Shown here: piece after piece, positions 1 to 48,011 of the stretch
Numbering within the stretch: position 1 is the first letter of the stretch
Layout: the number at the start of each line of letters is the position of its first letter
Assembly: GCA_945787575.1 (NCBI GenBank)
Contig: CALZKB010000039.1
Coordinates: forward strand, 8,432 to 56,442
DNA: 48,011 bases
DNA from: Thermoanaerobaculia bacterium
Lineage (GTDB): Bacteria > Acidobacteriota > Thermoanaerobaculia > Multivoradales > JAHEKO01
Reading direction: 5' to 3'
Notes under the pieces: generated by a model
Told to the model about the DNA's origin: nothing
What the model saw: only the letters and a program-made list of their open reading frames with translations
The model's database searches: none
Translations under genes and position numbers: made by a program

Positions 1-2
1 AC

Positions 3-416
3 GGGCTCAAGGCGATGTCGTGGATTTGCTTGGTGTGGGAGCTGCGAACGCCGCCCGCGACCGTGCTCGCCGGCGAGAAACGCCCCCCTGCCCCGATCGT
101 CGAGCGGGTTGCCCGACAGCTCGCCGAGCACTTCAAGCTCGACCAGGCGAGCGCCCAGGCCCGCGAGGTGATCGCCCAGAGCAGGGCGCTCGAGGCGATG
201 CGCGAGCGCGGCGCCGAAGCTCGGGAGCATCTCGCGGAGCTGGTCCGCGACATCCATCTCCCGGAGCTGCCGAGCCTCGAGACGCTGCGACGCCAGGCCG
301 AGCAGAGCCTCGCCAACACGCCGGCCCTCGACGACATCGTCGCGCGAGCGCGCGAGATACTCGTCGAGACGTTCTGCGACCGCTGGGCGCCGCCCGTCGT
401 CCAGCCGGCGGGCTGA
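3..416 (+). CDS. hypothetical protein, 5' end cut by window edge
   Basis: The reading frame is open from the left edge of the window, so the start may lie outside. An ATG at 15 is the first possible internal start, but only 14 nt precede it. The visible product (about 133-137 residues) is charged and mostly helical, with regular Ala/Glu/Arg/Leu spacing, and it ends in a Pro-rich tail. I see no transmembrane segment or recognised motif. The ORF stops with TGA just before the convergent methyltransferase gene. I do not recognise the family. That it is a real gene rests only on its amphipathic composition and its fit between the window edge and the next gene. Confidence 0.45.
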   Translation, partial: GLKAMSWICLVWELRTPPATVLAGEKRPPAPIVERVARQLAEHFKLDQASAQAREVIAQSRALEAMRERGAEAREHLAELVRDIHLPELPSLETLRRQAEQSLANTPALDDIVARAREILVETFCDRWAPPVVQPAG

Positions 417-428
417 CGGCGCCGTCCG

Positions 429-1043
429 TCAGTCGCGCAGGAACCTCCAAGACCGCGGCACGAGCCGCGGGACCCGACGATAGTAGTCGTCGTAGGCCAC
501 GCCGAAGCGTCGGCGGAGCTCGCGCTCCTCGAGAATCGCGATCCCGTAGAAACCCACGCCCGTCGCCAGTGTCATCCAGTAGAGACCACCGATGTTGAGA
601 ATCAGAGCCCAGCCGGCCAGGCCGATCATCACGTCGAGGTAGCGCGGATTACGGGTGTGAGCGTAGATCCCTTCGGTCAGCAGGACGCCGGTCTCACCTC
701 GCTTGAGCTCCGGGACTCCGACCAGAGTCCGCAGCTTGAGATGCCGCCGGCACTTGGCCTCGATCACGACCGCGACGGCATAAAGAGCGAGCCCGAGGGC
801 CACGAGGACCGGGCGCATCGGACCGCGGTCGCCGAGGCCCGGCTCCCGAAACTGCCAAGCGATACCCCCAACGAGGACCATCGCCAAGGTCGCCACTGAG
901 TAGGCGACTGCCAGACCCCGGCGGCGCCAGAACGCCGCCAGCGGGTGGATGAGCAGCCAGAAGCCCACGGCCGCCGGCAGGGAGAGCCACAAGCTCAGAG
1001 CGACGTAGTAGCGTGCCGACTCCAGCCAACTCGGCACACTCAT
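429..1043 (-). CDS. isoprenylcysteine carboxyl methyltransferase (ICMT/PEMT)-family membrane methyltransferase
   Basis: This 204-residue integral membrane protein has hydrophobic spans near residues 12-34, 45-63, 78-95 and 135-165. The C-terminal half carries the ICMT/phospholipid-methyltransferase signature: LLTEGIYAHTRNPRYL followed by a paired-helix segment, then EERELRRRFGVAYDDYYRRVPR. In this family those residues bind S-adenosylmethionine, and the Glu-Glu and Tyr motifs sit at the membrane face. The substrate (isoprenylcysteine-like thiol, lipid amine or other) cannot be told from sequence. Length is typical. The start is ATG. It lies 37 nt downstream of apaG on the same strand and may be its last operon member. 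Confidence 0.85.
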   Translation of the reverse strand: MSVPSWLESARYYVALSLWLSLPAAVGFWLLIHPLAAFWRRRGLAVAYSVATLAMVLVGGIAWQFREPGLGDRGPMRPVLVALGLALYAVAVVIEAKCRRHLKLRTLVGVPELKRGETGVLLTEGIYAHTRNPRYLDVMIGLAGWALILNIGGLYWMTLATGVGFYGIAILEERELRRRFGVAYDDYYRRVPRLVPRSWRFLRD

Positions 1044-1080
1044 CGTGAATCTCGACGCCGTGGCCAGCTGCGAGCGCTGG

Positions 1081-1494
1081 TCAATTCACCGTGGACGGTT
1101 CGCACAAGACGAACGGCGCGATGTCGACGTCGAACGGCTCGCCGTCGTCGTCGATCATCTGATAGCTCCCCTCCATCTTGCCGACGTCGGTCGACAGCGG
1201 GCAGCCTGAGGTGTATTCGAACGCATCGCCCGGCTCCAGGATCGGCTGCTCGCCGACGACACCCGGGCCCTGGACCTCTTCGACTCGGCCGACGCCGTCG
1301 GTGATCACCCAATGCCGATTCAACAGCTGGACGGTGCCCGCGCTCTCATTGCGTATGGTGACCTGGTAAAGGAAGAACCATTTGCCTTGCGCCGGCTGCG
1401 AGCGCTGCGGATCGAACCGCGGACGAACGCGCACCCGGATACCCCGGGTCACGGCTTCCGAAGAGAACGATTCGTTGGTCTTGCCCGCAGTCAC
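1081..1494 (-). CDS. apaG: ApaG (Co2+/Mg2+ efflux-associated protein)
   Basis: The 137-residue product is a single ApaG/DUF525 domain, an Ig-like beta sandwich. Its signatures are FFLYQVTIRNES, LLNRHWVITDGVG and VEEVQGPGVVGEQPILEPGDAFEYTS (read in order), then the closing MEGSYQM strand. ApaG is linked by genetics to Co/Mg homeostasis and diadenosine tetraphosphate levels, but its biochemical role is unsettled. The start is GTG at 1494, which overlaps the stop of the upstream oligopeptidase gene as GTGA. No separate Shine-Dalgarno is visible, which suggests translational coupling. Length is normal for the family. Confidence 0.93.
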   Translation of the reverse strand: MTAGKTNESFSSEAVTRGIRVRVRPRFDPQRSQPAQGKWFFLYQVTIRNESAGTVQLLNRHWVITDGVGRVEEVQGPGVVGEQPILEPGDAFEYTSGCPLSTDVGKMEGSYQMIDDDGEPFDVDIAPFVLCEPSTVN

Positions 1495-3560
1495 GCCGAG
1501 CCAGTTCTATCACGACGCTCGGCGCCGAGACGAAGGAGGAGGAATGCGTACTCGAACGCCCTTTCCCTCAGGTAGGCGTAGCGACCGGAGGGGCCGCCAT
1601 GCCCCGCGCTCAGATCGATCTTCAGCAGCAACGGATTGTCATCCGATTTCAAAGCCCTCAGCTTGGCGACCCATTTTGCCGGTTCCCAGTACTGGACGCG
1701 GGGGTCGTTCAGCCCCGCTGTCACGAGCATCGCCGGATAGTCCGTCTCGCGTACGTTGTCGTACGGTGAGTACGAGAGCATCGCCTCGAAAAGCTCTTTG
1801 TCGGCTGGGTCGCCCCACTCCTCGTACTCGATCACGGTCAGCGGGATCGTTTCGTCGAGCATGGTGTTGACGACGTCGACGAACGGAACCGACGCGAGGA
1901 CGACGGCGAACAGATCGGGGCGGAGGTTGACGGCGGCCCCGAGCAGGAGGCCGCCGGCGCTCCCCCCGCGAATCGCCAACCGTTTGGGCGACGTGTAGCC
2001 ATCGTCGACGAGAAGCTCGGCGGCCGCGATGAAATCGGTGAATGTGTTGCTCTTGGCGAGCATCTTGCCGTCGTCGTGCCAGCTCTCTCCCATCAGCGCG
2101 CCGCCCCGGACGTGGGCGATCGCGCAGACGAACCCGCGATCGAGCAGGGTCAGGTGGAGCGAAGAGAAGACGGGATCGACGGTCACGCCGTAGGCGCCGT
2201 AGGCGCCGAGCAGGCACGGATTCGTTCCGTCGAGGGCGAGGTCGCGCCGGTGGACGATCGAAACGGGCACCTCGACGCCGTCCGGGGCGCTCGCCATGAG
2301 TCTCCGCGTCTCGTAGAAGTTCGGGTCGTATCCGCCGACGACCTCCTCCCGCTTGGCGACCTCCAGCCGCCGCTCCGACACCCGGTAGTCGAAGACCGTC
2401 GACGGGGTGACCAGCGACGAATAGCCGAAACGATAGCGGTCGCTATCGAATTCGGGGTTGCTCCCCGCCCAGAGGGCGTAGACGCTCTCGGGCAGCTTCA
2501 CACGATAGTCCGGATCGCCGTCGAACGACCGCAGCCGAAGATGCAGCAGACCGCCCTCGCGCTCGCCGAGGACCATCCGGTCGGCGAAAGGATCGATCCA
2601 TTCGACGGTCACCTCGGAGCGATGGGGGATGAGCTCCGTCCAGTCCTCCATCGCCGTGGCGTCGAGAGAAGTCTCCATCACCCGGAAGTTCTTGGCTTCG
2701 AGATTGGTGTGTACGTAGAAGCGGTCGCCGCGATGGCCGATGTCGTACTCGACGTCGGGGCGCCTCTCAGCGAAGCACCTGAACGACCCCTCTGGGTCGT
2801 CGGCTTCGAGAATATGGACCTCCGAAGTCACGCTGCTGGCCACGGACAGAACCAGATAGGCGCGGCTGCGAGTGAGCCCGACGTCGACGAAGAAGCGCTC
2901 GTCCGCCTCCTCGAAGACGACGGCGTCGGCGTTGGCATCGTCGCCCAGACGATGGCGATGAACCCGGTAAGGCCGGTGCGCGGCGTCGAGCGTCGTGTAG
3001 AAGAGCGTCCGATCGTCGGCTGCCCAGGCGAGCGAGTAGTAGACGTCCTCGATCCGGTCCGCCAGCAGGTCGCCAGAGTCGAGGTCGCGAATCACCAGGC
3101 GGAACTTCTCGTCACCGTCGGTGTCGAACGAGTAGGCGAGATAGCGATGGGTGTTGCTAACCGCGAGGTTTCCGAGCTCGAAGTAATCGTGGCTCTCGGC
3201 CAGAGCGTTGACGTCGAGGAGGATCTCCTCTTCGCTATCGAGGCTGCCTCGTTTTCGGCAGTGGATCGGGTAGGCCTTTCCCTCCTCGGTGCGAGCGTAG
3301 TAGTGGAAGTCGCCGTCGCGTGACGGCGGCGACGAATCGTCCTCGCGGATGCGCCCGAGCATCTCCCTGTAGAGCGCCTCCTGGAGTTCCTTGGTCGGCT
3401 CCATCACCGTCGACGTGTAGGCGTTCTCCGCTTCGAGGTAGGCCATGACCTCAGCGGATTCGCGATCGCGCAGCCAACCGTAATCATCGACCAGCACCTG
3501 GCCATGCACCGTTCTCACTCGTCTCTCGCGCCGCGCCAGGGGAGGCGCCGGACGGCTCAA
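1491..3560 (-). CDS. ptrB: oligopeptidase B (S9A prolyl oligopeptidase family)
   Basis: This serine peptidase should cleave small peptides after basic residues. An N-terminal beta-propeller (about residues 70-400) precedes an alpha/beta hydrolase domain. The catalytic triad is visible: Ser534 in GGSAGG, Asp619 in AGLNDPRVQYWEP and His654 in SAGHGGPSGR. The N-terminal VLVDDYGWLRDRE...YLEAEN block is typical of oligopeptidase B. The frame is open up to 3731, but that would run into the upstream gene. I choose TTG at 3560 (about 689 aa, the normal family length) because it has GGAG upstream and because its TTGA overlaps the TGA that ends the ancestral reading frame of the upstream NUDIX-MBL gene. 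No signal peptide is seen, so it is probably cytoplasmic. Confidence 0.9.
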   Translation of the reverse strand: MSRPAPPLARRERRVRTVHGQVLVDDYGWLRDRESAEVMAYLEAENAYTSTVMEPTKELQEALYREMLGRIREDDSSPPSRDGDFHYYARTEEGKAYPIHCRKRGSLDSEEEILLDVNALAESHDYFELGNLAVSNTHRYLAYSFDTDGDEKFRLVIRDLDSGDLLADRIEDVYYSLAWAADDRTLFYTTLDAAHRPYRVHRHRLGDDANADAVVFEEADERFFVDVGLTRSRAYLVLSVASSVTSEVHILEADDPEGSFRCFAERRPDVEYDIGHRGDRFYVHTNLEAKNFRVMETSLDATAMEDWTELIPHRSEVTVEWIDPFADRMVLGEREGGLLHLRLRSFDGDPDYRVKLPESVYALWAGSNPEFDSDRYRFGYSSLVTPSTVFDYRVSERRLEVAKREEVVGGYDPNFYETRRLMASAPDGVEVPVSIVHRRDLALDGTNPCLLGAYGAYGVTVDPVFSSLHLTLLDRGFVCAIAHVRGGALMGESWHDDGKMLAKSNTFTDFIAAAELLVDDGYTSPKRLAIRGGSAGGLLLGAAVNLRPDLFAVVLASVPFVDVVNTMLDETIPLTVIEYEEWGDPADKELFEAMLSYSPYDNVRETDYPAMLVTAGLNDPRVQYWEPAKWVAKLRALKSDDNPLLLKIDLSAGHGGPSGRYAYLRERAFEYAFLLLRLGAERRDRTGSA

Positions 3561-3619
3561 GCGCCTGGCTCCAACCGCCCGAGAACGGTGAGTCGATCGA
3601 GGTGGGCGACGATCTGACT

Positions 3620-5155
3620 TTAAGCCAGCGGAAAGGCCATCGGCGCGAGATCCTCGGAGACTTCGCTTCGGATCTCCGCCGGCTTCTGCAGTCCGCTGCG
3701 CCAAGCCGCCAGCACCTTGACCTCGCGCCACAGTCGATGCCGGCGGTACTCCTCGAGCTTACCGGCGGCGTCGAGCACGGTCGGTCCGTGTGCGGGAAAA
3801 AGGGTCCTGGGAGCGAGCGCCTCGAGTCGCTCGAGGGTTTCGAGATACTGCTGCATGTCCCCCTCGGGAGGGTCGATTACAATGGTCCCGAATCCGGCCA
3901 CGACGTCGCCTGCGACGAGCGAGCCGAGCTCCTCGTGCAAGAAAGCCAAGTGACCGCGGGCGTGTCCCGGTGTGTGAATGGCCCGCACCGTGAAGCCGTC
4001 GTCGAGTGACGTCCGCTCGCCGTCCTCGATCTCGCGATCGACCTCGACCTGCCCCTCGAGCCTTCGGGCGGTCGCCGCATGCGCGGCGATCGCCAGCCCG
4101 CACCGCTCGCGCAGAGCCGTCGCCCCGCCGACATGGTCCGGATGATGATGGGTCAGCCAGATCTCCCGCACCCGGCGACCCAGCGTTCGCGGCGCCGACT
4201 CGACGGCCTCCGCCAGCCAGTCGATCTCGCGCTCGAACGGGCTTCCCGGATCGATCAGCACCGCATCGCCGGTGCCCAGCAAGTAGCAGTTGGTGAAGGC
4301 GGCGGGAGGGAGAGTGGGGGTGCGAACCGGCAAGAGGACGACGCCCGGCCGGAACTCGACAAGCCGGAACGGGCCGAGATTCGCGTCCTCGGGAAGCCGC
4401 ATCCGCTCGCGGCCGGCGACCACCCCCTGCTCGTCGAGAACGGCTAGCAGATGGAGGATCGGTGGTGCCGTGAGCACCTCGCCCCGCTTCCAGCGCGCCA
4501 GCGCCTCGCGAGGCCGGATCCACTCGCCGCCGACCGCTTCGACGGTGTCGGCGGTGGGCTGAATCGGCTCGGCAGCCGGCCATTCGAGAAGGAAGAAGCG
4601 GTTGTCGAACCGCAGCGGTCCGAGCGGTGGGGTCAGCCAGCGGCCGGCGTAGACCAGCCGCGAGGCGTCGAGTCCGACCGCGAGCTCCGCCACGACCTCG
4701 CGGAACTCCAGCCGGCGCCCGATCGAAGCTTCGCGCAGCTCGAGAAGTCGATCGGAGGTGGCACTCTCCTCGAGTCCGGGCAGGACGCCGACTTCTTCGA
4801 AGAGCTCGCGCAGCGCGGCCGCCGTCACGCCGGGCGCGAGAATCGGCTCGAGCTCACCCACTTCGTCGAGAACCGATTCCGGCATCCCAGCGGCCACCGG
4901 AGCGCCAGCCACACCCTCGACCTCCCCCGCCACCTCGATGTCGGCATCACGCTTGGAGACGCCCCCTCCCGGAAACGCGTGCCAGCCACCCATGAACTTC
5001 ATCGTCGGGGAGCGCTCGATCCAAAACACCTCGAGGTCGGCCCCATCCCCCCGCCAGAGGACGACGCTCGCCGAAGCGCGCGGCGGCGGCATCGGTACCA
5101 GTGGGCCGCTCGCCACCCTGGCGAGCACCTGTTCGTAGAGGGTCGTCGCGGCCAT
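3620..5155 (-). CDS. NUDIX hydrolase-metallo-beta-lactamase fusion with premature stop
   Basis: Residues 1-230 form a NUDIX domain of the NUDT19-like type: SVVLWRGDGADLEVFWIERS, WHAFPGG at 58-64, and RELFEEVG (REUxEExG) near 116-123 after a long insertion. Residues 265-470 form an MBL-fold hydrolase of the LACTB2/glyoxalase II type. Its metal ligands are visible in THHHPDH (335-341), HTPGHARGH (394-402), AGDVV (415) and PAHGP (455). A C-terminal winged helix begins after 470 but is cut by TAA at 3620-3622. The same frame continues with SQIVAHLDRLTVLGRLEPGA to TGA at 3557-3559, the expected end of that domain. The start is ATG. A pyrophosphohydrolase plus hydrolase or nuclease activity is inferred; substrates are unknown. 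Confidence 0.85.
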   Translation of the reverse strand: MAATTLYEQVLARVASGPLVPMPPPRASASVVLWRGDGADLEVFWIERSPTMKFMGGWHAFPGGGVSKRDADIEVAGEVEGVAGAPVAAGMPESVLDEVGELEPILAPGVTAAALRELFEEVGVLPGLEESATSDRLLELREASIGRRLEFREVVAELAVGLDASRLVYAGRWLTPPLGPLRFDNRFFLLEWPAAEPIQPTADTVEAVGGEWIRPREALARWKRGEVLTAPPILHLLAVLDEQGVVAGRERMRLPEDANLGPFRLVEFRPGVVLLPVRTPTLPPAAFTNCYLLGTGDAVLIDPGSPFEREIDWLAEAVESAPRTLGRRVREIWLTHHHPDHVGGATALRERCGLAIAAHAATARRLEGQVEVDREIEDGERTSLDDGFTVRAIHTPGHARGHLAFLHEELGSLVAGDVVAGFGTIVIDPPEGDMQQYLETLERLEALAPRTLFPAHGPTVLDAAGKLEEYRRHRLWREVKVLAAWRSGLQKPAEIRSEVSEDLAPMAFPLA

Positions 5156-5215
5156 CCGCGGTACTTATCACAGAGCCGGGGCGCGATTCAGGCCGGCAGC
5201 TGCTAGATTCCCGCC
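5156..5215. promoter_or_regulatory. divergent promoter between NUDIX-MBL and aminotransferase genes
   Basis: Only 60 nt separate the two start codons. On the plus strand TGCTAGATT (hexamer TAGATT at 5204-5209) lies 6 nt before the ATG at 5216, so the transcript probably starts at or next to the start codon. On the minus strand TGATAAGTA lies just before the ATG at 5155 and is a weaker candidate. No Shine-Dalgarno is seen for either gene. Confidence 0.45.
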
Positions 5216-6364
5216 ATGCCACGCCATCCTCGAGTCTCCTCCTCCGTGCGCTCGATGCCGGGCTCCGTCTACACGTCGCTCGCCCGCAAGATGGCGACCC
5301 ACGAGGGTCGAGTCTACCCGCTTCACGTCGGAGACACTTGGATGGAGCCGGCGATCGGCTGCCGGATGGAGGACTTGAGCGAACGCGACTGGCCGGGGCT
5401 CCATCGATACGCCCAGCCGCAGGGTCGCCCCGATCTGCGGGAGGCGATCGCCCGGCGAACGAGCGAGAGGATGGGACTCGCGACCGACGCCGGCGAGGTC
5501 CTCGTCGCAGCGGGAGCGACCGGCGCTCTCGGCGCCATGGCGGGCGCGATCATCGAGCCTGGCGACGAGGTGCTCATCCTCGCCCCTTACTGGCCTCTCA
5601 TCGCCGGTATCGTGCGCTCGTTCGGCGGCCAGCCGGTGCCCGTCCCCTTCCTCGGCCAGGTTTCCTCCGCCGCCGAGGGGCTCGAGGCGGTCGAGGCCTA
5701 CGCGAACGACCGCACGATCGCGCTCTACCTCAACACTCCCAACAACCCGACCGGCCGCCTGCTCGAGCGCGCCTGGATCGAAGCTCTCGTCGACTGGAGC
5801 CGCGACCGGGATCTGTGGCTCATCGCCGACGAGGTCTACGAGGACTATGTCTACGCCGGTGAGCACACCTACACTCGGCCTCTCGCTCCCGAGCGTACGT
5901 TCTCCACTCATTCGTTCTCCAAGGCCTTCGGCATGGCGGGCAATCGCTGCGGCTACATCGTCGGACCCGAAGAGGTCATCAAGGAGGTGCGCAAGGTCAG
6001 CACCCACACCTTTTACTCGACTCCGACCGCCTCCCAGGTCGCGGCCTTGCGAGCCTTGGAGATCGCCGACGCTTGGATCGCGAACGCGAGAGAGAGATAC
6101 GCCGCGCTGGGCCGTTTCACCGCCGAACGACTCGGCGTCGAGCCGCCGTCCGGAAGCGCCTTCCTCTTCCTCGACGTCGTCGACCGACTCGACGACCGAG
6201 GCCTCGGCGGCTTCCTCGAGGACGCCGCCGATCGCGGCCTCTTCCTATCGCCCGGCACGAGCTTCGGACCCTACCCGACTCACGTCCGCATCTGCTTCAC
6301 CGCCGCCGAGCCGGCCCTCATCCACGAGGGGGTCGAACTGTTGGCGGAGTTGATGGGCCGCTAA
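5216..6364 (+). CDS. PLP-dependent class I/II aminotransferase
   Basis: This 382-residue fold-type I aminotransferase has the family hallmarks: NNPTG at 176-180, Asp205 and Tyr208 in IADEVYED (pyridine-N and O3' contacts), the Schiff-base Lys236 in SFSKAFGMAGNRCGY, and a C-terminal Arg in the HVRICFT motif that should bind the substrate carboxylate. It belongs broadly with aspartate/kynurenine-type aminotransferases; the exact substrate cannot be assigned. The ATG start sits 6 nt after an extended -10 box, with no Shine-Dalgarno. It is monocistronic, since the next gene is convergent. Confidence 0.9.
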   Translation: MPRHPRVSSSVRSMPGSVYTSLARKMATHEGRVYPLHVGDTWMEPAIGCRMEDLSERDWPGLHRYAQPQGRPDLREAIARRTSERMGLATDAGEVLVAAGATGALGAMAGAIIEPGDEVLILAPYWPLIAGIVRSFGGQPVPVPFLGQVSSAAEGLEAVEAYANDRTIALYLNTPNNPTGRLLERAWIEALVDWSRDRDLWLIADEVYEDYVYAGEHTYTRPLAPERTFSTHSFSKAFGMAGNRCGYIVGPEEVIKEVRKVSTHTFYSTPTASQVAALRALEIADAWIANARERYAALGRFTAERLGVEPPSGSAFLFLDVVDRLDDRGLGGFLEDAADRGLFLSPGTSFGPYPTHVRICFTAAEPALIHEGVELLAELMGR

Positions 6365-6445
6365 GCCTGCACTTTTCACCCCGTTTCGAGCGAGACGGTG
6401 GAGATGCTTGTGCCCGCGAGGCGACGCGACCGAGGGCACCACAGG

Positions 6446-6946
6446 CTAGTCCGGGTAGTAACCGGCCTCGACCAACCTGCCGCTCTCGAATCTCGCCTCG
6501 ATGAGTTCTGAGTTGTACTCCCCATCGGTGGGGTCGAGAGTGAACCACAGGCTGTTCCCCTCGGAGCGGCTCGCCACCGGCCGACGGTGAGGGCCCTCGG
6601 CAGGAAAGTGCCGGGTCAGCAGCTCCAGCACGACAGTCTCCGAGACACCGGGCCGCAACTCCAGAAAGAAGGCTCGGAACGGCTTGACCGGATTGAAGAC
6701 CGCCAGCCGGAGGGCCACCATACCGAGCAGAAAGGCGGCCGCGCTCGCCACCACGATACGGGAGCGCGAGAGATACCATCCCGCCGCCGTGAGCGCCGCT
6801 GCCAGCCCCACGATCGCAGCGACGAAACTGTCGAAGAGGGTCACCGCGAAGAGGAGGTCACCAATCACCGTGACGGCGGCGAGAACGAGAAGGCCGAGCA
6901 GCACCGCCGGCACCGCCAGCGCTCGAGCCAGCGACTCCGCTCTCAT
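6446..6946 (-). CDS. membrane protein with C-terminal SmpA/OmlA-like domain (unknown function)
   Basis: The first 85 residues contain three hydrophobic spans (about 9-28, 32-55 and 65-83). A soluble tail follows, with PGVSETVVLELLTRHF and a W-F-x-L-D strand pattern. That pattern resembles the small-protein-A-like beta-alpha-beta fold (PGMSxxEVxxLLG), but the match is loose. The start is ATG, with TAGAGT at 6953-6958 exactly 6 nt upstream on the minus strand. It lies 46 nt after the kinase-like gene on the same strand. The function is unknown. Confidence 0.65.
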   Translation of the reverse strand: MRAESLARALAVPAVLLGLLVLAAVTVIGDLLFAVTLFDSFVAAIVGLAAALTAAGWYLSRSRIVVASAAAFLLGMVALRLAVFNPVKPFRAFFLELRPGVSETVVLELLTRHFPAEGPHRRPVASRSEGNSLWFTLDPTDGEYNSELIEARFESGRLVEAGYYPD

Positions 6947-6992
6947 CGGCCCACTCTACCCTGCCCACTCGAACGCCCCGGCTGCCAGCTCG

Positions 6993-7679
6993 TCAGACCG
7001 CGCGGACGATCGTCGGATTCTCGAGATCGCTGTTGTCGATCACCAGCGAGGCTGCCGATCGCGGCCGTTCGGCTTCGAGGTAGAGGCGCTGTCCTGGCGT
7101 GTAGCGGTTGGCGTAAAGGAGCCGGATCTGATCGCACGGCGTGCTGCGCTCACGCCGCTCCGCCCGCCGGGCGGCGACCGCGAAATCGACCTCGAGGAAG
7201 ACGGAGAAATCCCAATAGGGACGCAGTTTCCGACAGTGGAGGAAGACGCCATCGAAGAGCAGGACGGCGTCGACCTGAGCGGTCTCCAGAGGCGGGTCCA
7301 CGGGGGTGTCGTTTCGGTAGTCGAACGCCGCTCGACGGAAGCGACGATCTCCGCCCGGCCCCAAGGGGCGCAGCAGGCGGTCGACGAGCGAGGCGTGGTC
7401 GAACGAGTCGAGATAGTAACCCTCGGGGGACTCGCGACCTCGCCGGTAGCGAACGGACGTCGGGTGGTGGAACCGATCGATGGACCCGCGCACGACTTGG
7501 CGGCCGGAGGCCTCGATGTGCGGAGCGAGCTCGTCCGCCAAGGTCGTCTTGCCCGAGGCATCGACTCCGTCGATGCCGACTCGCACGGGGTGTGAGCACT
7601 CGATGTCGAGGACTCGCGAAACGAGATCCGTGATGAGCGACGACCTTCTCATTCGCAGAGTGCCCGCTAACTCGATCAT
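6993..7679 (-). CDS. uridine kinase-like P-loop NTPase
   Basis: The product of about 228 residues carries a Walker A loop, GVDASGKTTLADEL, near the N-terminus. This is followed by GSIDRFHHP (the Asp that activates the hydroxyl in uridine/phosphoribulokinase-type enzymes), SFDHASLVDRLL, and LFDGVFLHCRKL as the Walker B/lid entry. These are the landmarks of the uridine kinase-like family. The frame is open up to 7856, but that would overlap the neighbouring membrane gene. I place the start at ATG 7679, 13 nt after that gene's stop; ATG 7652 is an alternative. Phosphorylation of a nucleoside or a similar alcohol is inferred, and the substrate is not determinable. Confidence 0.75.
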   Translation of the reverse strand: MIELAGTLRMRRSSLITDLVSRVLDIECSHPVRVGIDGVDASGKTTLADELAPHIEASGRQVVRGSIDRFHHPTSVRYRRGRESPEGYYLDSFDHASLVDRLLRPLGPGGDRRFRRAAFDYRNDTPVDPPLETAQVDAVLLFDGVFLHCRKLRPYWDFSVFLEVDFAVAARRAERRERSTPCDQIRLLYANRYTPGQRLYLEAERPRSAASLVIDNSDLENPTIVRAV

Positions 7680-7692
7680 CGAGCTCGCACGG

Positions 7693-8028
7693 TTACGGCC
7701 GTCCTGCGCTCTCGGGTGCATCGGGGTGGAGATAGCCGCAGAGACATCGCAGAGTCTCTCCATCGTTGAACAGCGTGCAGTCGGGACACTGCCAACGCGA
7801 CGCAACGCGCGCTCCCCCCTGCGCGAATCGTAGCAAATACAGATACACGGCTCCAACCCACAGCCACCTCAGAATCAAACCCGCGAACCCCAACCCAAGG
7901 GCACTGAGTCCGACGAGCACCAACCAGCCGGAGACTGCCACGACAACGTAGACCTGCGATAACCCTCGCTGCTTCGAACGAGTTCCTATCGCGCCTGCCG
8001 CGCCGATCAAAACGAGGATCTCTAGCAC
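7693..8028 (-). CDS. small membrane protein with zinc-ribbon-like tail
   Basis: This 111-residue protein has hydrophobic segments at about 1-15, 24-45 and 48-68. A hydrophilic tail follows with CPDC and, 13 residues on, CLCG, a spacing that suits a zinc ribbon or rubredoxin-like knuckle. The start is GTG at 8028. It overlaps the stop of the FG-GAP gene by 7 nt, and its own stop is 13 nt before the kinase-like gene, so all three are probably co-transcribed. I do not recognise a named family. Confidence 0.6.
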   Translation of the reverse strand: MLEILVLIGAAGAIGTRSKQRGLSQVYVVVAVSGWLVLVGLSALGLGFAGLILRWLWVGAVYLYLLRFAQGGARVASRWQCPDCTLFNDGETLRCLCGYLHPDAPESAGRP

Positions 8029-8960
8029 ATCACCCCGACTTTCTCCGGCAAGTAGGTCACCTCGCGCTCGCCGCGCAGGACCAGCCAGTAGCGCATCCCG
8101 ACGCGGTCCCCCAAGCGCACCGGCTCGGTCGTGTTGCGGCAGGTGATCGGTGGATGGTCCGACGGCGGACGCGGGATATCGGGCCGCAGCTCGCCGGCGA
8201 CAAGGATCTCGTCCCTTCCGTCACCATCCAAGTCGACGAGGGTCGCCGCTCGGAGGCCGGAGTTGGTCGGAGTCAGGGCCGGATCGGAGACCGCGGTCTC
8301 CTTCAGAGTCCAGCCATCGAAGACCTGAACCCGTCCCCGGTAGCCCGCCTGAGGCCGACCCCGAGAGACGGCCACGATCTCGGGGCGGAAGGCGACCGTC
8401 ACATGGCCCGCGAAGGGGCCCGAATAAGGGGCGGCGTCGTCGCGACTCTGCCAGCGAACCGCCAGAGGGTCGGCGTCGGCCAGGAACAGGGCGCTCTCGC
8501 CGCCGTTGGTCCTGCCAGCGCCCCACAGGATCTCCGCTTGCGGGTCTCTGTCGAGGTTGCCCACCACGAGATTCCGAACCGCCCAAATACTCCCTTCGAT
8601 CTCGTCTTCCAGCTCGAGGGTGGCGGTATCGAAGATCATGACGTCGGGCCACTCCCACTCGCCGATCACGAGCTCGAGCGCCGGGTCACCGTCGAGCTGG
8701 TGGAGCCGAGGCGGCCCCAACCTCGCCGCGACCGTGAGGCTCCACAGCAAGTTGCGCCCGGCTACGGACCAGGCTTCGACCGTGCTGCTCGAGCCTGCCC
8801 AGCGCACTGCGAAGAGCTCGTCGACGCCATCGCCCTCGAGATCGGCGGACTCCAGGAAGATCCCGAAGCCGGTGGGCTGGTACCACTCGACGGTGCGGGT
8901 GTCGCCGTCGACCACGCTCCCATCGGTTAGGGCGATCTCGAGCGCTTCGTCCCCATCCAT
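8022..8960 (-). CDS. FG-GAP/VCBS-repeat protein, main part (5' end split off by frameshift)
   Basis: At least four FG-GAP-type calcium-loop repeats are visible: SADLEGDGVDELFAV, HQLDGDPALELVIG, GNLDRDPQAEILWG and VDLDGDGRDEILVAG. Repeats of this kind fold as beta-propeller blades in exported proteins. The frame begins abruptly at MDGDEALEIAL, which is itself the tail of a repeat and not a normal N-terminus. A signal peptide lies just upstream in another frame (8927-9109). The C-terminus continues past the propeller with LGDRVGMRYWLVLRGEREV. The likely location is periplasmic or cell surface. As it stands, the product from 8960 would lack its export signal. Confidence 0.75.
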   Translation of the reverse strand: MDGDEALEIALTDGSVVDGDTRTVEWYQPTGFGIFLESADLEGDGVDELFAVRWAGSSSTVEAWSVAGRNLLWSLTVAARLGPPRLHQLDGDPALELVIGEWEWPDVMIFDTATLELEDEIEGSIWAVRNLVVGNLDRDPQAEILWGAGRTNGGESALFLADADPLAVRWQSRDDAAPYSGPFAGHVTVAFRPEIVAVSRGRPQAGYRGRVQVFDGWTLKETAVSDPALTPTNSGLRAATLVDLDGDGRDEILVAGELRPDIPRPPSDHPPITCRNTTEPVRLGDRVGMRYWLVLRGEREVTYLPEKVGVMC

Positions 8961-9109
8961 CCGATGCGGACGCCGTAGGCGGCCGAGGTCCAGAGAGGAA
9001 GCTGGTCCCGACGCTGAATCGAGCCGGACGCCAACTCGAAGGCTACGGCCGCGGTCGCGGCGACCGCGAGCGCCAGGCCGGCACCTCTGGCCAGTCGAGG
9101 GACTCGCAT
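8927..9109 (-). pseudogene. 5' fragment of the FG-GAP gene with signal peptide (frameshifted)
   Basis: This 60-codon frame starts with ATG and encodes a good signal peptide (MRVPRLARG, then a long Ala/Val stretch). A mature stretch ending YGVRIGWMG follows, after which the frame runs out within 10 codons. The FG-GAP gene resumes in another frame at the same place. The junction contains GGATGGATGGGG. A third GGAT copy would join the frames as RIGWMDGDEALEIAL. I read the two parts as one gene (8022-9109) broken by 4-nt slippage, or by a loss of one base, or by a sequencing error. Confidence 0.65.
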
Positions 9110-9179
9110 GCGCGGCTCCAGGAATTACTTTAGCGCCATCGCTCGGCCGCTCGCTCGTCGGCCCGGATTCTCGGGAGGT

Positions 9180-10001
9180 TCAGGGCCCCTCGATCCGCCG
9201 GTGGTCGGCGACCGGCATGGCGGCGCGCACCCTTTCGACGCGAGCGAGGTCGATCTCCGCCACGGCGAGGCCGGGACCGTCGGAGGCCATCGCCACGATG
9301 TGCCCCCAGGGGTCGACGATCATGGCGTGTCCGAAGCTCTCCCGCAGTCCCTGATCGTCATGGATCCCGCTCTGGGCCGGGGCGATCACCCAGCACTGGT
9401 TTTCGATCGCCCGAGTCCGCATCAGCGGATGCCAATGATCCTTCCCGGTGCGCAGAGTGAATGCGGACGGAACGGTGAGCATCTGGGCACCGTCGGCGGC
9501 GAGCTTCCGATAAAGCTCGCCGAAGCGTAGATCGTAGCAGACGGAGAGTCCGAAAGCTCCGAGCTCGGAGCTCGCTACGACGACCTCGGTGCCCGGGGTG
9601 ATCGTCGCCGACTCCTGGAACCGCACGTCTTCGGAGAGGTCGATGTCGAAGAGGTGGATCTTGCGGTAGACGCCGAGAACGCGCCCGTCCGGACCGAATA
9701 GCACCGAGGTGTTGTAACAGCGCTGCGGGTCCGGGCTCTGCTCGTTGAAGGAGCCGAGCAGGAGGTGGATGCCGTGCTTGACGGCGAGCTCGGTGAAGCG
9801 CGAGCAGGTCGGTCCCTCGAGGGTCTCGGCGAGCTTCACCTTGTCCTCGTGAGGACCCAGGAAATTGGCGTTCTCGGGGGTCGCGACGAAGCGCGCACCA
9901 TAGCTTGCCGCGCGGTCGACGAGGGCGCGCGCCGAGCGCCAGTTGGCGTCGGCGTCGGAGGTCGAGGTCATTTGGACCGCAGCGGCCAGGAAGCGGGACA
10001 T
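9180..10001 (-). CDS. carbon-nitrogen hydrolase (Nit1/deaminated-glutathione-amidase type)
   Basis: This 273-residue nitrilase-superfamily amidase has the full catalytic triad: Glu43 in TPEN, Lys114 in YRKIHLFD and Cys155 in SVCYDLRF. The YRKIHLFDIDL and RFGELYRKLAADGAQ segments, together with the DHWHPLMRTRAIENQCWV block, place it in the Nit1/NitFhit branch, whose known members hydrolyse deaminated glutathione. The start is ATG, with a consensus TATAAT at 10011-10016 on the minus strand 9 nt upstream and no Shine-Dalgarno. The beta-lactamase-fold gene starts divergently only 32 nt away. It is cytoplasmic. Confidence 0.92.
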   Translation of the reverse strand: MSRFLAAAVQMTSTSDADANWRSARALVDRAASYGARFVATPENANFLGPHEDKVKLAETLEGPTCSRFTELAVKHGIHLLLGSFNEQSPDPQRCYNTSVLFGPDGRVLGVYRKIHLFDIDLSEDVRFQESATITPGTEVVVASSELGAFGLSVCYDLRFGELYRKLAADGAQMLTVPSAFTLRTGKDHWHPLMRTRAIENQCWVIAPAQSGIHDDQGLRESFGHAMIVDPWGHIVAMASDGPGLAVAEIDLARVERVRAAMPVADHRRIEGP

Positions 10002-10033
10002 GGTGCCGCCATTATAGGTATCCTCGCTGCCTC
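10002..10033. promoter_or_regulatory. 32-nt divergent promoter
   Basis: The two divergent ATG codons are 32 nt apart. The plus-strand string attatagg reads TATAAT on the minus strand (10011-10016, 9 nt before the amidase ATG). It overlaps TATAGGTAT on the plus strand, 12 nt before the hydrolase ATG. Any -35 elements must lie inside the opposite gene, so the two transcription starts should interfere with each other. Confidence 0.55.
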
Positions 10034-11146
10034 ATGAGCCTCTCCGGCAGTCGCGAGCAGCTCGAGCAGGGCATCGCCGACGGCCTTCACTCAGGCGGTC
10101 AGTTGGCCGTCCTCCGGAACGGAGACACCGCCGCCGACTTCGCCTTCGGTGAAGCGCGCGCCGGCGAGACGATGACGCGCGAGCACCTGATGCTCTGGCT
10201 GTCGGTCACCAAGCCGGTGACGGCGGTAGCCGTTGCGCAGCTCTGGGAGCGGGGACGGCTCGACCTCGACGCGCCGGTCGCCGACGTGATCCCGGAGTTC
10301 GCGGCCGGCGGCAAGGAGAGGGTCACGACCCGTCACCTCCTCACCCACACGGGTGGGATTCGCAAGCTCGGCCTGCGCTTCCCGGAAGCCCCTTGGGACG
10401 AGATCATCGAGCGCATCGCCGCGATGAAGCTCGAGCCGCGCTGGATTCCCGGACGCAAGGCCGGCTATCACCTTTCCTCGAGCTGGTTCATTCTCGGCGA
10501 GATCGTGCGACGACTCGACGGTCGCGAGCTTGGGAGCTACGTGCGGGAGGAGCTTTTCGAACCGCTCGGGATGGACGATTGCTGGGTCGGAATACCCCCA
10601 GAGCACTACGACCGCTATGCGGAGCGAATCGCCCCGGTCTACGACACCGGAGACCTCGACTCGGACGACGGGGGTGCGCCGCGCCCCTGGACCGATCGAG
10701 CCCATGCCACGCACTGCTCGCCGGGCGGCGGCGGCTTCGGCCCCGCCCACCAGCTCGCTCGGTTCTGGGTGATGCTGCTCGCCGGCGGGGAGGGCGGCGG
10801 GCGGCGTCTGTTGTCGCCGCAGACCGCCGCCGCAATCACCGCCCGCCATCGAGTCGGGCTCTTCGACCACACGTTCCGTCACCAGCTCGACTGGGGTCTC
10901 GGGGTGATCGTGAACTCCTCCTGGCACGGGGAGCCCGGAATGCCCTACGGGTTCGGTCGTCACGCATCTCAAAGGACGTTCGGCCATGGCGGTTACCGTT
11001 CGGCCGTCGCGTTCGCCGATCCCGAGGAGGGGCTCGTCGTCGTTTGCATCGTCAACGGCACGCCGACGGACGAGGCACATCGCCTCCGCTTCGACGCTCT
11101 CTGCGACGCGGTGTACGAGGACCTCGGCCGACGCCCATCAAGCTGA
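10034..11146 (+). CDS. serine hydrolase, beta-lactamase / penicillin-binding-protein-like fold (class C type)
   Basis: This 370-residue protein has the SxxK motif as Ser57-Val-Thr-Lys60, a YxN-like Tyr in GYHLSSSW, and the HxG motif in FGHGGYRSA. These are the three landmarks of the class C beta-lactamase/esterase EstB/PBP4-like family. RHLLTHTGGI and FEPLGMDD are further signatures. There is no signal peptide, so an intracellular esterase or peptidase-like role is more likely than antibiotic resistance. The frame is open upstream to 9905, but ATG 10034 fits the family N-terminus. The 3' end overlaps the convergent CAP-domain gene by 95 nt. Confidence 0.9.
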   Translation: MSLSGSREQLEQGIADGLHSGGQLAVLRNGDTAADFAFGEARAGETMTREHLMLWLSVTKPVTAVAVAQLWERGRLDLDAPVADVIPEFAAGGKERVTTRHLLTHTGGIRKLGLRFPEAPWDEIIERIAAMKLEPRWIPGRKAGYHLSSSWFILGEIVRRLDGRELGSYVREELFEPLGMDDCWVGIPPEHYDRYAERIAPVYDTGDLDSDDGGAPRPWTDRAHATHCSPGGGGFGPAHQLARFWVMLLAGGEGGGRRLLSPQTAAAITARHRVGLFDHTFRHQLDWGLGVIVNSSWHGEPGMPYGFGRHASQRTFGHGGYRSAVAFADPEEGLVVVCIVNGTPTDEAHRLRFDALCDAVYEDLGRRPSS

Positions 11147-11585
11147 AGCGGGGGCTGAGGATGTTGGGCCGGTGCTCCTCACTCGCCATCAACCGGTCGT
11201 GCGCCCAAGCGGCCGGATTCGCGATGTTGGTCGTACTTGCCAGGTTCTCGCCGGCCGCCCGGAACGAGATGCCAGCCGTCGTGAGACGTTCGCTTACGGT
11301 CTCGCCGCGACCGTTCAAGTGCGCGAAGTACCCCTGGTCCCGCATGTCCTCACTGTGCGCGCGGGCGACCCGAGCGAGGTCGTCTCGGAAGCTCACAGAG
11401 GGCTCGACGCCCGCCTCCGTTCTCGCGACGTTGACCAACGCGAAGGACTCGAATTCGACCTGTTGTGGTTCCGGAGCTCCCGGGGGCGCGGTCGGGCCGC
11501 CGTCGCTTGCTCCCGAGCATCCGACCACGACGATCAGAGCCGTAGCGGCGCAGCAGCGGATGAGGCTTGAACTCCAGGAGATCAT
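11052..11585 (-). CDS. CAP-domain (SCP/PR-1) lipoprotein, C-terminally truncated
   Basis: The start is ATG 11585, with GGAGGGG about 10 nt upstream. The signal sequence ends in the lipobox VVGC, so it should be a lipoprotein. A CAP domain follows: FALVNVARTEAGV, RVARAHSEDMRDQGYFAHLN, AGENLA, and the HRPNILSPRFSLMGVGR stretch. The CAP fold normally continues after MGVG with a strand like WYVTQxFG. Here that strand is missing and is replaced by a Pro/Arg-rich run encoded antisense to the 3' end of the neighbouring hydrolase gene. The SCP core His and Glu positions appear kept. It may still fold partly; extracytoplasmic function is unknown. Confidence 0.7.
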   Translation of the reverse strand: MISWSSSLIRCCAATALIVVVGCSGASDGGPTAPPGAPEPQQVEFESFALVNVARTEAGVEPSVSFRDDLARVARAHSEDMRDQGYFAHLNGRGETVSERLTTAGISFRAAGENLASTTNIANPAAWAHDRLMASEEHRPNILSPRFSLMGVGRGPRTPRRRERRSGGDVPRPSACR

Positions 11586-11698
11586 CGGAGAAGCTCCCCT
11601 CCAATCCTGCCGATGCGTGCGCCGACTCGATATGAAGAGCCTCACAGCCCAGGCCCGAGCGCCGACGGGAGCCGCTGCGAGAGCTCTCGGGCTGACTG

Positions 11699-12562
11699 CT
11701 ACGCCGCAGCTGCGATCAGGCAGCGATTGCGGAATCGACTTAGCCGGCGGAGGTACTCGAAGCCTCCGTGGCGATGCACGTCGTTGTGCCCGGCGCCGGC
11801 CACCGCGTAGAACTCCTTGGGATCCGCGGCCCGATCGAACAGCTCTCGACCGAGCGCCAGCGGCAAGGTGCCGTCCGCATCGCCGTGAACGAACAGCTTG
11901 GGCAAGGTGAGCTCGCCGACCTTGTCGAGCGAGCGGAACCGGGCACGGGCCACCCGATGGATCGGGAGGTTCGGATAAAACGCCTTCGCCGCCGCCTTGA
12001 CGTCGGTGAAGGTCGACTGGGCGACCAGGCCCGCGACCTCGCAGTCGAGCGCGGCGTCGATCGCGACCGCCCCGCCCAGCGAATGGCCGAAGAGCAAAAT
12101 CTCCGACGCCGGTCTCTCCAGTCGCTCTGTCACGAAGGCGTGAGCCGCGCGCACGTCGCGACAGAGTCCCCGCTCGCTGGGCGATCCGGCGCTACGACCG
12201 TAGCCGCGGTAGTCGAACGCGAAAACGTGGACCTTGAGCCGCCGCAGGTGCCGGAGGAATCCGATCTGGTGAGCGATGCTGCCGCTGTTGCCGTGGCAGA
12301 AGAGAATCGTCCCCTTGGCCCGCTTGTGGGGGATCCACCAGCCGTTTAGATCGACGCCGTCCGGAGTCGAGAACCAGCAGTCTTCGACATCGAGCCCATA
12401 GGGTGCGGGGTTCCAAATGCCGTTCGGATAGCGATCGGGCAGAAACATCGAACCGCGTTGCACACGGTGACGCAGATAGCCGATCGCGGACAGGCCTCCC
12501 GCCACCGCCATGGCGGGCCAGCTGTACCTGCGGAGTCTCGACTTCTCGGCTTCGGTTCTCAT
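11699..12562 (-). CDS. alpha/beta hydrolase (ABHD13/BEM46-like)
   Basis: This 287-residue protein has an N-terminal hydrophobic segment (about 15-28) that may anchor it. The hydrolase core shows the oxyanion stretch FCHGNSGS, FDYRGYGRS, the nucleophile elbow GHSLGG, the acid in HGDADGTLP and the catalytic His in GAGHNDVH. This set is typical of the BEM46/ABHD13 serine-hydrolase family, whose substrates are mostly unknown. The start is ATG. The 113 nt between this gene and the CAP gene hold no other coding sequence that I can support. Confidence 0.87.
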   Translation of the reverse strand: MRTEAEKSRLRRYSWPAMAVAGGLSAIGYLRHRVQRGSMFLPDRYPNGIWNPAPYGLDVEDCWFSTPDGVDLNGWWIPHKRAKGTILFCHGNSGSIAHQIGFLRHLRRLKVHVFAFDYRGYGRSAGSPSERGLCRDVRAAHAFVTERLERPASEILLFGHSLGGAVAIDAALDCEVAGLVAQSTFTDVKAAAKAFYPNLPIHRVARARFRSLDKVGELTLPKLFVHGDADGTLPLALGRELFDRAADPKEFYAVAGAGHNDVHRHGGFEYLRRLSRFRNRCLIAAAA

Positions 12563-12645
12563 CGCTCGATCTCGGACTGCGCAACGCTACCAGGGCGGTT
12601 CGAATTCCGCTTACTCTCCCTTTCCGATCCGCTATGATTCGGGCG

Positions 12646-13173
12646 ATGAGCCCCCAACGTCGGTACTGTCTCGCAGCCCTCGCGAGCGCCCTGCTCTTGC
12701 CTCTGGCAGGGGCGGCGCAACAAGAAGCCGCAGCCAAGCTCGCCCTGACCGTGGTCGACGTCGAGCCGGCCAACCCAGGCGCAGACACCCTCTGCCGTCT
12801 CAAGGTCACGATTCGTAACGACGGCGATCAGATCGCCTCGCAGCTCGGCTTCAACGTCAAACTGAACGGCGAGGAGCTAGGCGTCTACGGCAACCAGCTC
12901 TTCATGTACCCGGTGCCGGCCGGCGGCGAGCTCGAGATTCCGCTCTACAACTTCTGGACGACCGAGACTTCTCGACCGACGATGCCTGCGAACGGCAAGT
13001 TCGCCGTCGAAGTCGAGTTGCGAGAAGCACAGTGGATGGACATCTCGATCGAGAAGGAGATCGTCGAGCGCGCCGGAGAGCAGGTCGAGGAAGAGGTCGA
13101 GGTCTGGACCCCTCTCGGCCCCGTGACCGGGCTTCCCGTCGCAGCCGGCGTCACCCTCGACGCGGCCGGCTAG
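12646..13173 (+). CDS. exported protein with CARDB-like Ig domain
   Basis: A signal peptide (RRYCLAALASALLLPLAGAAQQ) precedes a single beta-sandwich resembling CARDB/APHP domains: VDVEPANPGADTLCRLKVTIRNDGD, FNVKLNGEELGVYG and a VEVELREAQWM strand. There is one Cys and no lipobox. Two in-frame ATGs exist (12634 and 12646). I prefer 12646 because TATGAT at 12633-12638 lies 7 nt before it, so the first ATG would fall inside the -10 box. A secreted or periplasmic binding role is inferred only. Confidence 0.7.
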   Translation: MSPQRRYCLAALASALLLPLAGAAQQEAAAKLALTVVDVEPANPGADTLCRLKVTIRNDGDQIASQLGFNVKLNGEELGVYGNQLFMYPVPAGGELEIPLYNFWTTETSRPTMPANGKFAVEVELREAQWMDISIEKEIVERAGEQVEEEVEVWTPLGPVTGLPVAAGVTLDAAG

Positions 13174-13190
13174 CGGCTTCCGGCTAGCCG
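13167..13190. terminator. bidirectional hairpin containing both stop codons
   Basis: CGGCTAG (13167-13173) pairs with CTAGCCG (13184-13190) around a 10-nt loop. The TAG in the left arm is the stop of the plus-strand Ig protein gene. The right arm contains the TAG stop of the minus-strand lipoprotein gene. No strong T-run follows on either side, so termination efficiency is uncertain. Confidence 0.45.
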
Positions 13191-14062
13191 TCCGTCGGCT
13201 TCCAGGCCAGGAGATCGACCGCCAGCGCACGACCGTCCAAGTTGACCCTGGTCACGAGCTGGTAGTGCGGAGTAAAGGCCAGCTCGCACCGACCTACGCC
13301 TTCACCGATCGCCACATCGATGACGTGGGTGCCGAGCCCGGTGAAGGTCCAGGTCTCTTCGGAGCAGGTGGTCGTCACATCGAGGGCGACGTCGGCATAG
13401 CCCTCGCTGAGGACGAGATCCTCGGTCTGGGGATCCGCCGGCGGCACCCGCACGTGAACCCTCAGGCTCCCTGCGCCCGGGATCTCGGTGAGGCGGATCT
13501 GGCCGTCACCGCGCAGCCACCTCCGGCCGAGGATCTGAACGTCGGTTCCGGCCTCGGTCGCTTGCCAGGTCGGAGAAAAGAAGAACTTGGGCGCGCCGAC
13601 CGTGCTGTCGCCGGCGATCAAGCTGCCGACGACGTACTCCTGAGCGGTGACCTCCTCACCCGCGGTCTCCAGTGCCCAGCGACCGGAGTTCGGGTCGAAG
13701 AGACCCATCGTCAGCCGGTAGGCTCCAGGCTCGAGCGGCGGAGCCAGCGCCGACTGGTAGAGATCGATCGAGTAGGTCTCGGAGCGACCGACTCTCCAGT
13801 CGAAGGGCAGCGGGTGGTCGAAGGTTCGAACGACGGTGCCCGAATCGTCGAGCACGTGGACCATCACGTAGGGGGACGCTCCCCCTTCGAGGTCCGCGGT
13901 GGGCTCCAAGTGGATGTCGATGGCGGTGTAGCGGGGGAAGCCGAGAGCGACTTCAGCCGGCTCGACCCTCAGCGAGCCGACCGGGGTCGGAGGCTCCCCG
14001 CACCCCCAGGCCAAGGTGACGACAACCACGAGTGCGGCAACGAAACGTCGATCGGAATCCAT
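13184..14062 (-). CDS. lipoprotein of unknown function
   Basis: The start is ATG 14062, preceded by a strong Shine-Dalgarno (GGAGGGGG); the longer frame to 14098 is rejected on that basis. The signal sequence ends in TLAWGC, a plausible lipobox. The 292-residue mature chain is beta-rich with repeated D-L-x-x-G and strand patterns and two late Cys residues (TTTCSEE and GRCELAF) that could form a disulphide. Upstream, TACAAT (extended TGC) about 30 nt before the ATG is a candidate -10. No family recognised. Its stop shares a hairpin with the convergent Ig-domain gene. Confidence 0.7.
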   Translation of the reverse strand: MDSDRRFVAALVVVVTLAWGCGEPPTPVGSLRVEPAEVALGFPRYTAIDIHLEPTADLEGGASPYVMVHVLDDSGTVVRTFDHPLPFDWRVGRSETYSIDLYQSALAPPLEPGAYRLTMGLFDPNSGRWALETAGEEVTAQEYVVGSLIAGDSTVGAPKFFFSPTWQATEAGTDVQILGRRWLRGDGQIRLTEIPGAGSLRVHVRVPPADPQTEDLVLSEGYADVALDVTTTCSEETWTFTGLGTHVIDVAIGEGVGRCELAFTPHYQLVTRVNLDGRALAVDLLAWKPTDG

Positions 14063-14211
14063 CGGGTCCCCCTCCAGACTGCCGCGGGATTGTAGCAACT
14101 CGCGGCCACGAAGACCTCTGCCACGGGCTGCTAGACTCCGCTCCCAGCAACGACGAGCCCATGAGTGTCCTCATCCGTTCGAAGGGTGCCTGACGCGGGC
14201 CCCGCGAGACC

Positions 14212-15996
14212 ATGACCTTCGACACCGCCATCCTGCTCGCCATCGTCGTCCTGACGATCACCGCGTTCGTCCGCGAATGGGCGTCGATGGACGTCATTGC
14301 CCTCAGCTGCCTGGCCCTTCTGCTGCTGTTCAACCTGGTAACGACGAAGGAAGCGGTCGCTGGATTCAGCAACTCGGCGGTCATCACCGTAATGATGATG
14401 TTCATCCTCTCCGAGGGGCTCGTGCAGAGCGGCCTCGTGACCAAGGCCGGTTACCGGATCGCCGATCTCACGGGCACCTCCCAGATGGTGGCCTCGGTGC
14501 TGCTACTGGCCCTGGTCGGGGTGATCTCGGCGTTCATCAACAACACGGCGGCCGTCAGCGTCTTCATGCCGGTCGCCATTCACCTGTGCCGGCACTTTCG
14601 CATCAGCCCGTCCAAGCTGCTGATGCCCCTTTCGTTCGTCGCCGTGGCGGGAGGCACGTGCACGCTTTTCGGCACGTCGACCAACCTGCTCGTCGGTTCG
14701 CTCGCGGAGGAGAGCGGGCTGCGCCCGTTCGGGGTTTTCGAGTTCGCTGCTTTCGGCTTCATCCTCCTCGTCGTCGGGCTCACTTACAACGTCTTCGTGC
14801 CGATGCGATTGCTCCCCTCGCGCACGATCCTCTCGTCGCTCACCCGCAAGTACCACCTGTCCGGCTACCTCACCGAGCTCAGGGTGCCGCCCGGCTCCAA
14901 GCTGATCGGCCGCACCGTCGTCGAGGAGCAGGTCAGCCAGCGCTTCCAGCTCAATGTGCTCGAGATCCTGCGGGGTCGGGAGAAGATCGCTGCCGATCTG
15001 CGCTCGATTCCGCTCGAAGCCGGCGACGCCCTGATCGTGCGCGGCGGGGTCGAGGACATCATCGGCTTCCGAGAGCAGTTCGGACTGCTGCTGCTGACGG
15101 ACATCAAGCTGAGCGACGAGGATCTTTCGGATGCCCACACCATCCTCGCGGAGGTTCAGCTATCTCCCGCCTCGGAGCTGGTCGACAGCACGCTCAAAGA
15201 GATCGACTTCCGTCGGCGCTTCGGCTGTTTCGTCCTCGCCCTGAATCGCACCGGAGAGCTCATCCAGGAAAGGCTCGCCCATATCAAGCTCAGGCAGTGG
15301 GACACGGTCCTCGTCTTCGGGCCGCGCTCGCGAGTGGAAGCGCTCTACGAGATGGAGGATTTCGTGGCTCTGGGCGAGCGGGATCTCAAGCTCAACCTCT
15401 CGCCGCGGTGGTGGATCAGCGCCGGCACGATCACCGCGGTGGTGCTGCTCTCCGCCTTCGCGATCATGCCGATCCTCAAGGCGGCGATCCTCGGAGTCGT
15501 CGTGCTGCTGCTCACGCGAGTGATCACCATCCAGCAGTCCTACCACGCCATCGACTGGACGGTCATCTTTCTGCTGGCCGCGATCCTGCCCCTCAGCACG
15601 GCCATGACCAACACCGGGCTCGCGGACTGGATAGGCAGCGCGCTCGGGCGCTTCGGCGTCGAGTACGGCGCACTGGCCATGCTCTCGCTCCTCTACTTGG
15701 CGACTTCGCTGCTCACCTCCTTCTTCTCGAACAACGCCACGGCCGTGCTCATGGCACCGATCGCCCTCACCGCCGCTGTTCAGCTCGGAATCGACGCCAG
15801 GCCCCTGCTGATGGCCGTCGCCTACGCGGCGTCGGCGAGCTTCATGACACCCATGGGCTACCAGACCAACGCGATGGTGTTCGGCCCAGGCAACTACAGG
15901 TTCGGCGACTACCTCAAGTTCGGCGCTCCGTTGAATCTGATCTTCTGGATCCTGGCGACGATCCTGATCCCCGTGATCTTCCCATTCTCCGGTTAG
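14212..15996 (+). CDS. SLC13/DASS-type anion:sodium symporter with RCK-C (TrkA-C) insert
   Basis: The 594-residue transporter has two halves of membrane helices, each with the family substrate/Na+ loop: FINNTAAVSVFMP in the first half and FFSNNATAVLMAP in the second. Between them (about residues 210-380) lie two TrkA-C/RCK_C domains: LRVPPGSKLIGRTV...ILRG and VQLSPASELVDSTL...LNRTGELIQ. This is the architecture of the bacterial sulfate-transporter-like subfamily (SAC1/SLT type). Transport of sulfate, a dicarboxylate or a similar anion is inferred. The start is ATG 14212. TGCTAGACT lies about 80 nt upstream as a candidate promoter. Confidence 0.9.
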   Translation: MTFDTAILLAIVVLTITAFVREWASMDVIALSCLALLLLFNLVTTKEAVAGFSNSAVITVMMMFILSEGLVQSGLVTKAGYRIADLTGTSQMVASVLLLALVGVISAFINNTAAVSVFMPVAIHLCRHFRISPSKLLMPLSFVAVAGGTCTLFGTSTNLLVGSLAEESGLRPFGVFEFAAFGFILLVVGLTYNVFVPMRLLPSRTILSSLTRKYHLSGYLTELRVPPGSKLIGRTVVEEQVSQRFQLNVLEILRGREKIAADLRSIPLEAGDALIVRGGVEDIIGFREQFGLLLLTDIKLSDEDLSDAHTILAEVQLSPASELVDSTLKEIDFRRRFGCFVLALNRTGELIQERLAHIKLRQWDTVLVFGPRSRVEALYEMEDFVALGERDLKLNLSPRWWISAGTITAVVLLSAFAIMPILKAAILGVVVLLLTRVITIQQSYHAIDWTVIFLLAAILPLSTAMTNTGLADWIGSALGRFGVEYGALAMLSLLYLATSLLTSFFSNNATAVLMAPIALTAAVQLGIDARPLLMAVAYAASASFMTPMGYQTNAMVFGPGNYRFGDYLKFGAPLNLIFWILATILIPVIFPFSG

Positions 15997-16081
15997 GGTC
16001 GGTTCATCCCTGGCCGGCCACCTGTCCGACCCGACCGCCGAGGATGACCGGACCGAACGAGTCGATCCCGGCTGCTCGCCG

Positions 16082-16798
16082 TCAGCCGAGAGATTCCACG
16101 AGGGCGGGCAACTCGTTGATGGCGTCGATCGTGAGATCGGGATCGGGGCCGCCACCGTCTTCGCGCCGCAGCCAGACGGTGCCGACCCCCGCCGCCCGGC
16201 CCGCGGCCACGTCACTGTCCCGACGATCTCCCACCATCACGGCTCTCTCCGCCTCGACCCCGAGGGCCGCCAGGGCGTGACGGACCATCGCCGGGGACGG
16301 CTTGCGGCTCCCCTCGTCGTAGCTGAAGTGGAAGGTCTCGATCCACTCGGCGAGGCCGTGCCCCGCGAGAATGGCGTGGTAGAGCACCCCCGGCATCGGG
16401 ACGTTGGAGACGAGCCCGGTCCGCAGACCCTGCTCACGGATCGCCTTCAGCGTCTCGACCGCGCCCGACAGACAGATCAACTGCTCGCCATAGGGGCGAA
16501 ACCAAGCGCTCAGCAGATCGAGATCGTCGAGGTCGACCTTGGCCCACGCCCGGAGACGGGCGAGATGGGGCTCCCAGGACGCTTCGGCCCCCCGCAGGTA
16601 GCGCTTCTCGTACTCCTCTCGCCAGCGATCGAAAAGAAGCCTGTCGAGGTCTCTTTCTTCGATCCGGCCTCCCGCATCGTGGAGGAGTCGGAGCATCGCC
16701 TGGCGCCCCCGCCAATCGAAGCGCGAGTTCGGCAGCCCGCGGGCGTTCTGGAGGCCGATGAGGACGCCACCCATGTCGAACAGGACCGCGTCGATCAT
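16082..16798 (-). CDS. HAD-family hydrolase
   Basis: This 238-residue HAD protein has motif I as FDMGGVL (nucleophile Asp present, second Asp replaced by Gly, as in the DxGGV-type subgroup), motif II as Ser in GLVSNVP, motif III Lys in SRKPSPAM and motif IV as VGDRRDSD. The cap region is helical (type IA). A phosphatase-like or dehalogenase-like reaction is expected; the substrate is unknown. ATG 16798 overlaps the mutM stop as ATGA, which fixes the start and suggests coupling to mutM, perhaps as a sugar- or nucleotide-phosphate cleanup enzyme. Confidence 0.85.
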   Translation of the reverse strand: MIDAVLFDMGGVLIGLQNARGLPNSRFDWRGRQAMLRLLHDAGGRIEERDLDRLLFDRWREEYEKRYLRGAEASWEPHLARLRAWAKVDLDDLDLLSAWFRPYGEQLICLSGAVETLKAIREQGLRTGLVSNVPMPGVLYHAILAGHGLAEWIETFHFSYDEGSRKPSPAMVRHALAALGVEAERAVMVGDRRDSDVAAGRAAGVGTVWLRREDGGGPDPDLTIDAINELPALVESLG

Positions 16799-17619
16799 CG
16801 CTGACATCCGGGACAGTAGAACGTGCTGCGGCCGCTCTGCACGATCCGACGAATCGTCCGGCCGCACCGCGCGCACTCTTCGCCCTCATGACCGTAGACC
16901 GCGAGCGATACCTGAAAGTAGCCGCTCTTGCCTTCGCCGTCGACAAAGTCGTTGAGCGTCGTGCCCCCGTCCGCGATCGCCTCCTCCAGGGTCGCACGCA
17001 CCTCCTCGGCGAGCCGCTGCCAGCGGCGAGCGGCGATCCGTGCGACCGACCGAGCGGGGTGGATGCCGGCTCGGTGAAGCGCCTCGCAGGCGTAGATGTT
17101 GCCCACGCCGGCGATGACGCGGGGGTCGAGCAGAAAGCCCTTGACCGGCCCCTTGCGTCGGGCGGCGGCCCGCTCGAGAAGGTCGCCGTCGAGATCGTTG
17201 GTGAGCGGCTCGGGGCCGAGCCGGTTGAAGTGACGGTCGTCTAGGATCCCTTCCGTCGGCAGCGCCAAAACGAGTCCGAATCGCCGTGGATCGCGGAACC
17301 TGAGTCTGTGTCCGGAGTCGAGATGGAGCGCCAAGTGCTCGTGTCGCTCCCTCGGCTCGTCGTCTTGCACCAGCGTGAGGCGACCGCTCATCCCGAGGTG
17401 GATGACCAGCGAATGGGGGCTGTCGAGATCGATCAGCAAGAACTTGGCGCGCCGTCCGAGCCCGACGATTCGGTTTCCCGTTGCGGCTGCTGAGAGCGCT
17501 TCGCCATCGACCGGCTCGCGCAGTGAGGGGTTCAGGACCTCGATCCTCTCGATCGTGCGCCCCAGCAGACGCGGCGCAAGGCTGCGGCGCAGAACCTCGA
17601 TCTCCGGAAGCTCAGGCAA
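16795..17619 (-). CDS. mutM: formamidopyrimidine-DNA glycosylase (Fpg)
   Basis: This base-excision repair enzyme removes 8-oxoguanine and formamidopyrimidines and nicks the AP site. The mature N-terminus must be Pro, and the sequence reads (M)PELPEIEVLRRSL from a TTG codon at 17619. I take that as the start even though the frame is open to 17766. Pro2, Glu3 and the catalytic Lys59 (GRRAKFL) are present. So are the helix-two-turn-helix (KGFLLDPRVIAGVGNIYACEAL) and the C-terminal zinc finger CARC...CPGC. Length (274 aa) is normal. It is followed by the HAD gene with an ATGA overlap. Confidence 0.95.
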   Translation of the reverse strand: MPELPEIEVLRRSLAPRLLGRTIERIEVLNPSLREPVDGEALSAAATGNRIVGLGRRAKFLLIDLDSPHSLVIHLGMSGRLTLVQDDEPRERHEHLALHLDSGHRLRFRDPRRFGLVLALPTEGILDDRHFNRLGPEPLTNDLDGDLLERAAARRKGPVKGFLLDPRVIAGVGNIYACEALHRAGIHPARSVARIAARRWQRLAEEVRATLEEAIADGGTTLNDFVDGEGKSGYFQVSLAVYGHEGEECARCGRTIRRIVQSGRSTFYCPGCQR

Positions 17620-17782
17620 GCCGGTGTCCCTCGTGGGTAGTTCGTTGTCCGGATCGGCGAAGGATCGGCGCTCCGGGCAAGGCTCGACGACGAAGGAGTA
17701 ACGGGTCTGGTTCGAGCAGAAGCGACGCCGCACGGGGCGTCGAGGACCGGCGAGCTGGGTACTCATCTATCCGCACGGGACC
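17620..17782. other. 163-nt non-coding gap between holA and mutM
   Basis: The mutM frame stays open through this stretch, but the translation (Arg/Pro-rich, with a stray Cys) has no resemblance to Fpg proteins. I see no RNA structure or second gene. It probably holds the mutM promoter and leader, including GAGGGAC about 10 nt before the TTG start. Confidence 0.4.
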
Positions 17783-19219
17783 CTACACACTCGGGTTGGC
17801 GAGCTCGGTGACGAACGCCGCCAGTACGGTCCGCGGTCGCCGACTCCCGCCCTTGAGCGCCAGCTCGGCCCTCAGGACCTTGGCGGGAAGGGATGCCAAC
17901 AATGGCGCCGGCAGCCTCGAGGCGGCGAGGTAGGCGCGGTGGAGCTTGAAGGGATGGTGGCGGGCCAAGGGGTTCGTGCCGCTTCCCGTCGGGGCCGTGA
18001 GCTTGGGAACAAGACTCGACTTGAACCGGTTGAAGTCGCGCTCTCCGCGAGCTACTCCGGCGGCGCGCGCCAGGCCGGCGATCGTCGTCAGGTCGTTGGC
18101 GAAGTTGGCGAGCAGGGCGAAGAACGACAACCGCTCCCGCACTGGATCCTCCGAGGCCGCGAGCAGACGATCGATGCGGTGGAGCGCCTCACCGGCGCGA
18201 CCTTCGCCGATCGCGTCGAGGATCTGCCAGACGTTCTCGGAGCCGCGGTCGTCGACCGTCTTTTCGACCAGCTCGGTTCCGATCATCCCGCCGTCGGCCA
18301 GACTCGCGAGCTTGCGGTACTCGCCGGCGAAACGCTCGGTCGAATCTTGGCGCACTCCGCCGCCGTCACGGTAGTCGTGCTGCTGGAGGGTGCGGCGAGC
18401 CAGCGCCTCGACCGCCTCACGCTCGATGCCGACTCCGGTATCCCGCTTGAGCTCCTCGACGAGGTCACCGAGCCCCTTCCATTCACCTCTGCGGTTCCTC
18501 TTCACCGAGTCGAGCGAGACCAGCGCACCTCGCTGGGCTAGACCCGCGACGAGCGGGTGGCTCTCGGCGGCGCTCCGCTCGACCATCACCAGCGTGTGGT
18601 TGGGCGGCAGCCCGCCGTCGATCAGCTGGCCGAGCTCCGCGAGGTCGGTCTCCGCCCATCCTTGGAGCTCGAGGTCCCGCGCCCGGGTGAGGAGCCCGGC
18701 GAGGCCGCTCCGCAGATCCTCCACCTGACGCCTGCCGCGGCCCCGATTGGAGGTCTTGCGGCGGTAGGTCGCGCCTCCCTGGTAGGCGCGATCCGGCAAC
18801 CGAGCCAGCGCTTCTTCGGCACTCCCCGAATAGGGATCGACCTTGTAGAGGCGTAACGCCTGGAGCAGGCGGCCTGCCGCGCGCCGCTCATCGGTCGTCA
18901 GTTCGTCACCGGGCGAGATCGGTACGGCCTTGCCCGCTTCGTCGATCAGCTCCGCGACACCGTGCTCGTCGGTCAGCAGCTGGCTGTCGACGACGAGGAG
19001 GATCTTGCCGGCGCCGAACAGAGAGAGCGTCCGAAGATCGGCCAGCACCGCGTCGAGTCCGGCGGGATGGCGAATCGTCTCGACGGAGAAGCCGACTTGC
19101 CGAGCAGCCGCCTCCGCGATTCGCTGGCCGGCTGGTTCGCCCGCGACACGCTCTCCCGTCACCAGGTAGAGCGGCTCGATCCGCCCCTCCTCGATGGCGC
19201 CCAGGATCGTCTCGAGCAT
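17783..19219 (-). CDS. holA: DNA polymerase III delta subunit-like protein (long form)
   Basis: HolA opens the sliding clamp within the clamp loader. The N-terminal region reads MLETILGAIEEGRIEPLYLVTGER, then the Rossmann-like part with LRTLSLFGAGKILLVVDSQ. The middle has HTLVMVERS...GALVSLDSV, and the helical collar domain ends with LLASLPAKVLRAELALKGG. The motif order fits the delta family, but at 478 residues it is longer than the usual 330-350, owing to an insert at about 95-170 rich in Arg/Gly. The start ATG 19219 lies 13 nt after the LapB-like gene; an upstream open frame to 19390 is rejected because it overlaps that gene. Confidence 0.82.
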   Translation of the reverse strand: MLETILGAIEEGRIEPLYLVTGERVAGEPAGQRIAEAAARQVGFSVETIRHPAGLDAVLADLRTLSLFGAGKILLVVDSQLLTDEHGVAELIDEAGKAVPISPGDELTTDERRAAGRLLQALRLYKVDPYSGSAEEALARLPDRAYQGGATYRRKTSNRGRGRRQVEDLRSGLAGLLTRARDLELQGWAETDLAELGQLIDGGLPPNHTLVMVERSAAESHPLVAGLAQRGALVSLDSVKRNRRGEWKGLGDLVEELKRDTGVGIEREAVEALARRTLQQHDYRDGGGVRQDSTERFAGEYRKLASLADGGMIGTELVEKTVDDRGSENVWQILDAIGEGRAGEALHRIDRLLAASEDPVRERLSFFALLANFANDLTTIAGLARAAGVARGERDFNRFKSSLVPKLTAPTGSGTNPLARHHPFKLHRAYLAASRLPAPLLASLPAKVLRAELALKGGSRRPRTVLAAFVTELANPSV

Positions 19220-19232
19220 CCCAGGTGGTCCG

Positions 19233-20627
19233 CTACGTATCCGTCGCGTCGTCGTCGACGGCGTAAATCGCGCGTTCGTGGACCCCGAGAGCCTCCGGCG
19301 AAAGCTCTTCTTCCTCGAACTCGACCTCGAGGCTGTTCCACGAACCACAGCGTTCACACGAGTCTGCCCACTGAGCACGACGCTCTCCACACTGCCGGCA
19401 GACGTACTCCGCTTGGCTCAAGTTCGCTTGTCGCAAGCTCGTCCGGTAGGCCTTCACAGCCCCGGCCGCGTCGCCCTTGCGCTCGAGGATGCGGCCCATC
19501 AGATAGTGATACCGCGGAGAGGTTCGCACTCGATCAGCGATTGCGGCGAGCGTGCGATGGGCTTCGTCGTGCATCTCGAGACGGTAGTACAGCCGGCCCA
19601 GGAAGAACCGCGGCACGAGATCGTTCTCGGAGGAGCCGATCACCTCGTGCAGGGTCTCGATCGCGAGCAGAGGATTCTCCCGCTCGATGAAGTGGTCCTC
19701 GATGCGCTGCAGGAAGACGGGGCGACCGCTCTCCTCGAAACCCGACCTCCAGGCGACGAGTGCTCCCTCGTCATCGCCGGTCGCCAGCAGCGCTTCCCCT
19801 TCGAGAATCCGAGCCGGCAGAAAATGCGGGTGATCGGCGAGCAGGCGGCGAGCGGCGGCGAGTGCGTCATCGAGGTTGTCATCCTGGAGCAGCGCGACGG
19901 CGCGCTCGTAGAGGAGACCTTGGCGGGCGGTCGCCTCCGCTTCGGTGACTCTCCCTCCGCCGTCTTCGACGAGGGCGTCGACCTTTTCCTGAAGCTCGCC
20001 GGCCGAAGCCCACTCTCGGGCGGCTAGCGCGCGATCGCGACGCCGGCGAAGGACCCGCAATCCTTGACCGGGGAAGTCGCGAAGCACACGATCGAGAATC
20101 TGCTTTGCTACCTCGCCTTCACCGTTGGCCTCGTAGTCCGCCGCCAGCTCGTAGAGCGCCGCCAACCCTTGCGGATAGAGCACCGACAGCCGGCGGTGAA
20201 CGTCGATCGCTTCGTCCACGCGGCCGAGCTCACGCAGCGCCTCGCCGTAGAAGAGGAGTGTCCCGAAGTTCTCCGGCTGCTCCTTTTGAAGCGCCTCGAA
20301 CTCCGCCAGAGCCTTGTTCCACAGTCCGTCGGCGCGAAAGTCGACAGCCCGACGAAAGCTCCCCTTGAGGCTCTCGACTCGGCGGCTCGAGCGTCGGTCG
20401 CTCCGTTCCTTGAGGTCTCGCTTCAGCGACTGAGTGAGCAGAACGGACACCGCCGGCAAGAATCCGGCGAGAAACGCCGCGAGTACCACCACGTAAAGCG
20501 GCAGCGACGTGGCGGGGCCGAGTGCGAACTGGCGTTTCAGCAGCTCTTCGTTCTGATTCGTGAGATAGGAAACGGTGACGACGACCGCGAGCGCGAAGAG
20601 TATTCCCGCAAACGTCCTCAGCCGCAT
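19233..20627 (-). CDS. LapA-LapB-like fusion: membrane anchor, TPR array and rubredoxin-like tail
   Basis: Residues 1-75 look like a LapA domain: two membrane spans (about 5-22 and 42-63) joined by a short loop, then a basic coiled region. Residues 90-395 are a tetratricopeptide array with repeated ALAEFEALQKEQPEN-type pairs. Residues 405-430 are YVCRQCGERRAQWADSCERCG, the rubredoxin-like metal knuckle that ends LapB/YciM. In E. coli LapB controls LpxC turnover and LPS synthesis and is encoded next to lapA; here both parts are one protein. The start is ATG, 22 nt after the DksA-like gene. An envelope-biogenesis role is inferred. Confidence 0.85.
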   Translation of the reverse strand: MRLRTFAGILFALAVVVTVSYLTNQNEELLKRQFALGPATSLPLYVVVLAAFLAGFLPAVSVLLTQSLKRDLKERSDRRSSRRVESLKGSFRRAVDFRADGLWNKALAEFEALQKEQPENFGTLLFYGEALRELGRVDEAIDVHRRLSVLYPQGLAALYELAADYEANGEGEVAKQILDRVLRDFPGQGLRVLRRRRDRALAAREWASAGELQEKVDALVEDGGGRVTEAEATARQGLLYERAVALLQDDNLDDALAAARRLLADHPHFLPARILEGEALLATGDDEGALVAWRSGFEESGRPVFLQRIEDHFIERENPLLAIETLHEVIGSSENDLVPRFFLGRLYYRLEMHDEAHRTLAAIADRVRTSPRYHYLMGRILERKGDAAGAVKAYRTSLRQANLSQAEYVCRQCGERRAQWADSCERCGSWNSLEVEFEEEELSPEALGVHERAIYAVDDDATDT

Positions 20628-20649
20628 TTAGTCACTATCCACGACGCAT

Positions 20650-21045
20650 CTAGTCGACATCCACGAGCAGTCCCTGTTCGTCACGCTCTTGGCAGTCGAT
20701 ACAATAGCGCGCCCACGGGACCGCCTTCAACCGGACTTGAGGAATGTTGATCCCGCACGGCTGGCAGAAGCCGTAGGAACCATCGTCGAGGCGCTCGAGC
20801 GCAGCCTCGATCTCCCGAAGACGCTCGCGCTCGCCGCCGGAGAACGACAGCATGAACTCGCGGTTGTAGGCGTCGTTGGCGCGATCGACAAGGTCGTCCG
20901 CCTCGATGTCTTCAGAGCCCTTACCGACTTCGAGGTCATGCTCGTAGAGATTCAGAATCTCCTGGCGACGGGTCTCGAGTTGCTGACGGAAACGAGTTAT
21001 TGAGCTCTTCGCTAATCTCTTGGTGGCTTGCTTTGTGCTTGGCAC
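20650..21045 (-). CDS. TraR/DksA-family zinc-finger transcription factor
   Basis: This 131-residue protein has a helical coiled-coil N-terminal half (FRQQLETRRQEILNLYEHDL) with Asp residues near the tip in ADDLVDRAND. A C4 zinc finger follows: CQPCG, then a 15-residue stretch beginning with INIPQVRLKAVPWARY, then CIDC. DksA-type proteins enter the RNA polymerase secondary channel and act with ppGpp. The start is GTG 21045, with GGGAGG about 10 nt upstream. It heads a minus-strand run into the LapB-like, holA and perhaps mutM genes. Confidence 0.9.
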   Translation of the reverse strand: MPSTKQATKRLAKSSITRFRQQLETRRQEILNLYEHDLEVGKGSEDIEADDLVDRANDAYNREFMLSFSGGERERLREIEAALERLDDGSYGFCQPCGINIPQVRLKAVPWARYCIDCQERDEQGLLVDVD

Positions 21046-21078
21046 CCGTATTCACCCTCCCAACGTCAACGTAGACGG

Positions 21079-21549
21079 CTACGACGGCCCGCGATGGTAC
21101 TTGATTCCGGCGTTGATGCATAGCCCCCGGTAGAGCTGCTCATAGAGCACCAGCCGCGCGAGCTCGTGCGGCAAGGTCAACCGACCCAGGGAGAGCCTCT
21201 CCCTGCAATCGGAAACGAAGCCGGGCTCGATCCCCAGGTCTGAGCCGATTACGAAGGCGATCGGGTGGGGCCAAGCGTCGGCGGTCCGCTCGAGCCACCC
21301 CGCGAGATCCGTCGACGATCGCTGCCGACCGCGGCGGTCCAGGGCGACCGTCCAGGCCGGATCGGGCAACGCCGCGGCGAACGAATCGGCTTCTCTGGAG
21401 AGTCGTTGGGGCCGCGGACCGCGGCTCGGTCTCACCACCCGCTCCGAGATCGGCAGGAATCGCCCGATGCGGCGGCGATAGTCGGCGCAGAGTATCTCCC
21501 ACTCCTTTCGTTGCCGTCCGGCCCACAGGATCACGATCTCGCGGGACAT
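21079..21549 (-). CDS. rlmH: 23S rRNA (pseudouridine1915-N3)-methyltransferase
   Basis: RlmH is a SPOUT methyltransferase that modifies pseudouridine 1915 in helix 69 of 23S rRNA. The 156-residue product has the characteristic C-terminal trefoil-knot signatures: FVIGSDLGI, then LSLGRLTLPHELARLVLYEQLYRGLCINAGIKYHR read across about 35 residues. ATG 21549 (MSREIVILWAG) fits the family N-terminus better than 21564, and TATCGT at 21556-21561 lies 6 nt upstream. Unlike many genomes, no rsfS or nadD is adjacent. Confidence 0.93.
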   Translation of the reverse strand: MSREIVILWAGRQRKEWEILCADYRRRIGRFLPISERVVRPSRGPRPQRLSREADSFAAALPDPAWTVALDRRGRQRSSTDLAGWLERTADAWPHPIAFVIGSDLGIEPGFVSDCRERLSLGRLTLPHELARLVLYEQLYRGLCINAGIKYHRGPS

Positions 21550-21601
21550 CGGCAGACGATACACCGAGGTTCGGCCTGCCGGCTGCTAGAATCCTCCCCC
21601 C
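21550..21601. promoter_or_regulatory. 52-nt divergent promoter rlmH / hydrolase-like gene
   Basis: On the minus strand TATCGT (21556-21561) is 6 nt before the rlmH ATG. On the plus strand TGCTAGAAT (hexamer 21587-21592) is 9 nt before the ATG at 21602. Neither start has a Shine-Dalgarno, which suggests short-leader or leaderless mRNAs. Confidence 0.5.
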
Positions 21602-22609
21602 ATGGCGCGCACGAGCCAGGAGGAACAGAAACGGCGGCGGCGCAGCCGGCTGCTCAAGGGGCTGGTCGTCGGCGGTGCCGCGGTCGGTATTCCCGCGCTC
21701 GCCAACGCCCTGATCGCCCGGCGCAACCGCCGACTCCCCAAGGCGTCCTGGGGAGACCTCCAACGATACGCTTGGCGCCTAGGCGAGATCACGTATCAAC
21801 GGCTCGGCAGCGGCGAGCCGATGGTATTGATCCACTCATTCGGCCCAGGTCACGACAGCGAGGAATGGCGCCAAGTCGCCCTTGCCCTCGCTGACCATTA
21901 CAGTGTCTACGTGATCGACCTGCTCGGTTGGGGACGCTCCGAGAAGCCCAATCTGACCTACGATGGTGAGCTCTACATCCAACTGCTGAGCGAGTTTCTG
22001 GACGACATCGTCGAGGAGCGAAGTGTGATTCTCGCGGCGGGCCTCGGAGCGGCCTACTCGGTCCAGGTCGCAGTCGATCGTCCCGAGGCCGTGAGCTCCC
22101 TGGGGCTGGTCGTCCCTTCCGGTCTCGACACCGAGGGCGACGAGCCCGATCTCAAGGACGCCCTGGTGCACTGGCTGTTGCGGACACCGATCTTCGGCAC
22201 CTCCGCCCTCAACCTCCTGACCAGTCGCACGGCGCTCGGGCAGCACCTGAGAGGCGAGATTCTGTACGCCCCCGAGCGTGCCGACGCCACCCGCATCGAG
22301 CATCTCTATCGATCGAGCCACCAACCAGGGGCTCATGCCGCCCTCGCGGCCTATCTCAGCGGCTATTCGAACCACCGAGTAGTCGACGCCCTCGCCCGAC
22401 TGACACAGCCAGTCTGGCTGGCTTGGGGACGCCGGGCAAAGAACCCGACGGTCGAGACCGCTGATCTCTGGCTTCAACGGGCGCCTCACGCCGAGCTCGA
22501 GGTCTTCGAAGAGAGCGGCAACCTTCCTCACCTCGAGGAGTTCACGGCTTTCGCCGGCAGCATCCGGAGATACCTCGAGCGCCAGTCCGAGCCGATCACG
22601 CTCGACTGA
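21602..22609 (+). CDS. alpha/beta-hydrolase-fold protein lacking the catalytic serine (possible pseudoenzyme)
   Basis: The 335-residue chain starts with a basic tail and a hydrophobic segment (about 19-37), a likely membrane anchor. The hydrolase core is recognisable: PMVLIHSFGPG, VYVIDLLGWGRSEKP, a nucleophile-elbow region and a final His in SGNLPHLEEF. The elbow, however, reads LAAGLGAAYSV where active members have GxSxG, so the nucleophile is Gly. The usual acid in the WG-x-x-D loop is replaced in WGRRAKNP. It may be a non-catalytic scaffold or use different chemistry. The gene is otherwise intact, which argues against simple decay. Confidence 0.8.
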   Translation: MARTSQEEQKRRRRSRLLKGLVVGGAAVGIPALANALIARRNRRLPKASWGDLQRYAWRLGEITYQRLGSGEPMVLIHSFGPGHDSEEWRQVALALADHYSVYVIDLLGWGRSEKPNLTYDGELYIQLLSEFLDDIVEERSVILAAGLGAAYSVQVAVDRPEAVSSLGLVVPSGLDTEGDEPDLKDALVHWLLRTPIFGTSALNLLTSRTALGQHLRGEILYAPERADATRIEHLYRSSHQPGAHAALAAYLSGYSNHRVVDALARLTQPVWLAWGRRAKNPTVETADLWLQRAPHAELEVFEESGNLPHLEEFTAFAGSIRRYLERQSEPITLD

Positions 22610-22654
22610 CCACTCCCCCAAGGGCCTTTTCACCCATTTCCTGACGAGGTTGAC

Positions 22655-23935
22655 ATGGCAGGCATCTTCAAGGCGTACGACGTGCGCGGGGTGTACCCCG
22701 ACCAGCTCGACGAGAATCTGGCCCGCTCGATCGGGCTCGCCTTTCAGCACGTTCTCGACGCCGCCGACAGGGCCGACAACAAGACGGTGGTCGTCAGCCG
22801 CGACATGCGCGCGAGCAGTGTGCCGCTCGCCGAGGCGCTGATCGACGGCCTCACCGCGTCCGGTCTCGATGTTCTCGATATCGGGCTTGCAACGACACCG
22901 ATGAACTACTTCGCCACCGGCCACCTCGACGCGGCGGGAGGCATTCAAGTCACGGCCAGCCACAATCCCGGTCGCTACAACGGCTTGAAGTTCAGCCGAA
23001 AGGGCGCCCGACCGGTGTCGGGAGACTCGGGAATCGCCAGGATGGAGCGGGCGATAGCCGAAGGCGACCTCCCGCGCGCCGAGACCCCCGGCACCCACAC
23101 CAACGGCGCCATCGCCGAGGACTACGCCGCCCACGTCCTCTCCCACCTCAAACGACCGGCCGACGCCCGTACGCTCCGGGTGGCCGCCGACGCCGCCAAC
23201 GGAATGGGCACGATCTACAGGCCGCTGCTCGAGCGGCTGGGGATCGAGCTCATCCCGCTCTACTTCGAGCTCGACGGCACCTTCCCGAACCATGAGGCCA
23301 ACCCTCTCAAGCTCGAGAACCTCCGCGACCTGCGTGAGCTGGTGCTCGCTGAGGGGGCCGATCTCGGGGTCTGCTTCGACGGTGACGCCGATCGCGCGGC
23401 TTTCGTCGACGAGCGGGGTGAGCCGGTCGGCAGCGATCTTTCGACCGCGCTCATCGCCGGCGAGATCCTCGAGCGCGAGCCCGGCGCGGCGATCGTCTAC
23501 GACCTGCGTTCGTCGCGCGCGGTCGCCGAGTACATCGAGGAGCACGGCGGCGTTCCCATTCGCGAGCGGGTCGGTCACTCGTTCATCAAGGCCACTTTGC
23601 GAGAGCACGACTCACCCTTCGGCGGCGAACTGGCGGGTCACTACTACTTCCGGGACAACTACACCGCCGACTCGTCGCTGATGGCGGTCATCGAGATTCT
23701 CAACCTCCTGTGGAAGAGCGGCGAATCGATGTCGAAGCTCGCCGGCCGGGTGATGCGCTACGCCAAGTCTCCGGAGATCAACTTCGAGGTCGAGGACAAG
23801 GCGGGCGCCATCGCCGAGCTCGAGGAGCGCTATCCCGACGGCGAGGCCGACCGCCTCGACGGCATCAGAACGCGCGCGAAAGCGAGGCCGGTCACAGGTG
23901 CCGGCCCTACCGGTAGGGTGCTTCTCCGCCGGTAG
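22655..23935 (+). CDS. phosphomannomutase/phosphoglucomutase, missing C-terminal domain 4
   Basis: Domains 1-3 of an alpha-D-phosphohexomutase are clear: FKAYDVRG, the phosphoserine loop GIQVTASHNPGRYNG, the metal loop FDGDADRAAF, and the sugar loop GGELAGHYYF. Enzymes of this family interconvert hexose 1- and 6-phosphates for exopolysaccharide and LPS sugars. Domain 4 should follow ADRLDGIR with a WxxxRxSNTEP-type phosphate clamp. Instead the homology stops at about 23870, and the frame runs through an unrelated hairpin-rich sequence to TAG at 23933. The product (426 aa) is therefore 30-50 residues short and lacks a key phosphate-binding site. The start is ATG 22655. Confidence 0.85.
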   Translation: MAGIFKAYDVRGVYPDQLDENLARSIGLAFQHVLDAADRADNKTVVVSRDMRASSVPLAEALIDGLTASGLDVLDIGLATTPMNYFATGHLDAAGGIQVTASHNPGRYNGLKFSRKGARPVSGDSGIARMERAIAEGDLPRAETPGTHTNGAIAEDYAAHVLSHLKRPADARTLRVAADAANGMGTIYRPLLERLGIELIPLYFELDGTFPNHEANPLKLENLRDLRELVLAEGADLGVCFDGDADRAAFVDERGEPVGSDLSTALIAGEILEREPGAAIVYDLRSSRAVAEYIEEHGGVPIRERVGHSFIKATLREHDSPFGGELAGHYYFRDNYTADSSLMAVIEILNLLWKSGESMSKLAGRVMRYAKSPEINFEVEDKAGAIAELEERYPDGEADRLDGIRTRAKARPVTGAGPTGRVLLRR

Positions 23936-24066
23936 GCGGGGAACCCGTGCCCCCGGCGGGTCGCCAGAGGCGACCCCAGAGGACAGGGACCCGGTCGTAC
24001 GCGTCAGTCCGACAACCGAGCCGAAAGCACGAGCCACGGAACTGGGCCCCAGGGAGGTGCCGATAG
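23871..24066 (+). other. hairpin-rich element interrupting the phosphohexomutase gene (possible group II intron 5' fragment)
   Basis: Just where the mutase homology ends, five stems follow in quick succession: GGCCGG/CCGGCC (23886-23906), the perfect palindrome CCCTACCGGTAGGG (23905-23918), CCGCC/GGCGG (23926-23939), CCCG/CGGG (23944-23960) and GTCGCC-AGA-GGCGAC (23960-23974). Purine-rich joints with GAAAGC motifs (GCGCGAAAGCG at the left, GAGCCGAAAGCACGAG later) look like structured RNA. The layout resembles domain I at the 5' end of bacterial group II introns, whose first bases are GTGYG; here GCGCG is found. No intron-encoded protein or domain V is present. The identity is a guess; that it is a structured insertion is firmer. 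Confidence 0.4.
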
Positions 24067-24070
24067 CAGC

Positions 24071-24757
24071 TTAGCGCCGAGCCTTCGACAGGAAGTAGAG
24101 CAGCGTCATCAGGGTCGAGATCGCCGCGGCGACATAGGTCAGCGCCGCGGCGTTGAGAACGGCACTCACGCCTTCACGCTCCTGGCTCGTCACGATCCCG
24201 TGCTCGAACGCCAACGCCTTGGCACGGTTGGAGGCGTCGAACTCGACCGGCAGGGTCACGATCTGGAAGATCAGCGTCAGGCTGAACAACGCTGCGCCGA
24301 TGTAGATCATGGTCGGGCCGGCGTTCGACGAGAGCATAAAGAGGCCGAGTATCATCACCCAATAGCCGAGCTTCGAACCGATGTTCGCAGTCGGTACCAA
24401 CGCCGAGCGCAGCCAGAGGGGAGCGTACTTTCGCGCGTGCTGGATCGCATGTCCGGCTTCGTGACAGGCGACGCCGACGGCCGCCACCGAATTCGAGCCG
24501 AAGACTGGCTCGGACAGTGCCAGCGTCTTGGTCACCGGGTTGTAGTGGTCGGACAGAACTCCGCGGGTCGGTACGATCTTGACGTCGCTGATCCCCGCTT
24601 GCTCGAGCAGCCGAGCAGCCGATTCGGCGCCGGTGAGGCCGCCCATCGTACGCACCTGGGAGTACTTCTTGAAGGCGGACTTGGTCTTCCAACTGGCCCA
24701 CAACGACAACAGCAGAGCGGGTCCAACGAAAAGGAAATAGGTGGGGTCGAATATCAT
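24071..24757 (-). CDS. zinc metallopeptidase, YugP-type membrane protein
   Basis: The 228-residue protein has an N-terminal membrane span (4-22), a metallopeptidase core with HEAGHAIQH (HExxH motif), and three further hydrophobic spans (about 112-135, 140-165 and 200-222). LLEQAGISDVKIV...LSDHYNPVTKTLALSE is characteristic of the Zn_peptidase_2/YugP family. Substrates are unknown. The start is ATG, with AGGAG 8 nt upstream. TGCTAGAAT about 45 nt further up is a likely extended -10, which faces the divergent SDR promoter. Confidence 0.9.
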   Translation of the reverse strand: MIFDPTYFLFVGPALLLSLWASWKTKSAFKKYSQVRTMGGLTGAESAARLLEQAGISDVKIVPTRGVLSDHYNPVTKTLALSEPVFGSNSVAAVGVACHEAGHAIQHARKYAPLWLRSALVPTANIGSKLGYWVMILGLFMLSSNAGPTMIYIGAALFSLTLIFQIVTLPVEFDASNRAKALAFEHGIVTSQEREGVSAVLNAAALTYVAAAISTLMTLLYFLSKARR

Positions 24758-24851
24758 TCGCTTCTCCTGATGGCCGGCCGCGGCGCGCCCGACTCGGCTT
24801 CGATTCTAGCAGCCGCGAGGAGCTGGCAGCAGCTGCTACAGTGCGCTTCTC
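24758..24851. promoter_or_regulatory. divergent promoter between YugP-type and SDR genes
   Basis: The minus-strand TGCTAGAAT precedes a leader with an AGGAG ribosome site. The plus-strand TGCTACAGT (hexamer TACAGT 24837-24842) lies 9 nt before the SDR ATG, with no Shine-Dalgarno. The run gcagcagctgctaca between them is a near-palindrome. Confidence 0.45.
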
Positions 24852-25574
24852 ATGACTTTAGACACCCCATCGGTCGCTTTGGTCACGGGGGGCACCCGTG
24901 GGATCGGCCACGCCGTCGTCGCGGCCCTCCTCACGGAGGGCTGGCAAGTGCACTTTTGCGGTCGTTCCGATTCGTCGGTCGCGCGGGCGCTCGAGACTCT
25001 CGAAAGAGACCATCCCGGTCGCGTCTTCGGTCATACGGTGGATATACGTATCCAGGGCGAAGTGAATTCCCTCGTCGCCGGGGTGCTCGAACAGTCGGGC
25101 CGGGTCGACTGCCTGGTCAACAACGCCGGCCTCGGGCGTTTCGGTCCGGTCGACGCCATCGGTGGCGACGACTGGCGAGAGGTGATCGAGACCAACTTGA
25201 ACGGCGCCTTCTACGCGTTGCGGGCCGTCGCCCGCTCGATGATCGAGCAGGGCTCCGGCTGGATCGTCAACGTCGCCTCGCTCGCCGCCAAGAACCCGTT
25301 CGCCGGGGGCGCCGCCTACAACGCGAGCAAGTTCGGTCTGCTCGGGATGTCGGAGGCGGCGATGCTCGACCTGCGCCACCACGGGATTCGAGTGACGGCG
25401 ATCCTCCCGGGAAGCGTCGACACCGATTTCCGGCCGCCATCCCGTCGCAAGGACACCGACTGGATGCTCACCGGTGAGGACATCGCTCGCACGGTTCTCG
25501 ATCTGCTCTCCTATCCGGATCGCGCACTCCCAAGTCGGATCGAGATCCGGCCGTCCCGTCCCCCCCGTGGCTGA
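24852..25574 (+). CDS. short-chain dehydrogenase/reductase
   Basis: This classical SDR of 240 residues has a glycine-rich NAD(P) loop TGGTRGIG, NNAG, the catalytic Ser in NVASLAAKNP, and YNASK with Tyr and Lys. The acidic/basic switch after strand 2 (CGRSD) suggests NADP(H) preference, which is inference. The FabG-like length and motifs do not define a substrate. Monocistronic by position; a small GC hairpin (GCAGCC/GGCTGC) lies just after the stop. Confidence 0.92.
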   Translation: MTLDTPSVALVTGGTRGIGHAVVAALLTEGWQVHFCGRSDSSVARALETLERDHPGRVFGHTVDIRIQGEVNSLVAGVLEQSGRVDCLVNNAGLGRFGPVDAIGGDDWREVIETNLNGAFYALRAVARSMIEQGSGWIVNVASLAAKNPFAGGAAYNASKFGLLGMSEAAMLDLRHHGIRVTAILPGSVDTDFRPPSRRKDTDWMLTGEDIARTVLDLLSYPDRALPSRIEIRPSRPPRG

Positions 25575-25622
25575 TCGGCAGCCAGGCCGCCGGCTGCGGG
25601 AATCGCAGCTCCTACCGCGAGC
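25575..25622. terminator. possible bidirectional hairpin
   Basis: GCAGCC pairs with GGCTGC across an 8-nt loop between the convergent SDR and anti-sigma genes. No clear T-run follows, so it may only be a weak or Rho-assisted terminator. Confidence 0.3.
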
Positions 25623-26411
25623 CTAGAGCAGGCGAATCATCTCGGACCCGAGACCGAAGAGTACGGTGGCATCGCTCGGGTTGGCGGGCTGAGGCTCGGT
25701 TTCGAGGGTTACCTGCACGGCCCGCGTGTCGGCGGGCATCGTCGGTGAGCCGAGATCGAGCTCGCCGTCGTTGAGGTTGCCCGCCGCGACCACTCCGCTC
25801 TCGGTGATGAACCAGACCCGGTACCAGCTCCCCTCTTGCGCCTCGAGTCCCGCCGTGCGGAGGTACCAATGCTGATGATCGGCGGCCAAGAAGAGGAGCC
25901 CCTGGGGCGCGTCCTCGCCCTCGGCGGCGGTCGGCCTTAGGGGACAGACTTCGACCCCGAGAGTGCCGACTAGCTGCAGATTCTGCTTGGCCGCGGCGAG
26001 ATCCCGCCGAACGGTCTCGAGCGTCGCCGAGGCGAGCCCCAATTCGTCGACTTGACGCTGTAGCCGGGCGAGATCCGCCCGCTGGCTCTGCACCGTGCCG
26101 GCCATCCATAGCGCCAAGCCCAAGGCCAGGGTCGTCAGTCCGGCCGCCAAGGGCAGCAGCCATCGCGGTGCTCTCGGTCGCGGAGTGAGGACGGCGAGCT
26201 CTGGGCGGCGAGCGCCGGCCATGATTCTCTGCTTGAGGTCGGCGGAGGGTTCCTCCGGTTCCAACGCCGCCGCGAGTAGCCCGAAGACCTCTCCGTCGAG
26301 GCGTTCGATCTGGGTCCGCTCGGCCGGCGACAACCGCCCCCAGTCGTCGATCTCGTCCCGTTCGGATCCGTCGAACTCACGCAACCAGGCGAAGACGTCG
26401 GAACGCTCCAT
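25623..26411 (-). CDS. RskA-type anti-sigma factor
   Basis: This 262-residue membrane protein has a cytoplasmic helical domain (1-75), one membrane span (about 82-105), a coiled coil (108-145) and a periplasmic RskA-like beta domain (LQLVGTLGVEVCPLRP...HWYLRTAGLEAQEGSWYRVWF). It lacks the HxxxCxxC zinc motif, as SigK-type anti-sigma factors do. Its ATG overlaps the stop of the sigma gene as TGATG, so the two are translationally coupled. By family, it should hold the sigma factor inactive until regulated proteolysis. The inducing signal is unknown. Confidence 0.85.
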   Translation of the reverse strand: MERSDVFAWLREFDGSERDEIDDWGRLSPAERTQIERLDGEVFGLLAAALEPEEPSADLKQRIMAGARRPELAVLTPRPRAPRWLLPLAAGLTTLALGLALWMAGTVQSQRADLARLQRQVDELGLASATLETVRRDLAAAKQNLQLVGTLGVEVCPLRPTAAEGEDAPQGLLFLAADHQHWYLRTAGLEAQEGSWYRVWFITESGVVAAGNLNDGELDLGSPTMPADTRAVQVTLETEPQPANPSDATVLFGLGSEMIRLL

Positions 26412-27001
26412 CAGAGGAGATCTCCAAGGTCATCTTGCAGTGCCGCTCTCAGTTTTCTCATCGCCAGCAGTGTCCGTGTCTTCACCGTGCCAAGTGGAAT
26501 CTCGGTCTCAGCGGCGATCTCCCGTTGAGTCATCCCCGAGAAGAACGCCAGCTCGAGGACTCGCCGCTGTTCGGGCGGCAACAGCGCCAGCTCGGATTGC
26601 AGGCGAGCCGCTCTTTCCTGTTGCAATACGTTTCGCCCACCCTCCGGGGATTCATGAGTCCGCTTCTCTTCCTTCTGAGCGGCCGCCAGCGTCCGGTCGA
26701 CGACGTTACGGTTGCGGATCCGATCGATCGCCCGACTCCGCGTCATCATCACGAGCCAAGTCGCCACCGACGAGCGCTCGGGGTCGTAGCGCTCGACCTG
26801 GCGCCACGCCTGGAGCAGGACCTCTTGAACGACATCTTCCGCCTCCTGAGGACGGTGGACGAACCGTGACGCCAAGGCGAAGAGCATCGACGAATACCGG
26901 TCGTAGAGCTCGCTCAGAGCATCCTCGTCCCCGCCGACGAGGCGGGCGACGAGCGCCCGGTCTCGAGCCGCCCTCTCGATGGCTGAGAGTTCCTGCTCCA
27001 T
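26411..27001 (-). CDS. ECF RNA polymerase sigma factor (SigK-like)
   Basis: The 196-residue protein has sigma region 2 (ELYDRYSSMLFALASRFV...EDVVQEVLLQAWRQ...SSVATWLVMMTRSRAIDRIR) and region 4 (LPPEQRRVLELAFFSGMTQREIAAETEIPLGTVKTRTLLAMRKLR). This is the usual ECF layout with no region 3. It is co-transcribed with the downstream anti-sigma gene. The start is ATG; TATCGT 13 nt upstream may be its -10, and no Shine-Dalgarno is visible. The regulon is unknown. Confidence 0.93.
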   Translation of the reverse strand: MEQELSAIERAARDRALVARLVGGDEDALSELYDRYSSMLFALASRFVHRPQEAEDVVQEVLLQAWRQVERYDPERSSVATWLVMMTRSRAIDRIRNRNVVDRTLAAAQKEEKRTHESPEGGRNVLQQERAARLQSELALLPPEQRRVLELAFFSGMTQREIAAETEIPLGTVKTRTLLAMRKLRAALQDDLGDLL

Positions 27002-27041
27002 CAGAGCCTAGGACGATACCATCGACCCTGAGGCCTGATCG

Positions 27042-27551
27042 ATGATCCATCCGCCTTTGCCCGTAGCGATCGCCGTCGTCGGATCGGGCGCTTCCGACTC
27101 CGCGATGAAACCGGTCGCCGAAACCGTCGGCCGAGCCTTGGCACGGGCGGGTGTGACTCTCGTCTGCGGCGGCCGCGGCGGAGTGATGGCCGCCGCCGCT
27201 CGGGGAGCACGCCAAGCGGGCGGCCGCACGGTCGGCATCCTTCCCGGCACGGGGCCGGACGATTCGCCTCCCAATCCCTCGATCGAGGTCCCGATTTTCA
27301 CCGGCATGGGGCAGGCTCGCAATCTGGCTGTCGTGCTGAGTGCGGACGTGGTGATCGCCATCGGGGGCGGCTGGGGGACTCTCTCCGAGATCGGACTGGC
27401 CAGGAAGCACGGCCGACCGGTCGTTCTTCTCGGCAACTGGCATCTCGAGCTGCCCGACAAGGTCGACGACCGCAACCTCGTTCACGCGAAGAGCCCGGAA
27501 GAGGCGGTCGAGATCGCGCTCGACCTCGCGCGCGACGGGCCGCGGCGCTAG
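27042..27551 (+). CDS. TIGR00725/LOG-like Rossmann-fold protein
   Basis: This 169-residue protein has the SLOG/lysine-decarboxylase-like signatures VVGSGASD, VCGGRGGVMAAAARGA and GGGWGTLSEIGLA. The family resembles molybdenum cofactor carriers and cytokinin LOG enzymes; most bacterial members have no proven function. The ATG at 27042 is preceded by GAGG. It is divergent from the sigma factor gene with only 40 nt between them, so the promoters overlap. Confidence 0.85.
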   Translation: MIHPPLPVAIAVVGSGASDSAMKPVAETVGRALARAGVTLVCGGRGGVMAAAARGARQAGGRTVGILPGTGPDDSPPNPSIEVPIFTGMGQARNLAVVLSADVVIAIGGGWGTLSEIGLARKHGRPVVLLGNWHLELPDKVDDRNLVHAKSPEEAVEIALDLARDGPRR

Positions 27552-27584
27552 CCAGAGGCCCGTGTCTCAGGTTCGAGAACCCGG

Positions 27585-28142
27585 CTAGCTCTCGTCTTCG
27601 AGGATGGCGCGAAGGGTGGCGATCCACGCCTCGGCGACGCGATGACGCTGGCCGCCGAGTCGAGCGCCACCCGGTGTGCGAAACCGCTCCTCGGACGGGC
27701 CGGGGTCGAGAGCGTCGACCGCTCGATCGACGGGCGTGCGCTTCTTGCCCGCAGCCAAGAGGCGGCTGACGGCGGCGCGAACTCCCGTGCGCTTAAGCAG
27801 AAGGGCGTCGTGAAGCAACGCCTCTTCAATCCGCTGTGGAGAGCTCTCGAGACGCTCGAGCCCGCCTCGAAGGCTAGCCACTTCGGCTGCCTCGAGACCG
27901 AGTCCCCGAACGAAGAGCTGCCAACGACTGCCCGGCGCCAGGCTGCCGAGACGGGCAAGGACACCTTGGAACATGACGAGAAGCGTCAAGAGCTGTCGGT
28001 CGCAATCGACGCCGTCGGACAGTTGGTCGAGCTGGCGCTCGAGCCGCTCGACCTGAACGAACGTGTCGGCCCCGTCGAGCTCGGTGTAGAGCGGCCTGAC
28101 GTAACGCTCGACGCGTTCGCGCCAGTCGGCGGACAGGTTCAT
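27585..28142 (-). CDS. hypothetical helical protein
   Basis: This 185-residue product is predicted all-helical and soluble. It has ELDGADTFVQVERLERQLDQL, LLTLLVMFQGVLARLG and a Arg/Gly-rich C-terminal part (LLHDALLLKRTGVRAAVSRLL, then TPGGARLGGQRH). I do not recognise the family. ATG 28142 overlaps the stop of the HAD gene upstream (ATGA), so it is the second gene of a two-gene operon and may act with that phosphatase. Confidence 0.6.
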   Translation of the reverse strand: MNLSADWRERVERYVRPLYTELDGADTFVQVERLERQLDQLSDGVDCDRQLLTLLVMFQGVLARLGSLAPGSRWQLFVRGLGLEAAEVASLRGGLERLESSPQRIEEALLHDALLLKRTGVRAAVSRLLAAGKKRTPVDRAVDALDPGPSEERFRTPGGARLGGQRHRVAEAWIATLRAILEDES

Positions 28143-28843
28143 CGAAGGCTCGCCTCGGCGAACAGGTGTTGGAGGTCAACGGGGTCGATGTCGGAGAGGC
28201 TCACCACCGCTCCACTGGCGGTAACGAGCTGGCACAGCTGGTGCGAGTGGGCGACCCCCAGGCAGACGAGTCCGGCGCCACTCGCCGCCGCGAGTCCCAT
28301 CGGGGAGTTCTCGACCGCCAGCACTTCGTGGGGGTGCACGAGCCGCTCGGGAAGCGGAGGCTGGTTGTTGAGCTGCTCGACCGCACGCTGGTAGATCTCC
28401 GGATGGGGCTTGCCCCGAAGCACGTCCTCGGCCGAGACGATCGCCTTGAACTGCTGTCGCAGACCGCTCTGGTGAAGTGCCTGGACGATCTCCTCGCGGA
28501 GCGCCCCGCTCACGATCCCGAGCATCAAGCCCTGCTCCGCCGCTCCTTCCACCAGTTCGAGGGCGCCGGGATAGAGCGTGTAGCCACGGCGGCGCACGTG
28601 CTCCTGGTAGAGCGCCGCCTTTCGAGCGACCAGCCGGTTGACCTCCTTGGCGGTCACCTTGCGGCCGGCACGCTCGAGAATCGCCGCGACCACCTCACGG
28701 TCGTTGCGGCCACTCAGATCCGAGGGGAGCTCGGCCGGAGCTCCGAGGCCTTCCTCGCCGAGAACCCGGTCGAGCAGGTCGCGGTGAACACCGAGGTCGT
28801 CGACCAGGACACCATTGAAATCGAACAAGACCGCCCGCAGCAC
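28139..28843 (-). CDS. HAD-superfamily hydrolase, beta-phosphoglucomutase-like
   Basis: The 234-residue protein has a helical cap and motif I as FDFNGVLVDD. The nucleophile Asp is present, but the second position, usually Asp and the general acid/base, is Asn. Motif II is Ser in GIVSGAL, motif III Lys in RGKPHPEIY, and motif IV VENSPMGLAAA. The fold matches the PGMB/phosphatase group; the Asn may reduce phosphoester hydrolysis. The start is GTG 28843, with TAAGAT 6 nt upstream and no Shine-Dalgarno. The same bases overlap the T-run of the terminator of the preceding Spy-like gene. Confidence 0.85.
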   Translation of the reverse strand: MLRAVLFDFNGVLVDDLGVHRDLLDRVLGEEGLGAPAELPSDLSGRNDREVVAAILERAGRKVTAKEVNRLVARKAALYQEHVRRRGYTLYPGALELVEGAAEQGLMLGIVSGALREEIVQALHQSGLRQQFKAIVSAEDVLRGKPHPEIYQRAVEQLNNQPPLPERLVHPHEVLAVENSPMGLAAASGAGLVCLGVAHSHQLCQLVTASGAVVSLSDIDPVDLQHLFAEASLR

Positions 28844-28849
28844 GCCGCC

Positions 28850-28895
28850 ATCTTAAAGAAACGAGGCCACGGCCGGTACTCGACCTGCCGTGGCC
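28850..28895 (-). terminator. Rho-independent terminator of the Spy-like gene, overlapping the next promoter
   Basis: On the minus strand GGCCACGG (28888-28895 read in complement) pairs with CCGTGGCC (28865-28872) and is followed by CTCGTTTCTTT. The T-rich tail runs into TAAGAT, the -10 box of the HAD gene just downstream. Confidence 0.6.
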
Positions 28896-28916
28896 CGCAA
28901 CCGATCGGCGGCCCGA

Positions 28917-29459
28917 TCAGTCGATCTCGGAGGGTGGTCCCCCGAACATCCGGTGCATCCGGTGCATCCGGTGGCCGTGGCCGATCGGCCGGCGGCCACC
29001 GCGCTCTCCGCGCAACTCCTTCATCACCGCGAAGCGCTCGCGCTGTTCCGGCGTGAGGACGTCGGCGAGCTCTTGGTGAAGGGTCTCGCGTGATCGCTTG
29101 GCGGTTTCCAGTCGCCGGTGGATCTCGATCACGAGGGAGCCGACCGCCTCGGCGTCGGCCTGCTCGGCCGAGGCCAGCTCCCGCACCTGTTCATGGAGCT
29201 CGTGGATCGCCTCGAGCTCTGCGCGCATCGAGCTTCCACGACTCTCGTGAATCGTCTTCCATTCCGCGACTTGCTGGTCGGTGAGATCCAGAAAGCGCGT
29301 GATCTTCTCTAGGTGCTCGGCACGCAGGTGCTCGAACTGGGGATGCTCCCGACCCCAGGGGCCTCGGCCTTCCCAATGACCGCCCGGGGCGGCGGTCAAC
29401 GCCGCAGTGACGATCGCCATCACGGCGAGCGAAAGAAGAGTCTTGTTCTTGGTTCTCAT
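28917..29459 (-). CDS. Spy/CpxP-like LTXXQ periplasmic protein with His/Met tail
   Basis: A signal peptide (about 1-23) leads a helical hairpin protein with LTDQQVAEWKTIHES and LTPEQRERF, the paired LTxxQ motifs of the Spy/CpxP/ZraP group. Members act as periplasmic chaperones or metal sensors. The C-terminus GHGHRMHRMHRMFGG is encoded by three tandem ggtgcatcc units and looks like a metal-binding tail. The start is ATG, with AGGACAGGA upstream. It is transcribed divergently from the ECF sigma operon that also ends with an LTXXQ protein, and may belong to that sigma factor's regulon. Confidence 0.85.
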   Translation of the reverse strand: MRTKNKTLLSLAVMAIVTAALTAAPGGHWEGRGPWGREHPQFEHLRAEHLEKITRFLDLTDQQVAEWKTIHESRGSSMRAELEAIHELHEQVRELASAEQADAEAVGSLVIEIHRRLETAKRSRETLHQELADVLTPEQRERFAVMKELRGERGGRRPIGHGHRMHRMHRMFGGPPSEID

Positions 29460-29711
29460 CGGCTGTCCTGTCCTTTCTGTCGGTTCGGTCTCGTCGAGGG
29501 CGATCCATGCCTCTCATAGGGATAGATGCCATCTTCCCGGAACCGGTTACTCGACGCTGCCCCGAGCGCGATCCGGCCCCGGACGCCGGATCCTGTCACC
29601 CTCGCCCGAAGAGAGTTGTTCGTGGCAGGCCCGCCGGGTGACGGGCTGGGTGTAACCTCGTCGAGCCTCACGGCATCTAGGCTAGTAGGAGGTGCTTTCG
29701 AGCTCCGCCCG
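29460..29711. promoter_or_regulatory. divergent control region between Spy-like and ECF operon
   Basis: This 252-nt gap contains GGAACCGGTT (29538-29547). It is a near-palindrome of the GGAAC-type -35 elements used by ECF sigma factors and could serve both directions. An AGGAGG lies at about 29688-29693, some 18 nt before the sigma ATG, which is too far for a normal ribosome site. No other gene is supported here, although the sigma frame is open upstream. Confidence 0.35.
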
Positions 29712-30278
29712 ATGGAAAACGAGACCGTGCACGCGCTGACCCTCCCGATGACTTCGCTGTCCCGTTCGCTGCCGGTCGACGACGACGCGATTCTCGTGGC
29801 CGAAGCCAACGATGGAGACCGCGAAGCCTTCGAGCGATTGGTCGAGCGCCACCAGAATCGTGTCTTTCGCCTCGCGGGGCGCTTCTTCCGTCATCGGGAG
29901 GACGTCGAAGAAGCCGCCCAGGACACCTTTCTCACCGCTTGGACCAAGCTCGGGACCTACAAAGCCAAGGCTCCCTTCGAGCATTGGCTGACGCGCGTAT
30001 GCCTCAACACCTGCTACATGCGGCTTCGCCGCGAGAAACCGCAGGAACGGCTGCCCGCGGAGATCGGGAGCGAGGCCGGCGATCCGAACGCCCGGCTCGA
30101 CGCGGAGCGCTTGCTCGCTCGGCTCGAACCTCGAGACCGTTTCATTCTGCAGCTTCTCCATGGGGAAGGGTGGTCGACCACGGAGATCGCCGCTCAGCTC
30201 GGCTGGACGGTGTCCAACGTCAAGGTCCGTGCCTTCCGCGCCCGGCGCAGGCTCAGGCAGCTCGTGGAGGCTGGGTAG
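29712..30278 (+). CDS. ECF RNA polymerase sigma factor
   Basis: The 188-residue sigma factor has region 2 (AFERLVERHQNRVFRLAGRFF...EDVEEAAQDTFLTAWTKL...APFEHWLTRVCLNTCYMRLR) and region 4 (LEPRDRFILQLLHGEGWSTTEIAAQLGWTVSNVKVRAFRARRRLR). The open frame extends to 29526, but that N-terminal extension has no sigma features; ATG 29712 or 29748 are the likely starts. It is immediately followed (TAG-ATG, no gap) by a zinc anti-sigma gene and then an LTXXQ protein, giving a three-gene stress module. Confidence 0.9.
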   Translation: MENETVHALTLPMTSLSRSLPVDDDAILVAEANDGDREAFERLVERHQNRVFRLAGRFFRHREDVEEAAQDTFLTAWTKLGTYKAKAPFEHWLTRVCLNTCYMRLRREKPQERLPAEIGSEAGDPNARLDAERLLARLEPRDRFILQLLHGEGWSTTEIAAQLGWTVSNVKVRAFRARRRLRQLVEAG

Positions 30279-30656
30279 ATGAACTGCCGGCAAGCACGCA
30301 AGCTCCTCACTCACTCGATGGGTGCCAACGCCCAGGCGCGACGCCACGCCGCCAGCTGTGGGGCCTGCTCGCGCTTCGCGACCCGACTGAAAGAGATCGA
30401 CCGTGCGTTGGTGGCGCCCCGTTCCGAGATTTCGCCGCCACCCGGATTTGCCCGCCGAGTACGAAGTCGGCTGGCACCGACCGAAGATCTGATCGGCTGG
30501 GCCGCGCTGCGCCTGCTGCCGGCCACCCTCGCTGTCGTCCTCCTTCTCTCGTGGTTGAACCTTCGGGGCGAGAGTGTCCAGAACGCCGCCGCCGAGAACC
30601 CCACCGATGCGGTCGTGAGTTGGATGCTCGACCTGAACGTGGGAGATGGATCGTGA
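30279..30656 (+). CDS. zinc-binding anti-sigma factor (zf-HC2/ZAS type)
   Basis: This 125-residue protein has a ZAS-like N-terminus (Cys3, and HxxxCxxC at about 23-30: RRHAASCGACSRF). A linker is followed by one membrane span (about 82-99) and a short periplasmic tail. ZAS proteins bind ECF sigma factors and release them on redox or envelope signals. The ATG directly follows the sigma stop. Its own stop overlaps the next start as GTGA, so the three genes are one transcript. Confidence 0.85.
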   Translation: MNCRQARKLLTHSMGANAQARRHAASCGACSRFATRLKEIDRALVAPRSEISPPPGFARRVRSRLAPTEDLIGWAALRLLPATLAVVLLLSWLNLRGESVQNAAAENPTDAVVSWMLDLNVGDGS

Positions 30657-31117
30657 GCAAGGTCACGGCTCTCGGCCTCGTCCTGGTCGTCTTCCTCGTC
30701 GGCTTGGCCTCCGGAGTGTTGGGTGCCCGGCTGCTCCGCTACGACTCGACCGGTCCGGCCGGGCCTCCAGGTCCGCCGCACCTGCGTGGCTACTTCCTCC
30801 ATCGCGACTTCGACCTCAGCGCCGAACAGCAAGAACGGTTGGACGGGGTATTGCGCCGACGTCAGCAGGAGATCGAACAGCTGCACCGGCGCCTCCGCCC
30901 CGAGGTCGAGGAGCTGATGGATCGGACCCGGCAGGAAGTCGAAGAGATCTTGACCCCCGAGCAGCTCGAGCGCTTCCGCGAGCGGCGAAGGCGTTGGCAG
31001 CGGCACCCTCGCCCGTTCGGCCCGCCAGGCGACGACCACCGTCGTCACCGCGCGCTCCCGAAACAGCGCGAGCAGGAAGAGAACAGGAAGGATCGCCCCG
31101 GGGAGGGAGCTGGCTGA
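30653..31117 (+). CDS. membrane-anchored LTXXQ (Spy/CnrX-like) periplasmic sensor
   Basis: The start is GTG 30653, with GGGAGA upstream and a GTGA overlap with the anti-sigma gene. One N-terminal membrane span (about 5-25) is followed by a Gly/Pro collagen-like linker (GPAGPPGPP) and a helical LTXXQ-type domain (FDLSAEQQERLDGVLRRRQQE...ILTPEQLERFRERR). A His/Arg/Pro tail with RHPRPFGPPGDDHRRH follows. By analogy with CnrYXH-type systems the periplasmic protein may sense metal or envelope damage and control the sigma/anti-sigma pair. That role is inferred from gene order. Confidence 0.8.
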   Translation: MSKVTALGLVLVVFLVGLASGVLGARLLRYDSTGPAGPPGPPHLRGYFLHRDFDLSAEQQERLDGVLRRRQQEIEQLHRRLRPEVEELMDRTRQEVEEILTPEQLERFRERRRRWQRHPRPFGPPGDDHRRHRALPKQREQEENRKDRPGEGAG

Positions 31118-31172
31118 CCGCGCGGTGGTAGAATCCGAACGGATCGGGCCACCCGCCCGTAAGGAGCAGTCA

Positions 31173-31553
31173 ATGGAAACGAACACCTCCAGTCCTCTAG
31201 AGTCCCCGGCCCGGCCGGTTGCCAATCCTGTCGCCCTGACGGACAAGGCCGTCCAGATGGTCAAGATCACGCGCGAGCAGGAGAAGCTCGACGAAGCGTC
31301 GGGGCTGCGCATCGCGGTGCGCGGCGGCGGCTGCAGCGGTTTCGAGTACGCTCTCGATTTCGAGCTCGAGGCCAGGGAGAACGACTTCGTGCTCGAATAC
31401 GAAGGTCTGTCGGTCTTCGTCGATCCGATCAGCGCCCGCTACCTCGAGGGCACCGAGATCGACTACGTGCTGGGAACCACCGGCGCCGGCTTCAAGTTCA
31501 ACAACCCGAAGGCGACGGGAACCTGCGGCTGCGGCTCCTCCTTCGCCGTCTGA
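31173..31553 (+). CDS. iron-sulfur cluster carrier, ErpA/IscA family
   Basis: The 126-residue A-type carrier has the three cluster cysteines in VRGGGCSGFEYAL and TGTCGCGSSFAV. It passes Fe-S clusters to apo-proteins. ATG 31173 is preceded by AAGGAG at an ideal distance, and TAGAAT about 40 nt upstream is a likely -10. An N-terminal extension of about 30 residues (METNTSSPLESPAR) precedes the domain. The neighbouring convergent gene, ygfZ, also belongs to Fe-S metabolism. Confidence 0.93.
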   Translation: METNTSSPLESPARPVANPVALTDKAVQMVKITREQEKLDEASGLRIAVRGGGCSGFEYALDFELEARENDFVLEYEGLSVFVDPISARYLEGTEIDYVLGTTGAGFKFNNPKATGTCGCGSSFAV

Positions 31554-31694
31554 CAGCCAGCCGGCATCTCCCGCCCCGTCCGTAGCCGGGAGGCCTGAGC
31601 CCCGGTCGACGGGCGGGAACGGTGCAGCTTCTCCAACGACTGTCCAGTGGGCCGCCAGAGGGCAGTGCCCCTCCGATCAAGAGCTGCTCTGGAC
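31554..31694. other. intergenic spacer with GC hairpins
   Basis: The 141 nt between the convergent erpA-type and ygfZ genes contain CTCCCG/CGGGAG and other short inverted repeats. I see no convincing ORF and no T-run terminator. It may be a repeat element, which only a genome comparison would show. Confidence 0.35.
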
Positions 31695-32741
31695 CTAGGC
31701 GCCGGGCTCGAGGACTCGGGCTTCGTCGCCGGTCTCGAGAGTGACGGTCGTTCCGGCATCCGTCGCCTTGCGGTGGAGAATGGCGAGACCGACGGTCGCC
31801 TCCCGCGCCGGCACGAAGGCCGAGCTCCCGAGCCGTCCGACCTCCTTCCCGTCGAAGCGGACGGCGGTCCCCGGAGGTAGCTCGCGGCGACCGCGGAGAA
31901 CGAGCGCTCGCAGGGAGTGATTGACGTGCCCCCGGTAGTGGATCCGCGCGACGACCTCCTGCCCCAGGTAGCAGCCCTTGGTGTAGCTCACGGCATCTTC
32001 CAGCCCGGTCTCTTGCGGAAAGTGCCGTTGATCGAAATCGATCCCGTACCTCGGAACGCCCGCTTCGATTCGCAGGGCTTCGAAAGCGTCGAAGCCCACC
32101 GGCTCGGCCCCGGCTCCGACGAGGCTCTCGGCCACGGCTGCGGCGTCGATGAGCGCCACGGTGATAGCGAAGACCGGCACTCCGAGCGGGCGCTCCTCGA
32201 TCACCTCGATCGAGTGACCCGCCAGCTCTCCTCTTACGCCGCTCCACAGCTCCCCAGCCTGCAAACCCAGCGCGTGCAGGATTCGCGGGGCGCGCGGACC
32301 CGCGACGATCCACTGCATGTGCTCTCGATCGACCGCGAGCTCCACTCGGTCGACGAGGACGAAACGCTCCAAATGCTCGACGATCGCCGCTGAGCGGCCG
32401 CGGGGAACGACGACTCGGAAGGCGTCACCCGACGGTGAGACGATCGCGTCCGCCAACACGCCGCCCTTTGGCGCGGTGAAGAACCCGTACGACCCTCCTT
32501 CGAGCGACACTTCACAAGTCAGGTAGCCGTTGAGGAAGCGCTCTCGATCGTCACCGCCGACCTCCAGCAGTTCGCTCCACTGGCGCTCGACGACGCCGCA
32601 CGTTTCGGAAAGCGCAGCCCGTTCGGAGACCGAGTCGCCGTAGCAGGTTATCGTCTCGCGACCCTCGACCTCGAGCCTGACGGCTGATCTTGCGTCGTGC
32701 CAACCCTCCAGTGGCACTCGCGGAGACGCCGTTTCGCTCAC
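31695..32741 (-). CDS. ygfZ: YgfZ/GcvT-domain tetrahydrofolate-dependent Fe-S maintenance protein
   Basis: The 348-residue protein has the GcvT-like folate-binding fold and the diagnostic motif KGCYLGQEVVARIHYRG, whose Cys is essential in YgfZ. The N-terminal part (LNGYLTCEV...FFTAPKGGVLADAIV) and PVGFDAFEALRIEAGVPRYGIDF also match. YgfZ proteins help repair or load certain Fe-S enzymes such as MiaB. The start is GTG 32741, with TGCTAGAGT (32748-32753) 6 nt upstream and no Shine-Dalgarno. Confidence 0.92.
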   Translation of the reverse strand: MSETASPRVPLEGWHDARSAVRLEVEGRETITCYGDSVSERAALSETCGVVERQWSELLEVGGDDRERFLNGYLTCEVSLEGGSYGFFTAPKGGVLADAIVSPSGDAFRVVVPRGRSAAIVEHLERFVLVDRVELAVDREHMQWIVAGPRAPRILHALGLQAGELWSGVRGELAGHSIEVIEERPLGVPVFAITVALIDAAAVAESLVGAGAEPVGFDAFEALRIEAGVPRYGIDFDQRHFPQETGLEDAVSYTKGCYLGQEVVARIHYRGHVNHSLRALVLRGRRELPPGTAVRFDGKEVGRLGSSAFVPAREATVGLAILHRKATDAGTTVTLETGDEARVLEPGA

Positions 32742-32840
32742 CCGCTCACTCTAGCAGCCCGCGGCGGAAGTCCCATGGGTCGCGCTGCGATCGCTTTCGG
32801 GTGTGCTGCCAGGCGCCGCGTCGCCGGTTATCATCTCGCC
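32742..32840. promoter_or_regulatory. divergent leaderless-type promoters (ygfZ / hydrolase)
   Basis: The minus-strand extended -10 TGCTAGAGT is 6 nt before GTG 32741. The plus-strand TATCAT (32829-32834) is 6 nt before ATG 32841. Both spacings predict transcription starting at the start codon. Confidence 0.5.
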
Positions 32841-33692
32841 ATGCCGGAAAGACAGAGCTTCACCCTCGACACCGCCGCCGGAAGCACTCTGCACGGCATC
32901 CTCGATCTGCCGGACGCGCCCGGGGAGCAGCCCACGGTCGTCGACTGCCACGGCTTCAAGGGCTTCATAGAGTGGGGTTTTCATCCCTACATAGCCGATC
33001 TGCTGGCGAGTCGGGGTTTCACCGTTGTCCGCTTCAATTTCTCGAGCTCCGGCATGAAGCCTGGCGATGAGCTGGTGACCGACGAGGAGGCGTTCGCCAC
33101 GGCGACGTTCGGAGACGACGTCCGAGAGATCGGCGAGATCCTCGACGCGCTGATCACCGGCCGGCTTGCCGCTGGCAGGGTGGACACGGATCGGCTGGCG
33201 TTGTTCGGTCACAGCCGGGGCGGCGGCACGTCGATCTTGACCGCCGCCTCCGACGCGTGGCGCCGCCGTCTGAAGGCGCTCGTGACCTGGTCGGCGGTAG
33301 GGACCTTCGACCGGCTCGATGAGCGCGAGAAAGAGCAGTGCCGGCAGCTCGGTGCGATGCCGGTCGTCAACGCCCGCACCGGCCAGCATCTCGAGCTGGC
33401 GCTCTCGGTGCTCGAGGATGGCGAGACCCACAAGAGCGACTACGACGTGGAGGCCGCCGCCGCGCGCCGAAGCGCTCCATGGCTGCTCGTCCACGGATCC
33501 GACGACGAGACCGTGTCCGTGGCCGAAGCCCACGCGCTCTCCAACGTGGCGGGGGGAGAGTTCGAGAGTCTGATCATCGACGGCGGCAGCCACACCTTCG
33601 GTGCGCAACACCCGTTCACCGGACCCAATCCCAGGCTGATCGAGGCGATGAACGCGACCCAGAGCTGGCTGCGCCGGCACCTGTCTCCGTAG
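32841..33692 (+). CDS. alpha/beta hydrolase (dienelactone hydrolase/peptidase-like)
   Basis: The 283-residue soluble hydrolase has PTVVDCHGFKGFI (oxyanion loop), FNFSSSGMKPGD, a nucleophile elbow GHSRGGG, the acid in HGSDDETV and the catalytic His in GGSHTFG. The fold is of the CocE/S15-like alpha/beta hydrolase type without extra domains. The substrate is unknown. The frame is open upstream, but ATG 32841 agrees with both the family N-terminus and the -10 box. Confidence 0.87.
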   Translation: MPERQSFTLDTAAGSTLHGILDLPDAPGEQPTVVDCHGFKGFIEWGFHPYIADLLASRGFTVVRFNFSSSGMKPGDELVTDEEAFATATFGDDVREIGEILDALITGRLAAGRVDTDRLALFGHSRGGGTSILTAASDAWRRRLKALVTWSAVGTFDRLDEREKEQCRQLGAMPVVNARTGQHLELALSVLEDGETHKSDYDVEAAAARRSAPWLLVHGSDDETVSVAEAHALSNVAGGEFESLIIDGGSHTFGAQHPFTGPNPRLIEAMNATQSWLRRHLSP

Positions 33693-33714
33693 AGGATTTC
33701 CAGGTCGGCGTGCC

Positions 33715-34506
33715 CTACTCGCTCCAGTCGGGCGTGCGCTTGTCGGCGAGAAAGGTCGCGACACCCCGGCGGCAGTCTTCGGTCAGCCGCGACTGTGCGT
33801 TCGCTTCGGCGGCTCGGTCCAGCCGCTCGTCGACTCGCCGACCGAGCATGTCGAGCAAAAGGCGCTTGGTGCGGGCGATCGACTCCGAGCTCGCCTTCGC
33901 CAGGAGCTCGCGAGCCAGCGCCTTCCCCGCGTCACGAAGCTCATCGGCCGCCGCCAGCCGGTTGATCAACCCGATCTCGAGGGCCCGCTGGGCGGAGATG
34001 AACTCCGGGTCGAGCAGCAGCTCGCGGATGTGCGAGCCTCGGAGTCGCAGAGGTAGAAAGGTCGCCACGAGCGCGGCGACGAAGCCGATCCGCACTTCGC
34101 TGTACATGAATCGGGCGTCGTCGGCCGCGATGACGAAGTCGCAGGCGGTCGCCAGACCGCAGCCACCCGCCACGCAAGCTCCCTGGACGAGGGCTACGGT
34201 CAGCGTTTCCTGGCGCAAGATCGACTCGAAGAGCTCTCTCAACTTCGCGGATTCTCGCCGGTTGGCATCGAGATCGCCGTCGGCGACGGCGTGCAGGTTG
34301 TCGAGATCGGCGCCCGCCGAGAAGTGCTTGCCGGTGGCAGAGAGCATCACCGCACGCACGCCGTCGGCGCGCAGATCGCTCGAATAGGTCTCGGTCAGCT
34401 CGCTGACCAGCGTCGGGGAGAGGGCGTTGGCCCGCTTCGGATCGTCCAGCGTCACCCACAGCAGGTCGCCGTCCCGCTCGGTCCGAAGGAAGCCCTCGTC
34501 ACCCAT
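33715..34506 (-). CDS. enoyl-CoA hydratase/isomerase family protein
   Basis: This 263-residue crotonase-fold enzyme has oxyanion-hole segments FSAGADLDNL and GACVAGGCGLATACDFVIA, with EVRIGFVAALV in the position of the first or second catalytic Glu. The third gene of the AtuA operon, it starts at ATG 34506, overlapping the upstream stop as TGATG. In acyclic terpene and leucine catabolism such hydratases act on 3-methylglutaconyl- or isohexenyl-glutaconyl-CoA, which the operon context suggests here. The exact substrate is inferred only. Confidence 0.88.
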   Translation of the reverse strand: MGDEGFLRTERDGDLLWVTLDDPKRANALSPTLVSELTETYSSDLRADGVRAVMLSATGKHFSAGADLDNLHAVADGDLDANRRESAKLRELFESILRQETLTVALVQGACVAGGCGLATACDFVIAADDARFMYSEVRIGFVAALVATFLPLRLRGSHIRELLLDPEFISAQRALEIGLINRLAAADELRDAGKALARELLAKASSESIARTKRLLLDMLGRRVDERLDRAAEANAQSRLTEDCRRGVATFLADKRTPDWSE

Positions 34507-34841
34507 CACGGCTCCGGCAGCAACGTCTCGGGGACGTCGATTTCCAGAGTGAGGAGTCCTTGCCCGTGAGTCTTGCCCTGGGCATCGGTTTTCAGACTCT
34601 CCGTGCCGCCACCGCCCAAAGAGTCATGGAGGATGAAGTTCAGAGCGTTCAGGTTGGGTACTTCGAAGCGCTCGACCTCTCCCCGGCAGACTAGCCGGAA
34701 GTGCTCCTTGACCGCGGCGGCGGTGAGCTGCTTGGCGATCACCTCGTAAAGCTCGGGCGAGTCGGCGATGAGGCCGACGTTGGAACCGTCTCCCTTGTCC
34801 CCGGAGCGCGCGTGAGCGACCCGGTAAAGCGGCACTCTCAT
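34506..34841 (-). CDS. AtuA C-terminal-domain-like protein
   Basis: The 111-residue protein matches the AtuA-like ferredoxin-fold domain: YRVAHARSGDKGDGSNVGLIA is the signature at the N-terminus, followed by NLNALNFILHDSLGGGG. In some organisms this domain is fused to the C-terminus of AtuA; here it is a separate gene that overlaps atuA (ATGA) and the hydratase gene (TGATG). It probably forms a complex with AtuA. The biochemical function is unknown. Confidence 0.9.
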   Translation of the reverse strand: MRVPLYRVAHARSGDKGDGSNVGLIADSPELYEVIAKQLTAAAVKEHFRLVCRGEVERFEVPNLNALNFILHDSLGGGGTESLKTDAQGKTHGQGLLTLEIDVPETLLPEP

Positions 34842-36205
34842 GCTTCCTCCACCGTCACTCGCACCCGGCCCTCGACCTCTTCGCGGGCGAGCAGAGCCGG
34901 CCAGTAGGCGACGACTTGCTGCGGCTTGGGACGCCCCCCCGCGAAGCCGGTCACCCCGGGGGGTCCACTCGTGACGAGCGGGGCGATCTCCTTGCCGAAG
35001 CGCTCGATCTTGGCACGGTCGTCATCGTGGACGCCGAGCCGCAGCACCACCTCCGGCGGGTCGTCGGGAGGCGGGGTGATTCCCGGCAGACACGCTCCGA
35101 CCCCGACCAGCTCGACGGTCTTTTGCCCGTCCTCGAAGACGACGCCGCCGCGTTCGAGGCGTTTCCAGATCGTCTCGGCAGCGAGCTCGGCCTTCTCGAC
35201 GGCCCGCGGACCGGAGACCGTAAGCTGCCCCGTCGCCTTGTAGCCTTCGAGATAAGACGCCGAGATCTTGAGGGTCGGCGTCCGCGGTTCGCCGCGAATG
35301 CCCGACACCCGAACCCGGTCCTTGCCGACCTCCTCCAGCTGGATGCTCGTGAAACGCGCGACGCAGTCCGGGCCGACGTAGGCCTCGGGATCGCCCATCT
35401 CGTAGAGCAGCTGCTCCGAGACGGTGTCGACCGTGACCATGCCGCCGGTCCCCTCGTGCTTGGTCACCACGAAGGTGCCGTCGGAACTGGCCTCGACGAT
35501 CGGATAGCCGACGTTCCAGAGGTCCTCGACCTCCCACCATCGCGAGAAGTTGCCGCCGGTGCACTGCGCGCCGCACTCGATGATGTGGCCGGCGACCGTC
35601 CCTGAGGCCATCAGGTCCCAATCGTCGAAGTCCCAGCCGAACTCGTGGGCCATCGGGGCGAGCGCCAGCGCCGTGTCGGTGACCCGTCCGCAGAGGACGA
35701 TCAGCGCCCCTTCGTCGAGCGCTTCGACCACCGGACGCGCGCCGAGGTAGGCGTTCGCGCTCGTCACTCGATCGACGATTGTCGACATCGGTGCGCCGGT
35801 CTCCATGTCGGCGAGATCGTGCCCTGCGGCAATCAGTTCCGGCAACCGCGGCAAAATGTCGTCACCCTCGACGACCCCGACCTTGAAGCCCTTCACCCCT
35901 AGCTTGCGGGCCACCTCGAAGATCTTGGCGCGGGCGCCGTTGGGGTTGAGGCCGCCGGCATTGCACAGCACCCGGACGTTGCGCTCGACGAGCTCCGGCA
36001 AGACCCGCTCGACGAAGCCGATGAAATCGGTGGCGTAGCCCATCTCGGGGTTCCTGAGCTTCTGCCGCATCATGATCGAAAGCGTCACCTCGGCGAGGTA
36101 GTCCATGCCGATGTAGTCGATCTCGCCGCCACGAAGCAGCTCCACCGGCGCGTCGACACTGTCACCCCAGAAGCCCTGACCGTTGCCGATCCGAACCGTC
36201 GTCAT
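34838..36205 (-). CDS. AtuA family protein (acyclic terpene utilisation/DUF1446)
   Basis: The 455-residue protein has the DUF1446 signatures VRIGNGQGFWGDSVDAPVELL, DYIGMDYLAEVTLSIM, VLCNAGGLNPNGA and GRVTDTALALAPM. AtuA is required for citronellol/geraniol catabolism in Pseudomonas, but many members occur with branched-chain acyl-CoA genes, and its reaction is not known. ATG 36205 is chosen over the open frame to 36322 because it fits the family start and has TATCTT 7 nt upstream. It leads a three-gene operon; a matching carboxyltransferase gene is 3 kb away. Confidence 0.92.
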   Translation of the reverse strand: MTTVRIGNGQGFWGDSVDAPVELLRGGEIDYIGMDYLAEVTLSIMMRQKLRNPEMGYATDFIGFVERVLPELVERNVRVLCNAGGLNPNGARAKIFEVARKLGVKGFKVGVVEGDDILPRLPELIAAGHDLADMETGAPMSTIVDRVTSANAYLGARPVVEALDEGALIVLCGRVTDTALALAPMAHEFGWDFDDWDLMASGTVAGHIIECGAQCTGGNFSRWWEVEDLWNVGYPIVEASSDGTFVVTKHEGTGGMVTVDTVSEQLLYEMGDPEAYVGPDCVARFTSIQLEEVGKDRVRVSGIRGEPRTPTLKISASYLEGYKATGQLTVSGPRAVEKAELAAETIWKRLERGGVVFEDGQKTVELVGVGACLPGITPPPDDPPEVVLRLGVHDDDRAKIERFGKEIAPLVTSGPPGVTGFAGGRPKPQQVVAYWPALLAREEVEGRVRVTVEEA

Positions 36206-36312
36206 CGAAGCGAAGATAGCACCGTTCGATCCGCGAGCGGGTCGGTGCCCGTAATCCTCACGTAACCCGTCGGGAGAGACCCTCGGTCGTGCATAGAAGG
36301 GGAGGAGGCGTG
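36206..36312. promoter_or_regulatory. divergent promoter AtuA operon / reductase
   Basis: The minus-strand extended -10 TGCTATCTT (hexamer 36213-36218) is 7 nt before the AtuA ATG. The reductase side has a strong GGGGAGGAGG ribosome site at 36299-36308 before ATG 36313, so the two genes use different translation modes. Confidence 0.5.
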
Positions 36313-37212
36313 ATGATCGCACCCACCGACGCCAAGCCGGCGTCGCCGATCCGCAAGAAGATCAAGAAGCTGGAAGTGATGGTGGCGGATGTCGTTCGCG
36401 AGACTCGCGACGCGGCAACTCTGCTCCTGTTCACCGGAAACGACCGTCTCGAATACCAGGCGGGTCACTTTCTGACGATCGATCCCCACCAGTTCCCGGC
36501 GCTCGAACGATTCACCGCCTATTTCGAGGACGCCAAGGGCAAACGGGAGCCCCAGCGCGCCTATTCGCTCTCCTCGGCGCCCCACGAGGACTACCTCGCG
36601 ATCACCGTCAAGGAGGAGGCGTACGCCACCGGCGTCACCGAGTACCCGCCGCTGCTCTCCCCGCTTCTCGTCTTCCGAACCCCCCGTGGCACCCGGATGA
36701 AGGTCACCGGCTTCAGCGGCCCATACGTGCTCCCGCCGGACATCGAGAGCCGCACCGAGCATCTGGTTCACCTCTGCGCCGGATCCGGCGCCGTACCGAA
36801 CTTCAGCATTCTCAAGCACGCGTTGGCAACCGGACTGAGCCTGCGCCACACCTTCATCTACGGCAACAAGACGCGCGACGACATCATCTTCCGGCGTGAG
36901 CTCGAGCGCCTCGTCGACGAGTACCCGGACCGACTGAAGGTACTGCACGCTCTCAGCCGCGACGCCGACGCCGAACGACACGGCCCGAGCTACCGCTCGG
37001 GCCGTATCTCCGAGGAGCTCCTCGCCGAGTGGATTCCGGATCCCAGCTCTGTAGTGGTCTTCGCCTGTGGTCCGGGGATCGGCAAGTGGGACCGGCTGCG
37101 CGCGCGCAACCAGGGGGTCGAGCCCGGCCCCCGGTTTCTCGAGGGCGCTCTCGCCGCCCTCGCCGACATCGGCGTCGACAGCGCCAGCATCCATCAAGAG
37201 AGCTACGGCTAG
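36313..37212 (+). CDS. ferredoxin-NADP+ reductase-like flavoprotein
   Basis: The 299-residue protein has an FAD-binding barrel with RAYSLSSAPHE (RxYS motif) and TGFSGPYVLP, then an NAD(P) domain with LCAGSGAVPNFSILKHAL, FIYGNKTRDDIIFR and VVFACGPGIGKWDRL. It has no 2Fe-2S domain. It is like the reductases that feed oxygenases such as the phenylacetyl- or benzoyl-CoA epoxidases, but the partner is not in view. ATG 36313 is preceded by an excellent Shine-Dalgarno; GTG 36289 is rejected. Confidence 0.87.
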   Translation: MIAPTDAKPASPIRKKIKKLEVMVADVVRETRDAATLLLFTGNDRLEYQAGHFLTIDPHQFPALERFTAYFEDAKGKREPQRAYSLSSAPHEDYLAITVKEEAYATGVTEYPPLLSPLLVFRTPRGTRMKVTGFSGPYVLPPDIESRTEHLVHLCAGSGAVPNFSILKHALATGLSLRHTFIYGNKTRDDIIFRRELERLVDEYPDRLKVLHALSRDADAERHGPSYRSGRISEELLAEWIPDPSSVVVFACGPGIGKWDRLRARNQGVEPGPRFLEGALAALADIGVDSASIHQESYG

Positions 37213-37329
37213 CCCGGACCCGGCGAAGGTCACCGCCGAGGATCGCCATGGTAATCTCGCGGCCAGACGGAGGTCCGCGGCGTCTCGAGCAGACGCCACG
37301 ACGGGGAAGACCTCGAGGGGCCGGTGCGA

Positions 37330-38724
37330 ATGAGCTCTCTGATCAACCAGACGGCAGCTTGGTTGTTCCTGGTCGGCCTGCTCGGTCTGGTGCTGGGGTG
37401 GTGGCTCGGCAGACGCGGCGGCGGCTCGCGGATCGCCCAGGCCCAGGTTGACTGGCAGCAGAGGCTGTCGGCGACGGAGCTCGAGGCCGAGGATCTCCGA
37501 TCTGGGCACACGGAGCTGACGGCCCAGCTCGACGTCGCGCGGGCAGAACTCGAACGCGCCCAGAAGCGCACCGGCGAGGCGGTCGCCGGCCTCACCGAGT
37601 CGGAGCGGCTGCTGGCCGAAGACCAACAACGGGCCAGCCGCGAGCTCGACGAGCGCGAGGCCGAGATCCAGCGTCTCGAGGCCGAAATCGAGCGCTGGCG
37701 GGAAGAGCATCGGGATCTCGAACGGACCCAGCTCCGCTCCCGGGAGGATCTCGACCGGCTGACTGTCGAGTTGGCGGCGAGCCGCGATCGCATCGCCGAC
37801 CTCGAAGCCGCGGTCGCCCGCGGCCGCCATCAGCTGGCGGAGATCGAGCGCACTCACACCCCTGAGGCAGACGTCACGGCGCTCACAGGCGAGGTCCAGC
37901 GCCTGCGCCAGGTCAGGGCCGATTTCCAGGAGTGGATGCTCGGCGAGGCGAGGCGTGAGGGAGAGCTCGAACATGCACGCCGACAGCTCGGCGAGATCCG
38001 CACCGAGCGCGACGCCCATGCCGCCGAAGCTTCGGCGCTGCGTGACCGTCTCTCTCGAGAGCAGGCACGAGTCGCCGAGCTCGAGAGCGGTCTGGGGGAA
38101 GTAGACCAGCTGCGGGCCGACCTCGCTCACCGGAACGAGCGAGTTTCCGACCTCGAGGCGCACGTCGCCAGTAAGGCGGGTCTCGAAGAGGAACTCGAGC
38201 AGTTGCGGGGCCAAGTCGCGGCGGCCGAGAAGCGAGCCCGCACTCTCGAGGACGAGGTGCGCCGAGGCGAAGAGGCGGTGCGCAATGGCGAAGAGCGGGC
38301 GGCGCAGGCTGCGCACAGGGCGGCGCGCGCCGAACAGCTGCTGTCAGGCGTCGAGGAGCGGGCGGCGCGAGCCGAAGAGCGGGCAGCCCCGGCCGGACGG
38401 CGTATCGCAGGCGTCGAGGAGCGGGCAGCGAGCCGATCTCATCCCGCCTCGTGGCAGTCGAACGGCGAGCTCGAGCTGCTCGAAGCCCCGCGCGGTGCGG
38501 GTGACGAGCTCAGGAAGATCCGTGGGATCGGCACGGTGCTCGAGCAGACACTCAACCGGCTGGGCGTCTATCACTACCGGCAGATCGCCGCCTGGACAGC
38601 CGGTGACATCGAGTGGGTCACTTCTCACATCGAGATCTTCCCCGGTCGGATCGAGCGCGACGGCTGGGTCGAGCAGGCTGCCCGGCTCCACCGCGAGCAC
38701 TACGGCGACGAGGACGGCGACTAG
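37330..38724 (+). CDS. membrane-anchored coiled-coil protein with C-terminal helix-hairpin-helix domain
   Basis: One N-terminal membrane span (about 10-28) is followed by a long coiled coil (about 35-375), full of heptads such as ELERAQKRTGEAVAGLTESERLL and imperfect EERAARAEER repeats at 38283-38435. The C-terminal 70 residues are DELRKIRGIGTVLEQTLNRLGVYHYRQIAAWT...GRIERDGWVEQA, a DUF4332-like helix-hairpin-helix module also found fused to ribosomal L21. That domain type is thought to bind nucleic acid or protein. ATG 37330 or GTG 37324 is the start. A DNA-tethering or envelope-spanning role is speculation. Confidence 0.8.
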   Translation: MSSLINQTAAWLFLVGLLGLVLGWWLGRRGGGSRIAQAQVDWQQRLSATELEAEDLRSGHTELTAQLDVARAELERAQKRTGEAVAGLTESERLLAEDQQRASRELDEREAEIQRLEAEIERWREEHRDLERTQLRSREDLDRLTVELAASRDRIADLEAAVARGRHQLAEIERTHTPEADVTALTGEVQRLRQVRADFQEWMLGEARREGELEHARRQLGEIRTERDAHAAEASALRDRLSREQARVAELESGLGEVDQLRADLAHRNERVSDLEAHVASKAGLEEELEQLRGQVAAAEKRARTLEDEVRRGEEAVRNGEERAAQAAHRAARAEQLLSGVEERAARAEERAAPAGRRIAGVEERAASRSHPASWQSNGELELLEAPRGAGDELRKIRGIGTVLEQTLNRLGVYHYRQIAAWTAGDIEWVTSHIEIFPGRIERDGWVEQAARLHREHYGDEDGD

Positions 38725-38815
38725 CGCCTGCACCTCTTTCGACCGAGCGCAACGCTGCAGTCGCGGGCCGATCCGCCGTTGCGGCCGGAGCGGGGAGAGA
38801 AACGCAGGCCAGCAG
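38725..38815. other. short spacer between convergent genes
   Basis: These 91 nt hold no gene that I can support and no strong hairpin with a T-run. Confidence 0.4.
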
Positions 38816-39391
38816 CTACTTGGCGGCCCGTTCGAGTCGCTTCCGGCGCCGCCGCGATCGCATCAACTGGTAGAGGACCCCGACGGCGACGAGCCCCAGG
38901 TAGCTCGGCACGAACCAACCTGCCGGTAGCGTCACGGCTTCCACCACGAGCTGCGCTCCGAGCAGCGAGCTGAGCAGAACGAGCGCGAACTCGAAAAGTC
39001 TCCCGACCAGCCAAGCTCCGAGGAGGCAGCCCGCGAGGGCGGCCACCAGCCACCATGCGCCCCGCTCCAACCCGAAGGTCTGCGCCTGCCAGAGGCCGAT
39101 GAGCGCCCCTCCCACGCCGCCGACGAGTCCGAGCAGCACCTTGTGTGCGAAGACGGCGAGGGCGGCCCCGGCAACCCCGGCAATGACCGAAAGGACGAGT
39201 GACGCCTGCTGCGAAAGCTCGGGCGCTATCCGCTGGCTGACCAGGAAGACGGCGACGAAGCCGACCACCGCAGCCGCCAACCAGTAGAGCCGCCGACCGA
39301 AGAGGATCAGCGCGATTCCGACCCCGACGGCCATCGTCTCGCCGAGCGAGGCTCCGATCTTCTCGGCCAGCGCGCCGAGCTCTTCGATCAC
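38816..39391 (-). CDS. multi-span membrane protein (DUF4203/TMEM198-like)
   Basis: The 191-residue chain has about six hydrophobic spans between residues 18 and 175. Gly-rich helices (GLVGGVGGALIGLWQ and AGVAGAALAVFAHK) and a basic C-terminal tail (RSRRRRKRLERAAK) resemble the TMEM198/DUF4203 fold. The start is GTG 39391, overlapping the carboxyltransferase stop as GTGA; a much longer open frame upstream on this strand is only a shadow. The coupling suggests co-expression with acyl-CoA carboxylase, but no functional link is known. Confidence 0.8.
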   Translation of the reverse strand: MIEELGALAEKIGASLGETMAVGVGIALILFGRRLYWLAAAVVGFVAVFLVSQRIAPELSQQASLVLSVIAGVAGAALAVFAHKVLLGLVGGVGGALIGLWQAQTFGLERGAWWLVAALAGCLLGAWLVGRLFEFALVLLSSLLGAQLVVEAVTLPAGWFVPSYLGLVAVGVLYQLMRSRRRRKRLERAAK

Positions 39392-41052
39392 GTCTGGAGC
39401 ACGCCGGTCTTGAAGTCGGGAATCCGTGGATTGCACGCGGTCGCCGCCAACGAGCGGGAGAGCACGCTCCGGGTCTGCGTGGGGTCGATGATGGCGTCGA
39501 CCCACAACCGGGCGGCGGCGTAACGGGGATCCATCGCGTCCGCGTAGCGCCTCTGAATGCGGGCGAGCAGTTCCTGTTTCTCCTCCTCTCCGACGTCCTC
39601 CCCCCGATTCTTCAACTGGATGCCGACGAGCGTCTTCGAAGCCTGTTCGCCGCCCATGACCGCGATCGACGCCGACGGCCATGCATAGAGGAAGCGGGCG
39701 CCGTAGGCCTTGCCGCACATCGCGTAGTTGCCGGCACCGTAGGAGTTGCCGACGAACAGCGTGATCTTGGGGACCACCGAATTGGCGACGGCGTTCACCA
39801 TCTTGGCGCCGTCCTTGATGATGCCGCCGCGCTCCGCCCGGCTTCCGACCATGAATCCGGTCACGTCCTGGATGAAGAGCAGCGGGATCTTCTTCTGATT
39901 GCAGAGCTCGATGAACCGGGCTCCCTTGTCGGCCGCCTCGGAGTAGACGACGCCGCCGATCTGCAGCTCCTTGTCGCTGGCACCGGTGCCCGTCCGGCGC
40001 TCGACGATCGAGCGCTCGTTGGCGACGATTCCGACCGCCCACCCGTCGATCCATCCAGTGCCGCAGATCAGCGTCTCACCGTAGGTCGCCTTGTACTCCT
40101 CGAGCTCGCTGCCGTCGAGGATTCGCGCCAGAACCTCGCGCATTTCGTACGGTCGGGTGCGATCGACCGGCAGCACGCCGTATAGCTCCTCGGCGTCGTA
40201 ACGGGGATCCAGGGGCGCCTGCCTTGCGAACGGAGCGCGCTCGGGATCCGCCAGCTGAGCGAACTGGGCGCGGATCTTCCGGAGGCAGCTCTCGTCGTCG
40301 GGATGGCGATGATCGACGACCCCGGACACGTCGCACTGCACCATGGCGCCTCCCAGCTCCTCGTTGTCGATCGACTCGCCGATGGCGGCCTTGACGAGGT
40401 GCGCGCCGGCGAGGAAGATCGACCCGGTTCCCTCCACGATGTGCGCTTCGTCGCTCATGATCGGCAGGTAGGCGCCGCCGGCGACGCACGGGCCCATGAT
40501 CGCGGCCATCTGGAAGACCCCCTCGGCCGACAGACGCGCGTTGTTGTAGAACGCCCGCCCGAAATGGTCCTTGTCCGGGAAGATCTCGTCCTGCATCGGA
40601 AGGAAGACGCCTGCCGAGTCGACGAGATAGACGATCGGCAGGCGATTCTCGAGCGCGATCTCCTGGGCGCGAAGCACTTTCTTGCAGGTCAGCGGAAACC
40701 AGGCTCCCGCCTTCACCGTGGCGTCGTTGGCGACGACGACGACATCGCGACCGTGGATCTTGCCCAGGCCGGTGACGACGCCCGCCGCGGGCGCCCCGCC
40801 GTGCTCCTCGTAAAAGCCGTGCGCCACCCACAAGCAGAGCTCCAGGAAGTCGCCGCCGTCGTCGCACAGCCTCTCGATCCGCTCCCGAGCCGTCATTTTG
40901 CCCTTGGCCCGGTGCTTGGCGATCCGCTGCTCCCCGCCGCCGAGTCGGATCTCGGCGGCACCCGCTTCCAAGGCGTCTAGCTTCTCGCGCCAGTGAGCCG
41001 CCCGCTGGGCGAAGGTCGCGTCGCGAGTCAGCTTGCTGTCGAGAATGGCCAT
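39388..41052 (-). CDS. acyl-CoA carboxylase carboxyltransferase (beta) subunit, methylcrotonyl/geranyl/propionyl-CoA type
   Basis: The 554-residue protein has the paired crotonase-like halves of biotin-dependent carboxyltransferases. The N-half shows KMTARERIERL, DSAGVFLPMQDEIFPD and GPCVAGGAYLPIMSDE; the C-half shows VTGFMVGSRAERGGIIKDGAKM and SYGAGNYAMCGKAYGARF. These match MccB/AtuF-partner (AtuC/LiuB) enzymes more closely than AccD. The biotin-carboxylase/BCCP subunit is not in the window. With the nearby AtuA operon, branched or terpenoid acyl-CoA carboxylation is plausible. The start is ATG, with TATAAT at 41079-41084 giving a leader of about 19 nt. Confidence 0.92.
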   Translation of the reverse strand: MAILDSKLTRDATFAQRAAHWREKLDALEAGAAEIRLGGGEQRIAKHRAKGKMTARERIERLCDDGGDFLELCLWVAHGFYEEHGGAPAAGVVTGLGKIHGRDVVVVANDATVKAGAWFPLTCKKVLRAQEIALENRLPIVYLVDSAGVFLPMQDEIFPDKDHFGRAFYNNARLSAEGVFQMAAIMGPCVAGGAYLPIMSDEAHIVEGTGSIFLAGAHLVKAAIGESIDNEELGGAMVQCDVSGVVDHRHPDDESCLRKIRAQFAQLADPERAPFARQAPLDPRYDAEELYGVLPVDRTRPYEMREVLARILDGSELEEYKATYGETLICGTGWIDGWAVGIVANERSIVERRTGTGASDKELQIGGVVYSEAADKGARFIELCNQKKIPLLFIQDVTGFMVGSRAERGGIIKDGAKMVNAVANSVVPKITLFVGNSYGAGNYAMCGKAYGARFLYAWPSASIAVMGGEQASKTLVGIQLKNRGEDVGEEEKQELLARIQRRYADAMDPRYAAARLWVDAIIDPTQTRSVLSRSLAATACNPRIPDFKTGVLQT

Positions 41053-41134
41053 CGGTCGTCGATCGTCGAACAGGCGGCATTATACGGGCGCCGCCGCCTC
41101 AACGCCTGCTCGGTCGGAGCGATAAGATCGCGTC
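41053..41134. promoter_or_regulatory. divergent promoter carboxyltransferase / moaD
   Basis: The minus-strand TATAAT (41079-41084) serves the carboxyltransferase gene through a short leader. The plus-strand TAAGAT (41123-41128) is exactly 6 nt before the moaD ATG, fitting a leaderless start. Confidence 0.5.
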
Positions 41135-41380
41135 ATGAAGTTGACAGTCGTCGCGTTCGCCTCCGCGCGCGAGGCGCTGGGGTCGAGCGAGCTCGTCCTC
41201 GAGCTCGAGGCCGGAAGCGACCTCGATGCGCTTCGCCGGGAATTGTCCGCCAAGCATCCCGATCTCGCCGGCCAATGGGAGAGGATCGCCGTCGCCGTCG
41301 ACGGACAGCTCACCCGAGACAACCCGGTGCTCCGGGGCGACCAGGAGATCGCCTTGCTTCCGCCGGTCTCGGGAGGTTGA
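41135..41380 (+). CDS. moaD: molybdopterin synthase sulfur carrier subunit
   Basis: The 81-residue ubiquitin-like protein reads MKLTVVAFASAREALGSSE and ends in PPVSGG, the C-terminal Gly-Gly that is thiocarboxylated by MoeB. It delivers sulfur to precursor Z in molybdopterin synthase together with MoaE. It is followed after 3 nt by moaE. The start is ATG 41135; it appears leaderless. Confidence 0.93.
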   Translation: MKLTVVAFASAREALGSSELVLELEAGSDLDALRRELSAKHPDLAGQWERIAVAVDGQLTRDNPVLRGDQEIALLPPVSGG

Positions 41381-41383
41381 CCG

Positions 41384-41809
41384 ATGGAGCTCGTACGCCT
41401 GGTCGACGGTCCGATCGCCATCGAGCCGATCGTGGAGAGCATCCACTCGCTCTCCCGTGGTGCCGTGGTCCTCTTCGTCGGCTGCGTGCGCGACCGTGAC
41501 CGAGGCCGGCCGGTGACCGGCCTCACCTACGACGCCTACCGCCCGATGGCTCGCGAGCGGCTGCTGACCATCGTCGAGGAGCTCGCAGCGGAGGCGCCCG
41601 ACCTGGTCGTCGCCATCCATCACCGCCTCGGCGACGTCGCCGCCGGCGAGGCGAGCGTCGTCATCGCCACGGCGGCGCCCCATCGTGACGCCGCATACGC
41701 GGCGAGTCGCACGGCTCTCGAACGACTCAAGACCGAGGTGCCGATCTGGAAGCACGAGCGCTACGCCGACGGCTCCGCCGCCTGGCGCGAAGACGAGAAG
41801 CTCATCTAG
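41384..41809 (+). CDS. moaE: molybdopterin synthase catalytic subunit
   Basis: The 141-residue protein has the MoaE landmarks: VLFVGCVRDRDRGRPVTGLTYDAY, VAIHHRLGDVAAGEASVVIATAAPHRDAAY, and the catalytic Lys in EVPIWKHERYADG. It converts cyclic pyranopterin monophosphate to molybdopterin. It is the second gene of a moaD-moaE operon; no other moa genes are nearby. Confidence 0.95.
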   Translation: MELVRLVDGPIAIEPIVESIHSLSRGAVVLFVGCVRDRDRGRPVTGLTYDAYRPMARERLLTIVEELAAEAPDLVVAIHHRLGDVAAGEASVVIATAAPHRDAAYAASRTALERLKTEVPIWKHERYADGSAAWREDEKLI

Positions 41810-41833
41810 TCGACGCCGGGGCTCTCGATAAGA

Positions 41834-42108
41834 TCACGGCTCCTCGAAGAGCAGGGGCCGTTCGGGACCGAGAGCCGGGGCCTTGATATCCGCGCTCGGA
41901 ACGGGCAGCCGGTCGTCGGCACGGAAGCGCACCAGAGTGAAGCTCGACGCCTCAACATGTTCGACGAGGGCGAAGCCTGCGGGCGCCGCGGGTGCGGGTG
42001 GCCGCGGAGGTAACGATTCCCGTCCTAGCTTCCGTCCGGCGCGCTCCGGAGCCAGGCGACGTCCTCTCGAGCCTGCTGGAGGCCCCAGGCTCGTTTTGCG
42101 TCAGGGGA
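41834..42108 (-). pseudogene. orphan coding remnant (3' end only)
   Basis: A minus-strand frame without an ATG runs to a TGA at 41834-41836. Its last 50 residues look protein-like: AGFALVEHVEASSFTLVRFRA, then DDRLPVPSADIKAPALG. Just upstream in another frame there is RAWGLQQAREDVAWLRSAPD before a TAG. I read this as the eroded end of an exported or transposase-like gene, family unknown. Confidence 0.3.
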
Positions 42109-42148
42109 AGACCGACGCCGAGACTGCTTCAAGTCCGAGCCTCCGGCA

Positions 42149-42291
42149 GTTGAGTGGCACCTCAAGACGGGGCAGGGCACCTCAAGACGCGCACCTCAAG
42201 ACGACCTCAAGACGGCGCACCTCAAGACGGCACCTCAAGACGGGTTGAGTGGCACCTCAAGACGCACCTCAAGACGGAGCGCCTCAAGACG
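42149..42291. repeat. degenerate tandem array of CACCTCAAGACG, nine copies
   Basis: The 12-mer CACCTCAAGACG (or a one-base variant) occurs at 42158, 42178, 42192, 42204, 42218, 42231, 42253, 42265 and 42280. Gaps between copies are 0, 1, 2, 3, 4, 8 or 10 nt. A 21-nt unit beginning GTTGAGTGG and ending with the 12-mer appears twice, at 42149 and 42244, so the array may have grown by block duplication. The spacers are too short and irregular for CRISPR. The function is unknown; iteron-like protein binding or slippage are possibilities. Confidence 0.75.
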
Positions 42292-42344
42292 GAGTATCTG
42301 CAACGGGCCTCTGCCCGCTGATGAATCGGAGCCGGACGCCGCGC

Positions 42345-42770
42345 CTACGACGCGGACGGGATGGTGAGGATCTGACCAGGATAGATCAGGTCAGGGTCCT
42401 CGATCTGATCGCGGTTCGCCTCGTAGATCTCCTTCCAGCGGGCGCCATCGCCCCACCGGTCTTCGGCGATGCACCAGAGGCAGTCGCCGCGGACGACGGT
42501 GTGGCGTCGGGCCGCCTCGGCCGCCGCACGCTCGGCCGCTTCACGCTCGGCGGCTGCACGCTCGGCCGCCTCGGCCGCCGCACGCTCGGTCGCTTCGCGC
42601 TCGGCAGCCTCCCGCGCCGCCGTCTCGGCTGTCGGCTCCTCCGCGGCCGCTTGGAGCTCCTCGGTCGCCATCGACGCGGTCTCCTCGGCGTCCCTGGGCC
42701 CTCCGCAGTCTTGACATCCGGCGATGGGAAGCAGAGCGATCAACGTCAGAGTCGGCCATCGCTTAGCCAT
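42345..42770 (-). CDS. LysM-domain lipoprotein with Glu/Ala/Arg-rich linker
   Basis: The start is ATG 42770, with AGGAGG 7 nt upstream. The signal sequence ends in the lipobox PIAGC, so it should be a lipoprotein. Residues 45-85 are a low-complexity EAAERAAAE-type charged helix, which would form a stalk. The C-terminal LysM domain reads [18 protein letters not shown], then [13 protein letters not shown] and YPGQILTIP, with two Cys residues that could pair. LysM binds peptidoglycan N-acetylglucosamine, so the protein may bridge membrane and cell wall. It resembles a cut-down FimV/OmpA-linked stalk. Confidence 0.87.
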
Positions 42771-42907
42771 GAGTCTCCTCCTTGGGGTATCCCCCTGTCG
42801 ATGCCTATTCATATCATCAGAAAGGTCACCCAGAGACGGCAGAGGAGGGACTCGCGATTCCCTGCGCTAAGCCAACGCGATGGCACGCCCCCCTGGAAGG
42901 ATCTTCC

Positions 42908-43261
42908 CTACTCGATGTGCTCGAGCCGCTCGTCCAGGTAGAGATCCTGCACGATCGAGCTCATCTGGATCCCGAAACACTCGCAGAACATCTCGAGGGT
43001 CCGGTTCTTCGGCCAGTACGCCTCGTCTGTCACCCAGGCCCCCAGCAGGGCCTCGAACAGGCCAGGCCAGAACTCTTCCAGCGCCTCCTGCTGAGTAGCA
43101 GGATCTTCGTATTCCGGTAGGAGGTAGACGGTCGGCTCCGCGCGCAACGCCTCGAAGACCGACTCGGCAAGCCTCTCGGCGTCATCCTGCTTGGCCCACT
43201 CGCGATAGGGCTGCCGAGGCTTCAGGATCGCAGCCGACCGGTTGAGCATCTCCATCGTCAT
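42908..43261 (-). CDS. conserved hypothetical protein (helical, acidic)
   Basis: The 117-residue protein reads MTMEMLNRSAAILKPRQPYREW, VYLLPEYEDPATQQEALEEFWPGLFEALLGAW and YWPKNRTLEMFCECFGIQMSSIVQDLYL (in order). This pattern, with PxQP-W near the start and W-P-x-x-R-x-x-x-x-F-x-x-F/Y later, is a small family of unknown function I have seen in delta-proteobacteria-like and acidobacterial genomes. ATG 43261 overlaps the stop of the transposase remnant (ATGA). Confidence 0.7.
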   Translation of the reverse strand: MTMEMLNRSAAILKPRQPYREWAKQDDAERLAESVFEALRAEPTVYLLPEYEDPATQQEALEEFWPGLFEALLGAWVTDEAYWPKNRTLEMFCECFGIQMSSIVQDLYLDERLEHIE

Positions 43262-43437
43262 GCCGCCCGGTAGCAGTGCTTCAGGAGGTCACCCCAGCCG
43301 CTCGCGGCAGCGGACCTCTCCTCCCGCGAGGTGATCTCTGCGGTCAATGACCTCGTTGCCGATCTCCTGGTGGGTGCGCTCGGTGGGGTAGTGGTCAAGG
43401 TACGCGTGGACTGCCCGCCTGTTAGGCTTGCCGGGTG
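43258..43437 (-). pseudogene. IS481-like transposase C-terminal remnant
   Basis: On the minus strand a frame reads NRRAVHAYLDHYPTERTHQ, then EIGNEVIDRRDHLAGGEVRCRERLG, ending in TGA. After a frame change it continues LLKHCYRAA to the stop at 43258-43260. The AYxxHYxxERxHQ...GNxxI and CRERLGGLL patterns are those of the C-terminus of IS481/IS3-type DDE integrases. The catalytic core is absent. It is the only insertion-sequence trace in the window. The plus-strand gene at 43435 begins exactly where it ends. Confidence 0.7.
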
Positions 43438-43842
43438 GCGGGTAGGCGACAGACGAGGCGCGAGAAGCTGCATTCCGACCACTTGGAGGCTAGTCGCGAG
43501 CATGCCCTCTGGAAGCAGGACGTCGAACGCTGGCAGGCCTCCTACCGACAGGCCCTGATCGAATGTGCTCACCGCTTCGCCGAGGGTCTCGAGTTGGACA
43601 ATTTCGAGGCCCTGCTCAGCCTGCACGAGGCGGCGATCGCCGCCCATGAAGAGGTCCTGGTGCGTCACGAGAGGACGCTCAGGCTCGAGGGTGGGCCGGA
43701 GATCGGCTTGTCCGACGAAGCGCTGGACTTCCACCGGCTGATGGACTCCCGCCACGCCCTGTCGAGGAAGACTCATGAGCAGCTCGAGCGATCGCACCGT
43801 GCGATTCTGGCCGCTCTGGCGATGCTCGGACCGCATCCCTAG
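43435..43842 (+). CDS. hypothetical all-helical protein
   Basis: This 135-residue product is strongly amphipathic and helical, with ALWKQDVERWQASYRQAL, FEALLSLHEAAIAAHEEVL and ALDFHRLMDSRHALSRKTH. It has a coiled-coil look and His/Glu pairs. The GTG start has no clear Shine-Dalgarno and lies next to a transposase remnant, so the true start may be further in. No family recognised; coding evidence is the composition. A minus-strand frame over the same region is rejected. Confidence 0.55.
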   Translation: MAGRRQTRREKLHSDHLEASREHALWKQDVERWQASYRQALIECAHRFAEGLELDNFEALLSLHEAAIAAHEEVLVRHERTLRLEGGPEIGLSDEALDFHRLMDSRHALSRKTHEQLERSHRAILAALAMLGPHP

Positions 43843-43893
43843 CGGCGCCCGAGCCCGGCTGCCCCAGCGCGAAGAAAGACAAAGGAGGCACCG

Positions 43894-44219
43894 ATGATCG
43901 CGAGGATTGGGTTCGCCGCACGCGGGCAGAGCACGCCGACGAGTACGCGGAGTACATGAAGAAGACCGGGGTGACGGACCACCGGGCGACACCGGGAAAC
44001 CAGGGCTCGATGATCCTCACCCAGGAGCTCGGCGACGAGGCGGAGTTCCTGGTGCTCTCGTTGTGGGACTCGCTGGATGCGGTGCGAGCGTTCGCCGGTG
44101 AGCGCCCGGAGGTGGCGATCTACTATCCGAACGACGAGAGATTCCTGCTCGAGCTCGAGCCCGAGGTGCGCCACTACGAGGTTCCGGTCGTCGAGCTGCC
44201 GGGTCGTCACAGGACTTAG
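43894..44219 (+). pseudogene. antibiotic biosynthesis monooxygenase (ABM)-domain protein, frameshifted
   Basis: ATG 43894 has an excellent Shine-Dalgarno (AAAGGAGG). The first frame reads MIARI and then fails, while one base of insertion near 43906-43909 (att-ggg to att-tgg-g) would join it to VRRTRAEHADEYAEYMKKTG and the rest. The rest includes SMILTQELGDEAEFLVLSLW, DSLDAVRAFAGERPEVAIYYP and HYEVPVVEL, a typical ABM dimeric alpha+beta barrel. Repaired length is about 109 residues. Without repair, only a truncated product from ATG 43956 (87 aa) could be made. ABM proteins include small monooxygenases and haem-degrading enzymes. Confidence 0.75.
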
Positions 44220-44854
44220 GGTCCCGCCGTTGACGGGCGCGAGCGCCGCCGTCGCAGAGCGTCTCGGCAGTCGACACAGAAGCGTGCCGTCTTCAGATCG
44301 ACCCCCGTCAGCTGGGGAGAGCTCGCCATGACGCAACGCCCGTTGGCACAGTGCACGAGCCCGAAAGTGTGGCCGAGCTCATGGATAGCTTCCTTGGCAA
44401 GGCGGGCCTGGAGTTGAGCCGGATCGGCGGGCAAGCCGTAGCGCTCGGGAACGAGCCGATGGCTCGACACCAGCGCGACACGGCCGTCCAACTGCGCCTC
44501 TCCGAAGACGAATGTCAGGACCGGAATGAAAAGGTCCGCGTCGGTGACCCCCAGCAGCTTGCCTGGGCCCTGATGGTGGCGCAGAAGCAGGGCCAGGAGA
44601 ATGCGCGAGTTGTACTGGCCGCGCGCCGAGTCGTAGGCCATCTCGGGATCGAAACCGGGAGGCTGCCGCTCGACCGGAAGCGAGAACGCCGCCATCAGCT
44701 CCTTGGCCAGCGGCTCCAGCAGCGAGCGCTGCGAGCCGCAGTAGAAGGGGACTATCGTCAGCGGCGCCGTCTCCTGGCTCGCGACTCGCCCGGTCTCTGT
44801 CTTGCCGGTGCCGTCCGCGCCAGGGGAATCGATGCCTCGAGGGGAAGGCGGCAC
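44216..44854 (-). CDS. archaemetzincin-family zinc protease
   Basis: The product (212 aa) has the complete archaemetzincin signature: HELGHTFGLVHC (His158, Glu159, His162, His168), Cys169, CVM (Cys174, Met176) and CVDC (Cys193, Cys196). These form one catalytic zinc site and one structural four-Cys zinc site. The N-terminal part has PLTIVPFYCGS and VLTFVFGEAQLDGRVALVSSHRL. It has no clear signal peptide. The start is GTG 44854, but the first 25 residues look non-conserved, so the true start is uncertain. Its stop overlaps the ABM gene stop (TTAG shared). The physiological substrate is unknown. Confidence 0.9.
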   Translation of the reverse strand: MPPSPRGIDSPGADGTGKTETGRVASQETAPLTIVPFYCGSQRSLLEPLAKELMAAFSLPVERQPPGFDPEMAYDSARGQYNSRILLALLLRHHQGPGKLLGVTDADLFIPVLTFVFGEAQLDGRVALVSSHRLVPERYGLPADPAQLQARLAKEAIHELGHTFGLVHCANGRCVMASSPQLTGVDLKTARFCVDCRDALRRRRSRPSTAGP

Positions 44855-44867
44855 CCGTGGTCTCCGC

Positions 44868-46208
44868 CTACCGCCGCAGTCCGTACTTCTTGATCTTGTT
44901 GTAGACGGTCACGCGGTCGATTCCCAAGGTCTCCGCCGCCCGGGTAATGTTCCAGTCGGCACGCTCCAGCACTTCGGCGATGTGGCGCTTTTCCACCGCC
45001 AAGAGGGAATCTCCGGGCCCACTCGTCGCACCAGCGGGACGCACGGGAAGATCCTGCGGACGGATGACGGGCGGCTTGCCCACCACCATCGCACGCTCGA
45101 TCGCATTCGACAGCTCACGAACATTTCCTGGCCAATCGTAGGCGGTGAGAACCTCCATCGCTTCGGGGCTGATGCTCGTAATCCGCTTGTCCATCTGGCG
45201 CGCGAAGAGCTGCCGGAAATGCTCGGCGAGCAGCGGAACGTCGGTGGGCCGGGCGCGCAGCGGAGGGGCCTCGATGGCGAACACGTTGATCCGGTAGTAG
45301 AGGTCCTCCCGGAAGCGCTTCTCCTTGACCGCGTTCTCCAGATCTTCGTTGGTGGCGCAGATGACCCGAAAGTCCACCTTGGTGGGGCGGTTGGCGCCCA
45401 GCCGCGTGACCTCCTTGGTCTCTAGGACCCGAAGCAAGTCGACTTGCATCTTGGGAGTAATAGCGCCCACTTCGTCCAGGAAGAGAGTCCCGTGGTCCGC
45501 CGTCTCGATCTTGCCCTTGCGCCGGTACTGGGCACCGGTGAACGCCCCCCGCTCATGGCCGAAGAGCTCGCTCTCGAGAAGGTCGCCGGGCAGCGCTCCG
45601 CAATTGAGTGGAACGATGGGGAAGTAACGGCGCCTGCTAGCGGCGTGAATGGCGCGCGCGATGAGCTCTTTTCCGGTGCCGCTCTCTCCCCTGATGAGAA
45701 CTGTCGCGTCGGTCTCGGCCACATGGCGGACCAGCTCCAGAACCTTGAGCATCGGCGGGCTTTCGCCAACGATGGTACTCACTCCCACCAAGTCATCGAT
45801 GGTCTCGCGCAGTTTCTCGTTCTCCTCCCGCAGGGACCGCTGCTCCAGGCACCGCCGCACGAGGTGACTCAGCTCGTCCGGGTCGATCGGCTTTGTGACG
45901 TAGTCGAAGGCGCCTTGCTTGAGCGCACGCACCGCAGTCTCCACCGAGGCGAACGCCGTGATCATGATGACGCCGATCTGCGGATCGATCTGATGGATCC
46001 GTTCCTGGAGCTCGAGACCGTCCATACCCGGCATCTTGAGATCCACCAGCGCGACGTCGAAGCTTTGGCTGTCGAGGGCCTTCAGGGCATCGGTCGCACT
46101 CTCCGCTTCGTGAACGTCGAATCCGTCCTTGCGGAACCAGTGGCTTAGCGAGTCGCGCACCGCGAACTCATCGTCGACGACCAAGATGCTGGCTTGCTTT
46201 TTCGTCAT
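44868..46208 (-). CDS. sigma-54-dependent NtrC-family response regulator
   Basis: The 446-residue protein has a receiver domain with phospho-acceptor Asp56 (LVDLKMPGMDG), an AAA+ domain with Walker A GESGTGKE (174-181) and the sigma-54 contact loop GAFTGA (221-226). The C-terminal Fis-type helix-turn-helix reads WNITRAAETLGIDRVTVYNKIKKYG. It activates sigma-54 promoters when phosphorylated. It is the second gene of an operon with the sensor kinase (11 nt gap), its likely cognate partner. Target genes are not apparent in the window. Confidence 0.95.
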   Translation of the reverse strand: MTKKQASILVVDDEFAVRDSLSHWFRKDGFDVHEAESATDALKALDSQSFDVALVDLKMPGMDGLELQERIHQIDPQIGVIMITAFASVETAVRALKQGAFDYVTKPIDPDELSHLVRRCLEQRSLREENEKLRETIDDLVGVSTIVGESPPMLKVLELVRHVAETDATVLIRGESGTGKELIARAIHAASRRRYFPIVPLNCGALPGDLLESELFGHERGAFTGAQYRRKGKIETADHGTLFLDEVGAITPKMQVDLLRVLETKEVTRLGANRPTKVDFRVICATNEDLENAVKEKRFREDLYYRINVFAIEAPPLRARPTDVPLLAEHFRQLFARQMDKRITSISPEAMEVLTAYDWPGNVRELSNAIERAMVVGKPPVIRPQDLPVRPAGATSGPGDSLLAVEKRHIAEVLERADWNITRAAETLGIDRVTVYNKIKKYGLRR

Positions 46209-46219
46209 CTCTGGGCTCC

Positions 46220-47851
46220 TCAGCGGGCGTCGTCCGCGGTCTGCCGGCGGTTTCGGGGAAGGTGGATCCGGAAGGCGGCGCCCTGCGCCGGCGAGGAGTC
46301 CACCTCGATTCGCCCCCCATGGGCCTGGACGATTCCGTAGACCACCGCCAGTCCCAGTCCGACCCCTGCCTGTTCGCTCTTGGTGGAGAAGAACGGCTCG
46401 AAGATCCGCGCTTGCAGCTCTGCCGGGATACCGACTCCGGTGTCTGCGACCTCGAGCACGACGTCTCCCGAGACGCCTTCGGACATCCGCACCGTCAGCT
46501 CTCCTCCGCCGTCGCCAGCTTCGACGATCGCCTCAACGGCATTGACGCAGAGGGCTACGATCGCCTGTTCCAGCTGTCCGGCATCGGCGTAGATCTTCGA
46601 GTCGTCCAGGGTGCGCTCGGTACGCAGCTGCACCGAGTTCATCTGCAGATGATGGCGCACGAGCATCAGGCTCCTCTCCAGCACCTCGTCGAGGTCGACG
46701 ACGGCCTTTTCCCCGTCGCCCTGCCGGGCGAACAGAAGTAGGTTACGGACCACGGTGCCGCAGCGGCTGCACTCGGTCTCGACGACCTCGAGGTAGCGGC
46801 CGAGCTGTTGCGCCACGGCGGGGGACAGCGCTTGCCCGTCGAGCTCGCGTTTCACCAGCCGCGCGTAGGTGAGGACTCCGCTCAGAGGGTTGTTCAGCTC
46901 GTGGGCTACGGTCGCCGCCAGCTGCCCCAGGGAAGCCATCTTCTCCATGTGCAGGACCTGGCGCTGGGTCCGCTGTAGCTCGATCGTCTTCTGCGCCACG
47001 GTCTCCTCCAACCGCCGCGACCATCCTTCAAGCTCGCGTCGTGCTTCCGCGAGGTCGGCCGTCATGCCGTTGAACGCCTGAGCCAGTCGCGCGAGCTCGT
47101 GATCGCCCGGGACCACGATCCTGGTCTCGAGCTCACCCGCCGCCACTCGCCGCGCCCCTTCTCGCAGCCGGGACACGGGCTGCCCTACGAGGCGCCGGAC
47201 GAGGACCCAGACGACTCCGGCGATGACGAACAGCAGGAGCGCGGTCGTGGCCAGGAGCTGCCGCCGCACGGACTGCTGAGCGGCCTCGACAGGCGCCAGC
47301 GACATCTCGATATCGAGCACTCCGAGGACCGCCTCCTCGGACAGCGGGGCGTGGCATCCGGCCGACGCGCACTCGGGCTCGTTCTCGAGAACCGAAAGGT
47401 GACGGACGGCCTGAGCGCCGTCTGCGGTGCGCATCGAAGAGGAGCTCTCGCGCGCGGCCTCATTGACGGGAACGCCGATGCCGTGGCAGCTGTCGCACGG
47501 CGTTTCTTCGAGTCGCGCCCCTTCGCCGATTTCGTGAGGCGCCGCCGACAGCACGACCCTTCCTTGCTTGTCGTAGACGCGGATGGCGAGCACCTCTGGT
47601 CCCTCGGCCATCCGCTCGAGGAGCGTCTGCACCTCGTCGAGCTGGTTCAGCAGCATCCCGTCGTGGGTCGCGCGGCGGATCAGTCCGCCATTGCGCCTTT
47701 CGCCGGCGCTGATCAGCGAGGTCAACTGCTCCTGGGTCGAACGGAAGTTGAGGAACGTGTGAAGCGCGAGTACGACGGCGACGGTAAGGAAGACGGACAA
47801 CCACAGACGGACTCCGAAGGAGCCCAAGAGCGACCGCAAGCGACTCGCCAT
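46220..47851 (-). CDS. membrane sensor histidine kinase with periplasmic haem-c-type motifs
   Basis: The 543-residue kinase starts at ATG 47851, with AGGAG upstream; the frame open to 47932 is rejected. Membrane spans lie at 12-32 and 200-218. The periplasmic region contains CDSCH (119-123, a CxxCH c-type haem site) and CASAGCH (161-167, a CX4CH variant), then LGVLDIEMSL. A HAMP segment is followed by the H-box VAHELNNPLSG with His317, and a HATPase domain (N-box VALCVNAVEAI, DTGVGIP, GVGLGLAVVYGI). The likely signal is redox state or a gas ligand sensed by haem. It pairs with the NtrC-type regulator downstream. Confidence 0.93.
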   Translation of the reverse strand: MASRLRSLLGSFGVRLWLSVFLTVAVVLALHTFLNFRSTQEQLTSLISAGERRNGGLIRRATHDGMLLNQLDEVQTLLERMAEGPEVLAIRVYDKQGRVVLSAAPHEIGEGARLEETPCDSCHGIGVPVNEAARESSSSMRTADGAQAVRHLSVLENEPECASAGCHAPLSEEAVLGVLDIEMSLAPVEAAQQSVRRQLLATTALLLFVIAGVVWVLVRRLVGQPVSRLREGARRVAAGELETRIVVPGDHELARLAQAFNGMTADLAEARRELEGWSRRLEETVAQKTIELQRTQRQVLHMEKMASLGQLAATVAHELNNPLSGVLTYARLVKRELDGQALSPAVAQQLGRYLEVVETECSRCGTVVRNLLLFARQGDGEKAVVDLDEVLERSLMLVRHHLQMNSVQLRTERTLDDSKIYADAGQLEQAIVALCVNAVEAIVEAGDGGGELTVRMSEGVSGDVVLEVADTGVGIPAELQARIFEPFFSTKSEQAGVGLGLAVVYGIVQAHGGRIEVDSSPAQGAAFRIHLPRNRRQTADDAR

Positions 47852-48011
47852 GACCGGTCTCCTGTATAGCTTCGATGTTAACTTTGCGGTCCGCCCCGTC
47901 GATGCCCTGCATGACGCGTTTGACACGCCCAATCAACTCAGCAAAGACACACCCTACTGACCATACATCTAAGGCACTGGTGTACTCGCTCGCCTATTCA
48001 CCCACATTGGC
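47852..48011 (-). promoter_or_regulatory. upstream region of the kinase/regulator operon
   Basis: These 160 nt to the window edge hold the AGGAG ribosome site and no gene that I can support. I do not see a clear -24/-12 (TGGC-N-TTGC) sigma-54 promoter. The upstream gene must lie outside the window. Confidence 0.35.

Follow-up and report, generated by a model that had tools for sequence, protein, structure and literature searches.

The window analysed here, a stretch of 48,011 nucleotides from a Thermoanaerobaculia genome (G000), contains a phosphohexomutase gene of the PMM/PGM type which has lost its 3' end and now finishes in a pair of hairpins (Table 1). The gene lies between an alpha/beta hydrolase gene and a convergent gene for a putative neutral zinc metallopeptidase, both of which are ancestral neighbours.

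Table 1. Features of the truncated mutase locus (positions in the window).
Feature	Position	Strand	Evidence
Alpha/beta hydrolase, ancestral upstream neighbour	21602..22609	+	Pfam; also 5' of the mutase in relatives
Phosphohexomutase, PMM/PGM type, truncated	22655..23935	+	Pfam I-III only; relatives retain domain 4
Left edge of repeat unit (GCGCGAAAG flank), abutting the end of mutase homology	23868..23881	+	GCGAAAG-like flank recurs beside other copies
REP element 1, inverted: GGTAG - stem - ACCTGTG - stem	23882..23914	-	Covariance model R1
REP element 2, imperfect stem: GGTAG - stem - ACCCGTG - stem	23928..23960	+	Covariance model R1
TAG of the REP 2 GTAG head, stop codon of the truncated mutase	23933..23935	+	Sequence; 8 other ORFs alike
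Third palindrome, GGGTCGCC-AGA-GGCGACCC	23958..23976	+	Beside REP 2 in several other copies
Spacer without domain 4 remnant, up to the zinc peptidase stop codon	23977..24070		
Putative neutral zinc metallopeptidase PF04298, ancestral convergent neighbour	24071..24757	-	Pfam; adjoins the mutase in many relatives

Loss of domain 4 from the mutase gene

The reading frame matches the Pfam profiles PGM_PMM_I, II and III, and PGM_PMM_IV is absent. Domains I-III, with the active-site loops SHN, DGDAD and GELAGH, are intact up to codon 404 (23866), and 22 codons of repeat DNA follow, so that the frame holds three of the four domains of this enzyme type. The break falls where the initial annotation had placed it: the last base with DNA homology to the same-genus genome G002 is 23867, after LDGI. 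The closest solved relatives of the product are bacterial phosphomannomutase/phosphoglucomutases, and the most similar mutases among named genomes come from Acidobacteriota, many of them Thermoanaerobaculia, which points to that class as the most likely source of the window.

In all 29 complete relatives, LDG(I/V) runs on into a compact domain 4 of 45-50 residues with the sequence WW-x-NVRPSNTEP. The same holds for a partly overlapping set of 80 homologues from named genomes, where domain 4 (about 45 residues, with an R-x-S-N-T-E-P-type phosphate loop) is kept in 78 of the 78 with a readable 3' end, as RxSNTEP in 73 and as a loop variant in 5; the other two run off their contig or are broken early. 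Whether the homologues share the C-terminus of the window gene had been named as a comparison that could refute the truncation; they do not. The annotated absence of domain 4 downstream of the hairpins was borne out as well: a domain-4 profile scored 0.0 bits on the tail (23976-24075), while random stretches of the window reached as much as 6.1 bits. A string in this tail, VRVSPTTEP, could be taken by eye for a remnant of VRPSNTEP and was rejected because the profile does no better there than on random stretches. Relocation of domain 4 to another place was also rejected, since a profile search of the genome returned nothing significant (best E 0.41). The tail was considered as a separate repeat too and gave short weak matches only.

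The genome is a draft of 484 contigs and repeats lie at the site, which could point to an assembly or binning artefact, the organism's mutase being intact and its 5' part having been joined to a repeat by the assembler. We consider this very improbable: (i), hydrolase, mutase and convergent zinc peptidase follow one another in many relatives and still do so across the break, and both flanks are therefore native; (ii), the longest exact match of 23860-24071 to the other fetched copies is 22 bases, too short to lead the usual assemblers astray; and (iii), no orphan domain 4 is found elsewhere in the genome.

None of 134 otherwise invariant columns is changed in domains I-III, unique changes number 3 in the truncated gene and 7 in the intact G002 gene, and dN/dS between the two is 0.15. 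To judge by its sequence, the three-domain part is without decay, and either the truncation is recent, on the time scale of the genus, or the stump is tolerated.

A dispersed GTAG-class REP family at the break

A few bases at most separate the start of the repeat unit from the last homologous mutase codon, and the dense hairpins of the unit, first noticed by inspection, are real: folded as single-stranded DNA, the core 23876-23985 has a z of -3.1 and none of 200 shuffles was equally stable, whereas the 210 nt taken as a whole fold about as expected from their composition (z = -1.06). BLASTN of the element (23860-24070) against its own genome, a check that had been proposed, gave 43 matches including the query itself. 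These resolve into one motif in two orientations, in which GGTAG is followed by a GC-rich stem whose two arms are joined by the loop ACC(C/T)GTG. Among the readings first offered, that of an unknown repeat is thus the one that held, BLASTN and a covariance model both describing a palindromic repeat dispersed through the genome in many copies. In an alignment of 20 copies (A1), G5 and T6 of the GTAG foot are conserved in at least 90%, A7 and G8 are invariant and the loop is nearly so. The 7-pair stem is paired in 95% of cells over these copies and 5 of the 7 pairs change on both sides, a covariation count that is inflated because the copies used for training were picked partly for pairing; the family itself was first found by BLASTN. 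The resulting 33-base model (R1) scores the first window element at 43.2 bits (E 7.8e-9 in the window, 9.2e-7 genome-wide) and the second at 29.6 bits (E 2.2e-5 in the window). Over the whole genome it finds 66 matches at E <= 0.01 and 100 at E <= 1, the latter among 150 candidates scored, of which the weakest matches may be chance. The GAAA joint remarked at the first stem (GCGAAAG) belongs to the unit, similar flanks standing beside other copies (e.g. L003, L006 and L007), and a third hairpin related to that of the window occupies the same place at L004, L005, L007 and L009.

Dense stems, GAAA joints and an insertion-like break in a conserved gene had led to the suggestion that part of a group II intron (domain I), or of another structured RNA, had entered the gene. 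The chance of this is, in our view, close to nil. The window yields no Rfam match at gathering score, and the covariance-model search that had been called for, with the E threshold relaxed to 10, returned no group II family and only hits at chance level to families unrelated to one another; a tRNA/tmRNA search found none. The repeating unit is moreover a 33-base hairpin without intron anatomy, present in about 100 copies and in both orientations.

Of 84 copies, our own codon-based gene caller places 73 between genes, 9 across the end of an ORF and 2 inside one; neighbouring genes converge at 43 of the copies not inside an ORF. Each of the nine overlapping ORFs, the mutase included, takes its stop codon from the TAG of the REP foot. 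Close pairs (within 200 bases) are inverted in 10 cases out of 10 among the listed copies, a few of the weakest matches being left out, with starts 27-46 bases apart (46 for the window pair). Together, the GTAG foot, the location, the inverted pairs and the TAG stops identify the hairpins as a GTAG-class REP doublet (BIME/REPIN) in inverted arrangement, to which is added a third small palindrome, one that accompanies some of the copies. Each element is an imperfect palindrome in the 20-40 base range with an unpaired GTAG at its foot, the family is extragenic and of high copy number, and the two REPs of a doublet are inverted at a short regular spacing.

A weak REP match (L207, G000:C8:75483-75515, E 0.04) lies inside an ORF, in a linker region of a product which by reading resembles a dihydrolipoamide acyltransferase. 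At L016, L019 and L039, REPs occur alongside another dispersed element, which is a long inverted repeat of the AGGCGAAGAAG...CTTCTTCGCCT type with a short centre.

G016, a genome from the same family, holds 26 matches to the model at E <= 0.01, and 28 other relatives hold 0-2 each. The presence of the repeat mainly in G000 and G016 suggests a recent spread, and the family is a case of expansion in one genome while most relatives nearly lack it. The proposed mover of such REPs is a tyrosine transposase of the IS200/IS605 kind, which would act on single-stranded hairpins. Ten Y1_Tnp matches are present in G000; within about 1.5 kb of these ten, in this draft genome, no significant REP was found and one weak match lies nearby. 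The G016 genome, with its 26 copies, has no Y1_Tnp match. Some tyrosine transposases of Acidobacteria fall in a group tied to terminal inverted repeats unrelated to GTAG REPs (PMC3733652), and the Y1 transposases of G000 may belong to that group. As a separate observation, frames at or beside the Y1_Tnp matches (L046, L047, L049, L050 and L053) carry short tandem duplications that differ from copy to copy, such as PTLRFQVNRAPTLRFQVNRA in L050, YLPSESLVDYLPSESLVE in L046 and a repeated GGATGAAAGTACTACC in L053.

Origin of the truncation and fate of the mutase

That the REP pair, together with a small deletion or replacement, explains the truncation is in our opinion very likely, the deletion being deduced from one draft genome. 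A REP pair lying in the spacer between the mutase and the zinc peptidase, or inserted near it, would have taken part in the event, by which about 46 mutase codons and the old spacer would have been exchanged for about 200 bases. REP insertion by itself need not delete DNA, and two routes can be envisaged: an insertion followed by a deletion, or a deletion running into the gene from a REP already present in the spacer. Whichever route was taken, the mutase now stops at the TAG of the second REP, 22 codons beyond the break. The chimeric mRNA proposed in the initial annotation is correct in this literal, if modest, sense, since these codons and the TAG of REP 2 are read together with the mutase.

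Of the four active-site loops in this superfamily, the phosphate-binding one sits in domain 4 (PMC6443537), which makes a loss or a strong impairment of activity likely; as predicted from its sequence, the truncated product of 426 residues is probably inactive or impaired. A different outcome can be conceived, in which the REP-capped three-domain mutase is a working protein under selection. Its intact domains I-III would fit such a protein, and so would its being the sole PMM/PGM-type mutase found in the genome, one GlmM-like paralogue aside. This paralogue is complete, and no further member of the superfamily was found in G000; a PGM of the type present in G001 (see below) is absent, and a hit on C33, considered as a second, redundant PGM, is not a mutase and by reading resembles an aminotransferase. 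But the lost loop belongs to the active site, domain 4 is present in every other readable homologue, and a recent event accounts equally well for the absence of decay. We thus regard a selected protein as improbable. There is likewise little reason to expect that the REP pair turned a four-domain enzyme into a stable, REP-terminated three-domain protein that is still useful where no other PMM/PGM-type mutase was found. Loss of the 3' end through the REP pair and a small deletion, with probable damage to the enzyme, is the reading we retain.

The mutase locus is unstable in this genus. In G002 the mutase is intact and an extra gene separates it from the zinc peptidase (L222, G002:C307:7600-10400, positions 237-1871), a 544-residue ORF whose product by reading resembles a multi-pass membrane protein. 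In G001 (L221, G001:C144:4000-10800, positions 956-6431) the mutase is missing and the same neighbours flank a PGM-type mutase of 749 residues along with a CofD/HAD fusion protein, an apparent replacement in place of one phosphohexomutase by another. No two of the three genomes of the genus agree in the stretch that follows the mutase position. The genus is losing this mutase by more than one route, which could be traced in further strains.

Comparison with known REP systems

The repeat is of a known kind and not a new kind of RNA, and the lineage of its host seems little described for it. GTAG REPs form a super-family of 20-40 base palindromes with an unpaired GTAG at one end, which are sited downstream of genes and between convergent genes, occur predominantly as head-to-head dimers, are found within genes in some cases and provide TAG stop codons to flanking ORFs (Di Nocera et al. 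2013, PMC3733652). The window family shares the palindrome and its foot, the copy number (about 100), the location (mostly downstream of genes or between convergent ones), the frequent inverted dimers and the stop codons, a likeness drawn from general features of the super-family and not from its 24 families taken individually. It differs by a 7-base ACCYGTG loop of its own on a GC-rich, covarying stem, and by its host, a member of the Thermoanaerobaculia in the Acidobacteriota, a phylum for which GTAG REPs seem little described.

The same GTAG foot and inverted BIME/REPIN units are reported elsewhere (PMC2817692 and PMC6006769). Like a BIME or REPIN (Nunvar et al. 2010, PMC2817692; Bertels and Rainey 2011, PMC3116915), the window doublet is an inverted REP pair with a short spacer, but no flanking RAYT gene was found for it and it has taken the place of a conserved gene's end rather than sitting outside the gene. 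Intragenic REPs, among them the Rickettsia palindromic elements (PMC3733652), offer a second parallel in that a palindromic repeat is translated as part of a protein. Such intragenic repeats are, however, read as inserts in a longer ORF, whereas the window gene ends in its repeat and has lost a catalytic domain: here a REP terminates a conserved metabolic gene.
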